A stretch of 64,000 bases of DNA from Porphyridium purpureum. Taxonomy: Eukaryota > Rhodophyta > Bangiophyceae > Porphyridiales > Porphyridiaceae. The notes beneath the pieces are model-generated. The model saw only the letters and a program-made list of their open reading frames with translations. It had not been told where the DNA came from and searched no databases. The stretch covers positions 310,001 to 374,000 of the forward strand of contig VRMN01000001.1 in assembly GCA_008690995.1 (NCBI GenBank), given 5' to 3'. Of the stretch, positions 1-64,000 are shown one piece after another; position 1 is the stretch's first letter; every line of letters starts with the position of its first letter. A program made the position numbers and the translations under genes.

Positions 1-960
1 GTAAGTATGCCCCGTGTCCAGGCTTTCTGTTAGCACGCCGCTTTACTGCCAATGCTGTATCGACATGCGCTGCGCGTACTACCACTGGGTGTGACCTCAA
101 TCAACACAACACGCACGCACTTGTCCACGTACCCACCCACGCACACACCTATCAAACCAACAAACCCGCTTCTCGTGTTGGCAGTGATGACAAGGAGGGG
201 CGGAGTGGACGCCCACGTCTGCCATCAATGCCCGTTTCCGATGCCCATTCCATGAGCGCCGTCACGCCCTACGTTCAGATTCTCGCCCGGCCGGCGGACT
301 GGGCTTGTGAACCGCGCACGATTGCAAGAACCTCCATCTTGGTTCCACGTCTTGTGGAACTGCAGGCATCCGCGCTGGCACAAATGTAACACAGACTCAC
401 AGATGCGTGTGCCACAAACGGTCGCGCCGCTTGCTGGATTTAGAGAAAATGCGTCTCCCTGAGAAGCAAGTCACCCGGAATTCTCGCGTAAAGGTCATCT
501 TGCTTTTGCACCTCGCGATGTTCTCAATAACGCTCGGTTGCTCCAGCGAAAGGCGTCGTCTTTGACCATGACACGACGACACGCTTGTCTGTTGCGCAAC
601 GGCATGGCGTTGGCGCACCACGTAAGCACGCATGCCTGGCGGCACCTTGAGTGGAATGCGCGAACTTTCCCCTGTCTCCCTTAGAAAAGCAGTCGGGCGG
701 GCGCCAAACGAACACCTTTGCGACTGGCTGCTGCGAAATGGTTCGCATAAATACGGAACGGGAGTCTGTGAGTCATGGCGTATACAGTCCGCTTTGCGCG
801 GACGCAAGCGGTGCGGCTTTTGGATGTCGCAACTGCCGGACAGACCTTGCTTTACAAGTTGGACGCCACGTGCCGCGCCCGCTTGGTTTGGGACTCGTTT
901 TGAGTGAAAGTAAGCACGGCTGCACTGGCAAGCACGGCGTGCAGAAGAACGGAACTGGCA
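1..960. other. Upstream region, no gene recognised
   Basis: I see no convincing gene before the ankyrin protein that starts at 961. Several open frames of 60-180 codons overlap one another on both strands, but none shows a family motif, and most have non-ATG starts or low-complexity composition. The window begins with GTAAGT, which matches a 5' splice-site consensus, but nothing upstream is visible to test that. The last few hundred bases probably hold the promoter and leader of the ankyrin gene. Confidence 0.4.
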
Positions 961-2172
961 ATGGAGGACGACTCGGGGCCATTCCCGCTGGATATGGTGT
1001 TGCTAAGGAGTTTGAACGCCGCCGCGCAAGACGGCGACCCAGTCGCGCTGCGGAGTCTGCTGGACAGCGAGGATGGGGTGATGTACGTGGACGAGCCGTG
1101 CTCAGAAACGGGGCTTGCTCTGCTCATGCTGGCTGCAGGCAATGGACACGTCGCTTGCATGCGCATGCTGCTGGTCGATTACGCATGTGAAGTAGACCTC
1201 GTCAATGTGAAGAACGGCTTCACGGCGTTGCACTATGCACTGCAAGGCTGCCATTTCGACGCTGCGCGCGTCTTGCTTGAATGGGGTGCATCGCCAGATC
1301 AGTTCACACACGAAGGACAAAATGGGCTCATGGTCAGTGCAGAGAACGGAGACGAGGCGTGCGTTCGCTTGTTGCTCGAGTGCGGAGCGAATTCTGATGG
1401 CGCCAACGCAGATAATGTCACGCCGCTGATGGCGGCTGTGCGAGGAGGCAGTGAGCCTTGCGTGCGCTTATTGCTAGAATACGGCGCAGACGTGCATGCT
1501 CGGGATTCTGATGAGTACACAGCGCTGATGATAGCCGTGGCATACGGCGCGATTGAGTGCATGGGCACTCTGATTCAATTTGGCGCAAACGTGGACGCAG
1601 TGTCCGACAAGGGCGAATCCTTGTTGTTGATTGCGGCTCGTTGCCTGGAGGAGGACATTGTCTGCATGCTCGTCAACCGGCGGGATACTGACACAAACGC
1701 TAAGGACTTCAAGGGACGCACGGCGTTGCATGCGCTGGCGCGCGTCGGGTTCGTGACCTCGAATGCACTAGACGACCCAGCGCAGTACCTCAACATTGCA
1801 CAATGGCTGCTCCGTGCTGGCATCGCTGTGGATAGTACAGACATACAGGATCGCACACCGCTGGAAACCGTGGTGCATGCTCCCTTATTGTACGCGGCGC
1901 ATCGGGACGTTTTCGAGTTTCTGCTTCGTCTGGGCGCAAACCCCAACAGGAACGCTAGTGACCATCGGAAACAAACGGCACTTATGACGCTGCTGGCTGG
2001 TTGCTCAGAGTCCAGCACCAGCAACAGCAGGACCACGAGCCCTGGACGGATGCATTTCGACCCTGAGCACACCTTGGTCCTATTTGCAGGACGGCTGAGC
2101 CGCCAGCATCAGACCCGACTAATCTTGGAGTACCCGTACACCTTTTCTCCTAGTAATTTGCCACATGTTTAG
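961..2172 (+). CDS. Ankyrin-repeat protein
   Basis: A 403-residue protein made almost wholly of ankyrin repeats. From about residue 30 to 340 there are eight to nine copies of the 33-residue pattern, recognisable by the TPLMAA / TALHYAL / CVRLLLE-GA blocks (for example LLLEYGADVHARD and LLRLGANPNRN). Ankyrin stacks bind other proteins and have no enzymatic activity. No membrane segment, kinase, zinc finger or targeting peptide is visible, so partner and location are unknown. The ATG at 961 is chosen because the frame opens upstream only at a GTG (904). The last 60 residues (serine/threonine-rich, then PYTFSPSNLPHV) are not repeat-like. Transcription converges on the fibrillin-like gene, whose 3' end lies about 550 bp away. 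Confidence 0.85.
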   Translation: MEDDSGPFPLDMVLLRSLNAAAQDGDPVALRSLLDSEDGVMYVDEPCSETGLALLMLAAGNGHVACMRMLLVDYACEVDLVNVKNGFTALHYALQGCHFDAARVLLEWGASPDQFTHEGQNGLMVSAENGDEACVRLLLECGANSDGANADNVTPLMAAVRGGSEPCVRLLLEYGADVHARDSDEYTALMIAVAYGAIECMGTLIQFGANVDAVSDKGESLLLIAARCLEEDIVCMLVNRRDTDTNAKDFKGRTALHALARVGFVTSNALDDPAQYLNIAQWLLRAGIAVDSTDIQDRTPLETVVHAPLLYAAHRDVFEFLLRLGANPNRNASDHRKQTALMTLLAGCSESSTSNSRTTSPGRMHFDPEHTLVLFAGRLSRQHQTRLILEYPYTFSPSNLPHV

Positions 2173-2724
2173 CCGTCGTCGTCACGGGTGGGCGGCTAGC
2201 GTTCAGTCGACGCATTGTAAGACGGAACAGAGCGGCGTGGCGCGGCCCGCGTTTGCCTTAGTTGGCGATCCGTGTGGACCAACGTGCGCGCGCGCGCGCG
2301 CGAGATACTCACAGGGCCCCAAGGTACGTTCCGTGGCTCGGAGCCGGTCAGCTTTTTTGACATTTCATTTTCCCGCTTCCAGGAAGGCGAGGCGACGATG
2401 AGCACATCGAATGATTTAAACCCAGCTCTCGGAATCTAGACATGTCGATTTTCGTTTGCAACAACTTGCTGAGCCTCGTCTGGAAGCGCACGCTCGTGTG
2501 CGGCACTCATCATCTAAGGGATCTGTAAACCTTGGAAGCTCGGGGAGAGGAGGCTAACCTGTTGATCTGCGGCAGCGCCCGATTTTTTGCGATTTAACGA
2601 TTGCGCTCATGGCGCAAGAAGCGTTGTCGACCCTTTATCCATGTATTCTTGACCTTTTGTCTTGTATTTTTTGTTTTACTGGCTAGGCGGCAACCCACCG
2701 CAGAAAGCTGCACCAACATAACCA
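2173..2724. other. Convergent intergenic spacer with a CG dinucleotide run
   Basis: This 550-bp spacer lies between two converging genes. It contains a short alternating CG run near 2286-2301, of Z-DNA-prone composition, and T-rich stretches near 2350 and 2660-2690 that may serve in 3' end formation. No gene, tRNA or repeat family is recognised. Confidence 0.5.
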
Positions 2725-3414
2725 CTAAATCAAATGATTGCTGAGAAGAAAGATCAAAAGTAGCACCGCCATGGCTCCGCCGCCGATGGAAGCCAGCTGC
2801 AATGATCGCAGGACGGTGTCTTCGCTCGTGACAGGTTGCTCGTCGTCAACGGGCTCGGTCAGCAGACCTTGGTAGTATCCGAGCGAACCATGCTCGTGCT
2901 TCTTGTTGCCGAACCTGAGCTGGTTCATGTTGACAAATAACAGAAAGACACGGCTCTGGTTTTCAGAGACGGCCGTGCCCACCGCGAGAGAGCCCTCTCG
3001 ATTCACAGTCTGCATCGAGACGGTGCCCATCGACTCTGGCTTCACTTCGGAGCTCGTGTATGCGAGACGCCACCCATTTTCTGGTGTGACAAGAGCATCC
3101 ATTTCCTCACGGCTATCACTGGGCGCCGCCTGGGCTTGCTCGCAAACAACCGCGCACGCCTGTGCCAGCGCCGCGGGCTCAGCCTGTCCCGCGCTTGCTC
3201 CATTTTCAAGCACCTCCCAAGCTCGCAGACGCTTTGCGTCCATGGCATATTTGGCTTCTTCGCGGGTACCTGCATCGGTACGAATCGCCTCTCCCTCCAT
3301 GCGGAGCACCCGCGGTCTCCGCAAGCTCGTGGCCACACGAACATGTCCCGAGCCGCACTGCCGCCCACGTGCGCTCGTAATCGCCCCGACTATCGGCGTG
3401 ACAAAGGCCGTCAT
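2725..3414 (-). CDS. Plastid-lipid-associated (fibrillin/PAP)-like protein with C-terminal membrane anchor
   Basis: From the ATG at 3414 the protein has 229 residues; in-frame ATGs at 3456 and 3462 would add 14-16. The N-terminus (MTAFVTPIVGAITSARGR...) is rich in Ser, Ala and Arg and poor in acidic residues, like a plastid transit peptide. The middle has helices, then the block NGWRLAYTSSE, which resembles the W-x-L-x-Y-T-S motif of fibrillins. A closing hydrophobic segment (about 207-225, GGGAMAVLLLIFLLSNHLI) should anchor it in a membrane. Fibrillins bind lipids and quinones in thylakoids and plastoglobules; the assignment rests on that single motif plus topology. It is divergent from the ABC ATPase gene with only about 130 bp between start codons, so the promoter is shared. 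Confidence 0.5.
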   Translation of the reverse strand: MTAFVTPIVGAITSARGRQCGSGHVRVATSLRRPRVLRMEGEAIRTDAGTREEAKYAMDAKRLRAWEVLENGASAGQAEPAALAQACAVVCEQAQAAPSDSREEMDALVTPENGWRLAYTSSEVKPESMGTVSMQTVNREGSLAVGTAVSENQSRVFLLFVNMNQLRFGNKKHEHGSLGYYQGLLTEPVDDEQPVTSEDTVLRSLQLASIGGGAMAVLLLIFLLSNHLI

Positions 3415-3540
3415 GGTGAATCCTAGCTCTGTGGATTCGAAACCTCTCTCGCACATTCCCATGGGAGCTCAACGTCCAACGAATACCTCGCTCACCTTGG
3501 CATACGTTGGAAGCAATGGACAAGGAGCTCAGGAGGAATC

Positions 3541-4317
3541 ATGAGCGACGCGTATTATCTGGAGGTCAGCGAGCTGACCAAGGTTCTTCCGGATGGCCGC
3601 ATCCTGCTGGATCATGTAAGTTTTCGCTTCCCTGAGCAGGACGCGCGCCATCAGGAGGGCGAAGGCGCGCACCCGAAGATTCTGTTCGTAACCGGTCCGT
3701 CAGGAACGGGCAAGTCGACGTTGCTGCGGTCAATTGCGGCGTTGGACGCGACTGCAAAGGGTCACCTGCGGTTGAGCAGGGACGCAGCGAGTCAGGCGTC
3801 TACCGAGACGTCGTCGTTGCTCGAAGTGTATCTCGACGAGAGAAAGACCCACGTCAATGTTGGTTCTGGCACCACCGGCTGGCGCAGTGAGGTGCTGTAC
3901 ATGCCCCAGTCGCGCATTGACGTGACAGGCTCGCCACTAGACTTATTCGAAACCGTCAAGACGTTCCGCGCGCAGGAGAATCGCGTACATGCCATGAAGG
4001 ACCCCGTAGAGATCAGCGAGCAGCTGGGACTAAATGAAGAGTTGATGCGGACACCATGGAAGAGATTGAGCGGAGGCGAGGCGCAGCGTGCCGCCTTGGC
4101 GTTGGGGTTGGCTACAGCTCCGTCGGTGCTGCTGCTGGATGAGCCCACGGCTTCGCTCGACCCGGTCGCTGCCAAATGGGTCGAACACTGCGTGCGCAGC
4201 TCGTCGGTCAAACTAGTGGTGTGGGTGTCTCACGACCCGGCGCAGCGGGAGCGCGTCGGGGGTATGGAACTGGATCTGCACAAGCTGCAGCAGCAAGGAC
4301 AACAACAGGACACATGA
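3541..4317 (+). CDS. ABC transporter ATP-binding protein (soluble NBD)
   Basis: A 258-residue stand-alone nucleotide-binding domain. Walker A is GPSGTGKST (about 52-60), the Q-loop is YMPQSR (about 120), the signature is LSGGEAQR (about 176-183), Walker B is LLLDEPTASLD (about 197-207) and the H-loop is SHDP (about 230). It has no membrane domain, so it must pair with a separate permease, not seen here. The compact layout resembles bacterial YbbL/FetA and plant STAR1-type NBDs; that subgroup is an inference. A glutamine-rich tail (QQQGQQQD) follows. All catalytic motifs are intact. The 3' end lies 59 bp from the 3' end of the converging WD40 gene. The promoter is shared with the fibrillin-like gene. 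Confidence 0.85.
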   Translation: MSDAYYLEVSELTKVLPDGRILLDHVSFRFPEQDARHQEGEGAHPKILFVTGPSGTGKSTLLRSIAALDATAKGHLRLSRDAASQASTETSSLLEVYLDERKTHVNVGSGTTGWRSEVLYMPQSRIDVTGSPLDLFETVKTFRAQENRVHAMKDPVEISEQLGLNEELMRTPWKRLSGGEAQRAALALGLATAPSVLLLDEPTASLDPVAAKWVEHCVRSSSVKLVVWVSHDPAQRERVGGMELDLHKLQQQGQQQDT

Positions 4318-4376
4318 TTTTAGTCTCTACCTCTACGTCTATTTTCTATTCTAAGAATTATTTCCAAGATACTTTC

Positions 4377-5369
4377 TCACGCGAGCTCGCCACAGGGAAA
4401 TCCCAGACGGGCCCTCACATCCACCTGGTACTCAAAAATATGCGCGTCAGATCCAACATACAGATGCCGCGCATCCGGCGAAAAGCCAAAGCCCGAAATG
4501 TTGGTTTCGCGGGCGCTGCCTGTGAGGCTGATCGTTTGCTGCGCGGAAAAATCGCCGCGCGTATCAACAATGTTCATGTGGCGCACGTGCTCTGAGAATG
4601 CGAGGAGGTCGAGCTCACCAAAAGGCGCCCACTTGACGCATCGGCATGCGCCCTGCTTACTGTACAATGTCGCGAGCGGTCTCCACGTCCTCACATCAAA
4701 CACCATGACGCAACCCTCTTGCGACGCAATGGCAAGCTTGTCGCTGTTCGCGCTCCAGCTGATTTTCATGCCCGAATCCGAAAAGTAGGGCAAGTTGGTC
4801 ACGAGCTTGTACTCGCCCGCCGCGGACACCGCATACACGTCCGCACTGAAGGAGTCGCCCGTGACGCACAACCACCGTCCGTCCGGCGACACGCAGGCGT
4901 TGTTGACGGGTGTGCCCGCCTGGATGGTCTCGACGAGTCGAAGGGTGTTTTCACGCAGCGCGTACACTTTGATGGTCTCATCATTGTTCGCGACGAGCAG
5001 CCGCGTTTCGCCGCCGTGCGTGGATATGTGCACCGCATTGTTCACGAGGCCGCCCACGTTTTCATTGAACAGCACGGCACCCGTACTCACGTCCGTGACT
5101 TTCAGCTCGGAGCACTGCCCGCCCGCGGCGAGAACCGTGCCGTCAATTGCCATGCACGTGGGCAAGAAGGAGTAATTCTCCACCACGGCGCTGCTTCGAT
5201 TCGGCGCTCTTGGCGTCAAGCGCCGCACCGTCGAGTCCTGTACAAAGTAAACATGGCCCGTGTTGGGGCTGACAGTGAGCAAATCCCTCAGCTGCCAATG
5301 CTGTATCGAGGAGCGCTGCGCATACAAGCGCGGCGCGTCCTCATTCACCACCACGCGGCTGCCACCCAT
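4377..5369 (-). CDS. WD40 beta-propeller protein, DUF2415-like
   Basis: A 330-residue protein, from the ATG at 5369 (an in-frame ATG at 5411 would add 14 residues). It consists of propeller blades with the recurrent patterns V-x-D-V-S-T-G, I-K-V-Y-A-L, SPDGRWL, MVFDVRTWRPLATL and FSPDARHLYVGSD. The segment near 245-275 (KWAPFGELDLLAFSEHVRHMNIVDTR) resembles the DUF2415 block found at the end of some fungal and plant WD40 proteins. It should be a cytosolic or nuclear protein-binding scaffold; no catalytic residues are expected. The frame stays open on the same strand beyond 5411, but that part overlaps the divergent GCLC gene and its repetitive leader, so I exclude it. Confidence 0.75.
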   Translation of the reverse strand: MGGSRVVVNEDAPRLYAQRSSIQHWQLRDLLTVSPNTGHVYFVQDSTVRRLTPRAPNRSSAVVENYSFLPTCMAIDGTVLAAGGQCSELKVTDVSTGAVLFNENVGGLVNNAVHISTHGGETRLLVANNDETIKVYALRENTLRLVETIQAGTPVNNACVSPDGRWLCVTGDSFSADVYAVSAAGEYKLVTNLPYFSDSGMKISWSANSDKLAIASQEGCVMVFDVRTWRPLATLYSKQGACRCVKWAPFGELDLLAFSEHVRHMNIVDTRGDFSAQQTISLTGSARETNISGFGFSPDARHLYVGSDAHIFEYQVDVRARLGFPCGELA

Positions 5370-5707
5370 ATGCGCACCTCCGCCCGCTCTGCCCACATTA
5401 CTGCGCGTCATCCCTGCCACGCCAACCGCCACCGCTCGTGCACGAAGCCACCACTGCCACGCCAACGCACACCGGACACAGTCTTCACGGAGCAGCCGTC
5501 TGTCTGCCAACCACCTCCGGCCGGCGCTCCTCACATACTCCTCCCTCTCTCCACGCACGCGCTGCCTGTCTGTCGAGTTTCCCCTCCGCACTCGCGCGAC
5601 ACACACACACACACACGCGCGCGCCTCGCCGTCCTCCACGCCGCTTCCAGATTCAAAACCACTGTACACATAGTACAGCTGGCATAAATGTAAATTACGC
5701 GCATCGC

Positions 5708-5758
5708 GTACAGTGTGTACAGTGTGTACAGTGTGTACAGTGTGTACAGTTTGTACAG
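5708..5758. repeat. 9-bp minisatellite, GTACAGTGT x 6
   Basis: Six tandem copies of the nonamer GTACAGTGT; the last two are slightly altered. It sits in the divergent promoter between the WD40 and GCLC genes. Each copy contains the palindromic core GTAC. Confidence 0.9.
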
Positions 5759-5850
5759 TGATCGCGCGCAACGGAGCGTGCGGGTGGCGCGGGGGGAGAA
5801 AGAGCCGCGAGGGAGAAAGTGCTTGTAGGTGCGCGAGGGGTGAGGGGAGA

Positions 5851-5877
5851 GGGTGGGTGGGTGGGTGGGTGGGTGGG
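5851..5877 (+). repeat. GGGT tandem repeat, G-quadruplex-capable leader
   Basis: Six to seven GGGT units in a row, on the sense strand of GCLC, ending about 33 bases before the chosen start codon at 5910. Four or more closely spaced GGG runs can fold into a G-quadruplex in DNA or in the mRNA leader. Confidence 0.8.
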
Positions 5878-5909
5878 CTGGGGAGAGACAGGGCGGAGCG
5901 GGGGACGGC

Positions 5910-8183
5910 ATGGGCTTTCTGACGGAGGGCACGCCGCTGGGCTGGGAAGCCGCGGCGCAGTTCCGCGCAAAGGTGCGGCGAGACGGCGTCGAGCAGTTTC
6001 TGGCCGCGTACAAGTCCGGCTTGGGCCGCGTCGATCAGGTGCTGAGATGGGGCGACGAGGTCGAGTATATGGTGCTCAGGAGGGTGCCGGCGCCTCTGGC
6101 GCAGCAGGACGTGGTCGCAGCGAATGGGCCAGCGCGCGATGAACCAGGCGCGGTGAACGGTCTGCCGCCGATGCAGCGCGCCGGCGACGGTGCCCAGGCG
6201 CCGCGTGAGTTCGTCTTGTCGCTCCGCGCGCCAGAGCTCATCGAGATTTTGCAGCGCGACGAGCATTCGCATCCGGAAGGCGGTACCGTGGACGTGCTTT
6301 GGCGACCAGAGTACGCAAACTGGATGATCGAGGGAACGCCGGGCGTCCCGTATCGCACCACGGCTGAGGACTTGTGCGTGGTCGAACGGAACATGGCTCT
6401 GCGGCGCCTCGAGGTGCAGAACATTCTTCAGCCAGATGAAATCGTCATCTCCCTTCCGGCGTTTCCCAGGCTTGGTTGCGGGCAGTTTACGAGCCCGCCG
6501 ACCTACCCGCTCGGGCCGGTCGCCCAGAGCCTCTTTGTCTCAGACGACGTCATCAACCCGCATCCTCGCTTTGCCACTCTCACCCGGAACATCCGACTGC
6601 GGCGAGGGAGCAAAGTGGATATCCGAGTTCCACTTTTTCAGGACGAACGAACGCCAGCGGCGATTCCGGTCATTACCGAACCGATACCCCAGTGGCCGGG
6701 GCCGGAACGAAGCTCAACCGCTTCGAACGATGAGCGCGAGCAATTGCAGAACCTGCGCGAGCGGGCACAACATGCAGAAACGGACGATTTGTACCTGGAT
6801 TGTATGGCTTTTGGGATGGGAGCGTGTTGCTTGCAGGTGACGCTGCAAACGCGTGACGTCAAAGAAAGCCGGATGTTGTACGACCAGCTCGCTGTGTTGG
6901 CTCCGATTTTTATGGCCCTGAGCGCAGCCACACCGATTCAGCGCGGTATGCTGCTCGACACGGATGTCCGGTGGAACGTTATTGCGGCATCCGTGGATGA
7001 TCGTACGCCCGAAGAAAGAGATGGATTGATCGCCAAGTCACGGTACGATTCGATCAGCTGCTTCATCGGCAACTACGAAGAATCGGACGGTATTGACACT
7101 CGAGCGTACAATGATCTGGAGCTGGAAATCAACGATGAAGCGTACAAGAAGCTCCGAAGCGAAGGTGTGGATGAGTTGCTCGCCAGGCATGTGGCTCATC
7201 TGTTTATCCGCGATCCATTGGTAATCTTTGACAACCGGATTGACGTGAACAATGCTGCGGATATGGATCACTTTGAAAATATTCAGAGCACCAATTGGAA
7301 TACAGTGAGGTTCAAACCACCGGCCGTAGGTTCAGACATCGGCTGGCGCGTAGAATTCCGTTCTATGGACATTCAACTCACGGACTTTGAAAATGCTGCT
7401 CTGGCTGTGTTCACCGTGCTGACTTCACGCGTCATTCTCGCGTATCGTCTGAATCTTTACGTTCCCATGAGCAAAGTGGACGCAAATATGGCCATCGCCC
7501 ATGAACGCGACGCCCTGAGAAACCAGCGCTTCTTTTTCCGTCGAAACATTTTCCATCATGCTTCGGTACAACCGCCTCAGAGCTTTCTGTGTTCGTGTGG
7601 CTCAGAGCACGGCCCTGTGTTTGATTGGGGCCGAGAATTCAGTTGCCCGGACTGTGACCCAAGCGATCCCGAGTTCTGCGGCTTGTTGTCGATGGACGAA
7701 ATCGTGAACGGCAAGTTGGTTGAGAATGGCTTCTCGTTCCCAGGCCTGATCCCGTTGATTAAGGGATACTTGGAAGCTCTCGAAGTCAAGCCAGAGACCC
7801 GCGCGAAAATTTACGAGTATCTTGACTTTATTTCAGCGCGAGCGTCCGGCCGGCTATTAACTCTGGCGTCTTATATTCGTGAGGTGGTCACAAATCACCC
7901 CGCGTACAAGCAGGATTCTGTTGTGAGCCAGGAGATATGTACAGATCTTCTCGAGCATCTGATTGCAATTGAACGAGGTGCATGCGCAGCGCCACGATTC
8001 CTGGGTTCTTTTGGAAGAGTCGAAAGGGATCAGTCTGCACGTCCAAATGATGAATTGAAGGCGGAGGCTCGCGAGGAGCGCTCGACGGATGATGATGGTG
8101 TAGTCCTCCCAGGGCAGAGCCTTTCGCGGAGCACGCTGGAACGTTCATTCCAGCTTTTTGCCAAGAATGTTCCCCATTTATAG
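5910..8183 (+). CDS. GCLC: Glutamate-cysteine ligase catalytic subunit (eukaryotic type)
   Basis: This enzyme joins glutamate and cysteine with ATP, the first and rate-limiting step of glutathione synthesis, in the cytosol. The 757-residue protein matches the animal/fungal GCLC family. WGDEVEYMV (about 47-55) holds the metal/glutamate-binding acids. MAFGMGACCLQVT (about 299) is the family signature. RWNVIAASVDDRTPEER (about 354) and DIGWRVEFRSMDIQLTDFE (about 476) complete the active site. FPGLIPLI and NHPAYKQDSV mark the conserved C-terminal part. A Cys-rich insert near 565-590 (CSCG...CPDC...C) is not a feature I know from the family. The ATG at 5910 gives a normal N-terminus; the frame extends upstream only through the GGGT repeat. 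Finding this type rather than the plant/proteobacterial enzyme is informative about the lineage. Confidence 0.95.
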   Translation: MGFLTEGTPLGWEAAAQFRAKVRRDGVEQFLAAYKSGLGRVDQVLRWGDEVEYMVLRRVPAPLAQQDVVAANGPARDEPGAVNGLPPMQRAGDGAQAPREFVLSLRAPELIEILQRDEHSHPEGGTVDVLWRPEYANWMIEGTPGVPYRTTAEDLCVVERNMALRRLEVQNILQPDEIVISLPAFPRLGCGQFTSPPTYPLGPVAQSLFVSDDVINPHPRFATLTRNIRLRRGSKVDIRVPLFQDERTPAAIPVITEPIPQWPGPERSSTASNDEREQLQNLRERAQHAETDDLYLDCMAFGMGACCLQVTLQTRDVKESRMLYDQLAVLAPIFMALSAATPIQRGMLLDTDVRWNVIAASVDDRTPEERDGLIAKSRYDSISCFIGNYEESDGIDTRAYNDLELEINDEAYKKLRSEGVDELLARHVAHLFIRDPLVIFDNRIDVNNAADMDHFENIQSTNWNTVRFKPPAVGSDIGWRVEFRSMDIQLTDFENAALAVFTVLTSRVILAYRLNLYVPMSKVDANMAIAHERDALRNQRFFFRRNIFHHASVQPPQSFLCSCGSEHGPVFDWGREFSCPDCDPSDPEFCGLLSMDEIVNGKLVENGFSFPGLIPLIKGYLEALEVKPETRAKIYEYLDFISARASGRLLTLASYIREVVTNHPAYKQDSVVSQEICTDLLEHLIAIERGACAAPRFLGSFGRVERDQSARPNDELKAEAREERSTDDDGVVLPGQSLSRSTLERSFQLFAKNVPHL

Positions 8184-8742
8184 CAGCACGCCAAGTGTGC
8201 ATCCGGCAGAAGGGTTTCGGAGGGAGATGAAAATTTCACTCGAAACTCATGCGAGCACGGAAATGCACTCCTGCCAAAAATACACGCACTTGCCATACCA
8301 AGCGCTGAATCTTGGAATAGTTGGCTTGAACTACTGAAGCTGAACTTTTTGAGTTCGATGTCAGACGAGTTGCGCGAAAGAAGGCAGGGACGGTCGCCAA
8401 AGCAAAAGTGGATCTTGCTCCGGAATGCAGACTCAAACGGCTAGAAAGTCAGCGAAGTTAAAGTTTGAGCTGCTTGACTCGGCTTTGTCCTCCGGCAAAT
8501 GCCAACTGCCTGCGTCGAGATGGATTAAACGGGGTCCAGGATCAGACACCAAGGACGGGTACTAGCTGCAGCAGGTTCAAGAGTTGGCGTTTGTCACGAG
8601 TATAAGGATCTTTAGTGAGAGGGACTGAGTTGAATGGGTTGAAACGGATAGTCGGGCACGAAAGACGCTTGTTGCAAGTTCGTACCTAGAGTCTTTCGGA
8701 CGTATCAATACAACAATTTATTCACATACAATGCAAGGACGT
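8184..8742. other. Convergent spacer between GCLC and HSP101
   Basis: About 560 bp between two 3' ends. I see no gene, tRNA or repeat. The stretch around 8700-8725 (ATACAACAATTTATTCACATAC) is AT-rich and suits 3' end formation of the HSP101 transcript, but no defined signal can be named. Confidence 0.4.
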
Positions 8743-11526
8743 CTAGTCACTCATTTCCGAGTCACCTTGAAGCGAATCAGATTCCTCAGGTTCCGTCACT
8801 GTAACAGTGCACGGGCTGCTGCCTTTCTCGTGAGAGTGCAGGGTAACAAAGCTAATACCTCCCTCCGAAGCAGGGTCTGCAACTATCTGAAGAGCACTGT
8901 CGTTGCGAAGCTGGCCTGAGAGCAGTGCTCGTGAGAGCTTGGTCACCAGCTCGTGCTCAATGAAGCGCTTGATGGGCCTGGCACCATAAACAGGATCGTA
9001 CGACTGCTTGAGGATCACATCTGCAGCTTCGGTCGTTGCGCTCAGTGTAATGTTGCGATCTTGCAGCCTCTTCTCGAGAAGCGAAAGCTGCAGGCTCACG
9101 ATCCGGTGCAGATTTTCCCAGCTCAGTTGATTGAAGACGACGACATCGTCCAGACGATTGAGCAATTCGGGGCGAAACTCGCTCTTGAGGTCTCGCATCA
9201 CTAGGGCTCGTTGAGTCGCTGCGACGCGTGCACGGTCCGCGACACTGTCTACTGGCAAAGATGTCAAATGGCGCGAGCCAATGTTGCTGGTCATAATTAC
9301 CAGCGTGTTGCTAAAGTCCACGGTGCGACCTTGCGAGTCAGTCAGTCGACCTTCGTCCAGCAGTTGCAAGAGGATGTTCAGTACCTGACGATGCGCCTTT
9401 TCAACTTCGTCTAAAAGCACCACGACGTATGGGCGGCGCCGCACAGCTTCAGTCAGCTGACCACCTTCATCGAATCCAATATAGCCTGGCGGCGCACCGA
9501 TGAGACGGCTCACGGAATGCGCCTCCATCAACTCGGAGCAATCAACGCGCACGATGTGCTTTTCGTCGTCAAACAGCTGTTCGGCTAGCGCCTTGGCCAA
9601 CTCCGTCTTACCTGACCCGCTTCCTCCAAGGAACAAGAAACTGCCGAGGGGCTGATTCACACGCGCCATCCCTGAACGACTGCGCAGTACGGCGTCCGCG
9701 ACAGCCTTGCAGCCTTCGTCTTGACCGACGACGCGTATTTTCAGCCGCTGCTCGAGTGCGAGGATCTTCTGCGCGTCTGTTTCCGTCAACTTCTGCACAG
9801 GAATGCCGGTCCATCGCGAAAGCACTTCGCCAATTTGATCAGGTCCGACAGTGTCGTTCAAAAGCCTGTCAGATTCCGCGTTTCTTGCCTCAGCCTGGTC
9901 TTGCTGCTTCTTTGCATCATCGCTTTCCTGCTTCTTCTGCTTGATCTTTTCAGCTAATTCCGGGATAGCGTAGTACTTCAGATCAGCAGCTAATGCGGTG
10001 TCACGATTTCTCTCTGCCTCGGCCAACTTGTTGCGCAGCGTTTCCATTCTGGACATGAGTTCCTTGAGTTCATTCACAGCTCCCAGTTCCTGTTGCATGC
10101 GCGCACGTAAAGGAGTTAGTTGCTCTTCTGTGTTCGCCAACTCAACTTGAAGAGTCTGCCTGCGCGCTTTGCTCAAGTCATCCTTTTCCTTCTCAAGTGC
10201 GGCTAACTCAATTTCAAGCGCCAGCTTCTTGTGTTCTAATTCATCAATCACGTCCGGTTGACTATCCAGCTGCACTCGCACGTTTGCGCATGCCTCGTCC
10301 ACCAAGTCTATGGCCTTGTCCGGGAGAAATCGGTTTGTAATATAACGCTTTGACAACTGCGCGGCCGCAATCAACGAAGAATCGCGAATGCGTACACCGT
10401 GATGAGTTTCGTATCTCTCCTTGAGGCCGCGCAGAATGCTGACGGTGTCCGCAACACTAGGCTCGCCGATGTAAACAGGCTGGAACCTTCGCTCAAATGC
10501 GGCATCCTTCTCGACGTGTTTGCGGTATTCTTCGAGCGTTGTTGCGCCGATGCAACGCAGTTCACCACGCGCCAACATGGGCTTCAGCAGATTTGCTGCG
10601 TCCATGCTGCCCTCGGCTTTCCCTGCGCCCATGAGTAAGTGAAGTTCGTCAATGAACAAAATGACGCTGTCCCTGGCTGAGCCAACTTCAGAGAGAACCG
10701 ACTTGAGGCGTTCCTCGAACTCTCCCCTGTGTGACGTCCCGGCTACGAGCGCGCCCACGTCGAGACCAAACACGCGTGCCTGCAGAGAAGCCGGCACATC
10801 ACCGCGCACGATACGCTGTGCCAAACCCTCTGCAATGGCTGTTTTGCCCACGCCTGGTTCACCGATCAGCACAGGATTGTTCTTCCTCCTGCGCGCGAGC
10901 ACCCTAATAACCCTGCGAATCTCATCATCCCTTCCAATCACCGGGTCCAACTTTCCGGATTCGGCCAGTTCTGTCAGGTTGACGGCATACTTGTTGAGCG
11001 CGTCGAAGCCTTGCTCTGCGTTTCTACTTGTAATCTTCTTGCCTCCCCTGAGACGCTTGACAGCATCCTCAATGGATGCCGGCGTCGCGCCGCACGGCGC
11101 GACTAGATTCGCAAAGTCGCGGTTGCGACTCGATGGAAGCATTTGGGATGGCAGTCCCCACAGCGCCAGAATCAACGTGTCCACTGACACAAAATCGTCT
11201 CCGCTCGCTTGTCTCAGCTTCTCTGTGTTGTTCAAAGCACTCATGAGATGCGCAGAAATGGAAGGCATGGACGCCGCACTCATGTTACCGTGCGTGGCGC
11301 GCGACACAGGCAACTTGCTCAACGCGTCATCGACACACTCGATGAACCGCTGCACGTCTGCGCCAGCTTGCGCCAGCACCGAGCGCAACAGGCGGTCGTT
11401 GTCATTCACCAGCACGTGAGCCACATGCACACTCTGCACCTCCGCATGTCCGCGGTCAAACGCATACTCCACACTCCCTCGCAGCACCTTGCTGCACTTG
11501 TCCGTCAACTTATCCTCCTGAAACAT
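8743..11526 (-). CDS. HSP101: HSP101/ClpB-type AAA+ disaggregase, cytosolic form
   Basis: A hexameric ATP-driven chaperone that threads aggregated proteins through its pore, working with Hsp70. The 927 residues follow the family order: N-domain (1-150, two Clp repeats), AAA1 (about 195-400; Walker A GEPGVGKT 222-229, Walker B LFIDE), a middle coiled coil (about 410-560), AAA2 (Walker A GGSGSGKT, Walker B VVLLDE, pore loop GAPPGYIGF), and a C-domain with an acidic tail ending SEMSD. No organelle leader precedes the N-domain, so it should act in cytosol and nucleus. One oddity: the AAA1 pore loop reads AGTSHRGEF where the family has AGAKYRGEF, so the substrate-gripping Tyr is His. The AAA2 Walker A also departs from the usual GPTGVGKT while keeping GxxxxGKT. 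A perfect heat-shock element lies upstream. Confidence 0.95.
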
Positions 11527-11665
11527 ACTTACTATCTCTAGTTGCGCTTCTTCCCTCTCCCTTTCCCGTCTCTCAGAGTCTCACTCAAACACACTAACAC
11601 CACATGTATACTTTCCGCGTCCCGCGCAGCACTGTCTCTCCGGATACCTTCGTGCACCAGTCCCG

Positions 11666-11673
11666 TTTATATA
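11666..11673 (-). promoter_or_regulatory. TATA box of HSP101
   Basis: On the minus strand the sequence reads TATATAAA, a consensus TATA box about 140 bp before the HSP101 start codon and on its 3' side of the heat-shock elements. Confidence 0.7.
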
Positions 11674-11720
11674 TTCCGGTACGCGCGCTCAGGTGGCGCG
11701 ATCCTGACACGCTGCCCCAA

Positions 11721-11766
11721 TTCCGAAAGTTCTGGCGCCTTTTTCTAAGAGAATTCTGGAACCTTC
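11721..11766. promoter_or_regulatory. Heat-shock elements (HSF binding sites)
   Basis: TTCtgGAAccTTC at 11754-11766 is three contiguous, alternating, perfectly spaced nTTCn/nGAAn units, the textbook site for trimeric heat-shock factor. A second partial site, GAAagTTC, lies at 11725-11732, with further TTC/GAA units between. They lie about 200-240 bp upstream of the HSP101 ATG and beyond its TATA box, exactly where a heat-inducible gene should carry them. Confidence 0.85.
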
Positions 11767-11895
11767 TCGGTTTCCCGGTTCAAGGATGACAATTGCCCTT
11801 ACCGGATGACTCTTGTTTCATCATTCAGAAGCACGTCATGATTACATGAAAGGTGTACTCGCGGTACAGTTTCGTTCCTCGGTTGAACATGATTC

Positions 11896-12202
11896 TGTTA
11901 AGATGTGTGGAGCATGGCAGTTAACGGTTAGTGGTTAACTTTTAGTCGTTAAGCCGTTAAGCTGATCACTGATAAGGGACGTGACTTGAGAAGGGAAACT
12001 CTCGGCTGCGGTTGTTGGCCGGCGGTAGGAGCGTAGGAGAATGGGTCCGTTGGCTTATAAGTCGCGCGCGAAGCTCGGTGCTGAGCGCGAGCGCGGTGGG
12101 CTTCGGTAGGGAGTGCGAGTTGGAAAAGTTATACGTTTAGAACTTGATAAACTTGGTCGTTGGATTGGAGGTTGTCCATCAGCGGAGCGAGGTTTCCGAA
12201 CA
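11896..12202 (+). repeat. 5' LTR of Copia A
   Basis: 307 bp, TGTTAAGATG...CCGAACA. Its first part carries repeated GTTAA/GGTTA words, including an inverted pair around 11925-11945. A TATA-like TTATAAG lies near 12055. It is the partner of 23616-23922. Confidence 0.95.
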
Positions 12203-12215
12203 TAAACGTATTACC

Positions 12216-13394
12216 ATGTCAACGAGAGGCGGTGCAGCGGGAGGAGCCAGGGGAGCGGCGGCGCGAGGAGGATCGCGTGGACGCGGAAAAGGGCACCACC
12301 TGACCACCGCTCGGGAGAAGGGGGCGATGGCGGAACTGCCGTTGTTAAAGTACACGGCGCGCGGATCCACCCCCGCCTACACTGTGGTCGCTTGGTTCAA
12401 AGAGTTAGGGAACTACGTCAGGCTCCACTTTGGAGAAGTTGGACGTATCTTCGATCTGAGCGAGCATGGAATGGAATACCCAACAGCAAATCCTCCATCT
12501 GCAGAGGCATTCGCAGCGGCAGAATTGTCGGGCCTCCCTCAAGATGTCGCAGCTCTCGTCAAGGCCGAGAACGTGCGCATAGTCATGCAGAGCTACCATA
12601 AGAAAGTCCGGGAGCTCGAAGAGGCCAAACCGAAGGTGTTTGCCGTGATCGTGGGGCAGCTGAGTGAAGCGTCTGTAGACGCACTGAAGCGCATGGGCTC
12701 ATTCGATGAGCTGGCAGCTTCTGCCAACGATCCCCTGGAGCTCGCCAAGCAGGTGCTTGCAGTGCACATGACGCTCGGATCTGACAGCGCTGTTCAGAAT
12801 CAGCTGTATGCGGCGGAAATGTTCCACAAGCTGGCAATGGAACCGGGTGAGTCGCTCGTGCATTTTCGAGCCAGGTTCGACGCGACAGTGCGAGCCATGG
12901 ATGCCGTTGGCGAGCACACAGGAGACGCGAAGAGGCTGGCTGCCGACTTCGCGCGCAAGCTCGAGATTTCGGGAGCGCACAGAAACACCATAGTGCACCT
13001 GCAAAACACGGGCGCGGTACTGGACACAGTGAATGAGATTGTGCGAGCAGTTTCAAACTATAAAGTCGTTCCAGTTGGAGCGGTCCCACGGGTCGGTACA
13101 ACTTTTGTGGCAGGACGTGAAGACGACGAAAGCAACGATGAGGATGAACCTCATTCCGGCAGCAAACCCGTGAAGCGCAAGGTGGATGTGAGCCGGGTGC
13201 GCTGCTACAATTGCCAGAGGATGGGCCACTTCAAATCGGACTGCACTGAACCAAACGTGGTGGTCACTCTTCGCCAGGAAGTTGAAGAGATGAAGAAAGC
13301 CCTGAGGGCAAAGAAGAAAGAGCGCAGCACTACGATGGTGGCCGTAGACGACGATGAGGCGACAGGTGGAAGTGAGTCGGGGAGCGACATTTGA
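12216..13394 (+). CDS. Copia A gag (capsid-nucleocapsid) region
   Basis: About 390 codons beginning just 13 bases after the 5' LTR. A basic Gly/Arg/Ala leader is followed by a helical capsid-like region and a CCHC zinc knuckle (CYNCQRMGHFKSDC, about residue 330). The tail is acidic and charged. Pol follows in the same reading frame after the gag terminator, an arrangement shared with Copia B. Confidence 0.85.
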   Translation: MSTRGGAAGGARGAAARGGSRGRGKGHHLTTAREKGAMAELPLLKYTARGSTPAYTVVAWFKELGNYVRLHFGEVGRIFDLSEHGMEYPTANPPSAEAFAAAELSGLPQDVAALVKAENVRIVMQSYHKKVRELEEAKPKVFAVIVGQLSEASVDALKRMGSFDELAASANDPLELAKQVLAVHMTLGSDSAVQNQLYAAEMFHKLAMEPGESLVHFRARFDATVRAMDAVGEHTGDAKRLAADFARKLEISGAHRNTIVHLQNTGAVLDTVNEIVRAVSNYKVVPVGAVPRVGTTFVAGREDDESNDEDEPHSGSKPVKRKVDVSRVRCYNCQRMGHFKSDCTEPNVVVTLRQEVEEMKKALRAKKKERSTTMVAVDDDEATGGSESGSDI

Positions 13395-13406
13395 CGGCGC
13401 GGCGCG

Positions 13407-14155
13407 TTGCTGCCAAAGCAGCACCGCGCGACTGTCTGCACAGGTGAGACGTTTGCAGTAGGAGAAATCGGGATTGACAGTTGCTCCAGCGACCACGTCT
13501 TTCGCGACCGTGACCTCGTGAAAAACACGAGGCGCGCAGCGAAAACGCTATTGTTGAACGGCATCAATTCGGCAAAGCCAGTGCGCATCGCATGTATTGG
13601 GGACAGTGAGTTTGGCACTGTCTACCTTTCGCGCAAGGTCTGCGGAAACGTACTCAGCCTGGGACGGTTGCGTGCTGACGGGCATAAAGTGCTCTTTCAT
13701 GATAGGTCTAATACATTTAGACTCTATTACGATAAAAGCATCTTTACGTTCCGTCCGCGCGCAGACCACATCTACACTACCACACTCCCAATCACCATAG
13801 GCAAAACACTGCTGCTCGAAGGAACAGCTGCGGAACGAGAAAATGATTTTTCGCCGAGACAGGTGGCAAGCGCAAAAGCGGCGCGCGATTTGGCGCGCAG
13901 GATGGCATATCCGTCACTCAAAAACTTGAGAGACGCACTGAGAAATGGCGGCATAATGAATTGCGAGGTGAGCGCGCGTGACGTAGATCGCGCGGAGACA
14001 ATCTGGGGCCCCGCGGTACCGGTTCTAAAAGGACGAGCCACCGGCCACAAAAGCCCGATCGAGCAGGAGTCCTGTCAAGCACGGATGAGTCGCGAAATAT
14101 CACTGCGCACAGACTTAATGTTTGTAGACGGCTATGTGTTCGTTGTGAGCGTGTG
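13407..14155 (+). CDS. Copia A pol, left part (protease and start of integrase)
   Basis: This part carries a Copia-type protease motif (IDSCSSDHVF, corresponding to the D-S/T-x-x-S-D/E-H block of the family), then the GAG-pre-integrase region and the start of integrase, where the chromovirus insertion ends it. It is a fossil part and is not treated as a host gene. Confidence 0.8.
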
Positions 14156-14447
14156 TGTCACAAACGGAGCTTCTTTTCTTTACTTCTTCTTCTCTCCTCC
14201 TCTACCTACTCTCTTCTTCCTAGCCTTTTTTCTTCGTTCGGCTGCCGCTCGCTCTGTTTTATACCCGCCTTCCGGCGCCGCAACGGCTTGCCCGGCGGGT
14301 TCAGCCCTCGGAATAACCCAATCCCGCGGCCCTCAACATAACTCAGCTGTACCACACGGTACACCCACAGCTGTACTTTCAGTACACTTAGGGACTGTAC
14401 CTCTGCGTACTCGCTGTACTGAGACCTGCATCAGGTCGCTCGCGACA
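14156..14447 (-). repeat. Chromovirus LTR (3' in element sense)
   Basis: 292 bp, matching 20090-20381 with one visible difference. It contains four CTGTAC words between 14347 and 14419 and a polypyrimidine stretch on the plus strand near 14167-14235. Confidence 0.95.
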
Positions 14448-15155
14448 TCCCACACTTCCCGCTTATCCACAGCGACCATTGCGATAGCGTGTTCTAAGCC
14501 CACGCGCCGCATGCATAGCAGCCGTTCCCGTGCCGCTCAACAGGTTCAAGCACAATGAGCTGAGATCGAGCGGACGAAGTACAGTGTAAGCTGACAGGGT
14601 ACAGTGCCAGCAACAGGGCCAAAAAAATAAGGTGGCCGGTGCCGCTCACAAGTGACGCCCACTGACAAGACCCCGTACAGGCTGCCATCCCCCTCCCCCG
14701 CTAACCTTAAAGGAAAGGTGCGCTGTTACGGCTCTGCCCAATGTCACCCCGGGGAATTACCCTAGCCACGGATCCCCAGCATTTCACAGGGGCAGTTTTC
14801 TCTAATCAGGGAGTGTCTAAGATCCTCTTCAATTCTCGTTTGCCAAACTGCCGAAATTTAGAGTATATACACCCCCAAATATGGACTCAGGTACAGTATT
14901 ACTGTACTTCACTGTACACAGACTGTACTTCATTTTGTTCTTTATCATTCGTTCTACCGTCTTGCTGCGGGCACGGCTCCTTCTTTACCGTCCAGCCATG
15001 GACACAGCTCCTTCTTTAATGTCCAGCAACGGACACAGCTCCTTCTTTATAGTCCAGCAACGGACCCAGCTCCTTCTTTACCGTCCAGCCACGGACACTC
15101 CATCTTTATTCGAACATTTTTTTTGAGAGCAGCGACGGCCGATAGCCACCCAGCG
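14448..15155 (-). other. Chromovirus 3' non-coding segment
   Basis: About 700 bp between the end of pol and the 3' LTR. It contains GTACAG/CTGTAC words at 14580-14610 and 14888-14935, and a 31-bp tandem repeat listed separately. A purine-rich tract (in element sense) adjoins the LTR at 14448-14465. No coding capacity is recognised. Confidence 0.6.
14972..15095. repeat. 31-bp tandem repeat, four units, inside the chromovirus
   Basis: Four head-to-tail units of the form CAGCTCCTTCTTTA plus a variable three to four bases plus GTCCAGCMACGGA, with a degenerate fifth unit after them. They lie in the 3' non-coding part of the chromovirus. Confidence 0.85.
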
Positions 15156-18100
15156 TCAAACACCTTCTGCCATGTCTCGGTACGCGGCTACCAGCATGGG
15201 CGGGAGCGTCTTCTCAGCCTCCCATGTGTCGCCTCGCTTCCCCATACCCCGCCATCTCACCTTGTACTCGCGGCCTCCACCCGCAGCCCGATCTTCCACA
15301 ATTGCCTCCACCACCCAACTTGCATCTCCTCCAGCGAACACGTTCGTGCCGGCCATGTCTACCACGTCCGGGTCTGCCTTGTGCAAGCGGTTCACATGCA
15401 CGAGCTGGCCATGGAGCTCTGCGTCATCTCGGCCGTTTGCGCTGACCACGACTGCGTGAACCCCGTTCCGCTTTGTGATGCGGAAAGGTCCGAGCCACGG
15501 CTTTGTCAGCTTGCGACCCTGCCTCGTACTTGGGCACCACACGTATACGATGTCGCCCTCGGCAAACGTTTCCTTGTTCCGATGAATGTTTCTGTCATAG
15601 TACCTTGCAAACCTCTCGGCGTTCTCCGACATCTTATTCCCGGCGAGCCGATAGGCGCGCGCCAGCTGTGCGGAGATATCTTGCGGTTGCTGGCCCCCTT
15701 CAACCGCTCGCGGTCCGGCCATGCTTGCCCAGTCCTTGGCTGGCGACCCAAACATCATTTCGTACGGCGAGAAGCCGGTGGCTGCGTGGCGCGACGTGTT
15801 GTACGCGTAGGTTACAACGGACAGCCACCTATCCCAGTCGCGCGAGCTTGCACTGACGTACGCCGACAGCATCTTGCACAGGGTCGCATTGAAGCGCTCC
15901 ACCCTTCCGTTCGTCTGCGGGTGGTAGGCTGTCGTCATGAGCCTCCGGATTCCGAGTCTGGCGCAAAGCGACGTGATCACCTCACCGACAAAGTTTGAGC
16001 CCCGGTCGGACAAGATGGACTCCGGCGGGCCAAAGACAGTCAACCACGTCTGCAGGAAACTCCGCGCCACGGTCTCTGCCTTCTCGTCCGGGAGCGCCAC
16101 GGCAACCGCCCATCGCGTCCAAGCATCCATCATGACGAGCACCTTGATATTTCCCGTTCGCGTCTCCGGACTGATGGTGAGGATGTCCATGCCTACAATT
16201 TCAAAGCGTCTGGACGCCGAGTACTGCACCATCGCCGCGTTCCGGCGGGGTGGTGGTGCCTTGCGCGCTATGCACTCGTGGCAGCACCGAACGAACTTCC
16301 GAACGTCTTCTGTCCACCCGGGCCACCACCACTGCGCGTCGGCTATCCTCGCCGCCGTCCTCGCCGTCCCCATGTGAGCTGACAGCGGGGCTCCGTGATA
16401 GACGTTGAGAACTGCCGACACAAGCGCGTCAGGGACCACCCGCCTGGGCATGTCTTTCAGCAACGCAAACACAATCCCGTCTTCGTCCACGATATACTCA
16501 GGGAAGGAGTACTTTGGCGCGGGTCCTGATAGGTTCTTGAGCTCCGCGCAGATTTGCTCGTCCTCTGCGTACGCTGCTCTGAGCTCGTCGTCCGTGGGCA
16601 CAGCGTATAGCGCCCCACTGTCTTGCGTGTCCCGTACCTCCCGGACCTCTTCTTCCGTGCCAGTGTCCAGAGGAGTACGCGATAGCGCATCGGCCACGAT
16701 ATTCGCTGCGCCTGGCTTGTGCTTCACGTCAAACTCGAAATCTTGCACGCGCATGATCCACCTTGCCGTCCGACCCCGTGGCTCTTTCTGGCGAAGCAGC
16801 CACAGCAGCGCCGAGTGATCCGTCACGAGAATGAACTTCTTGCCGAACAGATAGTGCCTGAACTTTTCCATGGATAGTATGGCACCCAAGCACTCTTGCT
16901 CCGTGACGCTGTAGTTCAGCTCTGCGCCTCGGAATGCCCTTGAGTAAAAGGCCACCGGGCGCCGCTGGTCCCCTTGAAGCAAGACCGCGCCAATGCCCAC
17001 CTGGCTCGCGTCGACTTCAAGAACCATCTCGGCGGCCGGATTGAATGCAACCAGGACTGCGCTACCGTCGTCCATCGGATCACCTAGCGCATGGCGTAGG
17101 TCTATGAACGCGGCGCGCTGGTCGTCCCCGAATCTGCTCGCCCACTCTGCGCCACCGGCCGTCTTCCGGTGGAAGCCACCTTTCTTGTCCGTCAATCCGA
17201 GCCCAGTCAGCGCTCGCCTCAGCGGGAGGGCACGCTCCTCGAAGTTCGGTATGAAGTTACGAAACCAGCCGACCAGTCCCAGGAACCGCTGCAGGTCCTT
17301 CGCTTCTTCTGGCTCTGGCCACTCCAGGATTGCCCGCGTCTTATCTACCCCAGGCCGCAAACCTTGCGGGCCAATGCGATGGCCCAGAAACTGTACTTCT
17401 GCCAGAGCAATCTTGCACTTGCGGGCCGACAGTGTAAGTCCCGACGCCGCGAACCTTCGCAAGATCTGACGAAGTCCTTCCACATGTTCCTCGAAGGTCT
17501 CATGTCCCACTGTCAGATCGTCAATGTAGATCTGCGCGTGTGCATGGCGCATAGGGCCCAAAATCCGGTTGTTGAGTCGCTGAAACGTTGGCGGGCTATT
17601 GCAGCAGCCCTGCGGCAGACGCGTGTATTCAAATAGCCCCTCACGTGTGATCATGGCAGTCAAATGCATGCTTTCTGGCGCAAGGGGCACCTGGAAAAAC
17701 CCGTCCTTGAGATCGAGAGCGCTCTTCCATCGGCGCCTCGAAAGCCAGTCGAGCATCTCCCCAACGTCTGGGATTGGGTACCTGTCCTTGATTGTGATTG
17801 CATTGAGCGGGCGAAAGTCGGTAGTCATCCGATACGATCCATCTGGTTTCCGGATCAGTACGTTGGCTGCTGCACACTCCGACGTGCTCGGCTGCAGCAC
17901 TCCCTTAGCGACAAGGGCTTCGACCAGGCTGCGCTCAGCCTCGTTCTCGGCCTCTGAGCGCCTGCGCACTTTGGCCACCAGAGGGCGCTGGCCCGGTTCG
18001 ACAGTGATGGTGTGTTCCACCAGGTCCGTTAATCCCATGGACGGCCTGAACAGCACCCACGCCTCAGCTAGGACGTCGCCGACTCGTTTGCGCTGCTCGG

Positions 18101-18908
18101 GCTCGAGATGCCCAAGCTCGATGGCCGCGGCGTTGCGCAGGGCTTCCTCTTTCTCGGCCGCGTGCTTCTGCTCCAGCTGGGCGATTCGACGATCAATCTC
18201 GCCCGGTTCTTCAAGATGACCGATGTGTTCTGGGCCCGGCAGACCACTCACTTGCTCGAACGGTAGAGAACCTCCACGCTTGAAGAACACAGCTTGACCT
18301 GGCAGCACGGCCGCGACTTCTCGAACCTGGAAGTCCCAGCCGATTAAGAGATCTGTCTTGAGGTGTTCCGCCACTCGGACCGTCTCGCACGGAAAAACGA
18401 AAGACCCGAGATGCAGATCCAGAAACCCAACGCTGACTCTGCCCAAGGAGGCGCCGTCCGGCCCTCGCGCTCCCCAACTTGACGGCTGCGTTTTCAAGCC
18501 GAGCCGGTCAGCCACGCTCGGGCTCACCCATGTTGAGTTTGCGCCCGTGTCCAGAACTGCCAGTGCGACCACTGCCTGGCCACATGCGGTGAGCTTCACC
18601 CGCAACGTCGGACTGTTGTCCGCACGCACGGCCAGCTCCGCGTCGCCGTCTTGTTCCTTGGCGTACGCCGCGCCTTGCAACTCTGCCTCACCTGAGGCAT
18701 CGCCCGGCTCCCACCATTCCATGCAGGGGGCAGCTACTGCTTGCTGCCCCACTGCCCGTTTTTTGGTCCGTGGCTCAAGCCACCGTCCGGATACGGCGCA
18801 CGTGGTGCTCCACCTTGGCCCGCGGGGCGATGCACTCCCCCATCGGCCCGTGGCCATCCATTGCGGCAATCCCTCTTCAAGTGTCCAAGTTCGCCGCACT
18901 GCCAGCAC
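15156..18908 (-). CDS. Chromovirus pol (PR-RT-RH-IN-chromodomain)
   Basis: About 1250 codons, open throughout. The aspartic protease has DTGANSTWV (about 120). Reverse transcriptase has YIDDLTVGHE in its active-site block, followed by RNase H (TDHSALLWLL region). Integrase has an N-terminal zinc-binding segment with CHEC, a D-D-E core (GMDI, LSDRGSNF, NGRVERFN) and, at the C-terminus, a chromodomain (VVEAIVEDR...YKVRWRGM...TWEAEKTL). The chromodomain places it among chromoviruses, which are known to target marked chromatin. Confidence 0.95.
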   Translation of the reverse strand: MLAVRRTWTLEEGLPQWMATGRWGSASPRGPRWSTTCAVSGRWLEPRTKKRAVGQQAVAAPCMEWWEPGDASGEAELQGAAYAKEQDGDAELAVRADNSPTLRVKLTACGQAVVALAVLDTGANSTWVSPSVADRLGLKTQPSSWGARGPDGASLGRVSVGFLDLHLGSFVFPCETVRVAEHLKTDLLIGWDFQVREVAAVLPGQAVFFKRGGSLPFEQVSGLPGPEHIGHLEEPGEIDRRIAQLEQKHAAEKEEALRNAAAIELGHLEPEQRKRVGDVLAEAWVLFRPSMGLTDLVEHTITVEPGQRPLVAKVRRRSEAENEAERSLVEALVAKGVLQPSTSECAAANVLIRKPDGSYRMTTDFRPLNAITIKDRYPIPDVGEMLDWLSRRRWKSALDLKDGFFQVPLAPESMHLTAMITREGLFEYTRLPQGCCNSPPTFQRLNNRILGPMRHAHAQIYIDDLTVGHETFEEHVEGLRQILRRFAASGLTLSARKCKIALAEVQFLGHRIGPQGLRPGVDKTRAILEWPEPEEAKDLQRFLGLVGWFRNFIPNFEERALPLRRALTGLGLTDKKGGFHRKTAGGAEWASRFGDDQRAAFIDLRHALGDPMDDGSAVLVAFNPAAEMVLEVDASQVGIGAVLLQGDQRRPVAFYSRAFRGAELNYSVTEQECLGAILSMEKFRHYLFGKKFILVTDHSALLWLLRQKEPRGRTARWIMRVQDFEFDVKHKPGAANIVADALSRTPLDTGTEEEVREVRDTQDSGALYAVPTDDELRAAYAEDEQICAELKNLSGPAPKYSFPEYIVDEDGIVFALLKDMPRRVVPDALVSAVLNVYHGAPLSAHMGTARTAARIADAQWWWPGWTEDVRKFVRCCHECIARKAPPPRRNAAMVQYSASRRFEIVGMDILTISPETRTGNIKVLVMMDAWTRWAVAVALPDEKAETVARSFLQTWLTVFGPPESILSDRGSNFVGEVITSLCARLGIRRLMTTAYHPQTNGRVERFNATLCKMLSAYVSASSRDWDRWLSVVTYAYNTSRHAATGFSPYEMMFGSPAKDWASMAGPRAVEGGQQPQDISAQLARAYRLAGNKMSENAERFARYYDRNIHRNKETFAEGDIVYVWCPSTRQGRKLTKPWLGPFRITKRNGVHAVVVSANGRDDAELHGQLVHVNRLHKADPDVVDMAGTNVFAGGDASWVVEAIVEDRAAGGGREYKVRWRGMGKRGDTWEAEKTLPPMLVAAYRDMAEGV

Positions 18909-20032
18909 TGCGGCTGTCCGGGCAAAGCAGTCGGAAGGGCTTGGCGCTTGGCCTGTGGCCCGAAGCTCTCGACCTGGTACACATCCTCTGCGTACAGGCC
19001 GTAGTCACGACCGCGCTTCTGGATCGTCGTGCCCGGGACCTCGCCTATGCGGCCCACTCTCTCGCGGCCAAGCGGGCGTTGCTGGCCAAACGGAGGAAGC
19101 GGGCGACTCGGTAGACCCTTCAAACCATCTTCACCGACGTGGTCCACCAGAGCTGAGCGCAGCTTGGTGAACGAGACGCTCACGCCGATCATGCGGACCG
19201 TGTTCTTCAAGAACGCGGAGTCCATGGCTTCGATCAACACGTCCTTCTTGTCCTCGTCGTCCATCTTGAGCCCGTCAGCCTTGGTCTCCAGGTCGTTCAG
19301 AAAGACACTCAAGCTGGCTTTCCCCGGTTGGAACTTCATGCGGCGGAGCTCGGCTTTCAAAGCCTGGCGGTGCTCGACATTGAAAAACATGGACTCCAGT
19401 GCCTTCCACACACGGTTCGCTGCGCCGGGCCCTGCCGCATCGACATCTTTGATCACGGCTTGGTACCTTGACACCGCGGGCCCACCAAAGCAAGCGCTGA
19501 TGTGCTCCGCGACATTGTCCCTTGCGAGGCCAAGTGTGTCCGCGTGCGACTCCCAGCAGGTCCGCGACGCGAAGAAATGAGCGTCACCTGGGGCCTTGAT
19601 AAGAACTTGAGCACTGCGGACCGCCTCGCGAAAGGTTGCTGCGAGCTTCAACTGCTCCTCCCAGAACGACCGATCCATGGTACGGCCCGAGGTCTGCGCC
19701 GAGTTGCGGCTGTGCGCCTGGGCCTCCAGTTCAGCAACGCGAGCGCGAAGGGCCATCACTTCGGCTCCGCCCGGTGCAGCTAGGTCTCCAACCGGGACAA
19801 CGGACTCTGCGTCGGCTGCGGCTTCCAGGTGACCTGGCGTCCCCTGCTCATTGTCGACAGCTTCACCCTGGTGCTCCACGACAGGCCCGTCTTCTGGCGC
19901 TGGGCCCCCGGCACGAGCGGCCCCTGCTTCGATGATCGCGGATCCGCTGCGTGGCTCCCCAAGTCCTGCCACAACTGCTGCCTCGCGAGGCCCACCTGCC
20001 TCTCCAACTCCTGCCCCACGCCCACGCGCCAT
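18734..20032 (-). CDS. Chromovirus gag
   Basis: About 430 codons from the ATG at 20032. An Ala/Gly-rich start precedes a retrotransposon-type capsid region (about 150-300) and a CCHC knuckle (CWQCGELGHLKRDC, about 385). The 3' end overlaps the start of pol in another frame. Confidence 0.9.
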   Translation of the reverse strand: MARGRGAGVGEAGGPREAAVVAGLGEPRSGSAIIEAGAARAGGPAPEDGPVVEHQGEAVDNEQGTPGHLEAAADAESVVPVGDLAAPGGAEVMALRARVAELEAQAHSRNSAQTSGRTMDRSFWEEQLKLAATFREAVRSAQVLIKAPGDAHFFASRTCWESHADTLGLARDNVAEHISACFGGPAVSRYQAVIKDVDAAGPGAANRVWKALESMFFNVEHRQALKAELRRMKFQPGKASLSVFLNDLETKADGLKMDDEDKKDVLIEAMDSAFLKNTVRMIGVSVSFTKLRSALVDHVGEDGLKGLPSRPLPPFGQQRPLGRERVGRIGEVPGTTIQKRGRDYGLYAEDVYQVESFGPQAKRQALPTALPGQPQCWQCGELGHLKRDCRNGWPRADGGVHRPAGQGGAPRAPYPDGGLSHGPKNGQWGSKQ

Positions 20033-20089
20033 CCTATCCCACTCCCAACCCCACACTTCCTCGCTCCCACACGACCAATTTGCAAATTA

Positions 20090-20381
20090 TGTCACAAACG
20101 GAGCTTCTTTTCTTTCCTTCTTCTTCTCTCCTCCTCTACCTACTCTCTTCTTCCTAGCCTTTTTTCTTCGTTCGGCTGCCGCTCGCTCTGTTTTATACCC
20201 GCCTTCCGGCGCCGCAACGGCTTGCCCGGCGGGTTCAGCCCTCGGAATAACCCAATCCCGCGGCCCTCAACATAACTCAGCTGTACCACACGGTACACCC
20301 ACAGCTGTACTTTCAGTACACTTAGGGACTGTACCTCTGCGTACTCGCTGTACTGAGACCTGCATCAGGTCGCTCGCGACA
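20090..20381 (-). repeat. Chromovirus LTR (5' in element sense)
   Basis: 292 bp, partner of 14156-14447. The 4-bp duplication TGTG follows it at 20382. Confidence 0.95.
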
Positions 20382-20385
20382 TGTG

Positions 20386-23300
20386 TAAGCCCATGCAATA
20401 TATATTGCTGGATCGTGTCACGAGCAAGAGCGCTCATCATCTGCAAGAGGCGTTGCATAAGCAGTTCGCTAGCTTGAAAAGCTTCGGTGCAAAAGTTGTC
20501 GAGATCCGCAGCGACCCAGAGAGCGGAATTGTGGCCGCAGTTGACTGGATGAAAAGCAATGGTGTGATCCCAGACATACTGGCCGCAGGCGAGGCTGTCC
20601 AGCCCGCAGAAAGGGCCATCAGAATGGTGAAAGAGCGAATGCGGTGCGTCCTGAGCGGCTTACCATTCCGAATGCCGAAGAGCCTAACCGGGTTCCTGGC
20701 TGAGTATGTAGTGCAGCGCATAAACATGATGAAAAGCTCCGTTGCGCCAGAGTACGATGGGCGATCGCCATATGAGGATCTGACAGGGCGCCTGGTTGAC
20801 GCGAAGAAGGAGCTAGCACTCGGATTTGGAGACTATTGCCAGTCGCACAGCAAGAGCGTCGACAGCACAATGGCCGAACGAACGACAGGATGCATCGCGC
20901 TGCGTCCGACCTTAAACCTGGCCGGATCATGGCTGTTCTACAACCTCAATACAAAGAACATCATCACGCGACAGAAGTGGAACCAGTTACCGCATCCAGA
21001 CTTCGTTATATCCAGGATGAACGAAATTGCTGAGCAACAGAGTGCGAGTGGTGTCGTCATAGATATTGAGGACCAGCCGCATGACGACGAAGAAGAGGAC
21101 GTGGAGGGCTTGCTAATCGATGAGCAAGATCGGCCGGAGCTGAACGCAGCGGCACAGGAAGATGTCGACCTTGTTGTGGTGGAAGCGGATGAGGACGGCG
21201 ACGCCTCGGTGGAAACGGCAGAAGAGAACGCGCGCCAAGCACAAGGCGATCCAGTCCTGGAAGAGCTGTGCACAGCAGAGGTAGCCAGTAATGCAGCGCA
21301 GGAGGCACTCGGAACTGAGACGCGCATTCCAACCGAACAAAGCCCCGCGGAGAGTTATAGTAGTCCGCAACAAGACGTTAGAGCTCTGCGATCGCAGCTC
21401 ACTGTTAGAATGCAAGCGCCGCTGGGTACCGCAAAGACGCGCTCGCCGACGAGCACGCAAGGACCTGGACAGCAACATTTTATTCCATCTGCCTCACAGA
21501 TTGTGCCTCGCGCCACAGCACCCGAAGCAAGTCCAGCGATTCGGCAAGAATACCAAGGCAGCACGCTTGCACCGAGCGCTTTGAACGACCAGCGGCTTTC
21601 AGACATGAGCACGTCAGGTGGTCGGAACGGTTGCGAGCCAGAGGTCATTGTTGATCCGCTGACAAGAACAAGCACAGCGACATACATCGACGAGCACATG
21701 GTGAAGCTGGCGGGAAAGAGGGCGCGAGCCAACGGCTCTGTGAGAGCAGAAGACATCGCCGAGAAAGTGGCCAAGCTGCAACGCAGGATTGACGAAATTG
21801 ATCAGCGTGAAAAGGAAATAGTGGAAATACAGAAAAGGACAGAGAAGAATGATCGGAGCAAAACCGGAAAGCGGAAGCAGAGCAGTGAGGACTGGGCGGA
21901 TGACGAAGAGTCTCACAAAGCGGACGCCAAAAAAGGACGAGCCTTTGTGCTGTCTGCGAATAAGAAGGGTCTTACAGCAAACATGAGTCTGATGTCGGCT
22001 TTCCGAAAGCATGGCTTGAAAGCGGTCCGTGCGGTCGTCAAGGAGGTTGCGCAACTGGATAGTAAGTATGGCTTTGGGGTTATCACTCCCGTGAGTGTGC
22101 AGAGCCTGTCAGAGGCTGAGAGGAAGCAGATCCTACCCACTCACATATTTCTCAGAGAGAAGCTTGACGCAGATGGATCGATCCAGAAAATCAAAGCCAG
22201 AGTTGTAGCGGGAGGCAATCACCAGGATCCAGCAGTGTACCCGAAGAAGTCGTCACCGACTGTTGCCACAGATAGTCTGTTATTGCTCGCAGCAATAGCA
22301 GCCAACGCAAAGTACGCTGTGGGTAAGGCTGACTTTCCCGGTGCGTTCTTGAATGCACTAATGCCTCCTGATGGTCCAAAGGTACACGTGAGGTTGGACA
22401 GGTACCTGACGAGGGTGTTATGTGGCCTAGACGACAAGTATCTTCGTTACGTGCGCTCCGATGGCGGCTTGGTGTGCGTTTTGAAAAAGGCGCTGTACGG
22501 AACAATCATGGCCGCGCGCCAGTGGTTCCTGACGGTAAAAAAGATGTTGCAAGAACTGCGCTTTTCGCAGAATCGATTCGACGAGTGCGTATTCAGACGC
22601 GGCAATGTATCGCTCGCAATACACGTTGACGACATAATCGTGTTCGCTCCGTCCGCGCGCGAGGTGAAAATTGTGTTGGATGAAATCGAGCGCAGGTACC
22701 CAGGACTGCAGAGAGAGCAGGGGGATACCGTCGAGTACCTGGGTATGCGCTTTGCATTTGACAGAAGTACAGCCACTGTGCTGGTTAGCATGAATGGATA
22801 CATCGGCACCATGCTGAGCGAGTTTGGTGCAAGTGGACGGGCGCGCACGCCGGCAGGTACTGACCTGTACGAAGTGGGATCGACCGAAAGGCTCACAAGA
22901 GATAAGAAAGACGATTTCCACACGTGGACAGCGAAGCTGTTGTACGTAGCCAAACGCGTGAGGCCAGACATCCTTACGGCCGTCGGGTATCTGACGACGA
23001 GGGTGCACGAGCCGAACATTCGCGATTGGCAAAAGCTGGAGCGTGTCATGAAGTATTTGGCAGCCACCCAAGAAATGGGTCTGCGACTTGGAGCGAGCAC
23101 GGAGAAAACAGTGGTCTGCGGTGCGGACGCGTCGTACGGTGCATGCGACGACTATAGGTCGGTCACGGGGACTTCGGTCACGTTGGGTACCGGGGCTGTG
23201 TACGCCAGGAGCAGCAAGCAGAAGCTTGTGACAAAAAGTTCGACAGAAGCCGAACTTGTCGCTGCCAGCGACAGTCTCGGGCAGGTGCTTTGGACGGCGC

Positions 23301-23644
23301 GGTTCCTTCGCGATCAAGGCTTCGAGCTCAAAGAGAGTGTGTTGCTTCAAGATAACAACTCTGCCATAGCGCTGATGAAACACGGCAAGCCAACCTCCAT
23401 GAGGACAAAGCACATCGGAATCCGGTATTTCGTCGTGCACGACGCAGCGGATAGAGGCGACATACGCGTCGTGTATTGCCCAACCGAAGATCTGACCGCA
23501 GATCTGTTAACGAAACCTCTCCAGGGCAAGGTCTTTGAAAAGCACCGTGCGAACTTGCTCGGCTCCGCGAGCACGAAACACGTTGCTTATGACAACACGC
23601 GCCAAGGAGGGAGTGTGTTAAGATGTGTGGAGCATGGCGGTTAA
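20386..23644 (+). CDS. Copia A pol, right part (rest of integrase, RT, RNase H)
   Basis: After the nested element the Copia pol frame resumes with integrase sequence. A long charged linker contains a coiled coil (about 21740-21850). Reverse transcriptase follows (ALYGTIMAARQWF; active site HVDDIIVFA), then RNase H (GADASYGACDDY...KSSTEAELVAAS...LLQDNNSAI). It runs slightly into the 3' LTR. It is a fossil part of Copia A and is listed separately because the insertion divides it. Confidence 0.85.
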
Positions 23645-23922
23645 CGGTTAGTGGTTAACTTTTAGTCGTTAAGCCGTTAAGCTGATCACTGATAAGGGAC
23701 GTGACTTGAGAAGGGAAACTCTCGGCTGCGGTTGTTGGCCGGCGGTAGGAGCGTAGGAGAATGGGTCCGTTGGCTTATAAGTCGCGCGCGAAGCTCGGTG
23801 CTGAGCGCGAGCGCGGTGGGCTTCGGTAGGGAGTGCGAGTTGGAAAAGTTATACGTTTAGAACTTGATAAACTTGGTCGTTGGATTGGAGGTTGTCCATC
23901 AGCGGAGCGAGGTTTCCGAACA
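23616..23922 (+). repeat. 3' LTR of Copia A
   Basis: 307 bp, one visible difference from the 5' copy (near base 40). GATTC follows at 23923. Confidence 0.95.
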
Positions 23923-25279
23923 GATTCATGGGGTTAAAGAACCACACACACATCGGATGACATGTTGCAGGACAGCCTGAGATGGGCCGCGGACCCGGGA
24001 GACGGTGCGCGGGCCGTCGTAGCGAAGCGGAAGCGCGTGTAAGTCAGCGAGTGGGTGCGGCGAGTGGGCGCGGTGAGGGGCCGCGGTGAGGGGGCGTGGT
24101 AAGGGGGCGCGGTGAGAGGGCGCGGAGGTGAATTCTAGTTAAGCTTTTTTCCCTGAGGGGTTTTTTTCAGCTCTAGAGCTCGCCTATAAAAGGTCGTAAA
24201 ATTAAGCTGGGATCGATAGTGACGGAAAATAAAAAGGGTATGGATCTTGGGAAGAAAAGCGGAGTTTGGAAGGTTTCTGGAAGGATTCATCCGCTCGGGC
24301 AGAGATAGCTGCCGAGTGTAAGGCTACGGGGAGTGGGGGTACAGTGGATGGGAGTGATACGGACAGGTACGTTTGCGTGAGAGTGGGACTACTTACGAAG
24401 CGTTGTTTTTTGGTGTCCTTTTTGCGGGGCCGCAACAGACACATGGTCCCAAAAGTGACATGACGCCGAGAACAACCATACACTAGTTCCACGAGCGACG
24501 CAGCACCAAGAACACAGCCGCGTAGAAGCAACGGAAGCCCAAGACGTGGAAAGGCCCTACATATAGAATCTCCACTACAGCATTTAGTGTCGGCACGGAC
24601 GGCACCGATCTTGAGAAGTGCACGGCGTCTTATCGGACAAGGCCGCAGTCTGCCTTTAGTGTTCCAGGAGAAGCGAAATCTTTTATGCACGATCTGCTGC
24701 TGGCTCTACCATTTAGGCTCAGAAAATAGCTCCAATCTGTCCAAGGACCATGCCCTGGCACTCGGCACCGAAAAATAAGAAAGGAAAAGGTTCATTGTTT
24801 TGTTGTGTGCTACCCCCGCAGTCACTACATCGCTCAAATCAAGACATGCGCCCGCCTGGCACGGATCCAACTCAAACATTCTAAACTCAAACCATTCTCA
24901 GACTTTAACTTCCTAAATATTTCGCAAAGCTCCTGTGCATCGGAGGAGATTATATACCGCCCCAAAATCCTGCGTCTAACTTTTCACAGTGGTTTAGGGA
25001 GAGGGTTCTGGGGTAAGGGTAACGTGGGTGTCAAGAGAAGTGCGCACATTTAGAATAGAACCCCACATACGCTTCCGAATTCTGCTGCAAATTCGATGTT
25101 TTTAGTACATACGGCAAATGTTGCCCGACGTAAATCCAGTGCACAACGCGCACGAAAAGGGTAGGGCCGGGGAAGAAGATTGGCGACGGCCCGAGACTGA
25201 TCGGGGACAGAGGCGCAAATTCTGATCAATGTGTGTGCACATGTACAACACAACCGCTCGGCTACCACAAGACGCCACT
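23923..25279. other. Unassigned spacer right of Copia A
   Basis: No gene is recognised in 1.36 kb. Around 24055-24130 is a short decayed tandem array of GGTGAGGGG-CGC units. Near 24183 a TATAAAA word follows a T-rich stretch. A 163-codon open frame on the minus strand (24202-24690) has no recognisable motif. The region is AT-richer from 24780 and may be eroded mobile-element DNA. Confidence 0.4.
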
Positions 25280-25470
25280 TGTCACAAACGGAGCTTCCTT
25301 CTTCACTTTCTCTATTCTCCTCTACCTCTTCTCTTCTCCTTCCTAGCATTTTTTTCTTATTGTTCAGCTGGTGCTGGAACTATGTTATACCCGCCTTTCG
25401 GCGCCGCAACGGCTTACCCGGAGGATTCAGCCCTCGGAAAAACCCAATCCGGCGACCATCAAGATAAAGT
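25280..25470. repeat. Decayed chromovirus-type LTR fragment
   Basis: About 190 bp clearly related to the first two thirds of the nested chromovirus LTR: it starts TGTCACAAACGGAGC, keeps the polypyrimidine tract and the CGGCGCCGCAACGGCTTRCCCG block, and then loses similarity. It carries many substitutions, so it is much older than the intact copy. The GTAC-rich last third is missing. It is a fossil with no internal region attached. Confidence 0.85.
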
Positions 25471-25644
25471 GCGTCTCAAACAATTAGCACACTGCAAAAT
25501 TTGTCCATTTTCATAGTAAATTATGAAATTTTACCATGAAGACGTGTTTCGGAGGGGGAAACAGGATGCTCAAATAAATAGCACATCAGTATTTTGGCGC
25601 GCCCGGCGGCGGCCAGTCGACAAGAAGGCGATCTCGGGCGGGAA

Positions 25645-26659
25645 ATGAAGCGCGCGGGTGCGTTGACCGAGGCGGAGAAGCGTGCCATCTGGGGATGGCG
25701 CGCGGAGGGGCTGAAATCGTCCGATATAGCCACGCGCGCGGATCGGTCCAGAAATGCCGTAAAACGCTTTCTGGACCAGCCCGACGCGACCCCAGGCTAC
25801 GTCGGCAATCAGAATGCCCGTAAATTCACAGGACCCGCTCAAACGCGTGTTTTTAATAAACTTAGAGCGGCTCCTAGGAGCCCTCTAAAGGCTCTCACAA
25901 TGCAGGTCAATACCGGCAGGTCCCAAAGGAAGCCGGTAAGCCGTGAGACAGTGAGGCGCAATATGGCCGATGATCTGTCCTTTCGGCGTGCCATCGTCAG
26001 GCAGCCTCTTTCCCGTGAGAATCGGCTGCGTCGCGTGGCCATTTGCCATGCAAAATCTGAACAAAATTGAAGAGCATAGAAAAGTCATCTTTACGGACGA
26101 AAAGAAGTTCAATTTAGATGGCCCTGATGGGTATTCTGGTCAGTGGGTCCGGACAGGAGAGTTCTCGGATCGAGTCCGCCGTCATACGGGCGGCGGAAGT
26201 GTGATGTTTTGGATGGCAATTTCTTCCGCTGGGAAGATGGCGCTCCTGAAGACCCCAGCAAGGATCACTTCAGGAAACTATGTGGCCATGCTGGAGTCCT
26301 CTCGAGTGGCGACCATCTTCAGTGAAACCCATCCAGAAGGATGGACATTCATGCAGGACAATGCCCCTGCTCATGCGGCGCGGAATACAAAGTCCTTCTT
26401 CGCGCGCGAAGGATGGCATGTAATGGATTGGCCAGCGTACTCGCCAGACCTGAACCCGGTGGAGAACTTTTGGAGCAGTATGTCGCGCCAAATTTACGCC
26501 GGAAACGGGCAGTATGAGTCTCTCTCGGAGCTGGAGGCTGATATCATGGAAGTGTGGGCGTCGATCACGAACGCAGAGGTTCGGAGCCTTGTGACGGGGT
26601 GGAATGCACGTCTACACCGGTGCGTGAACAAGGAGGGCGCGAAATTTCAGAACTTATAG
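25645..26659 (+). pseudogene. Tc1/mariner DD34E transposase, copy A (one frameshift)
   Basis: A Tc1/IS630-superfamily transposase of about 340 codons. An N-terminal helix-turn-helix (ALTEAEKRAIWGWRAEGLKSSDIATRADRS, residues 7-36) precedes the catalytic core: FTDEKKF (first Asp), QDNAPAH (second Asp) and DLNPVENFW (Glu), with 34 residues between the last two. The reading frame changes once, around 26045-26070, between the DNA-binding and catalytic halves, so the gene is broken by a single indel; the rest is open and all three catalytic acids survive. Copy C (31950-32581) is its nearest relative in the window. I could not define terminal inverted repeats. Confidence 0.85.
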
Positions 26660-26689
26660 TCTTTAGAGCTCCGTACAGTCTCTCTTTGT

Positions 26690-27257
26690 CAAGTGTGCTA
26701 TCAGTCTGTGTCTTTTATTTTGAGGATTTGCAGTATATAAGGCACATTTTTACCTATATAAGGCGAAATGTACCGCTATACGGCGAACATGTACCGATGT
26801 AAGGCGAAGAATATTATATTCGTACATGGTCGCCGTATATCAATACCTTGTTTCCGTACAGTATGTCCATGTACCGATATAAGGCGAGTCTCACATATAT
26901 ACGGCTTATAGTACACATATACTTCTTTATGGACATATACAATACGACGACTTGCAAGATGTAAACCACTACGTATCTATTTAAGGCAGCACGTACAATG
27001 TACTCATACAATGTACATGTGTAACTCCTTATACAAACATATAATGCATGCTACATAATGAACCCATGTATTGTACATATATACACTTCGGCGTACGTAT
27101 GTAGGATAGTACGCTACAAGATTTACGTCGCGATGAACACATAAAAGGTGGTGCAGATAGAATGTACTGATATAATGTACACAGATATACCATCATGTAC
27201 GTATAAAATACGCGACCCATAATGCACCCGTGCAATGTACGTATATAAACTGCGGTG
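26690..27257. repeat. AT-rich tract of degenerate GTAC/TATAAGGCG quasi-repeats
   Basis: A low-complexity, AT-rich stretch without coding potential. Variants of ATGTACCGATATAAGGCGA occur at about 26750, 26767, 26788 and 26869, with inverted forms near 26827 and 26913. A separate 43-bp unit occurs twice as an imperfect direct repeat (27054-27096 and 27218-27260), 164 bp apart; the second copy is cut by the left end of Tc1 copy B. It could be a decayed satellite or a remnant of a non-autonomous element. Confidence 0.6.
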
Positions 27258-27259
27258 TA

Positions 27260-28804
27260 CAGTCCTGGCCAAGATGTTTGCAAAACCTGCATTTTGGTCC
27301 AAAAAATTGGATCTTATAGTAAAACAGCCCGTTCTAATAGAACATTTATTTTTAACTCTTTTTTTAACATTGTCAACATCGAGCATGACGGTGAACCAAG
27401 GCGCGGCGCGCGCGTTTTTGTTTTCCCCAGACCATCAGAAGGTGCTCAAAGGATCTTCGCTCGCTGATCCATCTCCTCGTGCGCAAGTGGAGAGTCTCCA
27501 GATCGAAATTGAGCGCGCAACGGCCGGACAATGGCGCCGTGGCTATCGGAACACGAAAAGGGGCAGATCGACGCCCTTGCGGGCCAGGAACTGTCGGTGC
27601 GAGCCATTGCGAAGGCTCTGAAGCCTCGCCCAGATCGCTCGCGACCGTCCTATGCAACTGTGAGCCATTATCTGGCGTCAAGGGGGCGCCGAATTGTCCG
27701 CAAGAAGCCAGGTCCGAAACGGCTTTTGAGGCGCAAATCGGAACGCCGCATCATTCGCGCCGTATCTGTTGATGCACTGACGTCCGGACAGGTGGTTCAC
27801 GAGCTGCACTTGCAGTGCTCGGCCAGGACAGTGCGTCGGACGCTTCAAGCAGCAGGCTTTCCTCGCTACAGGCGAGTCTCGCGGAAACCTTCGCTGTCGT
27901 CTGACAACATCAGGAAGCGTTTGGCGTTTGCCACCGCATGCATTGCGAAACCAATGGCTTTCTGACATCAAGTGGTCTTTTCAGACGAGAAGATTTGGAG
28001 CTGCGATGGCCCATTCGGCTCCTCGCAGCGATGGGTCGACTGTCGCGTCAAGTCAAGTTCGTACGCCAGGCGCCAGCACTCTGGAGGTGGCAAGGTTCAC
28101 ATGTGGGCCGGTATGTCCCTGCGCGGCCTAACAATGGCCGTCTTCGTCGAGTGTGGCTTGAATGCCGTGAAGTATCAACAAGTCTTGCTGGAAGCCTTGC
28201 TTCCGTTCGGCCTGGAAATGTATGACTTCAATTTCACTTTCCAGCAAGACAATGCCCCGGCACATACGGCCAACTCGACCAAGGCGTGGCTCGACGCACT
28301 CGGCGTCACTGTGCTGCCGTGGCCTGCAAGGTCTCCGGACCTTAACCCAATTGAAAACATTTGGGGTGTCTTGTCGCGCGTGGTTTACCGAAAAGGCCGC
28401 CAGTTCGCACGCGTCGCAGAACTTAAGGCTGCCGTCCTTGCGGCGTGGGCGACCGAGGCCCAAAAGTACGTAGTTCCACTGTTGGAGTCCATGCCTCGCC
28501 GTCTTCAAGCTGTACTAGACGCGCGCGGCCACCACACCAAGTACTAAAGTCTCACCCTTCTTGATCTTCGTGTTTCTTTCTTACGTTCCAAAATTTGCGC
28601 CCCTCGTCAATAACCCCTTTTTGCTGTCTCCATTACCCATGCGCTCTTTCCTTGCCTTTTCCTCCCGGTTGGACGCTCCCCCGTGTTTCTTGGGACGCGC
28701 GATCGATTGGCGTGCTCAAAACATACCCTTGTCTATAAAGATTCTTCACTTTTACACGAATTTCACTTTTTATGAGGGTGTTGCAAACATCTTGGCCAGG
28801 ACTG
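27260..28804 (+). mobile_element. Tc1/mariner transposon (copy B) with terminal inverted repeats
   Basis: A 1545-bp element bounded by perfect 24-bp terminal inverted repeats (27260-27283 and 28781-28804, starting CAGTCCTGGCC) and flanked by TA dinucleotides (27258-27259 and 28805-28806), the diagnostic target duplication of the superfamily. It contains one transposase frame on the plus strand. Confidence 0.95.
27531..28547 (+). pseudogene. Transposase of Tc1 copy B (one nonsense codon)
   Basis: A 338-codon frame in one phase, interrupted only by a TGA at 27963-27965. The first half has paired helix-turn-helix features (LSEHEKGQIDALAGQELSVR, then the GPKR hinge and SARTVRRTLQAAGFPRYRR). The second half has VFSDEKIW (first Asp), QQDNAPAH (second Asp) and DLNPIENIW (Glu), with 34 residues between the last two (DD34E). 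All catalytic acids are intact. With one stop and perfect inverted repeats, it is the best-preserved DNA transposon here. An ATG (27972) follows the stop, but a catalytic half alone would lack DNA binding. Confidence 0.9.
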
Positions 28805-28832
28805 TATTCGGTTTTTATGCAACCCGTACCGC

Positions 28833-28922
28833 AACCCATAGTAAAACATAGTAAAACATAGTAAATAGCTAGAGCCGTTAAACCGGTAGCCCTTCTAGCA
28901 TGAAACCGTTAAGCCGGTAGGA
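28833..28922. promoter_or_regulatory. Repeats upstream of the Crypton gene
   Basis: Three direct copies of CATAGTAAAA-like sequence (28837-28866) are followed by two related blocks containing CCGTTAAACCGGTAG and CCGTTAAGCCGGTAG (28874-28920). They lie about 100-180 bp before the Crypton start codon and resemble AACCGG words in host promoters. A promoter role is inferred. Confidence 0.5.
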
Positions 28923-29014
28923 CAAACGAAACGTTCAAGACGTGAAGCAGCGCACAAGTTCGGGCTGGCGGAGTTTACGGAGCGCGGGAAGCGGGACGAA
29001 GAAAGTTCCTTACG

Positions 29015-30859
29015 ATGCCGAATGAGGACACTCTGAAGCGTTACCGTGCAATTGTGTGCGAGTTTTTGGGAATGGTACGAGGCGAGGCTGTCGATGTCTG
29101 GACGCCGGAAATGATTCAAGGGATCAAACCGGAGCACGTGGTTGACTTTTTTAAAACAAAAGTTTACGGCTCCTGTGCGCCAACGGCAAGTCAGCGGCCA
29201 GGAGGGCGCACGAGCAGCTTGGTATTATACAGAAAGGCGATTTCGCACTGTAAGCCATCACGAAATACGGAGTGGACGTATATTATCGAGACTCCCGCGG
29301 GCGGTGACGTTGTCACTAGGTACTTTGGGAATCCCACTAGGTGCCCAACTGTCAACGATTACATCAAGAAACTGCGTAGACTTGAAATCCGCAAATTGGG
29401 CAAGGAATCAAGTGCGAGAAGACCAATGTCGCGGGCTGAGTACAAGCGAATGATTGAAATTCTCGAGAGAGAGAAAGAGTTTAAGTACTCGGCCATTTGC
29501 AGGCTACAGTTCCATTTGATTGCGCGGCGGGATGATACTTGTCGGGCCTTCAAGTGCAATCTTCTTCAACATGAGCGGTTCAAGTTTGCGCTCACCATGA
29601 AGCTCGCGTGGTCGAAAAACGTTCTAGAAGAGCGAGACTGCCCTCGCCAAATTCTTCTAGCGTCTGAGCAGCATTGTGTGTTTGTAGCACTTGCGCTCTT
29701 TCTGGAGACAAACACAGACAACACGAATGAGTGGCTCTTTGACAGCAGTCCAAAGCTGCTGAAAGACAGGCTCATGAGCCACCTCCAAACCAAAGTTTTC
29801 AGTGGTCTTGTCAAAGTGGGGACGCATTCGGTGCGGAAATTTGCGCTTACACATGCGCGAGAAAACGGGTGCTCCCGGGACGATGCAAAGAGTCGTGGCA
29901 GATGGAAAGTGTCAAGAGACATTTTGAATACATACGAAGATGTGAGTTTGCCGTACCCGGACGCGCGCGTTGCCAGCGCATTGTCGCTTGGTGGTGCAAT
30001 ACGATATCATGTGGATGAGAGCAAAGTGACAGACGACTGAATAATTGCGCACGTGGTGCCAATGACAGCACGTGAATACCCTCGCGGAGTTGCGGTGGAG
30101 TTAGGGAAAGCATTGTTATGGCACTGCTTCGCTACGGACGCAGACTTCGGCGGCGTGTCGATTCGTATCAAGCGCGCGTATGCTGCGAGCAGCGCAAGCT
30201 GCCAACGCCCTGTCAAGCGCATGAAAGCGTGCATTAGTGGACACGAGGGTGTCGTCAATATCGACGATATACCAGAAGACGACGCACCAACAGCTGGCTC
30301 CGCGCGAGACGGCACGAGAAGCCATGACGTGCACGTTCTCGCCTCCGTCAATCGGTTGGAGGGAAGTATAGAGCACAAGATTGTAGGGCTTCAATCGGAG
30401 ATGAGAGCTCAAGCCGCAAAGCTGGAAAGCTCCATGGAGCACCTCAAACAGACTGCAACGCGAGCCTTGCGAATGCCAGTCCGTCGCAGCGTGCACATTA
30501 AATCTGTCGGGACCCCTGGTATACTTGACGGCCAAACGTCACGCGTGGACCCTGAGAGGCCAGCCGCTCTTGCCAAGAATCCCAGGACTATTCACGACTT
30601 ATGGAATGAGTACATGTTCGGATTGGTCGGCAACAAACCAGCGAAGGATTTTACCGCACCCGAAAGAGGGCGCGTCAAATTTAAATACTGAAGGAGAAAC
30701 GTAGTCTGGCAAGAATTCGAAAGACTTGTAAGACAAGGTCATGATTCAACAAGTGCGTGTGACAAAGTTTATGAAGCCTACGGCCGGGCAGCTTCGGTGA
30801 CCGAAATTATCGACAAAATGAAAGCTGCTCGCAAAACCGGAGGACATCATGCGCTGTAG
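29015..30859 (+). pseudogene. Crypton-like tyrosine-recombinase transposase with GCR1_C-like C-terminus (two in-frame TGA codons)
   Basis: A 614-codon frame in a single phase, interrupted only by TGA at 30038-30040 and 30689-30691. The first segment holds a tyrosine-recombinase core: Arg in LIARRDD (about 171), HSVR (271-274), GRW (295-297) and Tyr in NTYEDV (307), the R...HxxR...W...Y order of the family. After the first TGA the frame continues with a conserved-looking block (AREYPRGVAVELGKALLW), a low-complexity part and a coiled coil (about 450-490). The C-terminus (LWNEYMFGLVGNKPAKDF..., then VWQEFERLVRQG) resembles the GCR1_C DNA-binding domain of Crypton proteins. No terminal repeats are expected for Cryptons, so the element ends are undefined. 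The catalytic core ends before the first TGA. Confidence 0.75.
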
Positions 30860-31947
30860 AAAACCAAAGAAGTGACTTGACGATGCTTCGCATAACTCCA
30901 GTGGCTCACGTTGTGCGCATGTGTCGACAAAGTGCTGCTCGGTCTGTCCACAAGGAAGCAATCTGTCAGCGATGATAAGACTGGACGCCGACTTCACAGA
31001 GGAACCCACTTTGCGGTGCGCACACAAAAATCCGTACGCGTATCGTTGACGACCAGCGGCAACTCACTCCGATCAACGGCACGTGACGAAGTGCAACATT
31101 CCACCCGGGCGCTTTGCTGTGACGGCGGCGCCCGCTCGTCTTTCCTCCCATCGACAACTTTTTTCAATTCATGTACAAATTCTATTTCTATTTCCAACAG
31201 TTTGACACGCTTGTGTTCGATGCCAAGTCCTGCGCCGATTTCGTGCACCCTGGAGCACGCCATTCGCGTTCGCAAGGGACGCCGGCACATAGTCGAGAAT
31301 ATTGCATATCAAGGTCATGGCGCCGCGGCTATACGCAATATTTTTACTCGGCTCAAGGAATTCGGAGATCTGGCGCTATTGCTCCGTCGCCACTTCCATA
31401 CTTCGTCTGCTTACCAGCACCATCTGCCGCACCACTGCCGTCTCGCACAAAAGGCGCATATCGCATGGTCCGCTTCTCCTCCATTCATCACCGCTGCTCC
31501 TGTTTCCGCCTTGACTCTGGAAATTATCACCGAGCAATAATTTTCCACATACAGTTCCTCAGAGCCTGTGCCATAGTCAGCCGACCTTCCGCTGAATTGA
31601 GCTCTATGGCGTAGCTCATTGAGTTTTCCTTTAGCGTGAATGAGTTCATGTTAGGTCGCATTTCCCGAAGTGCGCAACCGCACAGCCTGCGCTTACAACG
31701 GACCCGCGAATTAATCAAGATTCTCGAACTCAACCGCGTCCGGCTCCGTCTGCAGCGACTCAAAAAAAGGAGACTGCACACTTTGCGACAGCTGGCTTCG
31801 AAGCCAGCATGCCTAAGCACCGGATCTGCATAGCTGCAACCGCCCCTCTGTGTGGCGGCTGCATTATTGAAGCCCACATTTTCCATTGTAGCCGTCTCGT
31901 GATCAACTCCAGAAAGCACGCTGCGCGCATTCTCAATCTCACTCCGC
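30860..31947. other. Unresolved segment between Crypton and Tc1 copy C
   Basis: About 1.1 kb without a recognised gene. On the minus strand, around 31000-32010, several open frames lie end to end in different phases (for example one with KRVKLLEIEIEFVHELKKVV). This could be a decayed minus-strand coding sequence or chance. I cannot name a family. Confidence 0.25.
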
Positions 31948-31949
31948 AT

Positions 31950-32581
31950 GGAAGTGACCCACTCCCCGAACGCTTTTAGGCGGCTGCGCAAAAAGAAGTT
32001 CAACCTGGACGGACCAGATGGTTTCCACAAGACGCGGCTTGAGCGTTCGGCGGACGTTCAAGACATTTGGACGCGACATTCTGGCACCAGTGGATGCATG
32101 GTTTGGGGTGCAATTTCTGCAAGAGGAAAGATTCTCCTTGATTTTATTGAGGGGACATTTACGGCTGCCAAGTATGTTTCCATGCTTCGAGCGGACAATG
32201 TGCTGGACCGCTGCCGTCAGATAGTCGGCCCGAACATGACTCTTCAGCAGGATAACGCGCCAGTGCACACAAGTCGCCTGGTTAAGAATTTCATGAATGA
32301 CGAGAATGTGGAGCTTCTACTGGCCAGCGTACTCGCCGGACTTCAATATCATCGTGAATCTGTGGGGGATACTAGCGCGCAAGGTTCACGAGGGTGCAAG
32401 GCAGTATCAGACAGTGCTGGAGCTCAAGAATGCCATTTTATTGGCTTGGGAGACTTTGGAGCAGCCTGTACTGGCCAATTCTTACGCGTCTCTGCTGAAA
32501 CGCGTATTCAATTGTGCGTATATTCGAGGCGTATACATGCAAGGAAATCGAGACCAATTCCGATTATCTTTGGCTGAGTAA
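31950..32581 (+). pseudogene. Tc1/mariner transposase remnant, copy C
   Basis: The catalytic half of a transposase closely related to copy A: KKFNLDGPDGF, then MVWGAISARGK, QQDNAPVHTSR (second Asp) and WPAYSPDF. It begins abruptly just after the position of the first catalytic Asp, so that residue and the whole DNA-binding half are missing. One frame change lies near 32300. The glutamate motif reads DFNIIVNLW, where relatives have DLNPxENxW, so the catalytic Glu is Val. It is certainly dead and older than copies A and B. Confidence 0.8.
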
Positions 32582-33029
32582 TGGCCAGAAGTGCGCCATG
32601 TCCCTTGTCCGTTCTGACCTCCTTCACTTTCCTTTTTCACTGGACCCTCAATCCTTTTTAAAGTAAAGCAGATCGTTTTACGAGTAAAACTTGAAAAAAG
32701 GTACTGCGCCCTTTCCGATTTGGTCGCACTTTAAGAGAGCTGTACCCTTGCCTGGCACGATGCTTGTGCCACGCGCAAAGTCAAAAGCTCAACTCAAAGT
32801 TCATTGCAAAAAGAAGCGTTTTCACAGAAAACCATCTTTTGGAAAATCCTGTTTTGACGGGATTTTCGCTTTTGAAAAAGTAGAAAGCGCGTGTTTTGGC
32901 AGGCCTCCATGGAGCCATGAGAGGTTCTATCACGTGTGCAAGCGCACCAGCGCATCTACTCATTTCGGGCATAACATCGTGACCTGGTCCGATGGCCGCA
33001 AGCGGAAGAAATACGGCACCAGGGCTCTC

Positions 33030-33900
33030 CGGTTTCGAGAAAGGGTAGATTGACACTCTGCGCCGGCGAAACGTGGCACCCCTAGCCACTGGAATAAGTC
33101 TTTATCCGCACACAGACAAGACTCGACCATCGTACAAGGCTGTAACCTGATTTCTGAAGAACAGATGCAAAAAAGAGATTTCAAGAAGCTCGGACCAGCA
33201 CCAAAAATTTCCCTGAAACTGGTGCGTCGACTGATTTGGCACAATGATTACGATTAATTTAATGTCTGCACAGGCAGCGACAGAGCTGCAGCTTGCGTGC
33301 AGTGCCAGGATGGTTCGTCGTATGCTACAGAAGTCACCTCAAGTTCGTATCATCGCGCGAAGGCGAAAGTTCTTCATTTTGGAAGAGAGCCGAGCCAAGC
33401 GCCTTGCGTTTGCGCGAGCACTAGTCCACAAGCTGCTCTCACTTTGAAAGAATGTCTTTTTCTCGGACGAAAAGGTCGTTCGGCTCGACGGGCTGCACGT
33501 GTACAAAAAGACTTACTTGCGCACGCGAGGCCCCGAGCCCACGCCAACCACGCGTCGACATAGCGGCAGAGGATCAGCGATGTTTCGGAGCACCATGTCG
33601 TGGCAAGGACTTAGTTCGTTGCATAGTGTTCAAGATTCACTACCTGTTGAGCCATATCGGCAGGTCATGCTGAATGTCATAATGCCTTGTGCAATTGAGC
33701 CGCCTTGGCGCCTTGACCAGTCGGACTGTTCATTCGTAATTCACCAAGGCCATGCACATGGCCAGGCAGTGCGGAGCACGCGCGAGCTGTTTGATACGGA
33801 CGGAATAGCACTACTTGACTGGCCAGCGCGGTAGCCGGACATAAACCCAATTGAAAACCCGTAGGCGATCGTGTCTCACCGCGGGCATTGGCAAGCACAC
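33030..33900 (+). pseudogene. Tc1/mariner transposase remnant, copy D
   Basis: A heavily decayed relative of copy B that can be followed over most of its length. It shows EKG-IDTL near 33035, DKTRPSYKAV near 33110, ATELQLACSARMVRRML near 33275-33330 and FFSDEKVVRLDG (first Asp) near 33455. The second Asp motif is degraded to VIHQGHAHG. The end reads LLDWPAR-PDINPIENP near 33815-33860. At least six stop codons interrupt the frame. No terminal repeats were found. Confidence 0.75.
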
Positions 33901-34502
33901 CGGGTTTTTCGCGTAGATGACATGTTCCCGGTTGTCTAAGCCCGCAGGTGAGAGGAAGCGCCAAATTGTGATGAGACCCTTACTGACTGCATGCCATGTC
34001 ATCTGCAAGCTTGCATCGACGCCGATAGCCGTCAAACGAAGTACTAGCTTCCTTGCTACTCTTAAATTTCTTCGCATCAAATTACTTATCCTCACCACCC
34101 TGTTTATTGTTTTCCTTTTTCATCGACCATTCTCACAACCGTCTTGTTGCTCAACAATACCGTTGTGCGCCCCGACCTCTTTTTCGTGCCGCGGATGCTA
34201 TTCGTGCGATCAAACAAGGCGAGAACCTGGTCAAAAAGTTTGAGTTTTTCACCACTACCCTGGATCTTTTCATTTAGGACAACGAACTTGGACTGGACTG
34301 GACTTGCTAGACTGAACTTGTGCGAGACGCAGTTGCTCAAAAAGTAAGCAGCACCACGTGGAAAAGCGCAGTCGCGTGAATTGGTGGTCCATTGCTTATG
34401 CTACATTGTGACTGGGGGTATATTGTATCCCGATAATTTCTGGTTATACACATACTGTGAGGGTTTACTCTGCGTCTCAGTAAAGATGACATCGTTATGG
34501 TT
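33901..34502. other. Boundary between transposon cluster and LRR gene
   Basis: No gene is recognised in 600 bp. The phrase CTGCGTCTC occurs near 34328 (inverted) and 34471, and GTGCGTCTC near 25470; these may be eroded transposon ends, but the matches are too short to define one. The last 100 bp presumably include the 3' end signals of the LRR gene. Confidence 0.35.
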
Positions 34503-37163
34503 TTAGTGATAGATCAAGCCGTGTCGCTTTCGGTTCTTGCGGCTGGAGCGATTGGAGGAGGAGGAGGAGGCGTTTCGGTTGAGCATGTCAGGAGGATACC
34601 CGTAACTGGGCAATGAGCCAGAGTTAAATGCTCTGAGGAGATGCTGGTCGTCGTCGTCGTTGTCATCCCAGGATGCCATGTACAGCGGCCCGGGAACGGA
34701 CGATAGCGACGCTGCCGCACGCGGCGTTGCCGGCGATGGGATTGAGATCGGGTCAGACTGGGCATGCAATGCAGGCGAAGCATGCGCGCTTTTCTTCATG
34801 CCCACGCCCGCCGAGCTGAGCCGCACCAAAGCAGCTGACATGCCGTCACTACTTCGTTTGGGCATGCGCGTGAAGTCGCACCCAATCGTTTTGACGTGCG
34901 TGTTTTCCCACAGATCCACAACGCACGCCTCACTCACTCGGCGGCACCCCCGGAGGTTTAGAAATTCGAGCATCGGGAGCCCGTACCCAAGCGTCCGTAT
35001 CCCCGTATCAGTCAATTCGCAGCAGTTATGTAGGCTTAGCCGCTTCAGGCGCTTCAGCGCGACAAGGCACGCCGCGTCGCAGAGGTTTCGGCAGCCCGAG
35101 AGGTTCAGGTTCTCCAACAAGAGCAAACAGTTCGCAATTGAACGTGCTCCCGATATGGAAATGCCCGCGAGGCCCTTCACATTTAGCAGCTTGAGGCAGC
35201 GGAGTTGGCAGACGAGGGCAACGCCAGCGTCACCCACCGAGGTGAACGCAAGCGAAAGCGCCTTGAGCCGTTTCAGCTGGCACACGGTGCGCATCCCGCT
35301 ATTTGAAACGCCCGCGCATCGCTCGAGGCTCAGTGTCTCCAACGAGTCGGACAGAAGACCCAGCGGAAGCAGCGAGTCATTCAGCAAGGTGGCGCAGTCA
35401 TTGAGCTGCAGCTCGCGCAGTTGGGCGCAATGCTCAGCAATGGCCCGAATGCACATCGCGTCGACCAAGCCACAGCCAGAGATATCCAAAACCTTGAGCT
35501 TCGGGCACACACGTACAATACGTGCTATGCCGCTACCCGTGACGTTTGTGCCCCGGAGATAGAGCTTCTCCAATTTTGCAAAAATGCATGAGGCACGGGA
35601 TTGTGTTGTCTCCTGGTTTGCGCTGCCATCAGCTGGAATGCCGTCCGCATTCGCCCATTCTTCAAAACTGCCGTCGTTCACATTCCGTGCGTCACAAATA
35701 TCTAGTTCAACTAACGAGTTGCGGAGCGAGTCACTATTGAAAATGACCCTGAGCACATCTTCATTGACGGCCGACAGCGTGCGCAATCGAATGGCTTCTA
35801 GTCGCTTTGCGTACCCGAGCGCATCACACAGCGCCTGCGTCCTGAGCTGCCCGCATCGAGTCAGATGAATGCGCAGGATGCCATGTCCCACTCGACTAAA
35901 AAGGTGTACGAGTGCGTCATCTGAAATGCGCGTGTCTGTGAGGCATAGGAATTCGAGATTTTCAAGGTTTGCCAAGTGTCTGAATCCATCGTCATCAATA
36001 CGATGGCATCCGTTTAAATCGAGCGTGCGAAGCGACTGGATGCTCCCAATATGCTGCAGAGCAATACTGTTGAGTTTGACACAGCCGCGCAAACTCAGCT
36101 CACTCAGTGTGCCATTGAGACGGGCCAGAGGTTTCATTGACTCTCCAGACAATCGCGCGCACCCAGAAAGGTCCAGCTTTCTCAAAGCACGCATAGTCGC
36201 GATACACTCAAGTCCCGCACCGGAAAGGCGGTCACATCTTACCAGACTGAGCGAGACCAAGCCCGTTACTTTCTGGGCGATGAATGCGAGCGAAACATTT
36301 GTGACCGTGCACTCGTCTAAAACAAGCTTCTCAAGACGATTAAAGACGGCAATCCGCTCGAGTTGCGCACTGGAAAGCGAGTGGAGCCCTGAGAGATTCA
36401 GCTCGCGCAGAGAAGCACGCAAGCACGTTTCTCCGCAGCGGAAAATGGACACACACATCGGGCAACTCAAGAGATGATGGTCCAGTGGAGCCACGGCCTC
36501 CGAGCTCACCGAGCTACCCTGCGCGACATACACGCTGCACGCCTCTGTATCCAAGGCCGAAAGCAATGGATCCCCGAAACATAGGAGATCGAATCCTTCA
36601 TTTGATATGCCCAGGCATCCAGACAGGTCGAGACTGTGCACTTGCATGGTCGCCAGCACGCCCATCCACGGGTCGGTGACTCGCTCGCTCATTGCACTCA
36701 GTTCCAGAGTCTGCACCTCCATGCCGGCAAAGACAAATAGCAGGGCTGCATTTAGCGCACGCATTTCCAACAGTGCTGTCAGAATGCGCGGTGCTACATC
36801 GACCGGAAGACTATGTAAAGGAATGGGTACGGGTCGATGTGCACCTACTTTGTCCGCGTGCGCTTGGTGGTTCCTATGGTAATGGTCAGTCGTGGCAGTA
36901 GGGCCATACATGTTGAAATCATCCAGGAGGCTCTCCAAAATGGCGCGCTCACATATGGTTGCCAGACTGTCCACTCGGCGATTGATATGTTCTTCGTGTC
37001 CACTAACTGACTCAAGACACTGCGAACCTACCTCTCCCATAACACCAATTGTCGTATCGCCCAAGCCACTCGCCCAGGACGACGTCGACGCATCATTCCG
37101 ATGCCGAGCAAACGCCCACGTGTCAAACTTTCTGGACGCCTCTGAAGCCACGCCACGCGGCAT
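34503..37163 (-). CDS. Long leucine-rich-repeat protein (cysteine-containing LRR, F-box/AMN1-like repeats)
   Basis: An 886-residue protein from the ATG at 37163 (the frame opens upstream only at TTG). From about 240 to 760 it consists of some twenty cysteine-containing leucine-rich repeats of the L-x-x-L-x-L-x-x-C-x-x-L/I-T/S-D-x-G type (for example LRKLDLSGCARLSGESM and LEFLNLRGCRRVSEACV), as found in F-box substrate receptors and AMN1. I see no clear F-box. An unusual insert near 215-240 reads HHLLSCPMCVSIFRCGETC, a His/Cys cluster that could bind zinc. The C-terminal 120 residues are Ser/Asp/Asn-rich and end in a basic patch (SSRKNRKRHG). It is likely a scaffold or ubiquitin-ligase receptor; the function is inferred. 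Confidence 0.8.
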   Translation of the reverse strand: MPRGVASEASRKFDTWAFARHRNDASTSSWASGLGDTTIGVMGEVGSQCLESVSGHEEHINRRVDSLATICERAILESLLDDFNMYGPTATTDHYHRNHQAHADKVGAHRPVPIPLHSLPVDVAPRILTALLEMRALNAALLFVFAGMEVQTLELSAMSERVTDPWMGVLATMQVHSLDLSGCLGISNEGFDLLCFGDPLLSALDTEACSVYVAQGSSVSSEAVAPLDHHLLSCPMCVSIFRCGETCLRASLRELNLSGLHSLSSAQLERIAVFNRLEKLVLDECTVTNVSLAFIAQKVTGLVSLSLVRCDRLSGAGLECIATMRALRKLDLSGCARLSGESMKPLARLNGTLSELSLRGCVKLNSIALQHIGSIQSLRTLDLNGCHRIDDDGFRHLANLENLEFLCLTDTRISDDALVHLFSRVGHGILRIHLTRCGQLRTQALCDALGYAKRLEAIRLRTLSAVNEDVLRVIFNSDSLRNSLVELDICDARNVNDGSFEEWANADGIPADGSANQETTQSRASCIFAKLEKLYLRGTNVTGSGIARIVRVCPKLKVLDISGCGLVDAMCIRAIAEHCAQLRELQLNDCATLLNDSLLPLGLLSDSLETLSLERCAGVSNSGMRTVCQLKRLKALSLAFTSVGDAGVALVCQLRCLKLLNVKGLAGISISGARSIANCLLLLENLNLSGCRNLCDAACLVALKRLKRLSLHNCCELTDTGIRTLGYGLPMLEFLNLRGCRRVSEACVVDLWENTHVKTIGCDFTRMPKRSSDGMSAALVRLSSAGVGMKKSAHASPALHAQSDPISIPSPATPRAAASLSSVPGPLYMASWDDNDDDDQHLLRAFNSGSLPSYGYPPDMLNRNASSSSSNRSSRKNRKRHGLIYH

Positions 37164-37868
37164 GGCGGCCACAATGGCACGGAGACGCACGCGCAATTGC
37201 CAAACAATGTAGATGGAAATGAAAAAGGAAATGCGCTAGCTTTCGTTCCGACGGCCGTGCCACCACGGCAGCAGCCAAGGCTCGGTGTGAGCCCCGCAAG
37301 CGTAGTACCACCTTCTACCTCCACCGCACTCGCTCCCCCGAGGTGATTCAGTACGCAGCGCAAAACAGCCCGAGTCGGCGCGCCACGTTCACGTTCATCC
37401 AGTCCACCATCTTTGATCGCGGTCGGCACGTGCGCGTGTTTGGCACCTTGTCGGGTTGTCGTGTCGCTCACAACGCCCGCATCTTCCGAAATTCGCCGCC
37501 AAAAAGAGAGACTCGGCGCGACTGTACTCTGAGTACAGCTGGTTCTATTCAAATAGGCCAGGTTTATTATGAATTTGCAGTGTTCTATCTAATTGGGTGC
37601 ATTTCGTGATTTTGGATCGGTTATGGATGCAACAGTACCTAATTACTGTACTTTGGCGCGGAGTTGGGTGAAACGGCGAGCGTCGAGTTGGGGATGCGTG
37701 CGTGTGTTCGTGTGCGCCTTTGCGTGCGTCGTACGTTGTGCGTCGTGCGGCAGACTCACGCACGCGCACACACAGGTACACACAGGAACTCACATCGACT
37801 CACTCGCAAACGCACACACTCGCTGTCGCGCGGACACACACACACACACACAACGAAATCAAGCACGA
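37164..37868. promoter_or_regulatory. Divergent promoter (LRR / CBS-PB1)
   Basis: About 700 bp between two head-to-head genes. A perfect inverted repeat, CTGTACTC-t-GAGTACAG, lies at 37522-37538; a looser GTAC palindrome is at 37630-37652. A (CA)n run sits in the CBS-PB1 leader at about 37831-37851. The frame of the CBS-PB1 gene stays open back to 37593, but that stretch is low-complexity His/Thr and is taken as leader. Confidence 0.6.
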
Positions 37869-39320
37869 ATGGCGCCGGTGCAAACGTGTGTTCAGCTGCT
37901 TCGGAATTACTTCGCGCGCGCAGCACCCAGTGAAAACGGCGCCGAGCTGGGCTGCTTGCCGCGCTGTGTGATCGTATCGCGTGCACTGGATGAGTCTCTT
38001 GCGTCAGAGGGTCCCACCGTGCGCGAGCTGATTGAGCGGTTGGTGGTACAAGGAGTGTCGCTGGCGTTGTGTCTCACATGGCAAGGTGGCGAATTGAACA
38101 AACTCCGAAGCGTCTCATTCAGGCAAATCGTCGAGTGCTCTGCAGTGCATGGAGCTGAGGCATTGGAACGCATGCCGGCGGCCGACTTGGCCGTGCCTGT
38201 GCCGGTGTTGCGTGGCGAATCGGATTCCGTCGAGTTTTTGGCTGAACTGTTGCGATTTGATGCGAACAAGCAGATACAGCAGCAGCGGCAGCGCCATATT
38301 GTGGTGAGCGTGAGCAGTCTGGACGGCGATGATTACGTCGCAGCGGACGCCTTAGTGTTTGCACATAAAGCGCTCGAGCTTTTCTCCGCAGTCGAAGAGG
38401 TCATTTCGCGTGAGTCACTGCGGAGACAGACAGGCGCGGCGAATGACTCGGCAACCAAGAATCCTTGGAGTTTTCGAAAGGCTGTGCCCTCAGGTACAGC
38501 CCTTCGGAAGGTAAGAAGCGAGCCGCTCGCGCAGGTCGTTAAGAACGCAGTTTTTGCGTACGCTCGGGAGGATGCGTCTGTCGCGAGTGCCATGCAGTCC
38601 ATGTTGGAAGCGGCATCCGGTGCCGTCATTGTCGTGGATCATGCTTTGCAGGCTGTCGTGGGCATCGCGACGCTCAGCGATATCGTTCTGAAGTGCTTGG
38701 GGAAAAATCGCGATCCGCGAAGTACCTTGGCCATAGATATTGCGACGGCTCCGGTTGTTTCGCTTGAAGCTGACCTGCCCTTAGACCTTGCTATCACTCG
38801 CATGCTCGAGCTTCAGGTCCGCCACATGCCAATCACAGATTCCGCCCAGAGTGAAATTTTGGGCGTGCTGGACCTGAATGATGCTGTTGTTCATTTGCTG
38901 CGCAACGCCGAATCTGCGTTCCAGGCGCTATGTTCCGGTCAAGCCGTGTCCATATTCAAGCTTTCCGAAAAGTTAGGAGCTGAGAGCCGCGACGCTTTCT
39001 CGCCAAGCGTGGCCGCGCCAGAGACCGGGTTTGCGAGCCCGTGCTCCACCGTCTTGAAAATCGAGATTCGACCCTCAAGTTTGGTGAACGGGCACGCACG
39101 AACCCAATTTGCACGCATCAAGGTCGAGGCATCGCAAATGATTTCAATTAAGTGGCTGCGTACTCAACTTGATAAACGCGGGATTGGTTTACATGCAGAT
39201 TATGAAATTCAGTACATTGACGAAGATGATGACTGTGTGTGTCTGTCAGTGGATGAGGACTTGGAATTAATACTTTCCCAGTCCAACGGCGCTACCGTTT
39301 TGAAACTGTTTGTCGGATAA
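37869..39320 (+). CDS. CBS-domain pair plus PB1-domain protein
   Basis: A 483-residue protein from the ATG at 37869. The N-terminal 200 residues resemble a degenerate first pair of CBS motifs. A clear CBS pair follows (about 225-350; GAVIVVDHALQAVVGIATLSDIV and RHMPITDSAQSEILGVLDLNDAV). CBS pairs bind adenosine nucleotides and act as energy sensors. At the end (about 393-483) is a PB1 domain with an acidic OPCA-type patch (YIDEDDDCVCLSVDEDLE), which pairs with basic PB1 partners. The same CBS-PB1 order is known in fungal and plant proteins of poorly defined role. No membrane or targeting segment is seen. The 3' end is 134 bp from the MFS transporter's. Confidence 0.8.
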   Translation: MAPVQTCVQLLRNYFARAAPSENGAELGCLPRCVIVSRALDESLASEGPTVRELIERLVVQGVSLALCLTWQGGELNKLRSVSFRQIVECSAVHGAEALERMPAADLAVPVPVLRGESDSVEFLAELLRFDANKQIQQQRQRHIVVSVSSLDGDDYVAADALVFAHKALELFSAVEEVISRESLRRQTGAANDSATKNPWSFRKAVPSGTALRKVRSEPLAQVVKNAVFAYAREDASVASAMQSMLEAASGAVIVVDHALQAVVGIATLSDIVLKCLGKNRDPRSTLAIDIATAPVVSLEADLPLDLAITRMLELQVRHMPITDSAQSEILGVLDLNDAVVHLLRNAESAFQALCSGQAVSIFKLSEKLGAESRDAFSPSVAAPETGFASPCSTVLKIEIRPSSLVNGHARTQFARIKVEASQMISIKWLRTQLDKRGIGLHADYEIQYIDEDDDCVCLSVDEDLELILSQSNGATVLKLFVG

Positions 39321-39454
39321 CACAAAGCAAAGTGAAACCCGAAAATGCGCACAAAGTCGCTTTGCAAGTGTGCATTGCCTATCCTTCGCCACCAAAGGCA
39401 TTGCACACGCGGTGCGTCAAAAATGTCGCATTCGACTGTGATGTGTCGATATGG

Positions 39455-41122
39455 TCAGGAATGCTCTTCAACATACTGTCGATCGTATCTCTCTGGGAGC
39501 ATGAAAGCTAGGCTGCCACATATCATGTACAGCACCGCAATGACAACAAACGACCACCAAGGCCGAGCGTGCGCGACCGATGCGCTGAACAATAATCCAC
39601 ACACAAGAGGCCCCGCACAGCGGCCGATTTGTGCAAAGAGCTGAGCAACTCCCTGGGTCAAGCCCTGCACGTCAGTCGGAACAGAGTTACTCAGAATCCC
39701 ACCGAGCACGGGCAAGCCGAGCATAAAACCGATTGAATTTGGCAGCAAAATAGCCATCAGAGTGGCCCACCATCGCGGATTCCCTACAGAAAGCCGCGTC
39801 AACGGAACGTGTCCGAATGCAATTGTGAAGGATCCCAACACGAGCAGAAAGCAGCCTAGCGAGTACACTTTTCTTGCACCCAGGCGCATGGAAAGGTGAG
39901 AAAAGCTCGCAAGCTGGAAAACAAGCCCAAGCAGGCCAAACACGGCAAATGCAAAGCTTGTCAGGCTTGCCCCGAATCCGTAGCCCCCGTGTTCAGCTGC
40001 CAGTGACCATATCAGGACCATAATCAGCAAGTTGGCACCATTTGCAAACGAGTGAAGGGCATTGATGCAAATCAGTCCGACTAGCGGCCATCCTCCGACT
40101 GCTCGCAAGTGACTGCAACGCGAGAGGATTGAAGAGGGTGAAGATCTTCTCGGTTGTTCCGCCGAGTTTTTCACATGCTTGCTGTTTAGGTGCTGAACAG
40201 CGCTCATCTCTTGACCGTCTGTCTCTTTTCTGCACGCTTCGTCGTTTCGGCTCGTCTGAGGCGATGTCTCGGGCAAAAAGACGAGCGCTACGATAAAGCT
40301 TGCGCACTGTAGCAGACTCACAAAAATGCATGGCATGAGATAGTTGTTTGTGCCGAGACTTCCTGGAAGAAACGCGAGCGTGATACCAACTGTCGCCCCG
40401 GCAACGGATGCACTCAGTAGCCTGGACACCCCCCACGTGGCTCCTAGATATCCAAACGCGGATGCCCGGTCATTTGGGCTTGTATTTCGGGTGACATCAG
40501 CCAGGAATGCGCGCGCGACGCTGAAATTTGAGTTGAGCAATCCTGTGATGCCGCGACACAGGGTGGCCTGCCAAAGTTTGGTGCAAAATGCAAACGTAAG
40601 CGTGGTGACAAAAGATGTCAACAATCCAAACAGCAGCACTGGTTTGCGGCCGTATAAATCACTCCAGTGACCAACGTACGGGCTGGCAAAGCCATTTGCA
40701 AACGAGTACGCGGACGAAATGAGCCCCGCGGCAGAGCCGACATTCCGAGGCGAAATACCGAGCGCCTTTTCGCAAAACTCGGGCAGGAACGGAGCAATAA
40801 CCATTAAGACTGCGGCATCGCTTCCGCACACAAAGTACAATGAGTACAGCTTTGACCAGGGCAGTGGCTCAAACAAGGCCGGATCTTGTCGTATCAAAAT
40901 GTCCAACTGCCCACTGCTCTCCTCCGCCACCTCTTCCTGCTGCTGAAGCTCAGACTCATTCTCCGCTAACCTACTACCATGAAAACCCCCATTCAATTTG
41001 GCAGCAGACACGTGAGCGCGTGCCTCACCAGCTTGGGCCGGCGGCGAGCCATCGCTCTCTTTGTCTGGAACTCCGAACGGCAATGGTTCATATCCCGGTG
41101 GCGGCGGTAAAATGCCCGCCAT
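39455..41122 (-). CDS. Major facilitator superfamily transporter (DHA1-like)
   Basis: A 555-residue membrane protein from the ATG at 41122. A hydrophilic N-terminal tail (1-100, ending in an acidic Q/E-rich part) precedes the first membrane helix. The loop between helices 2 and 3 carries the MFS signature HWSDLYGRKPVLLFG. There are about twelve helices in two groups of six, divided by a charged loop (about 300-360, Ser/Arg/Lys-rich). The pattern resembles drug:H+ antiporters and plant ZIF-like carriers; the substrate cannot be read from sequence. It shares a short divergent promoter with TTC4. Confidence 0.85.
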   Translation of the reverse strand: MAGILPPPPGYEPLPFGVPDKESDGSPPAQAGEARAHVSAAKLNGGFHGSRLAENESELQQQEEVAEESSGQLDILIRQDPALFEPLPWSKLYSLYFVCGSDAAVLMVIAPFLPEFCEKALGISPRNVGSAAGLISSAYSFANGFASPYVGHWSDLYGRKPVLLFGLLTSFVTTLTFAFCTKLWQATLCRGITGLLNSNFSVARAFLADVTRNTSPNDRASAFGYLGATWGVSRLLSASVAGATVGITLAFLPGSLGTNNYLMPCIFVSLLQCASFIVALVFLPETSPQTSRNDEACRKETDGQEMSAVQHLNSKHVKNSAEQPRRSSPSSILSRCSHLRAVGGWPLVGLICINALHSFANGANLLIMVLIWSLAAEHGGYGFGASLTSFAFAVFGLLGLVFQLASFSHLSMRLGARKVYSLGCFLLVLGSFTIAFGHVPLTRLSVGNPRWWATLMAILLPNSIGFMLGLPVLGGILSNSVPTDVQGLTQGVAQLFAQIGRCAGPLVCGLLFSASVAHARPWWSFVVIAVLYMICGSLAFMLPERYDRQYVEEHS

Positions 41123-41475
41123 CGACTCGCGTACTCGACGAAATGCGTTCAAGCGCTGCTTGTCGTGTTACTGAGCGCACATCTGTCTCTCCGTGGCGCC
41201 GCTAATTCCCCGCTCGGCATCATCAGCGCTCCAACTCGACGCCGCCAAGCCCTCTGTCACGCACGCATTGTTGTTGCCGACGCATGGCGGCTTCCACCCT
41301 CTGGTTAAACGGTTAATGACTCAAACATGTATAAACCGGTTTGATAAACCGGTTCATGCAGTTTAAAAAAAAACGAATTTAAAAAAACCATTAGCTGAAC
41401 CGATTAAACCGGTATGTTTCGCCAAGCGGTTAGTGTGCGACGCCGCGGGGTTGAAGGTGAGGTGAACAGGCGGCG
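41123..41475. promoter_or_regulatory. Divergent promoter (MFS / TTC4) with AACCGGTT repeats
   Basis: 353 bp between start codons. Between 41302 and 41413 it carries GGTTAAACGGTTAA, two direct copies of ATAAACCGGTT (about 41331 and 41344; the AACCGGTT core is palindromic), an A-tract, and ACCGATTAAACCGGTA. These are Myb-site-like words. Nothing else is recognised. Confidence 0.6.
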
Positions 41476-42597
41476 ATGGACTGGGAAGAGTTCCCGTTGT
41501 TTGCTCCCGATGGAGCGGCCGTGGAAGAGTTGGATCTATCAGCGTCCGCGCAGCGCTCGACAGCGTACAGCGCCCTGTCGCACCTGCTGCACGATGATGA
41601 GACACCAGAGGAGCGCGCCGAGTTGTTGCGCGACCAGGGCAATCGATGCTTCAAGTACGGCGACTATCGGACCGCATTGGAGCTCTACTCGCGCGCCGTC
41701 GAGTGCAAGTGCACAGATGATCAGGTAGCGAGTATGAACTTGTCGAACCGCGCGTTCGCACACCTCAAGCTGGGCAACTTTGGACGCGCGATTGAGGATT
41801 GCGAGCGTGCGCGCGCGCTTGACAGCTCCAACTACAAGGCGGCGTTCAGACAGGCATGTGCTGAATTGGAACTCGGCAGGCTTGAGCACGCAACGGAGCA
41901 TGCGCGCATAGCGCTGGAATGGCTGAAGGTGAACCGGCCAGAGTTGGAGAAAGAAATCTCGAGCACGGAACATTTTATCGCGTCTGTGGGTCTGCAACAG
42001 CAAAAGTTGGACAGAATGCGACAAGTCGCAGAGGATAGTAAATCACAGACTTTGCGCGCAGAAGAGGAGCTTCAAAAAATGCTGGAGAGCCGCAGCACTG
42101 TGGTTGGCCATTATCTGTTCGCGCAGCAAAAACAGTGCGAACCAAACGGCCCGCGGGTCGTCGTTGACGACAGCGGCGCCGAACCCAAGCGGTCCCTGTC
42201 GTGGCCCGTGATGATTGTGTATCCTGAAGAGTTTGGTGACGAGGAGTTACGCTGCGATATCATAGCGGACTTTCACGAAGACTCGACACTACTGGATGGC
42301 GTGATGGCCATTTCTGAGAATAATTCAGAATTGGTCCAAAATATCGAATTGATTTATCGAAAAAGGTGGACGCGCTTGAAGGATGGTGCAGCAGCGACCC
42401 CGGCACATGTGGAACGATTCGGTGAGCCCGAACGAGATCCATATTTTGTCGGCAGCCTGCTTGGACCCGACGATGTGGGCGCGTGGGTGTCGCTTCCATT
42501 GAAGACGCGCTTAAGAGTCGCGCTGGGACGCGAAGATTATATCACACCGGGCTTCCCGGTCTTTCATATGGTACCAAAAGGATACCGGCCCAAGTGA
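41476..42597 (+). CDS. TTC4: TTC4/Cns1-type TPR co-chaperone of Hsp90
   Basis: A 373-residue protein with the TTC4/Cns1 layout. A short acidic N-terminus is followed by a three-unit TPR domain (about 50-155; RDQGNRCFKYGDYRTALELYSRAVE, SNRAFAHLKLGNFGRAIEDCERA) with the basic residues that clamp the Hsp90/Hsp70 EEVD tail. A long helix (160-215) leads to the C-terminal 'wheel' domain (about 235-373; WPVMIVYPEEFGDEE..., then GFPVFHMVPKGY). In yeast Cns1 is essential and links Hsp90 to translation elongation. The start at 41476 gives MDWEEFP, a normal beginning. It ends 38 bp from the 3' end of the ABCD transporter gene. Confidence 0.9.
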   Translation: MDWEEFPLFAPDGAAVEELDLSASAQRSTAYSALSHLLHDDETPEERAELLRDQGNRCFKYGDYRTALELYSRAVECKCTDDQVASMNLSNRAFAHLKLGNFGRAIEDCERARALDSSNYKAAFRQACAELELGRLEHATEHARIALEWLKVNRPELEKEISSTEHFIASVGLQQQKLDRMRQVAEDSKSQTLRAEEELQKMLESRSTVVGHYLFAQQKQCEPNGPRVVVDDSGAEPKRSLSWPVMIVYPEEFGDEELRCDIIADFHEDSTLLDGVMAISENNSELVQNIELIYRKRWTRLKDGAAATPAHVERFGEPERDPYFVGSLLGPDDVGAWVSLPLKTRLRVALGREDYITPGFPVFHMVPKGYRPK

Positions 42598-42635
42598 AAC
42601 CGGATGCTGCAGTGAAGACCGGCAAAGAAGACTGC

Positions 42636-44645
42636 TTAGAACAGCCCCTTGGATCTAAACTCCCATTTCCCGTGAGCTGAAAGTTGAAGGAGCTTGGAAT
42701 GGTACTGTTCCAGGTTTGGTCGGTTGCTTACGCTCACGATTGTTGCTCCAGACTCCACCATGAGTTTGTACATGATCTGTTCATTCCTGCCATCCAAAGC
42801 GCTCGTGCTTTCATCCAGGATTACAAACTTTGGCCGATTCAGCAGAATTCTCGCGAAAGCAAGCCTTTGCTGCTCTCCGAGGCTCAAAATTGACGACAAA
42901 TCCGTCGAATTCTGTGCGGTAAGCCGGCCTAATCGCTTATCAATTCCTGACAGATTCACCCTCTCTAGCGCCTCACGAACTTGCTCATCCGTAAATTTGT
43001 CTTCAGGCAGTGGATAACACGCGTTCTCTTTGATCAGGCCCAGCGTGAGGTATGGCTTCTGCGAAAGAAACATGCAGTCGTTCAGCTGAGCGCGCTGCAC
43101 ACTCCCTGATCCATGATTCCACAGGCCTGCAATCACACGCATCAACGAAGATTTCCCAATGCCAGATTCTCCACTGACAAGCAAGCGTTCGCCCTTTTCC
43201 AGCGACAGGCTAAGGTCGCGCACTAACTCCTTCTTCACAGACCCGGGCGGCTCGATTGTGAGGCTGAAAATCTGTAGCGCCGGCTCGCTTTCTGCCCGTG
43301 CATCTGATACTTCGGTAAGCTCAATCAACGTCCCAGTCTCCTTCTCGTGCTCGCCCTGCTGATGAAGCTGATCAATTGCGACTCGGAAGTCGTGCAAGCG
43401 ATTCACACCGGCTGAAAACGTGGACAACGATGAGAATTTTTCAACAATGAGGCCCAGATCCGACAGTACATGGAAAAATGAAAAGTAGGTCTGGCTGATG
43501 TAGCCTAACGGCATCGCGCCCTTGAAGTAGATTGGCGCGATGACTAAACTCGGCACCACATTGATCCAATACTTGAAGCTGGACGAGAAGAAGCCAAGGT
43601 TGCGTTGAAACGAAATCAGAAGCAGATTGTTCTTGAACGCCTTTCCAAAATGCGACAGAATATTTGCTTGCTCAACAGCGTCTCCGTGGTAAAACGCAAC
43701 GGACTCGGCATTTTCGCGCACGCGCACCAGGCCGTACCGGAAGTCGGCCTCTTTCTGCAGCTGCTTGGCATTTATGTCGACCAGTCTGCGACCAAAGTAC
43801 ACGATCACGGCAGTTCCGACGGCGCTGTAGACCAGCAGCGTCGCGAAAAGGGGAGGGTAGATGCGGAACAGAATAATAGAGAACAGCACGAAATCGAAAA
43901 AGGCAACCGAAACAGTGCAAATAAGCTCAACTGCTTGCGAGGTGACTGCGCGCACGTCTTCCGTGATGCGCTGATCTGGATTGTCAATGCCGTATCCATT
44001 TTCCGTCGGTGCGCTGTTGACCTTGTAGTATGCGAGGCCGCTCATGTAAGACTTGAGAATGGAGCGCGTGAGAAAGTCTCGCCACAGCAGCGATAGCTTT
44101 GCGCGCATGTAATCATAAAGTGTGATTACAACCGGGCCCACGACAATGGCGACCACGTAGAATTTGAGAAACTTGGCGAACTTGGTCGTGTCCTTCGCAC
44201 TAAGCGCGGACCAGAACGCGCGCTGAAGAAACGAGATCCCGACTGCGTACACGGTATTAAGAAACGCAAACACAACCGTGAGTATCGTCCAAGTCCATGC
44301 TGTTTTCGCGGACGGGCCGGTCCAAAACTCGCGTCCCAGAACTTTGATCTCTCTCACGAGCCGCGCCAGCATCTGAGTCGCGCGCGTCTTGTCTTGTGCC
44401 GAGTCACGCTCCAAATTTTCTCCATCCCGTTCGCGCGAAGCTAACGATGCCGACGAGGACGCAGAAATTGTCGCAGGCCGACTTCCCTGGCGTCCGGTGT
44501 TGCCCCGCCATAGCACGGCACGATCTCGAACGCGAATGTCGGTTCTTTTTTGGCGCACCGTCTGACTGCGCGGGTGCGAGAGAGCCGACACATTATTCCA
44601 TGACGGCGCGCATGTCCAAAAGGCAAAGGCGCTGGGCGCATCCAT
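42636..44645 (-). CDS. ABCD-type half-size ABC transporter
   Basis: A 669-residue half transporter from the ATG at 44645. A long Arg/Ser-rich N-terminus (1-100) could be an organelle leader. The SbmA/BacA-like membrane domain follows (about 120-420, five to six helices), including the ABCD-type EEA-like region with GYGIDNPDQRITEDV. The ATPase domain (about 450-669) has GESGIGKSS (about 490), signature LSLGEQQR (about 584) and FVILDESTSALD. ABCD proteins import fatty acyl-CoA into peroxisomes; bacterial relatives and plant ABCD2 act elsewhere, the latter in the plastid. The N-terminal extension favours a plastid or mitochondrial location, but the substrate is unknown. All ATPase motifs are intact. 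Confidence 0.85.
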   Translation of the reverse strand: MDAPSAFAFWTCAPSWNNVSALSHPRSQTVRQKRTDIRVRDRAVLWRGNTGRQGSRPATISASSSASLASRERDGENLERDSAQDKTRATQMLARLVREIKVLGREFWTGPSAKTAWTWTILTVVFAFLNTVYAVGISFLQRAFWSALSAKDTTKFAKFLKFYVVAIVVGPVVITLYDYMRAKLSLLWRDFLTRSILKSYMSGLAYYKVNSAPTENGYGIDNPDQRITEDVRAVTSQAVELICTVSVAFFDFVLFSIILFRIYPPLFATLLVYSAVGTAVIVYFGRRLVDINAKQLQKEADFRYGLVRVRENAESVAFYHGDAVEQANILSHFGKAFKNNLLLISFQRNLGFFSSSFKYWINVVPSLVIAPIYFKGAMPLGYISQTYFSFFHVLSDLGLIVEKFSSLSTFSAGVNRLHDFRVAIDQLHQQGEHEKETGTLIELTEVSDARAESEPALQIFSLTIEPPGSVKKELVRDLSLSLEKGERLLVSGESGIGKSSLMRVIAGLWNHGSGSVQRAQLNDCMFLSQKPYLTLGLIKENACYPLPEDKFTDEQVREALERVNLSGIDKRLGRLTAQNSTDLSSILSLGEQQRLAFARILLNRPKFVILDESTSALDGRNEQIMYKLMVESGATIVSVSNRPNLEQYHSKLLQLSAHGKWEFRSKGLF

Positions 44646-45112
44646 GTCACGACCGGCAGGCGAGCTGCGTCGCCTCCGAGCTTTTTTGTCCGAGGTCGTT
44701 GCTGCGTCTGCGTTCAAGCACTGCTCAGCGATTCGCGCCCCCTGACACTCGCAAAATCATAAAGAAGCGCTGTTTTACTATAAACCATTGCGACCCTAGT
44801 ACAAGTGTGCGAAGCTCAGCTTTAACCGAGTGCAACTCGGTTGAAGCCAATAAACCAATAAATCGAGACGCCGATAAACCGATACGCCGTTAATCCGATA
44901 AGGGATTGACCTGCAGGCATGGACAGCAAGGAGTGGCGTGGACAAAGACCGGGCTTGGTGGATGTCGTCGTCTGTCGATCTGTTGGACGGTGAGCCGTGG
45001 ATAGGATGTAGCGCGGGCTGTAGTGCCGCCGCAAACGCAAGCGGTTGTCCGTGTTCGGAGTACGGCGTGCGTTCATCTGTACGTAGAGCTGGATGCTCGC
45101 TCACGTTGGGTC
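44646..45112. promoter_or_regulatory. Divergent promoter (ABCD / unknown membrane protein)
   Basis: About 470 bp between head-to-head genes. Between 44822 and 44906 are repeated AACCG, CCGATAA and CCGTTAA words, including AACCGAG...CTCGGTT as an inverted pair (44824-44842). No TATA box is evident. Confidence 0.5.
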
Positions 45113-46003
45113 ATGGCATTCCTGAACTTTGACCCAGATGTGGTGCTGGCGCAGTTGGATGAGGCGTTGGTGCACGCGACGCGAAAGAGCGGCAGTCGTG
45201 CGGCCACAGTGAGAGACCTTGTGCACGCTTTGCGCGACGATCATGTGCTTGTGGCCGTGAAATCGATGCGCGGCAGTCTGTCTGCAGAGTATGGTGGATG
45301 GGACTCGTTCGGTCACCTATTGCTGGCGACGAGACAAAATCACTTCAGTCTGTACGCCGATCCGGACAACGAAAATCGCCTTTTTCTTCAATCGCAAGAG
45401 CAGGACTTGAAAGGTATGCAGAAGGACTTTGAGTCGCACAGGTTGAGAATCAAAGTGCTTCGCTGCTCCGCGGCTCAGGTACAGCGTCTGAACGACTGCG
45501 TGGAGCGAGCTGCTCATCGCATCCGAGATGCCGTGAACCTGAATCCCATCGGAGGCATTGGTGCGGAAATCGGCCATGCGATGACTTGCGCCGTGGACGC
45601 TGCCGCCAGTGCGGGACATGTCTTTAGCAACGCCGTGGCGTACAGTCTATGTTTATTTGCGAGCGGAATGCTGTTGTCCGGAGCTGTGATCATGCGAACC
45701 TCTTGTTTCATGAGAAATATGGCCGTGTCCTGTTCAGGCTTTCTTGCTACTAGCTCCATGTTCGGGCTCCGTAACCATGTCAGGCAGCCTGCACTCGAGT
45801 ACGAGCAACCAAGTCGCAAGCATACCAACTGCGTGATCATTATCGCAGAAGTCTGTCTGGAGGCGGACTTTGCCTCGATCACAGGGCTCTCACCCGCGCA
45901 ATGCTACGAGCAATTTGGGAGCGGGTTTTTGGATGCCCATGCCCTACGGAACAGCTCGAAACGGTCTCTCGAGACTGCCATGCGTCAAAATTCATACTCG
46001 TAA
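45113..46003 (+). CDS. Protein of unknown function with two possible membrane segments
   Basis: A 296-residue protein that I do not recognise. The ATG at 45113 is chosen because the frame opens upstream only at GTG. The first 140 residues are soluble and mixed-charge (AQLDEALVHATRK..., then GGWDSFGHLLLATRQNHFSLY). A Gly/Ala-rich amphipathic stretch follows (INPIGGIGAEIG-like, about 155-175). Two hydrophobic segments lie at about 177-205 and 210-225. The C-terminal 80 residues include a possible third segment (CVIIIAEVCL). It could be an organelle or ER membrane protein. It shares its promoter with the ABCD transporter, which may hint at co-expression. Confidence 0.6.
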   Translation: MAFLNFDPDVVLAQLDEALVHATRKSGSRAATVRDLVHALRDDHVLVAVKSMRGSLSAEYGGWDSFGHLLLATRQNHFSLYADPDNENRLFLQSQEQDLKGMQKDFESHRLRIKVLRCSAAQVQRLNDCVERAAHRIRDAVNLNPIGGIGAEIGHAMTCAVDAAASAGHVFSNAVAYSLCLFASGMLLSGAVIMRTSCFMRNMAVSCSGFLATSSMFGLRNHVRQPALEYEQPSRKHTNCVIIIAEVCLEADFASITGLSPAQCYEQFGSGFLDAHALRNSSKRSLETAMRQNSYS

Positions 46004-46173
46004 AATATTTATTCGCCCGGTCAGGCTGAGTTAAACGACGCGTTATCCTGACAGTCGTGAAGTTATCCTACATTTCCATGTGCACTTGTCTCGGCGTCCA
46101 CAACGGCGACCGCCTCCACGAGTTTCACAAAGGTTCGAAAATCCCAATGTTACATGCTCGTCCTCTGTTGTCT

Positions 46174-47931
46174 CTAGTCCGGCGGCGAACCGCCCGTCGC
46201 CCGATGCGGTACAAATCTCTTTGCGCTCTCCATGGTGCCAAAAAATAGATTGGTCGGCTGGTAAGTTACACGCCCTTGAGGAGAAAGTAGATGCCCTTTG
46301 GACGCGTCCTGCATGGCGTCTCTGTCTGACACAGAGACAGCCCTAGATTCTGTATGTAGTTCCTCCTTCGTGGGCGGGACCGGAGGAGGAGGAAGCCGCG
46401 GCGCGACCTGCCGACCCTCTTCCAAGAGTTCCACTTCGCGATGAGACGTAGATGCATCATTCGCGAGTGACGAAGGCGAGCTATCAAACCTTTGAGGAAT
46501 GCCTACCAGCGATCTGGTCAGAGCGCTGAATGACGACATTCTTGACATCTTGCCGTTGCTTGCGCGCGGAGAAACTGGATAGGGGGATTCCCTGAGGCTT
46601 GTATTGCGCGGTAATCTTGGTGACATCAACTTTGGGTGCTGCTTTGCTCCTGTGTGGAGGTCTGGGACCCGACCAAACCAGCCGCGTAGCGCATCATTCG
46701 TACGAGGCCCCCACACGTACTGCGCCAGAAAGCGAGCATGGGTCGGCAGTTTTAACATAACGAGGCACGTGAAGCCAAGCCAACTTTGCAAGTACAGCGA
46801 CCATGATTGCTCCGCCACCACAGACTGGGCAAGAACGGGTACCGAAACACTCACATAGTATTGCAAACCCAACCAGCCGCACACAACCAAGTCAAGAAGC
46901 GCAGAGACGGAGAACCGCATGATCACCTCAATCATCATCAAAAGCATGAACATACCATAAGATAATACGCTAAAAAGCTGCGACAGAAAAAAGATCGAGT
47001 CCGAATGGGACTGCAGCGAGTGCAGCACATCGCCACCCCCGGATAGAACGCGCAATATAAACAACCCGCTCCAGAATCCGGTCAGCAGACAGTCAAAGAC
47101 GAAGATCAGCCTGCTCAGCTGCCACGAGCTTCGCAAGTACCAGAACACGGCTATGACAAGTGAGCAGAACAGGGCCAGAATGCTGTACATGCACATGGCG
47201 ACAAGTGCCTGCACGAACGGGCTCATCGAGTGCCGTAGCTCGGCGCCCTTGCTATGCAGATCACGAACCTCGTGCGCGGCACGCTCGGACACGCGACTGA
47301 ATATCGAGCTGCGCAGCAGGTTTCTCGGCGCCCACGGCTCGATCAGCATCTCCAAAATCACGTTTGAGAAGCCTGGATGGCTCATCTCATCGCGCAACAC
47401 CTGGTTGCTGTCGCGCACTGTGTTCACCAGGCTCTGGAGGATGTTGACCTCTGCGCGCAACTCCTTGAGGGTTACGTTCGTATAAATCACGTCGTGCCTG
47501 AGTCTCCTCAGCATCTCGGTGTTTGCGCCACACGCTTCGTCGCCGGACCGAGCCGCTGTGTGGAGCTCCTGGCGTTCCTCCGCGACGGAAGTGCTCTTCT
47601 CCTCGACCTTTGAGCGCTCCACCTGGACATCGTACAGCCTTGTGAGCAGCGCGGACTTTTCAGCCTGCACGTGCGTCGACACTATATCGAGCGCGACGCT
47701 GATTTGGCGCACGACATCGTGCGAAGCGAGCGCAAACGAGCCGTTCCGGATTTCCTCGTTGTAATTGGCGAGCAACTGCCTCGCGCTCGCGACATCATCT
47801 CGCTCGTCGTGAGCCTGCTGCGCTGGGTCTCGCTGCTGCTGGTGCTGCTGCTGCTGCAAGCTCGCTGCCTCGACCAGCAGCAAGAGGAGCACGAGCACCG
47901 AAACCAGCGGCGCGCGGCTGGCCGCCCTCAT
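46174..47931 (-). CDS. Large secretory-pathway membrane protein of unknown family
   Basis: A 585-residue protein. From the ATG at 47931 it begins with a classic signal peptide (RAPLVSVLVLLLLLVEAAS). A glutamine-rich stretch (QQQQHQQQ, encoded by a CTG/CAG-type repeat at about 47834-47862) precedes a long coiled-coil luminal or extracellular domain (about 40-215). A cluster of about five to six membrane helices follows (about 245-430; MCMYSILALFCSLVIAVFWYL, FFLSQLFSVLSYGMFMLLMMI). The final 150 residues form a cytosolic Ser/Pro-rich tail with PPPPVPP. The layout resembles multi-span receptors or channels, but no family motif is recognised. Its frame extends upstream to 48279 through low-complexity sequence, which I exclude. 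Confidence 0.65.
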   Translation of the reverse strand: MRAASRAPLVSVLVLLLLLVEAASLQQQQHQQQRDPAQQAHDERDDVASARQLLANYNEEIRNGSFALASHDVVRQISVALDIVSTHVQAEKSALLTRLYDVQVERSKVEEKSTSVAEERQELHTAARSGDEACGANTEMLRRLRHDVIYTNVTLKELRAEVNILQSLVNTVRDSNQVLRDEMSHPGFSNVILEMLIEPWAPRNLLRSSIFSRVSERAAHEVRDLHSKGAELRHSMSPFVQALVAMCMYSILALFCSLVIAVFWYLRSSWQLSRLIFVFDCLLTGFWSGLFILRVLSGGGDVLHSLQSHSDSIFFLSQLFSVLSYGMFMLLMMIEVIMRFSVSALLDLVVCGWLGLQYYVSVSVPVLAQSVVAEQSWSLYLQSWLGFTCLVMLKLPTHARFLAQYVWGPRTNDALRGWFGRVPDLHTGAKQHPKLMSPRLPRNTSLRESPYPVSPRASNGKMSRMSSFSALTRSLVGIPQRFDSSPSSLANDASTSHREVELLEEGRQVAPRLPPPPVPPTKEELHTESRAVSVSDRDAMQDASKGHLLSPQGRVTYQPTNLFFGTMESAKRFVPHRATGGSPPD

Positions 47932-48629
47932 CCAGCCGTGGCTACGCGGCCACGCTCCACCGCGCCGCCCGCTCAATCGCTGCTCCACCAGTTGAACCGC
48001 CACATACCCACACGCACACCACCGCCGCCCACCCACACACCACTCCCACCCCACCACATCCACTCCGTCTCCCACCTCTCCCACCTCTCCCACCTCTCCC
48101 ATCCTGTCCTTCCTCCCCTCATCCCCCCTCACACCCCCCGACAAAAATTTACAAAATCCCACAAACCCTACCCACCCGCAGAACTCAACTGTACCCTTGC
48201 TCCAAGTACAGTGACCGCCGTACCTATCACTGAACTCCTCACTGTACCCTCCCCCTATTCCCGATCCGCCGCCGCGCAACCGGTTTCTTGCTCTGTGGGT
48301 ACCCGCGTGGAGCTGCTGTTGTTATCGGTTTTTTTAACGAGCACCGCACGATTAATTAATCAACCACGAGCTCGTTTTCTTGTATGTGTTTGAGGGCGCG
48401 TGGCGTCGGGGCGCGGGCGGTCTCTTCAGCGTGTCGATTGGGGATTTTGTTCATTTTTGGTTTTGTTTGCGGTGAGGCCCGGCGCGCGGGCGCGTGAGGG
48501 TTGAGATTTGGGATGAGCTGAAATTGGATGGGGCGTGGAGAGAAGGTGGCTTGGCGTTGGGTGTGGTTGTGGTGAGAGTTGGGGGGGTTTACGGTGCAGG
48601 TGGTGACGAGAGGAGCGCGCGGCGGAAGG
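47932..48629. promoter_or_regulatory. Divergent promoter (membrane protein / ferredoxin)
   Basis: About 700 bp between head-to-head genes. A 9-bp repeat, CTCCCACCT, occurs three to four times at about 48067-48101. CTGTAC (48189-48194), GTACAG (48206-48211) and CTGTAC (48242-48247) form a cluster. A T-rich block at 48329-48360 and a G-rich ferredoxin leader follow. A regulatory role is inferred from position. Confidence 0.55.
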
Positions 48630-49148
48630 ATGGAGGGCAGCAGTGCGTTTGTGAGCGCCGGTGCGGGCGTGGGCGGGAAGTTGGCGCTGCGCCACAGCGG
48701 CGGCTTGGCGGCGTCGCGGCAGAGTGGCGCGCTGAGAACGGCGCCGGTGTCGCGCCGCGTCGCCGCGCCGCTGTGCATGAAGGTGTATACCATTGCAATC
48801 AAGGTCGACGGGAAGAAGGATTACAAGGTGCAGTGCGACGACGAGACTACGCTGCTGGAGGCCATGGAGGAAGCTGACATCCCGGGCATCGACTCGTCGT
48901 GCCGCGCGGGCGTGTGCATGACGTGCTCCGCAAAGGTCCTGTCAGGCAAGTACGAGCTGGGCGCCGCCGCGCTCGCAGAAGAGGCAGAGAGTGAGGGCTT
49001 TGTCCTGACATGCTCGGCAACGCCGCTGAGCGACATGGTCATCGAGGTTAACCAGTTCAATAATGACGCGTACGAAATGCAGTACGGGCAGTACGAAGAT
49101 GTGTCCAAGAAGGAGGACACGAGCGTGTTTGGCCGCTTTTTCAAGTAG
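48630..49148 (+). CDS. Plant-type [2Fe-2S] ferredoxin, plastid-targeted, with C-terminal extension
   Basis: A 172-residue precursor. Residues 1 to about 50 are rich in Ser, Ala, Gly and Arg and free of acids, like a plastid transit peptide (ending near VSRRVAAPLCM). The mature part (YTIAIKVDGKKDYKVQCDDE...) is a plant-type ferredoxin with iron-sulphur ligands in CRAGVCMTC (Cys 91, 96, 99) and LTCSA (Cys 128). It differs from photosynthetic PetF, which usually reads CRAGSCSSC, and has about 30 extra C-terminal residues (YEMQYGQYEDVSKKEDTSVF...). Extended, altered ferredoxins such as the FdC group serve specialised acceptors. The ATG at 48630 gives the best transit peptide. Confidence 0.85.
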   Translation: MEGSSAFVSAGAGVGGKLALRHSGGLAASRQSGALRTAPVSRRVAAPLCMKVYTIAIKVDGKKDYKVQCDDETTLLEAMEEADIPGIDSSCRAGVCMTCSAKVLSGKYELGAAALAEEAESEGFVLTCSATPLSDMVIEVNQFNNDAYEMQYGQYEDVSKKEDTSVFGRFFK

Positions 49149-49848
49149 ATCGCAGAAGCGCGAGCGTATCCGGTTCCCTGCCGAGCAATGCCGAGGTCTC
49201 CGATGCAGACCCTGTGTCTGTGCTGGACGCCCTTTCTTTCTCAGCGTGAGGGACGTGGTCCGAATCGTCAATAAATACATGTGTGCCATTAGTGTCTGAA
49301 TATGCGGAGCGATCGCTGCGGCGATATTGGTCAAGTATACATACGCGCCGTAACGCCGTGAACGATTGAACCCCCTGGCGAAAGGCAGGGATCGCACCCA
49401 ACTGGGCGGGGCGCGAACAGTATCGGAGCGGAGAACGTGGCGGACCTCAGCGGCCACGCCGGCATCCTGTCCGGAAAATGAGCGTGGTCACATGCGCCCG
49501 CCCACCGCATTTCTCCCGCACGGAACTGATGACCTGGATGCGGACCGCATTGGCGCTGCGCGTGTTCTGCAAAATCGGCAGTCTGCGACGCGTCCAAAAC
49601 GCCGGCACATGAAATTTGCCGCGCCTGCGGTGATTCGAGCCTGCCACCCCAGTGCCCGTCCCAGTCATCCACACCCCACCGTCCCGCACCAAACCACATC
49701 ACGCCATGCGCCGAGCGTGTCATGCACCGCCGCTGAATTCAAGACGCGGTCGGAACGAGCTCATCCGTTACCTGCGCACGCATTGACGCATCGCACCCAA
49801 AAAGTACAGCATGAGCATGGCCAAGTACAGCTATGTACAGTTATTTAC
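49149..49848. other. Spacer between ferredoxin and Copia B
   Basis: About 700 bp with no recognised gene. Several overlapping frames of 80-160 codons have no motif. The last 50 bases carry three GTACAG words (49804, 49825, 49835). Before Copia B inserted, they were continuous with another (55546), so they probably belonged to the CAP promoter. Confidence 0.5.
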
Positions 49849-50203
49849 TGTTGATGTACGTGCAAATGGTTAATGGTTGAATGGTTATCCGGGTCAACGA
49901 CTTGGACTGTTTGGACTGTTTAATGTGTTCGGTCGGGTGCGAGCCTGCGTGCTAGCACGAGCCATGGGCACGTATGTTTGCGACGTTTCTAGAAGTCCAC
50001 ACTGACGTTTCCTTGTCGCTTTGCATCTCCGCGCCGCCGCCACAGTGCAGCTACAGGGGTATAAAATGCTGCAGGGCCAAGGAGTAGGGTGGAAATTTTG
50101 AGTGTAGCGTTTGGGTAGGCGAATATGTTTTTGACGCGAGTGGTATTACAAAGTAAACCGTTTCTTGACTTTGCAGGGTTTACGCCGGGGGCGTACTTCA
50201 ACA
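49849..50203 (+). repeat. 5' LTR of Copia B
   Basis: 355 bp, identical by eye to 55180-55534. It contains GGTTAATGGTTGAATGGTTA near its start and a TATAAAA box at about 50059-50065. Confidence 0.95.
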
Positions 50204-50329
50204 CAAAAACATTCAACGCTTCCTCCGCTTCGTCAAGAGTACGAGCGGAAGTAGGATCTCCGGTCAAGGGTACGGGGGGACAAGGCCGACGGCGCTGACA
50301 GGAAGTTCGAGCGGCGTGCGGCAGACAAA

Positions 50330-51361
50330 ATGGCCAAGAAGATTGGCGAAAAGGGAGTAACGGAGGGACTCCCGCTACTGAGGTATGATGCGACCGAGAT
50401 GCGGCCGGCCGAGGAAGTCACGGAATGGCTCCGTGCGCTTGGAGGCTACACAGCTGTTGAATTTGGGTTGCTCGGAGCGATTTTCGACCTCAATAATGCG
50501 AGGTACCCAGAGGGCCCGGCCCTACCGGACGCAGAGGAGCCCGACAACTGGAGAGACAAGGAAATCGCCAAATCACAGTTGAGCACCGCGCTCAAATGGA
50601 GCGCGGATATGGAGCTCGCGAGGTCCAGAATCTATGCGATTATGCGCGGACAGCTGTCTACGTCTTCCGTTGCGGCTCTTTCTGCTCGCCCGCAGTTTGA
50701 GATGCTTGAAAGATCTCGCAACGATCCTCTCCAGCTGAAAAATCTAATCGTCGTGGTGCACCTGACACCGAATGGCGCATCCGTGGATCGTTGCCGTACA
50801 TTTGCACGTGAGCGGTTTCAAGCTATAGAAATTGGAGCAGATTCTCTGGATGATTTCAAAACCAGGTTTGCGGCCGCAGCGATGGTTCTCGCCCTTGTAG
50901 GCGAGGAGATGAGTGCAGCGCGTCAGGCGGAAGAGTTCTTCCATAAGTTGGAGCGGTCGCGCTTCGCAGAGGCAATTCGCCAAGCCCACAATGCCGAGCG
51001 ACAATTTGCAAGCGTTCAGGACGTGGTTTTGTACGTCTCCGCGTACAAGTATGCGCCTGGTTATGTGTCCGTTTCAGTTGCGCAATCCAATGAAGCCCAG
51101 TTAGCCATCGAGGCGGCCACTGTAAGTGGTGAAGCGATAGCTGCGGTTGCAAAAGCTGATGTAGGCGGTTCCAAGGGGAAGTGTCATTTTTGTGGTATCC
51201 CGGGACACCTGGAGAAGAACTGCTGGAAGAAGAAGAGGGCACTGGAAAGGAACCAGACCAGGGACGCTCACACACGAACCATGGAAGAAAAACTTGGCGA
51301 GTGCCAGCGTCAACTTCAGGAACTTAAGCTGGAGCTCAAGAAAGAGCGCACGGTCGAGTGA
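50330..51361 (+). CDS. Copia B gag
   Basis: 343 codons. A helical capsid-like region (about 30-260) is followed by a CCHC zinc knuckle (CHFCGIPGHLEKNC, about 285) and a charged coiled-coil tail. Pol follows in the same frame. Confidence 0.9.
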   Translation: MAKKIGEKGVTEGLPLLRYDATEMRPAEEVTEWLRALGGYTAVEFGLLGAIFDLNNARYPEGPALPDAEEPDNWRDKEIAKSQLSTALKWSADMELARSRIYAIMRGQLSTSSVAALSARPQFEMLERSRNDPLQLKNLIVVVHLTPNGASVDRCRTFARERFQAIEIGADSLDDFKTRFAAAAMVLALVGEEMSAARQAEEFFHKLERSRFAEAIRQAHNAERQFASVQDVVLYVSAYKYAPGYVSVSVAQSNEAQLAIEAATVSGEAIAAVAKADVGGSKGKCHFCGIPGHLEKNCWKKKRALERNQTRDAHTRTMEEKLGECQRQLQELKLELKKERTVE

Positions 51362-51373
51362 GGAAGCGGCCCG

Positions 51374-54300
51374 TTGCGACACGTGTATGTCCACCGGGCG
51401 ACAAACAGGGAAGCGGCCACAGTGGGCCTTGATACAATGGCTTCGGAGCATATCTTTTCGAGTGGTGAGGCGGTTACGAACGTGCGCAAGACGGACCGGA
51501 AGGTCGTGCTGCACGGAATTGACGCCGGATCAAGTGGAATATTTATTGACGAGATTGCCGACACCAAATTTGGCGAAGTGTACTACTCGCAGAAAGTGGC
51601 CGGGAACATCTTGTCATTCGCCAAGCTGAGGAACGAAGACAAGGGCACCAAGTATGACATGGCCGGGGACGTGTTTGTTGTTCTGGATGTTGACAACAAG
51701 GAAGTGCGTTTCAGACAGGACCAGGGGCTGTATGTGGCGGATATCTGTTGCGTAAGTGGTAAGATAAACGCATACGCAGCTCCTTGCAATGGCCTGACGC
51801 ACGATCTTGACAACATTCCCGCACACAAATGCTTCTCCACTGACAGCCGCCACAACTCCATGGAGCGTTCAGCTTTACCGTTACCTAGTGGCGGCAAACC
51901 TTCGCCCTTCACAAAGCAAGAGATAGCCCGGGCAGAACAAGCGCGCGACTTACAACGTCGCTTGGGATTCCCTTCGTTCGACGTGCTGAAAAAAGTGCTT
52001 AGGCGCGGGGATGTTGAAAATTGTAATTTGGCCGCGCGGGATGCAGAGAGAGCCGAACAATTGTTTGGCCCAAGCGAAGCCGCGATCAAAGGAAAGGCAA
52101 CTGGACACAAGCCTACGGAAGTTGGCTACGTCCCGATAAGAAATGAGGAGGTCTACCAAGAGATGCATTCGGATATCCACTTTCTCTGCGGACAAGCCTT
52201 CTTGATTTCTGTCGTGAAACCAATGCACTTCATTCTGACAACAGCGATCAGAGCAAAGACGTCATGGGAGCTGCGCCGGGCACTGCAAGAACAAATTGCC
52301 AGTTTGCGAGGTCACAACGTGGTGATCAGGGTCATCAAGTCGGACCCGGAATCGGGGATTGTTGCTATCGTTGATGACATGAAAAGGTCCGGCATATTAC
52401 CAAATGTCACGGGAGCGAAAGAGGCCGTACCAGCAGTGGAGCGTGCCAATCGAACGCTGAAGGACATAGCGAGGGCTGTCATCCATGGCCTACCCTTTGC
52501 ATTGCCGACCAGCTTGGTTCCAGCGCTAATGAAGTATGTAACTCACCGGGCCAACATCGTACCAAGCAGCACAGGTTGGCGAGATGACGAGACTCCGTGG
52601 ACCAGAATGACCGGGCGAAAAGTTAGCAGCACAGCCGATGTGAGTCTCGGTTTTGGCGATTACGTTCTCATCATGAATGCCAAGGTGGACAACACGATGA
52701 CACCACGCGCCACCGGCTGTATAGCTCTATACCCGGTAGGCAATGTTGAAGGAACGTGGGCTTTTCTAAACCTCGCGTCGCAGAAAGAGTTGCGCAGACA
52801 ACGGTGGAGGAAAACTGTCATTACACAAGAGGTTGTTGCCGCTGTTAACGCCATGCGTGGCACTGCGCGCCTTGAACTCGCGACAGAAGATCATGAGCAT
52901 GAGGCAGAAAAACATGACACCGCCGGACGGGAGGCAGGCAAGCCAGCTGGGGCAGCAGCGACTCGAACAGCTAGTGGGTTGACCTTGTCAGCCGGAGCGT
53001 TTAGCGAGACACGTGCAGCGCGTTCTGCGAATGAACATGAAGAAACTCTGGAGAATTCGCGCACGTCAGCAGTAGTAGAATCATCACAACCGAACCGTAA
53101 TCCAGGAGCGGGAGAAAACGCAGAGGAAAATCCGGGAGTGCGGGTCGAAGCAATCGAGAAAAGAATTGAGGAATTATCTCGAAAAGAGGCCATTCTGCAG
53201 GAACAGATCCACGCGCTTGACAAACGTGCTGCTGCCTACCAGGTCAGCGACGATCACGACGTCTTAGGCGAAGGTCAGGCTGTTCAAGTCGGCGTGGTCG
53301 AAGGGGCACCTGCAGAGTGGGATCTCGCAGATTGCACAATGACAACGAAAAACGTACTGGACGGACATGGTGAACAGGCTGGACCGGCTTCTGTCGGCGG
53401 ACTTAGCACCAAAAGAACGGCAGCGGATCAAGGCGGAAGTGACGGGTGCAATACATACGCAGGGGAAGCAAAAAGGCGTAGAATTAGGCTAGCTCTAATT
53501 ACAGAGTTTGTCCAAGCGCACTGTTTGAAAGCGCCGACCGTCTCATGGTTGAGAGCAGTCCAGGAGTATGGCGAGCCTGCACTTGAATCGGTCATGAGCG
53601 AGCTCGTGCAGTTGGGGTCCAATGGTCACGACGTGTTTGAGCCTGTGACAAGGAGACTCAGTGAAGACGAGTTGCGCAATGTTTTGCCCGTGCATTTGTT
53701 TGTGACGGAGAAACGTGATCCACAAACCGGAGAGCTTGTGCGCTTGAAAGCTCGACTGGTTGCTGGGGGTGATCGACAGGATCCGGAGTTGTACCCAAAT
53801 ACGTCGTCCCCAACAGTCGCTACTGAGTCGTTGTTTGCGCTTGCTGCCATGTCAGCAACACAAGGGAGAAAGGTTGCCAGTGTAGATTTTCCAGGTGCGT
53901 ATTTGAATGCAGTGATGCCAAGCGGTGATCCACCCGTTTTCGTTCGGTTCGCAAAGGCGCTGGCGAAGTGTATGACGACCGCTGATCCGACACTCCAGAG
54001 CCATTTGTCTGCTTCAGGTACATTAGTCTGTCGCTTGAAGAAAGCATTATATGGTTGCCGGACGAGCGCAAAGTTATGGTATGACCATCTATGTCGAAGC
54101 CTCGCGGCGTTGGGATACCAAAGAAGCATGGTAGACTATTGCGTGTTCAGAAGCGATGAAGACGACACCTGGTTAGCTTTACACGTGGACGACATGAAGA
54201 TTATGGCTGTAAACGACGCCGCGATCGTCAAACTGGTAAAGGGACTCGAGCCGGAGTACGGAGTGCTCACGATGCGCAGCGGCAGTGGGATTGAATATTT

Positions 54301-55204
54301 ACAAATGGTTTTTGACTATAACCAACCTGGTCAAGTTACCGTCAGGATGCCCGCATACGCGGACAAGATCATTGAGCAGGCCGAGCCATTTGTGCTGGGT
54401 AAGGTCGGTGGCAAAACCCCCGCATTGGACGACCTGTTTCAGGTTCAAGACTCGCCATTGCTGGCTGCTTCCTCCGCGAGAGCCTTCCACACGACAGCCT
54501 GTCAACTTCTTTATCTCAGCAAGAGGGCGAGACCAGATCTGCTGGTCGCGGCATCATTCTTGACGGGTCGAGTACAAGCCCCAACCGAACAAGACAGAGA
54601 AAAGCTGCGCAGGGTTGTGCAGTACTTGCAAGGAACGCGCGAGCTGGGGCTCACACTTGGGTGCGTCGGAGCGCCGCGCGTGCACTGTTTCATTGACGCG
54701 TCCTTTGGTGTGCACAGCGACATGAAGAGCCACTCTGGCTGCATGGTCAGCCTGGGCCGCGGAACGGTGTACGGGAAGAGCAGCCGTCAGAGTCTCGCGT
54801 CCAAGAGCTCAACAGAGGCAGAGCTAGTCGCCATCAGTGACTGCATAGGTCAAGCTCTCTGGATCGAGAGGTTGCTGCGAGGGCTCGGTGTGGAGTGCCT
54901 CAGCACCCTGTTGTACCAAGATAACGAGGCCACCATGAAATTAGTTCGTAACGGGCGTCCCAACTCGTCGCGGACCCGACACATTGCTCTGAGGCACTTC
55001 TTCGTCAGCGACAGAGTTGCATGCGGCGAGATAGAGATGACGTACTGCCCCACGGAGCAGATGGTGGCGGACGCTCACACCAAGCCCCTGCAAGGAAAAG
55101 CTTTCCGCTCACTTCGTGAACGCATGTTGGGCGTTGAGGTTGCGAATCTAGCGCAGGCTAACACGGACCGACGGGAGTGTGTTGATGTACGTGCAAATGG
55201 TTAA
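51374..55204 (+). CDS. Copia B pol (PR-IN-RT-RH)
   Basis: About 1276 codons, open throughout. It has a protease-like block (LDTMASEHIF), the GAG-pre-integrase region, an integrase core, a linker with a coiled coil (about 53140-53235), reverse transcriptase (KKALYGCRTSAKLWY; active site HVDDMKI) and RNase H (IDASFGVHSDMKSHSG...KSSTEAELVAIS...YQDNEATM). The first codons lack an ATG, which fits expression as an extension of gag. Confidence 0.9.
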   Translation: MRHVYVHRATNREAATVGLDTMASEHIFSSGEAVTNVRKTDRKVVLHGIDAGSSGIFIDEIADTKFGEVYYSQKVAGNILSFAKLRNEDKGTKYDMAGDVFVVLDVDNKEVRFRQDQGLYVADICCVSGKINAYAAPCNGLTHDLDNIPAHKCFSTDSRHNSMERSALPLPSGGKPSPFTKQEIARAEQARDLQRRLGFPSFDVLKKVLRRGDVENCNLAARDAERAEQLFGPSEAAIKGKATGHKPTEVGYVPIRNEEVYQEMHSDIHFLCGQAFLISVVKPMHFILTTAIRAKTSWELRRALQEQIASLRGHNVVIRVIKSDPESGIVAIVDDMKRSGILPNVTGAKEAVPAVERANRTLKDIARAVIHGLPFALPTSLVPALMKYVTHRANIVPSSTGWRDDETPWTRMTGRKVSSTADVSLGFGDYVLIMNAKVDNTMTPRATGCIALYPVGNVEGTWAFLNLASQKELRRQRWRKTVITQEVVAAVNAMRGTARLELATEDHEHEAEKHDTAGREAGKPAGAAATRTASGLTLSAGAFSETRAARSANEHEETLENSRTSAVVESSQPNRNPGAGENAEENPGVRVEAIEKRIEELSRKEAILQEQIHALDKRAAAYQVSDDHDVLGEGQAVQVGVVEGAPAEWDLADCTMTTKNVLDGHGEQAGPASVGGLSTKRTAADQGGSDGCNTYAGEAKRRRIRLALITEFVQAHCLKAPTVSWLRAVQEYGEPALESVMSELVQLGSNGHDVFEPVTRRLSEDELRNVLPVHLFVTEKRDPQTGELVRLKARLVAGGDRQDPELYPNTSSPTVATESLFALAAMSATQGRKVASVDFPGAYLNAVMPSGDPPVFVRFAKALAKCMTTADPTLQSHLSASGTLVCRLKKALYGCRTSAKLWYDHLCRSLAALGYQRSMVDYCVFRSDEDDTWLALHVDDMKIMAVNDAAIVKLVKGLEPEYGVLTMRSGSGIEYLQMVFDYNQPGQVTVRMPAYADKIIEQAEPFVLGKVGGKTPALDDLFQVQDSPLLAASSARAFHTTACQLLYLSKRARPDLLVAASFLTGRVQAPTEQDREKLRRVVQYLQGTRELGLTLGCVGAPRVHCFIDASFGVHSDMKSHSGCMVSLGRGTVYGKSSRQSLASKSSTEAELVAISDCIGQALWIERLLRGLGVECLSTLLYQDNEATMKLVRNGRPNSSRTRHIALRHFFVSDRVACGEIEMTYCPTEQMVADAHTKPLQGKAFRSLRERMLGVEVANLAQANTDRRECVDVRANG

Positions 55205-55534
55205 TGGTTGAATGGTTATCCGGGTCAACGACTTGGACTGTTTGGACTGTTTAATGTGTTCGGTCGGGTGCGAGCCTGCGTGCTAGCACGAGCCATGGGC
55301 ACGTATGTTTGCGACGTTTCTAGAAGTCCACACTGACGTTTCCTTGTCGCTTTGCATCTCCGCGCCGCCGCCACAGTGCAGCTACAGGGGTATAAAATGC
55401 TGCAGGGCCAAGGAGTAGGGTGGAAATTTTGAGTGTAGCGTTTGGGTAGGCGAATATGTTTTTGACGCGAGTGGTATTACAAAGTAAACCGTTTCTTGAC
55501 TTTGCAGGGTTTACGCCGGGGGCGTACTTCAACA
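55180..55534 (+). repeat. 3' LTR of Copia B
   Basis: 355 bp, matching the 5' copy. TTTAC follows at 55535. Confidence 0.95.
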
Positions 55535-55892
55535 TTTACAGCTGTGTACAGCGTTGTGCAGAGTATAGTGTACCTCCACTGTCGGCAACTTTTCTGTCGA
55601 AGCATGTGCAGACAGTGCAGGAACGCAGCAAACGTGTACGAGTGCGTGAGTGTTTTTGGGAGAAAGGGGAGTGTCAGATTCGTGTCCCGATCGGACGGTC
55701 TGTGAGGGGAAGAAGCGATGCACGTAGTGGTGGTGGTTGTGGTGTGTGTATATAATACACACGGGTGTTTAGGAACTGGGGTGGAGTGGGAGTGAAGAGG
55801 GGGGCGGGGAGAGAGGCAGAGAGAGGAGGAGGAAGGGAGAGGAAAGCAGGTGGTCAAGTGCAGAGCGTGCAGAGCGAGCAGGGGTCGGAGTC
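55535..55892 (+). promoter_or_regulatory. CAP promoter remnant next to Copia B
   Basis: 358 bp between the retrotransposon and the CAP start codon. It has GTACAG at 55546, a TATA box (TATATAAT, about 55748-55755) within a GT-rich stretch, and a G/A-rich leader (about 55785-55855). Confidence 0.6.
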
Positions 55893-56837
55893 ATGGCGTC
55901 GAACGAGCCAGAGTACGCAAACTTCCGCGCAAAGCTGAAGCCCTCGGTCAACTCGGCGATCCTGCAAAACCCAAACAGCTACACCACCGCCGCGCTCAAC
56001 GCAAAGGATGGCAAGCCGGCGATCACCGAGACGGTACAGAAGCCGGTGAAGAAGGCAGACGCGCCCGCCGCGGCGCCGGCTGCAGCACCAGTAAAGGCGC
56101 CAGTAAAGGCGCCCGGCGGCCCGCCGCCGCCGCCAGGTCCGCCGCCGCCACCGCCACCGGCGGCAAGCGGCGGCGACGGAGGTGAGGATGTCACCGCCAA
56201 GCTCTTTGCTGAGATCAATGGCGCTGGAGGCGACATTCGCGCCGGACTCAAGAAGGCAACCAAGGGCCCGGTCAACTCTGAGGCGCCGGCACCAGTGCCA
56301 AAGGCGAGAGCGGCGCCCGCAAAAGCGGCTGCCGCACCGGCTGAGAAGCCAGCCAAGTGCGAGTTCAGTGGCAAGACGTGGAACATTGAGTACCAGTGCG
56401 ATAACCATGATATCTCGATCGAGGTGACGAGCATGAAGCACACAGTATACATTTACAAGTGCGAGAAGGCAACCGTCCAGATCAAGGGCAAGTGCAATTC
56501 GATCTCCATCGACAGCTGCAAGAAGGTGAACGTCGTGTTCGAGACGGCGCTGTCGCAGATTGAGATTATGAACTCGCAGGAGATCCAGGCACAGGCCACG
56601 GGCAAGTCGCCGTCAGTGAACATGGACAACGTGAACACGGTCACTTACTACCTCAACGCCGAGTCAGTCGAGGACGCCCACATTATTACGGCCAAGTGCG
56701 CCGCCGTGAACATCATCCGCCCCAAGCCAGACGATCCGGATGACATCCTGGAGCACCCGATCCCAGAGCAGTTCTTGACGACGTATAATAAGGAGAAGGG
56801 CAATTGGGAGACGGTTGAAGTATCCCATGATGATTAG
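55893..56837 (+). CDS. CAP: Short cyclase-associated protein (CAP/Srv2), lacking the N-terminal helical domain
   Basis: CAP recycles actin monomers, helping cofilin depolymerise filaments and recharging ADP-actin. This 314-residue version starts with a unique 60-residue segment, then an Ala/Pro linker with polyproline (PGGPPPPPGPPPPPPP, about 74-90) that can bind profilin. A WH2 motif follows (LFAEINGAGGDIRAGLKKATK, about 104-124) and the C-terminal CARP beta-helix (about 155-314). The adenylyl-cyclase-binding and helical folded N-terminal domain of animal and fungal CAP (about 200 residues) is absent. Similar short forms occur in some protists. Transcription is in the same direction as TRM5. 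Confidence 0.9.
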   Translation: MASNEPEYANFRAKLKPSVNSAILQNPNSYTTAALNAKDGKPAITETVQKPVKKADAPAAAPAAAPVKAPVKAPGGPPPPPGPPPPPPPAASGGDGGEDVTAKLFAEINGAGGDIRAGLKKATKGPVNSEAPAPVPKARAAPAKAAAAPAEKPAKCEFSGKTWNIEYQCDNHDISIEVTSMKHTVYIYKCEKATVQIKGKCNSISIDSCKKVNVVFETALSQIEIMNSQEIQAQATGKSPSVNMDNVNTVTYYLNAESVEDAHIITAKCAAVNIIRPKPDDPDDILEHPIPEQFLTTYNKEKGNWETVEVSHDD

Positions 56838-57537
56838 AGGTCGGCCGTGCGTGCCCTTGGCGGCTTTTGGCATGTCCTTCTTCTTCCTTGATTTCTTGGC
56901 GCCGTTTTTCATTTGATTGTCTCGCTGAGATTCGAAAAAGAGGGCGCAGGGTAGTGTGGTTACAGTAACATGGTTCGTCCTTGACCAAGGCCGGCCTCTT
57001 GGACAGACTTAATTCACTAGAAAGAAAGAAAAAAAACAAACAAAAAAAAAAAAAAACAACCGGGAGTCTACAAGCTTGCACGAACAAATTCACGAGTCTG
57101 AACGCGCATGAATGGACAGCTTTTCATGATTTGGTGTTTTTCATCGCGAAAAGATCACACGCACTGGCGTGAAGCCTGACAGAGCTCCAATTGGACTCCA
57201 GTGCAGGCGAGACGTTCAATGCTCGCGCCCTCCTCGCCACACCTCTCCACTTCGTCAGCGGTTCAGTCTAGAGGTACACTTCTGTAGAATGTGCGCGTGC
57301 GCTCAGTCGCCAAGCTCGCGGTCGTCCGTTCACCAGCCGCAACGCGCAACGTCGAGACTTGGTGGATACGGGCGGTGGCATGTTTGTCTCGCGCATGTCG
57401 GGTGCATGTGTGCGTTCACGGCTCCGCACCTCTTCTACTCGCCGTGCCCATCCGCATCCACCGTGCGGCGCGCCTGTCGCGCGGCTCTCGTCTCTCGACG
57501 TGTGGTGCCCGTCAAGGTGTCACGGACGCGGAAGCAT
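56838..57537. other. Spacer between CAP and TRM5 with A-rich tract
   Basis: An A-rich run with AAAG/AAAC units lies at 57020-57058. Beyond it the TRM5 frame is already open from 57169 with ATGs at 57289 and near 57400, so part of this stretch may encode a TRM5 leader. I see no other gene. Confidence 0.4.
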
Positions 57538-59187
57538 ATGATGCTATCGTCCCCTCCACACAGTGCAGCAGAACACGAGCCTTTACCTCTGGCCGTACGA
57601 ATGCCCTCCGAAGACAAGTTTCGACGTGTATTCCATGTGTTCGCACTGAGCGTGCATGCGAAACAAGTCCACGCTGTGCGCACGCTGGCGGCCAAGATGG
57701 TGCTGCGCGTCCCGAAAATTGTCAGCGTTCGGGATGATTCTACTCTTCTTCCAAGTGAGGAGAGTGGAGAACAGTCACCAAGAAAGCTTATTCTGACGCG
57801 CTTTCTCGCCGACCCATCATCGACACATGGATCTGAACAGAATGGATCGGTTTCATTGTCAATTGCAGGCCAAAAGCGGTTACTGGAAGAGCTGAACGAC
57901 GGAAAGCAGGAAGACGCATTCGCGTGCCCAAAGACGCCTTCATTACCGGCACCTCTTGTAAATTTACCGGAATTCATTGGGAATATGACGGACCAAGATG
58001 ACTCCGGGAGCAATTACTGTGAAGGGCGGCTCCGGCAGGAGCTCGCGGCCCTTTCTGCGTCATCGCCGCTTCCAGAGTCGCTCGTGATCAAGGTTGTGCA
58101 GGTGGTCGTAGGATTTGAGCACTGGAGCGCTGACACGATTCTCGCTGCCCTGATGGGGGCCAACGTAACGGTGCCAACTTCGTTTGAACAAGTCGGACAT
58201 CTGATCCACCTCAACCTTTTGGACGAACAGCTGCCGTACAAATATTTGATTGGAGATGTCTTACTGAAGAAGCTCGCTCCACGTGTGCGCACTGTGATGA
58301 ACAAGGCGGCTTCCACATCTGGGCAGTTCAGAACCTTTGACATGGAGCTGCTTGCTGGGGAGGACAACACTGTTTGCGAGGTCAGAGAAAACAACTGCAT
58401 ATTTGAGTTTGACTTTCGTCGCGTGTACTGGAACTCACGACTCGAAGCGGAACATGGTCGTATTGTGTCTCTCATGGGCGAGTCCAGCGTGCTTGCAGAC
58501 GCGTTTGCTGGAGTGGGACCGTTTGTCATTCCAGTGGCCCAGAAGCTCGCGGGACAGGCTTCATCGTCCAAGAAGGTGAAGAAGAAAGGCGATGACAGCG
58601 CCGCCGCTCAAATCGACCCAAGTATGCAGGCGTCAACACTTTTCAAAGTGTACGGCAACGACTTGAACCCTGAGAGTTCTCGGTACATGCAGCTGAATGC
58701 GAAGCGGAACAAAGTGCAAGAGCATGTCCGCGTATCCAATCTATGCGCCCGGGACTTTTTGCGCGGTCTGGTTTCTGACCGCGTTCCGTTCACGCACGTC
58801 ACCATGAATTTTCCGGCAGGCGCCCCCGAGTTCTTGGACGTCTTTCGTGGGCTATACGCGGTTGATCAAAACGCGTTGCCTGCTCAGCGGCTACCGCTTC
58901 CTACCGTGCACTGTTATTGCTTTGCGCGCGAAGATATGTGGGATATCCAACCTCTTGCTCGTGTGGCACGCGTCCTGTACGGAAAATCGATCTTATCCGA
59001 TCCTCTACTCAGTGGCGACGACGATGATCTAATCCTGGACGAAACCGGCTTCCGCACTGGCGCCAATGTGCGCCAGGTCCGCTCAGTGGCTCCAAATAAG
59101 CTGCACGTATGTGTGACGTTTAAGCTGCCTGAAAAGGTTGCATACGCGGACGGGTTTTCTGAAAATAATCCTGCGAACTTTAACTAA
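57538..59187 (+). CDS. TRM5: tRNA (guanine-37-N1)-methyltransferase Trm5
   Basis: This enzyme methylates G37 next to the anticodon using S-adenosylmethionine, preventing +1 frameshifting; it acts in nucleus, cytosol and mitochondria. From the tandem ATGs at 57538 the protein has 549 residues. It shows FEQVGHLIHLNL (about 215), PYKYLIGDVLL, VMNKAAST, FRTFDMELLAGEDN, FRRVYWNSRLEAEHGR (about 295), the SAM site DAFAGVGPF (about 320), NDLNPES (about 374) and MNFPAGAPEFLD (about 422), all Trm5 hallmarks. A Lys-rich insert (SSKKVKKKGDD, about 345) lies in the SAM domain. The frame is open back to 57169, and an ATG at 57289 would give an Arg/Ser-rich leader that could be mitochondrial, so two start sites are possible. 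The 3' end lies 28 bp from the next gene. Confidence 0.9.
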   Translation: MMLSSPPHSAAEHEPLPLAVRMPSEDKFRRVFHVFALSVHAKQVHAVRTLAAKMVLRVPKIVSVRDDSTLLPSEESGEQSPRKLILTRFLADPSSTHGSEQNGSVSLSIAGQKRLLEELNDGKQEDAFACPKTPSLPAPLVNLPEFIGNMTDQDDSGSNYCEGRLRQELAALSASSPLPESLVIKVVQVVVGFEHWSADTILAALMGANVTVPTSFEQVGHLIHLNLLDEQLPYKYLIGDVLLKKLAPRVRTVMNKAASTSGQFRTFDMELLAGEDNTVCEVRENNCIFEFDFRRVYWNSRLEAEHGRIVSLMGESSVLADAFAGVGPFVIPVAQKLAGQASSSKKVKKKGDDSAAAQIDPSMQASTLFKVYGNDLNPESSRYMQLNAKRNKVQEHVRVSNLCARDFLRGLVSDRVPFTHVTMNFPAGAPEFLDVFRGLYAVDQNALPAQRLPLPTVHCYCFAREDMWDIQPLARVARVLYGKSILSDPLLSGDDDDLILDETGFRTGANVRQVRSVAPNKLHVCVTFKLPEKVAYADGFSENNPANFN

Positions 59188-59215
59188 ATAAATACGACGC
59201 TGGCTTCAAAGCGAA

Positions 59216-59794
59216 TCAAAGATTGCGGAAATAAGAACTTCCATGGCTCTCATCAACAAGGACGCTCTCGAGCCCCACATGTTTCAGTACATCTCTTCCA
59301 AGCCGGACGAATGCCTTGGCGCGCTCGGGTTGGAAAGTGGATTGTTCAAATGATGAGAAATCATGGTCGTACGATCTGACAAACACGCCAACGTCACTGG
59401 GCTGAGACTCGTCTGGGTGTACAAGAATTGCAATCCCTGCGGCCATGCCGGTCCCTTTTGATGCAGACGCAGACGTACTGGTGCCCCCAGCACTGCCGGA
59501 TGGTTTAGACGCAGGCTTGCTGGGCACATGCTGTGCGGCAGACGCCGCTGTTTGCTGTGCCTGTCCCGAGCTTCCGACCCAGCGCTGATGCAGCAGACGA
59601 GGCCACCGGAACATGAACTGCGCCCAGAGCCGAATGCGCCTTTGCAAGTTCGGCCGCCTCCCAGCCACCGCGCGGTTCACGCGCATCAACTTCCGGTACA
59701 GCCGCGGGAAGCCATACGTGCGCGCAATCACAAATACCGACACCTTTTTCGCCAGCGACAGGGCAATCAACTTGAGAATGATCTCCGCGGCCAT
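59216..59794 (-). CDS. Small unknown protein, possible membrane-associated N-terminus
   Basis: A 192-residue protein. The first 70 residues (LKLIALSLAKKVSVFVIARTYG..., then PNLQRRIRLWAQFMFRWP) are hydrophobic and basic, faintly like the start of OPA3-family mitochondrial proteins, but too weakly for assignment. A Ser/Thr/Ala/Gly linker (about 75-115) leads to a compact C-terminal part (VGVFVRSYDHDFSSFEQ..., AKAFVRLGRDVLKHVG). It is likely a real gene: it has an ATG start, lies tail-to-tail with TRM5 and head-to-head with the NIPA-like gene, and its promoter has the GTACAG words seen at neighbouring genes. Confidence 0.55.
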   Translation of the reverse strand: MAAEIILKLIALSLAKKVSVFVIARTYGFPRLYRKLMRVNRAVAGRRPNLQRRIRLWAQFMFRWPRLLHQRWVGSSGQAQQTAASAAQHVPSKPASKPSGSAGGTSTSASASKGTGMAAGIAILVHPDESQPSDVGVFVRSYDHDFSSFEQSTFQPERAKAFVRLGRDVLKHVGLESVLVDESHGSSYFRNL

Positions 59795-60261
59795 TTCCTT
59801 CCTGCGGGCTGCTTCGTTGCCACCGCACGGCGCTGTCTGGCCAGCTGTCCCACTCGCAAGCCCGCGCCGTCACAGACGAATCGACATGGATTCCCGTCGG
59901 TTCTCTCCATTTCTGACGTCCCCATCCACCTGACCAGCCGCACATTTTGCGCCCTGTCTGCCAGCCATGCGCAACTGAACGTTCTAGTACAGCTCGGTAC
60001 AGCTAGGTTCTGTGAAAACCTGGCGAAGTACAGTGAGGTTCAGTGGTGTTCTGTGAGGTTCAGAGAGGTTCAGTAGAGTTCTGTGCGGTTCTGTAGAGTC
60101 GCGTGGCGGAACATGTGCGTGTTAAGAGGGGGATGTTAGACACTGCCTCGGCACGTCGCGCAAGCCAACACGAGTACGCGTACACACACCCGCACGCACG
60201 TACGCTCACGCACCGCACGGCCCAGCGCAGCGCAGCGCATGCGAACTGAAGTCGGGCCGTC
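59795..60261. promoter_or_regulatory. Divergent promoter (unknown / NIPA-like) with GTACAG and GGTTCAG repeats
   Basis: About 470 bp. GTACAG occurs at 59987, 59997 and 60028, with TAGTACAGCTCGGTACAGCTAG forming an imperfect palindrome. It is followed (60034-60100) by a run of roughly 10-bp units of GAGGTTCAGTG or TGTTCTGTG type. No TATA box is evident. Confidence 0.6.
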
Positions 60262-61632
60262 ATGGTCGGAGTGTCGTCGCTGAGCTTTGGCTGGCCGTCC
60301 GCAGAGGCGTGGTACTGGCACGGCGTGCTGATGAACGTGGTCGGCACGGTGCTGTACACCGTCGGCTGTCATGTGTACTCATGGCGAAGGCGCGCCGCCA
60401 TCAGGAGCGCGCAGGAAGCGCGCGGCATTCAAGGAGTAGGCGCTGAGGATGGGGTTTCCGGGCGGTCTCCAGAGACAAAAGGGACACTCGAGGTGATTTG
60501 CAGTCTGTGGCCGATAAGCTGGATACTCATCGCGCTCGGCCTCTCGGCGTGCTTCTTTTCATTCAGAAGCACTCCGGCGTCCGTTCTATGTGCCTTTTCG
60601 ACCATACAATTCATGACTTTTCTGGTGTTTCGCAGTGCCGTGCACAAGCGACACCCTTCGCGTCGCTCACTGTTTGGGTACGTCTTGATCACCCTGGCAA
60701 TGTGCATCGTACTGTCTGCTGGTCCCACCCACGTACAGAACTACCACGCGTCCGAGCTCGCCGCGCTGGTCGGCAGCAGTGCTTTTGTATCATACATGCT
60801 TTGTGCATCAAGTCTGACTGTTTTTCTGTGGCAGTGGTACGCGAGTATCAAACAAAGAGCGGTTCGCGAACACGAAGCTTCGCGATTTGAGTTTCATATG
60901 GTGTCTGCTGGCACGACGCGGAAGCTTATGGTTCTCTATTCTGTTCGTGCTGCAATATGGGGTTCTCCGGCGGTCATCTTTGCAAAGGGCCTGTCATTGC
61001 TATTGTTTCAGGAGCTGGACCCTGGATACACAGCTGCTGAGAATAGTGGGAATCCGTGGAAGTCTCCTGTTACATACCTCTTTATTGTCGGACTCGTCAC
61101 TTGCGCGTTGCACTGGGCACGGCGCGTGGCAAGAGCGTTGCGAAATTTTGAGGCGTTTATGATCGTGCCTCTGTTGACTGCGTCATTTCTCTTGTTTTCC
61201 GCCATCTCAAGTGGGATTTACTTTCAAGAATTCCATGCACTCTTCGAAGCGGAGCGTGCTGCGACCATATCCGGTGCTCTGTCAGTGAGTCTTTTTTCGT
61301 TTGGTTTCATCCTTCTGGTTGTCGGTGCTTATTTGATATGCCCGCGCAGGCCGTCGCATCATCCATTCGCGTCGGTGACTGTGACGATGTTGGACGCGTT
61401 CACGTCATTGACGGAGCAAGCCAAAGAGAACATTCATTCTTCATCTTTTGCCTCTACGACTGACGAGCCAGCTTTAGAAATGATCCATCTCGACCGGAAA
61501 GAGTCGGTCCCTGGTGACCATTCTGCCAGAAACGTGGTCCGCCCTTCCATGAAGCATGGCAGTCACGAAATGACCGAGTCTCTTGCTCTGAGCCATGCAA
61601 GTTCTGGTGACTCGGATGACGAGATGTTGTAA
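60262..61632 (+). CDS. NIPA-like multi-span membrane protein (possible magnesium transporter)
   Basis: A 456-residue protein with about nine hydrophobic segments between 15 and 375. It resembles the NIPA/EamA-like fold: a first helix, a charged loop (50-80), then paired helices, including a segment FEAFMIVPLLTASFLLFSAISSGIYFQEF (about 300-330) that parallels the conserved late-helix region of NIPA proteins. NIPA proteins move Mg2+ across plasma and endosomal membranes. The 80-residue C-terminal tail is hydrophilic, Ser/Asp-rich and ends in an acidic cluster (SSGDSDDEML) that could be a CK2 site or trafficking signal. Family assignment is moderate. The SNU23 gene follows on the same strand after 261 bp. 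Confidence 0.55.
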   Translation: MVGVSSLSFGWPSAEAWYWHGVLMNVVGTVLYTVGCHVYSWRRRAAIRSAQEARGIQGVGAEDGVSGRSPETKGTLEVICSLWPISWILIALGLSACFFSFRSTPASVLCAFSTIQFMTFLVFRSAVHKRHPSRRSLFGYVLITLAMCIVLSAGPTHVQNYHASELAALVGSSAFVSYMLCASSLTVFLWQWYASIKQRAVREHEASRFEFHMVSAGTTRKLMVLYSVRAAIWGSPAVIFAKGLSLLLFQELDPGYTAAENSGNPWKSPVTYLFIVGLVTCALHWARRVARALRNFEAFMIVPLLTASFLLFSAISSGIYFQEFHALFEAERAATISGALSVSLFSFGFILLVVGAYLICPRRPSHHPFASVTVTMLDAFTSLTEQAKENIHSSSFASTTDEPALEMIHLDRKESVPGDHSARNVVRPSMKHGSHEMTESLALSHASSGDSDDEML

Positions 61633-61893
61633 GCGACTGGAAACGAGACGGTGGTGCCGCGCGATCACGTGGCTCCAGCCCAACGAGAAAGCTCATAGTG
61701 GTAGAGAAAACATAGGGTGCCGTCTGGTCGCACTCCGACTCCATCGGCGCTGTGTACATATAGTAAATGTGCTGCAGAACCAGTTCATCCCATCTACCTC
61801 GGGGCCAGACGTGGGGTAACAGCACGTCACTGATGAGTGGGGCATTCGTCACCTCGCTGGTTTCCCGCGGAAGTAACGTCGCCTGTGTTTGAG

Positions 61894-62463
61894 ATGAGCC
61901 GCGACGTTCAGCGTCGGACGTGGGACAAGGCCGCGTTCGCTCGTCGCGCGGCCGAGAAACGACACAGCGCGTCCGATGTCGCGGATGAACGACAGCACGG
62001 CAAACGGGTCAAGCTCGATGCAGCTGCTGAAGGAAAGACAGGACCTGTGCGGAACCGCGGAGACGTGCTGAAAATGCAGCACCGCGTGGGGCAGACTGTG
62101 CTGGTGAGCAGTAACCAGGACGCCAATGCGGGGTTCCACTGTGATCTTTGCGACGTGCTCTTCAAGGACTCGAACTCGTACATGCGCCATGTCAATGGCA
62201 AGAAGCACCAGAACATACTTGGCAGATCCTCTCGCGTTCAGCGTAGTTCAGTGGTAGATGTGCAGGAAGCGATTAAGCGAGCGGCCGGACCTTTGGGTGA
62301 TCATCTCGAGCACGGTGTTCAGCAGCAGCCTTCAGAACCTGGCGCGAATTCCAAATCGGAAGAGGCGGCAGTAGATGATGTGGACGTCGAAGGTAGCCAG
62401 ATCGAAGGCGCTTACGCAGAACTTGGTTTACCTGTATCATTTACATCTGGACGAAAAGGGTGA
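61894..62463 (+). CDS. SNU23: Spliceosomal tri-snRNP protein Snu23/ZMAT2
   Basis: A 189-residue protein with the complete family pattern. RRTWDKAAFARRAAEK at the start (about 6-21) is followed by a basic stretch and one U1-type C2H2 zinc finger (CDLCDVLFKDSNSYMRHVNGKKHQ, about 88-111). Next comes the conserved extension LGRSSRVQRSSV, with a family-like closing motif (YAELGLPVSFTSGRKG). Snu23 joins the U4/U6.U5 tri-snRNP and the pre-catalytic spliceosome, near the 5' splice site. Its presence shows the organism retains introns although none is evident in these genes. The ATG at 61894 is the first in frame. The 3' end is 36 bp from the phosphatase gene. Confidence 0.9.
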   Translation: MSRDVQRRTWDKAAFARRAAEKRHSASDVADERQHGKRVKLDAAAEGKTGPVRNRGDVLKMQHRVGQTVLVSSNQDANAGFHCDLCDVLFKDSNSYMRHVNGKKHQNILGRSSRVQRSSVVDVQEAIKRAAGPLGDHLEHGVQQQPSEPGANSKSEEAAVDDVDVEGSQIEGAYAELGLPVSFTSGRKG

Positions 62464-62499
62464 TACTCGAATGATGAAATGATCAGTACAGTGTTCGCT

Positions 62500-63996
62500 T
62501 CAACACATACTCTTAATCACCGTCATGTTAGGCCCCACTTTGGGTCGGACCGCGCGAATCATGCCAAGGCCCTTATCCGGATCAATGCCTTCATACCTTG
62601 CAAGGTAGAGAATCGCGACCGCAGGAGCGCGGCCCATTCCGGCAGTGCAGTGGATGTATACGGTGTGTCCCTCGTCAACAAGTTGTTTGACCTGTGCGGC
62701 TGCTTGCTCCAAGTTGCTGCGGAGCGAGTCTGCATGAAAATCGAGGATGGGCACACGCACGCAAGGCATCGCAAGGTCTGCGTAGCACTTTTCAATCGTT
62801 GGCCAGTCAATTTGCCGCTGTGCAAAGTCGTGATCGGTCTGTACATTCAAGACAGCTGAGCTACCCGAAGCTCGAATCTGCTCAATGTCCTGCGCGCTTT
62901 GCGGATACGGTCCGAGGACGATCTTATTTGTAATCCGATCAATGTCCATTTCTGACACAAAATTTGCGTCGAAGATCTCAAAGAGTCCGTTTTCGACCGG
63001 TGACCCTTTCGGCAAGTCCACCGAGCGGTTTGGCTCGCGCTCCCAAATAGCCGTATTCTTCGCCACATCGAGTTGTGCATAGCGGTACACTGGATTGCTG
63101 CGGTCAGCAACGTTTGTTACCGGGAATGTGAGCTCCCAGCATCGCTCCAAACCTCCAGTCTTTGTGCGACGCAATGGGCCAGTGCCCATGGGAACGGGCT
63201 TGCTCCAGTCTCCCATTTCTGGAAACGAGCCAATGACACCCAAGACGAGCGGGTCCGGAAGAGGATGGAAAATGACCAAGCGCATCATGAAGCCTTCCCA
63301 GCAGCTGTACAGCTCGCACTCGGCAGAATCTCCTTTCATCACAGTCTCTGATACCGCAGTGTACTTTTCGAGGAGCGGACGGATTCTGCACGAACGATTG
63401 GGGCCGGCCTCATACAGCGCGTCTTGTATCCGCTCGCCGCTCGAAGGCACAATTAAGAACTTTGCCTGAAACGAAGAGTCCAGAACGGAGCGGCATGGCA
63501 AGTACACAGTCCCAATCCACTTGTTTGGCGCACTGCAGTGCAGGCGAAAAGCGCGCTCTGGTTTCCAGGCGCCGAGCTCGTGCAGCTCTCCGCACACAGC
63601 CAGCGTCTGATTGAAAGAAAGGTCTTTGTACATCTTGAACCTGAGACCGATGGGTTGATCCATGAGCACGGTCTGTTCAGTTTGGCTGATCTCTGCTGGA
63701 TCTGGAAGCACCAAGTTTCCAGCCAGAGGCCACCACACGACGTCGGGGACGGTCGCTGAAGCTGGGACTTGGACTGTAGCCTCTCTAGGTTTGAGCACGT
63801 ACTTGTAATGCACATCCACCTCATCCAAAGCGGGCAAATCCCATTCAAACAGTCCATCTGGCGACTCGCGCGTGGCCGGCAACGCGCGCTGCGGGTCCCA
63901 TCCACCCAATCGTTCTGCACTCCCGCACACATACATCTGGCACGCGGCCTGCTCGTGCGCAGCCGGTACGCGACACATCAACGTAATGATCCCCAT
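62500..63996 (-). CDS. Glucan phosphatase with three CBM20 starch-binding domains (laforin/SEX4-like)
   Basis: At 498 residues the frame starts with an ATG four bases from the window end, so it may be longer. Three CBM20 modules are visible by their core V-x-G-x-x-x-x-L-G-x-W motif: CGSAERLGGWDP (about 24-35), CGELHELGAWKP (about 135-146) and IGSFPEMGDWSKP (about 255-267). The dual-specificity phosphatase domain (about 350-498) has the P-loop HCTAGMGRAP (449-458), the same as plant SEX4, and an upstream Asp (LDFHAD, about 419-423) as general acid. Such enzymes remove phosphate from starch or glycogen so that it can be degraded. Laforin has one CBM20 before the phosphatase; SEX4 has a CBM48 after it. 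No transit peptide precedes the first CBM20, in keeping with cytosolic starch. Confidence 0.9.
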   Translation of the reverse strand: MGIITLMCRVPAAHEQAACQMYVCGSAERLGGWDPQRALPATRESPDGLFEWDLPALDEVDVHYKYVLKPREATVQVPASATVPDVVWWPLAGNLVLPDPAEISQTEQTVLMDQPIGLRFKMYKDLSFNQTLAVCGELHELGAWKPERAFRLHCSAPNKWIGTVYLPCRSVLDSSFQAKFLIVPSSGERIQDALYEAGPNRSCRIRPLLEKYTAVSETVMKGDSAECELYSCWEGFMMRLVIFHPLPDPLVLGVIGSFPEMGDWSKPVPMGTGPLRRTKTGGLERCWELTFPVTNVADRSNPVYRYAQLDVAKNTAIWEREPNRSVDLPKGSPVENGLFEIFDANFVSEMDIDRITNKIVLGPYPQSAQDIEQIRASGSSAVLNVQTDHDFAQRQIDWPTIEKCYADLAMPCVRVPILDFHADSLRSNLEQAAAQVKQLVDEGHTVYIHCTAGMGRAPAVAILYLARYEGIDPDKGLGMIRAVRPKVGPNMTVIKSMC

Positions 63997-64000
63997 GTTT

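What the first reader, a model, noticed from the sequence alone, without database searches (positions are those of the whole stretch)
29015..30859. Crypton transposon with recombinase core and GCR1_C-like domain, interrupted only by two TGA codons
The sequence directly shows R, HxxR, W and Y of a tyrosine recombinase, a coiled coil, and a C-terminal block like GCR1_C, in one 614-codon phase with no frameshift. Cryptons are known from fungi, oomycetes, diatoms and animals; I do not recall one described from a red alga. The second and third segments stay open after each TGA, so decay is recent or the stops are tolerated. The first segment alone still contains all catalytic residues, so a truncated recombinase might be active.
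Basis: partly seen in the sequence, partly recalled or inferred. Interest (0 to 1): 0.75.

Follow-up and report, generated by a model that had tools for sequence, protein, structure and literature searches.

The report
Broken Crypton transposon in red alga
A red alga carries the decaying remains of a Crypton, a rare kind of jumping gene that moves with a tyrosine recombinase, and this family appears to have picked up a piece of a host Golgi-type gene and carried it around the genome.

Summary
One 614-codon phase with two in-frame TGA and no frameshift encodes a tyrosine recombinase (R171, K201, H271, R274, W297, Y307), a long helix and a C-terminal GCR1_C domain; GCR1_C passes Pfam's cut-off only when read across the second TGA. 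The model matches Xer, Flp, Cre, lambda Int and Ndc10. The genome is that of Porphyridium purpureum. Related copies give what the window lost: two 2.65-kb elements on C1 and C38 (97% identical, different flanks) begin and end with CAGTG, a short direct repeat without long inverted repeats, as in Cryptons. They lack most of the recombinase gene. The window copy is crippled three ways: two stops, a mariner inside its left end, and a right end replaced by another DDE-type element. It looks far less decayed than its sister on C45. New here: window, C45, C1, C38 and a remnant on C17/C27 all carry a reversed fragment of a host GRIP-domain golgin gene, best read as one old capture. NCBI's model FVE85_5181 skips the first stop with an in-phase 'intron' that would delete conserved protein; probably an artefact. 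Nothing supports tolerated stops. CryptonF versus CryptonS stays open.

The parts
28805..31993 (+). Surviving part of the Crypton copy (left terminal 9 bp lost or unrecognisable beyond the mariner; about 0.77 kb of the right end missing by comparison with C1)
   Evidence: Matches to the element on C1 at 28804-28971, 30630-30963 and 31347-31993
28805..28890 (+). Left-end block, nearly identical to the C1 and C38 elements; probable recombinase binding region (inferred), with a 10-bp repeat CATAGTAAAA
   Evidence: Columns 1-90: against C1 75 of 78 aligned bases with 12 gap columns (10 of them one repeat unit), against C38 74 of 78 with 12 gap columns; the next two stretches 28 of 39 and 31 of 42 against both
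29015..30037 (+). Segment 1: N-terminal part and tyrosine recombinase core, with R171, K201, H271, R274, W297, Y307
30038..30040 (+). First in-frame TGA, at a column that is aromatic in 63 of 69 relatives
29994..30110 (+). GT..AG 'intron' of 117 nt implied by NCBI model FVE85_5181; skips the first TGA but removes 39 conserved codons; probably an annotation artefact
   Evidence: P0001 against window translation; 65 of 69 relatives fill 30 or more of the 39 columns
30041..30688 (+). Segment 2: residues after the core, long helix (residues 430-486), first part of GCR1_C
30569..30769 (+). GCR1_C domain, split by the second TGA
   Evidence: 29.7 bits over profile positions 3-76, 1 TGA inside
30689..30691 (+). 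Second in-frame TGA
30692..30859 (+). Segment 3: end of GCR1_C and C-terminus, TAG stop
31554..31991 (-). Fragment of a host golgin gene (codons about 861-1006 of the GRIP-domain gene at L019 2086-5295), reversed; its reading frame is broken (the match changes frame, and the golgin frame holds stops in the middle)
   Evidence: tblastn and blastn, frames; GRIP domain of the host protein E 1.1e-9
27260..28804 (.). mariner-type element (DDE_3), TIR CAGTCCTGGCCAAGATGTTTGCAA, TA on each side, inserted 9 bp inside the Crypton left end as judged from C1
31991..32597 (+). Other DDE-type element fragment that replaces the Crypton right end
   Evidence: DDE_3 E 1.7e-5 but 25.1 bits, below the cut-off of 28.6; also beside the C45 copy in the other orientation, 453/612

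Best explanation
This is a recently disabled, once autonomous copy of a Crypton: a DNA transposon of about 4 kb whose only recognised gene of its own codes for a tyrosine recombinase with a helical linker and a C-terminal GCR1_C DNA-binding domain. Inferred mechanism: recombinase protomers bind the two ends, cut at the short CAGTG repeat through Y307, excise the element as a circle, and recombine that circle into a new site with a matching short core. Shown here: the catalytic residues and fold, GCR1_C, identical 5-bp repeats at both ends of two related elements with different flanks, and recombinase-deleted derivatives sharing the window copy's left-end block. Inferred: circle intermediate, role of CAGTG as crossover, movement of the derivatives in trans. 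The window copy can hardly move now: its gene has two stops, a mariner sits inside its left end and its right end is gone. The family also carries an old reversed fragment of a host golgin gene.
Against: The window copy has no recognisable terminal repeat of its own. The right end of C45 reads CAGCA. CAGTG is nearly its own reverse complement, so the outer 8 bp of the ends also match 6 of 8 as an inverted repeat, and the direct-repeat reading rests on two elements of one subfamily. No empty site was found. No named Crypton sequence could be compared. The first segment alone matches no Pfam model. Overall coding difference to C45 (227 of 1083) is no lower than that of the upstream stretch (26 of 117), so selection shows only in codon positions and dN/dS.
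Confidence: 0.88

Rival explanations
1. A working host gene: FVE85_5181 is spliced across the first TGA and makes a 519-aa protein domesticated from a Crypton, like Gcr1 or Ndc10.
For: NCBI carries this protein; the candidate intron is GT..AG and in phase; gene models of this assembly used RNA data (PMC6811547, passages).
Against: The intron removes 39 codons, most of which 65 of 69 relatives keep; the product still stops inside GCR1_C at the second TGA; the element around it is cut by other transposons. In the domesticated cases described, the catalytic residues are mostly lost (PMC3212892, abstract and section 6); here they are intact.
Confidence: 0.06
2. The stops are read through or recoded, so that a full 614-aa recombinase is made.
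For: Both stops are TGA, the frame stays open after each, and the first lies at a conserved aromatic column.
Against: The host golgin ORF ends with TGA; two stops in 614 codons are also what young decay gives. Recoding elements were not searched for.
Confidence: 0.03
3. A tyrosine-recombinase transposon lineage of its own, not a Crypton in the sense of CryptonF or CryptonS.
For: No named Crypton was recovered; the window row has a long branch (1.64) and no starred placement; identity to the Phytophthora protein is 32% over 567 columns.
Against: YR plus C-terminal GCR1_C plus short terminal direct repeats is how CryptonF is described (PMC3212892, sections 3, 5 and 6).
Confidence: 0.12
4. The golgin-like stretch was not captured: the Crypton simply landed in or next to golgin pseudogenes.
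For: A golgin fragment without Crypton ends exists at C43:3668k.
Against: On C1 and C38 the golgin stretch lies between the element's two ends and is shared although the flanks differ; five loci keep it in the same place and orientation (C17 and C27 counted once).
Confidence: 0.05

Closest known systems
CryptonF (fungi and oomycetes; Kojima and Jurka 2011, PMC3212892)
   Same: Tyrosine recombinase followed by GCR1_C; short terminal direct repeats; few copies
   Different: Host is a red alga; repeat is 5 bp instead of the usual 6; carries a host golgin fragment
CryptonS (oomycetes and a diatom; same paper)
   Same: 5- or 6-bp terminal direct repeats; conserved C-terminal region; the one relative found here under a species name other than the alga's is from an oomycete, Phytophthora nicotianae
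   Different: CryptonS is described as without GCR1_C and mostly with TATGG termini; here GCR1_C is detected and the terminus is CAGTG
Non-autonomous Cryptons CryptonI-1N1_RPro and CryptonA-1N1_OL (same paper, passages)
   Same: Elements derived from a Crypton that no longer encode it; the insect one keeps both ends
   Different: They belong to animal groups without a C-terminal domain, in which no terminal repeats were found
Ndc10/Cbf2 and Gcr1 (Crypton-derived yeast proteins)
   Different: Their catalytic site is not preserved (PMC3212892); here the residues are intact
Pack-type gene capture by plant transposons; Starship elements of fungi (recalled, plus search listings)
   Same: A mobile element carrying host gene pieces
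   Different: Other enzymes (Pack-type) or far larger elements (Starships)

Membership tests
Crypton (general) | Tyrosine recombinase with R-H-R-Y | tested here: met
   R171, H271, R274, Y307 in the window; fold match to Xer, Flp, Cre, lambda Int
[quoted passage not shown]
   CAGTG at both ends of the C1 and C38 elements and at the left end of C45; right end of C45 is CAGCA; not visible in the window copy itself
Crypton (general) | No terminal inverted repeats, no target-site duplication | tested here: inconclusive
   No long inverted repeat and no duplication outside CAGTG on C1 or C38 (read), but the outer 8 bp match 6 of 8 as an inverted repeat
Crypton (general) | No reverse transcriptase or DDE transposase of its own | tested here: inconclusive
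   Stop-free stretches of the C1 element reach at most 111 codons on + and 173 on - (these were not searched against Pfam); the DDE gene left of the window ORF lies in a mariner with its own TIR and TA duplication. No complete autonomous copy was found to test
Crypton (general) | Moves as an excised circle | not testable with these tools
   Needs PCR or long reads across circle junctions
CryptonF | C-terminal GCR1_C domain | tested here: met
   24.8 bits over cut-off 23 when read across the second TGA; 12 of 17 alignment members match at E <= 1
CryptonF | Groups with CryptonF recombinases in a tree | not tested
   No Repbase sequences available; tree only of relatives found here
CryptonF | 6-bp terminal direct repeats (most, not all, members) | tested here: not met
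   5 bp; the paper says most fungal and five oomycete elements have 6, so not an exclusive criterion; I do not file it as CryptonF
CryptonS | No GCR1_C domain | tested here: not met
   GCR1_C detected

The most novel reading that the evidence does not exclude
A Crypton family in a red alga, with the fungal/oomycete-type YR-GCR1_C architecture, captured part of a host golgin gene and has carried it through several transpositions, including in recombinase-less derivatives that moved until recently (3% divergence), presumably by means of a trans-acting recombinase like the one encoded in the window.
Probability: 0.6. Interest if true: 0.5.

Novelty: new member of a known kind. Interest (0 to 1): 0.42.

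Why it matters
It would extend Cryptons with GCR1_C to red algae; a 2026 review on plants lists Cryptons as not described in plants (PMC13317346, one passage). The many unnamed relatives suggest that this lineage is widespread and uncatalogued. It gives defined ends, a candidate crossover core and a conserved left-end block, which is what is needed to test how a Crypton actually moves. The golgin fragment suggests that a small Crypton can carry host gene pieces.

Full report
WHAT IS THERE. Window 29015-30859 (+) is one phase of 614 codons broken only by TGA at 30038 and 30689. The window is part of contig C43 of a 22.16-Mb genome in 46 contigs. The same protein is in NCBI as FVE85_5181 of Porphyridium purpureum, on a contig of 5,717,864 bases, the length of C43. 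The published P. purpureum CCMP1328 assembly has 22.1 Mbp and a largest contig of 5.7 Mbp (PMC6811547, passages).

THE ANNOTATED GENE MODEL. FVE85_5181 (519 aa) lacks 39 residues around the first TGA and stops at the second. The missing stretch is a GT..AG segment of 117 nt, 29994-30110. But 65 of 69 relatives fill at least 30 of these 39 columns, so the model most likely is a gene predictor's way around a stop. RNA reads were not available to me.

COPIES IN THE GENOME. DNA search finds one sister with recombinase sequence, on C45 (-), 952/1237 identical. The left 208 bp of the window copy also find C1:2110562 and C38:202128. Around these lie two elements of about 2.65 kb that are 2576/2661 identical to each other and have different flanks; their match begins and ends flush with CAGTG. 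They match the window at 28804-28971, 30630-30963 and 31347-31993, so they are derivatives without most of the recombinase gene. Older remains of the same kind lie on C17 and C27, which are 99.25% identical over 9757 bp and count as one locus. The C45 element starts CAGTGCA and its right end aligns with the C1 element to within 2 bp, reading CAGCA. A genome search with relative P0002 found no other recombinase of this family (3 rows, the third at E 0.03).

ENDS. Outside CAGTG the flanks of C1 and C38 show no duplication (read). The same five bases at independent insertions point to a fixed core rather than a target duplication. CAGTG is nearly palindromic, so the outer 8 bp also match 6 of 8 as an inverted repeat; this weakens the direct-repeat claim. 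ATGCAACC lies inverted at both ends of the C1 element, starting at base 22 from the left and base 16 from the right. The left block of the window copy, about 28805-28890, is nearly identical to C1 (75 of 78 aligned bases, 12 gap columns of which 10 are one repeat unit) and C38 (74 of 78, 12 gap columns), whereas the next stretches are 28 of 39 and 31 of 42. I infer a recombinase binding region shared by the window copy and the recently mobile derivatives. C45's left 84 bp are less alike (64 of 84 against C1).

STATE OF THE WINDOW COPY. A mariner element (27260-28804, TA on each side) sits 9 bp inside the left end as judged from C1. Its family has 15 other near-full copies (1500 bp or more) at 94-97% identity among the 79 matches listed, so it looks young. 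The joined flanks do not show a clear CAGTGCACG, so the terminus itself is lost or diverged. The match to C1 stops at 31993, where another DDE-type fragment begins (31991-32597), and the right end is not found elsewhere in the window. The copy therefore can hardly move by itself, whatever its stops do (inference). Against C45, over 1083 aligned bases, C45 has 8 in-register stops and 10 of the 15 indels are not multiples of three; I assign these to C45 because the window frame is whole. The window has one stop and no frameshift in this part. Third codon positions differ more (0.252 against 0.196 and 0.181; chi-square p 0.019) and dN/dS of the pair is 0.41 over 342 codons. So the window gene probably stayed under selection for much of the time in which C45 decayed. 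Against this, the overall coding difference (227 of 1083) is about that of the upstream stretch (26 of 117). These are two-sequence estimates without confidence limits.

THE GOLGIN FRAGMENT. On C2, L019 2086-5295 (+) is an open 1069-codon frame with a GRIP domain (PF01465, E 1.1e-9, residues 1011-1044), i.e. a golgin-like host gene. The element's right half is homologous to codons about 695-1006 of it, just short of the GRIP domain, in reverse orientation: C1 66% over 936 bp, C38 65% over 945, window 66% over 441, C45 65% over 200, C17/C27 69% over 380. In C1, C38 and the window its frame is broken. Window and C1 share sequence beyond the golgin break at 31347-31553. [quoted passage not shown] The host gene's locus matches none of the element's outer parts.

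KNOWN AND NEW. Kojima and Jurka 2011 (PMC3212892; abstract, sections 3, 5, 6, 7, 17 and passages seen) describe CryptonF as YR plus GCR1_C in fungi and oomycetes, with mostly 6-bp direct repeats, and CryptonS with 5- or 6-bp repeats without GCR1_C. Their host table has no red alga. They report non-autonomous Cryptons in an insect and in medaka. So the kind of element is known; the host phylum and the golgin passenger are what I did not find in print in the listings, which do not cover Repbase. I leave CryptonF against CryptonS open.

SHOWN AND INFERRED. Shown: residues, fold, GCR1_C, ends, copies, golgin homology, relative decay. Inferred: circle intermediate, CAGTG as crossover, trans mobilisation, and capture by the element itself rather than by a host rearrangement that the element then carried.

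Noticed in passing
P0021-P0025, P0028, P0031, P0032, P0034, P0035, P0038, P0043: Twelve relatives have K in place of R at the second catalytic arginine (HxxK; one of them also N for H). The ten long enough for the tree all lie in one 21-row group, which also holds rows with R.
   Followed up: partly
window 27260-28804: Young-looking mariner-type family: 15 other near-full copies at 94-97%; this one interrupts the Crypton left end.
   Followed up: yes
L034 4254-4988 (C43:3668k): Golgin fragment closer to the host gene (73-77%) without Crypton ends, beside a 415-codon stop-free stretch; separate pseudogene or another capture.
   Followed up: partly
L032 and L033 (C27:82000-91900, C17:106000-115900): Two contigs 99.25% identical over 9757 bp: a segmental duplication or redundant contigs in the assembly.
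   Followed up: no
L027 and L028, minus strand: A stop-free stretch of 340 codons runs through the GCR1_C remnant of the recombinase-deleted copy.
   Followed up: no
L009 (reverse strand) 3258-4073 and 5291-5860: Two insertions of about 816 and 570 bp inside the C45 Crypton copy, of unknown nature.
   Followed up: no
window 26740-27250: Stretch of degenerate short repeats around words like tgtaccgatataaggcg, left of the mariner (seen).
   Followed up: no
C38:202291-202445: The left flank of the C38 element is part of a dispersed repeat whose other copies end about 12 to 17 bp before the insertion point.
   Followed up: no
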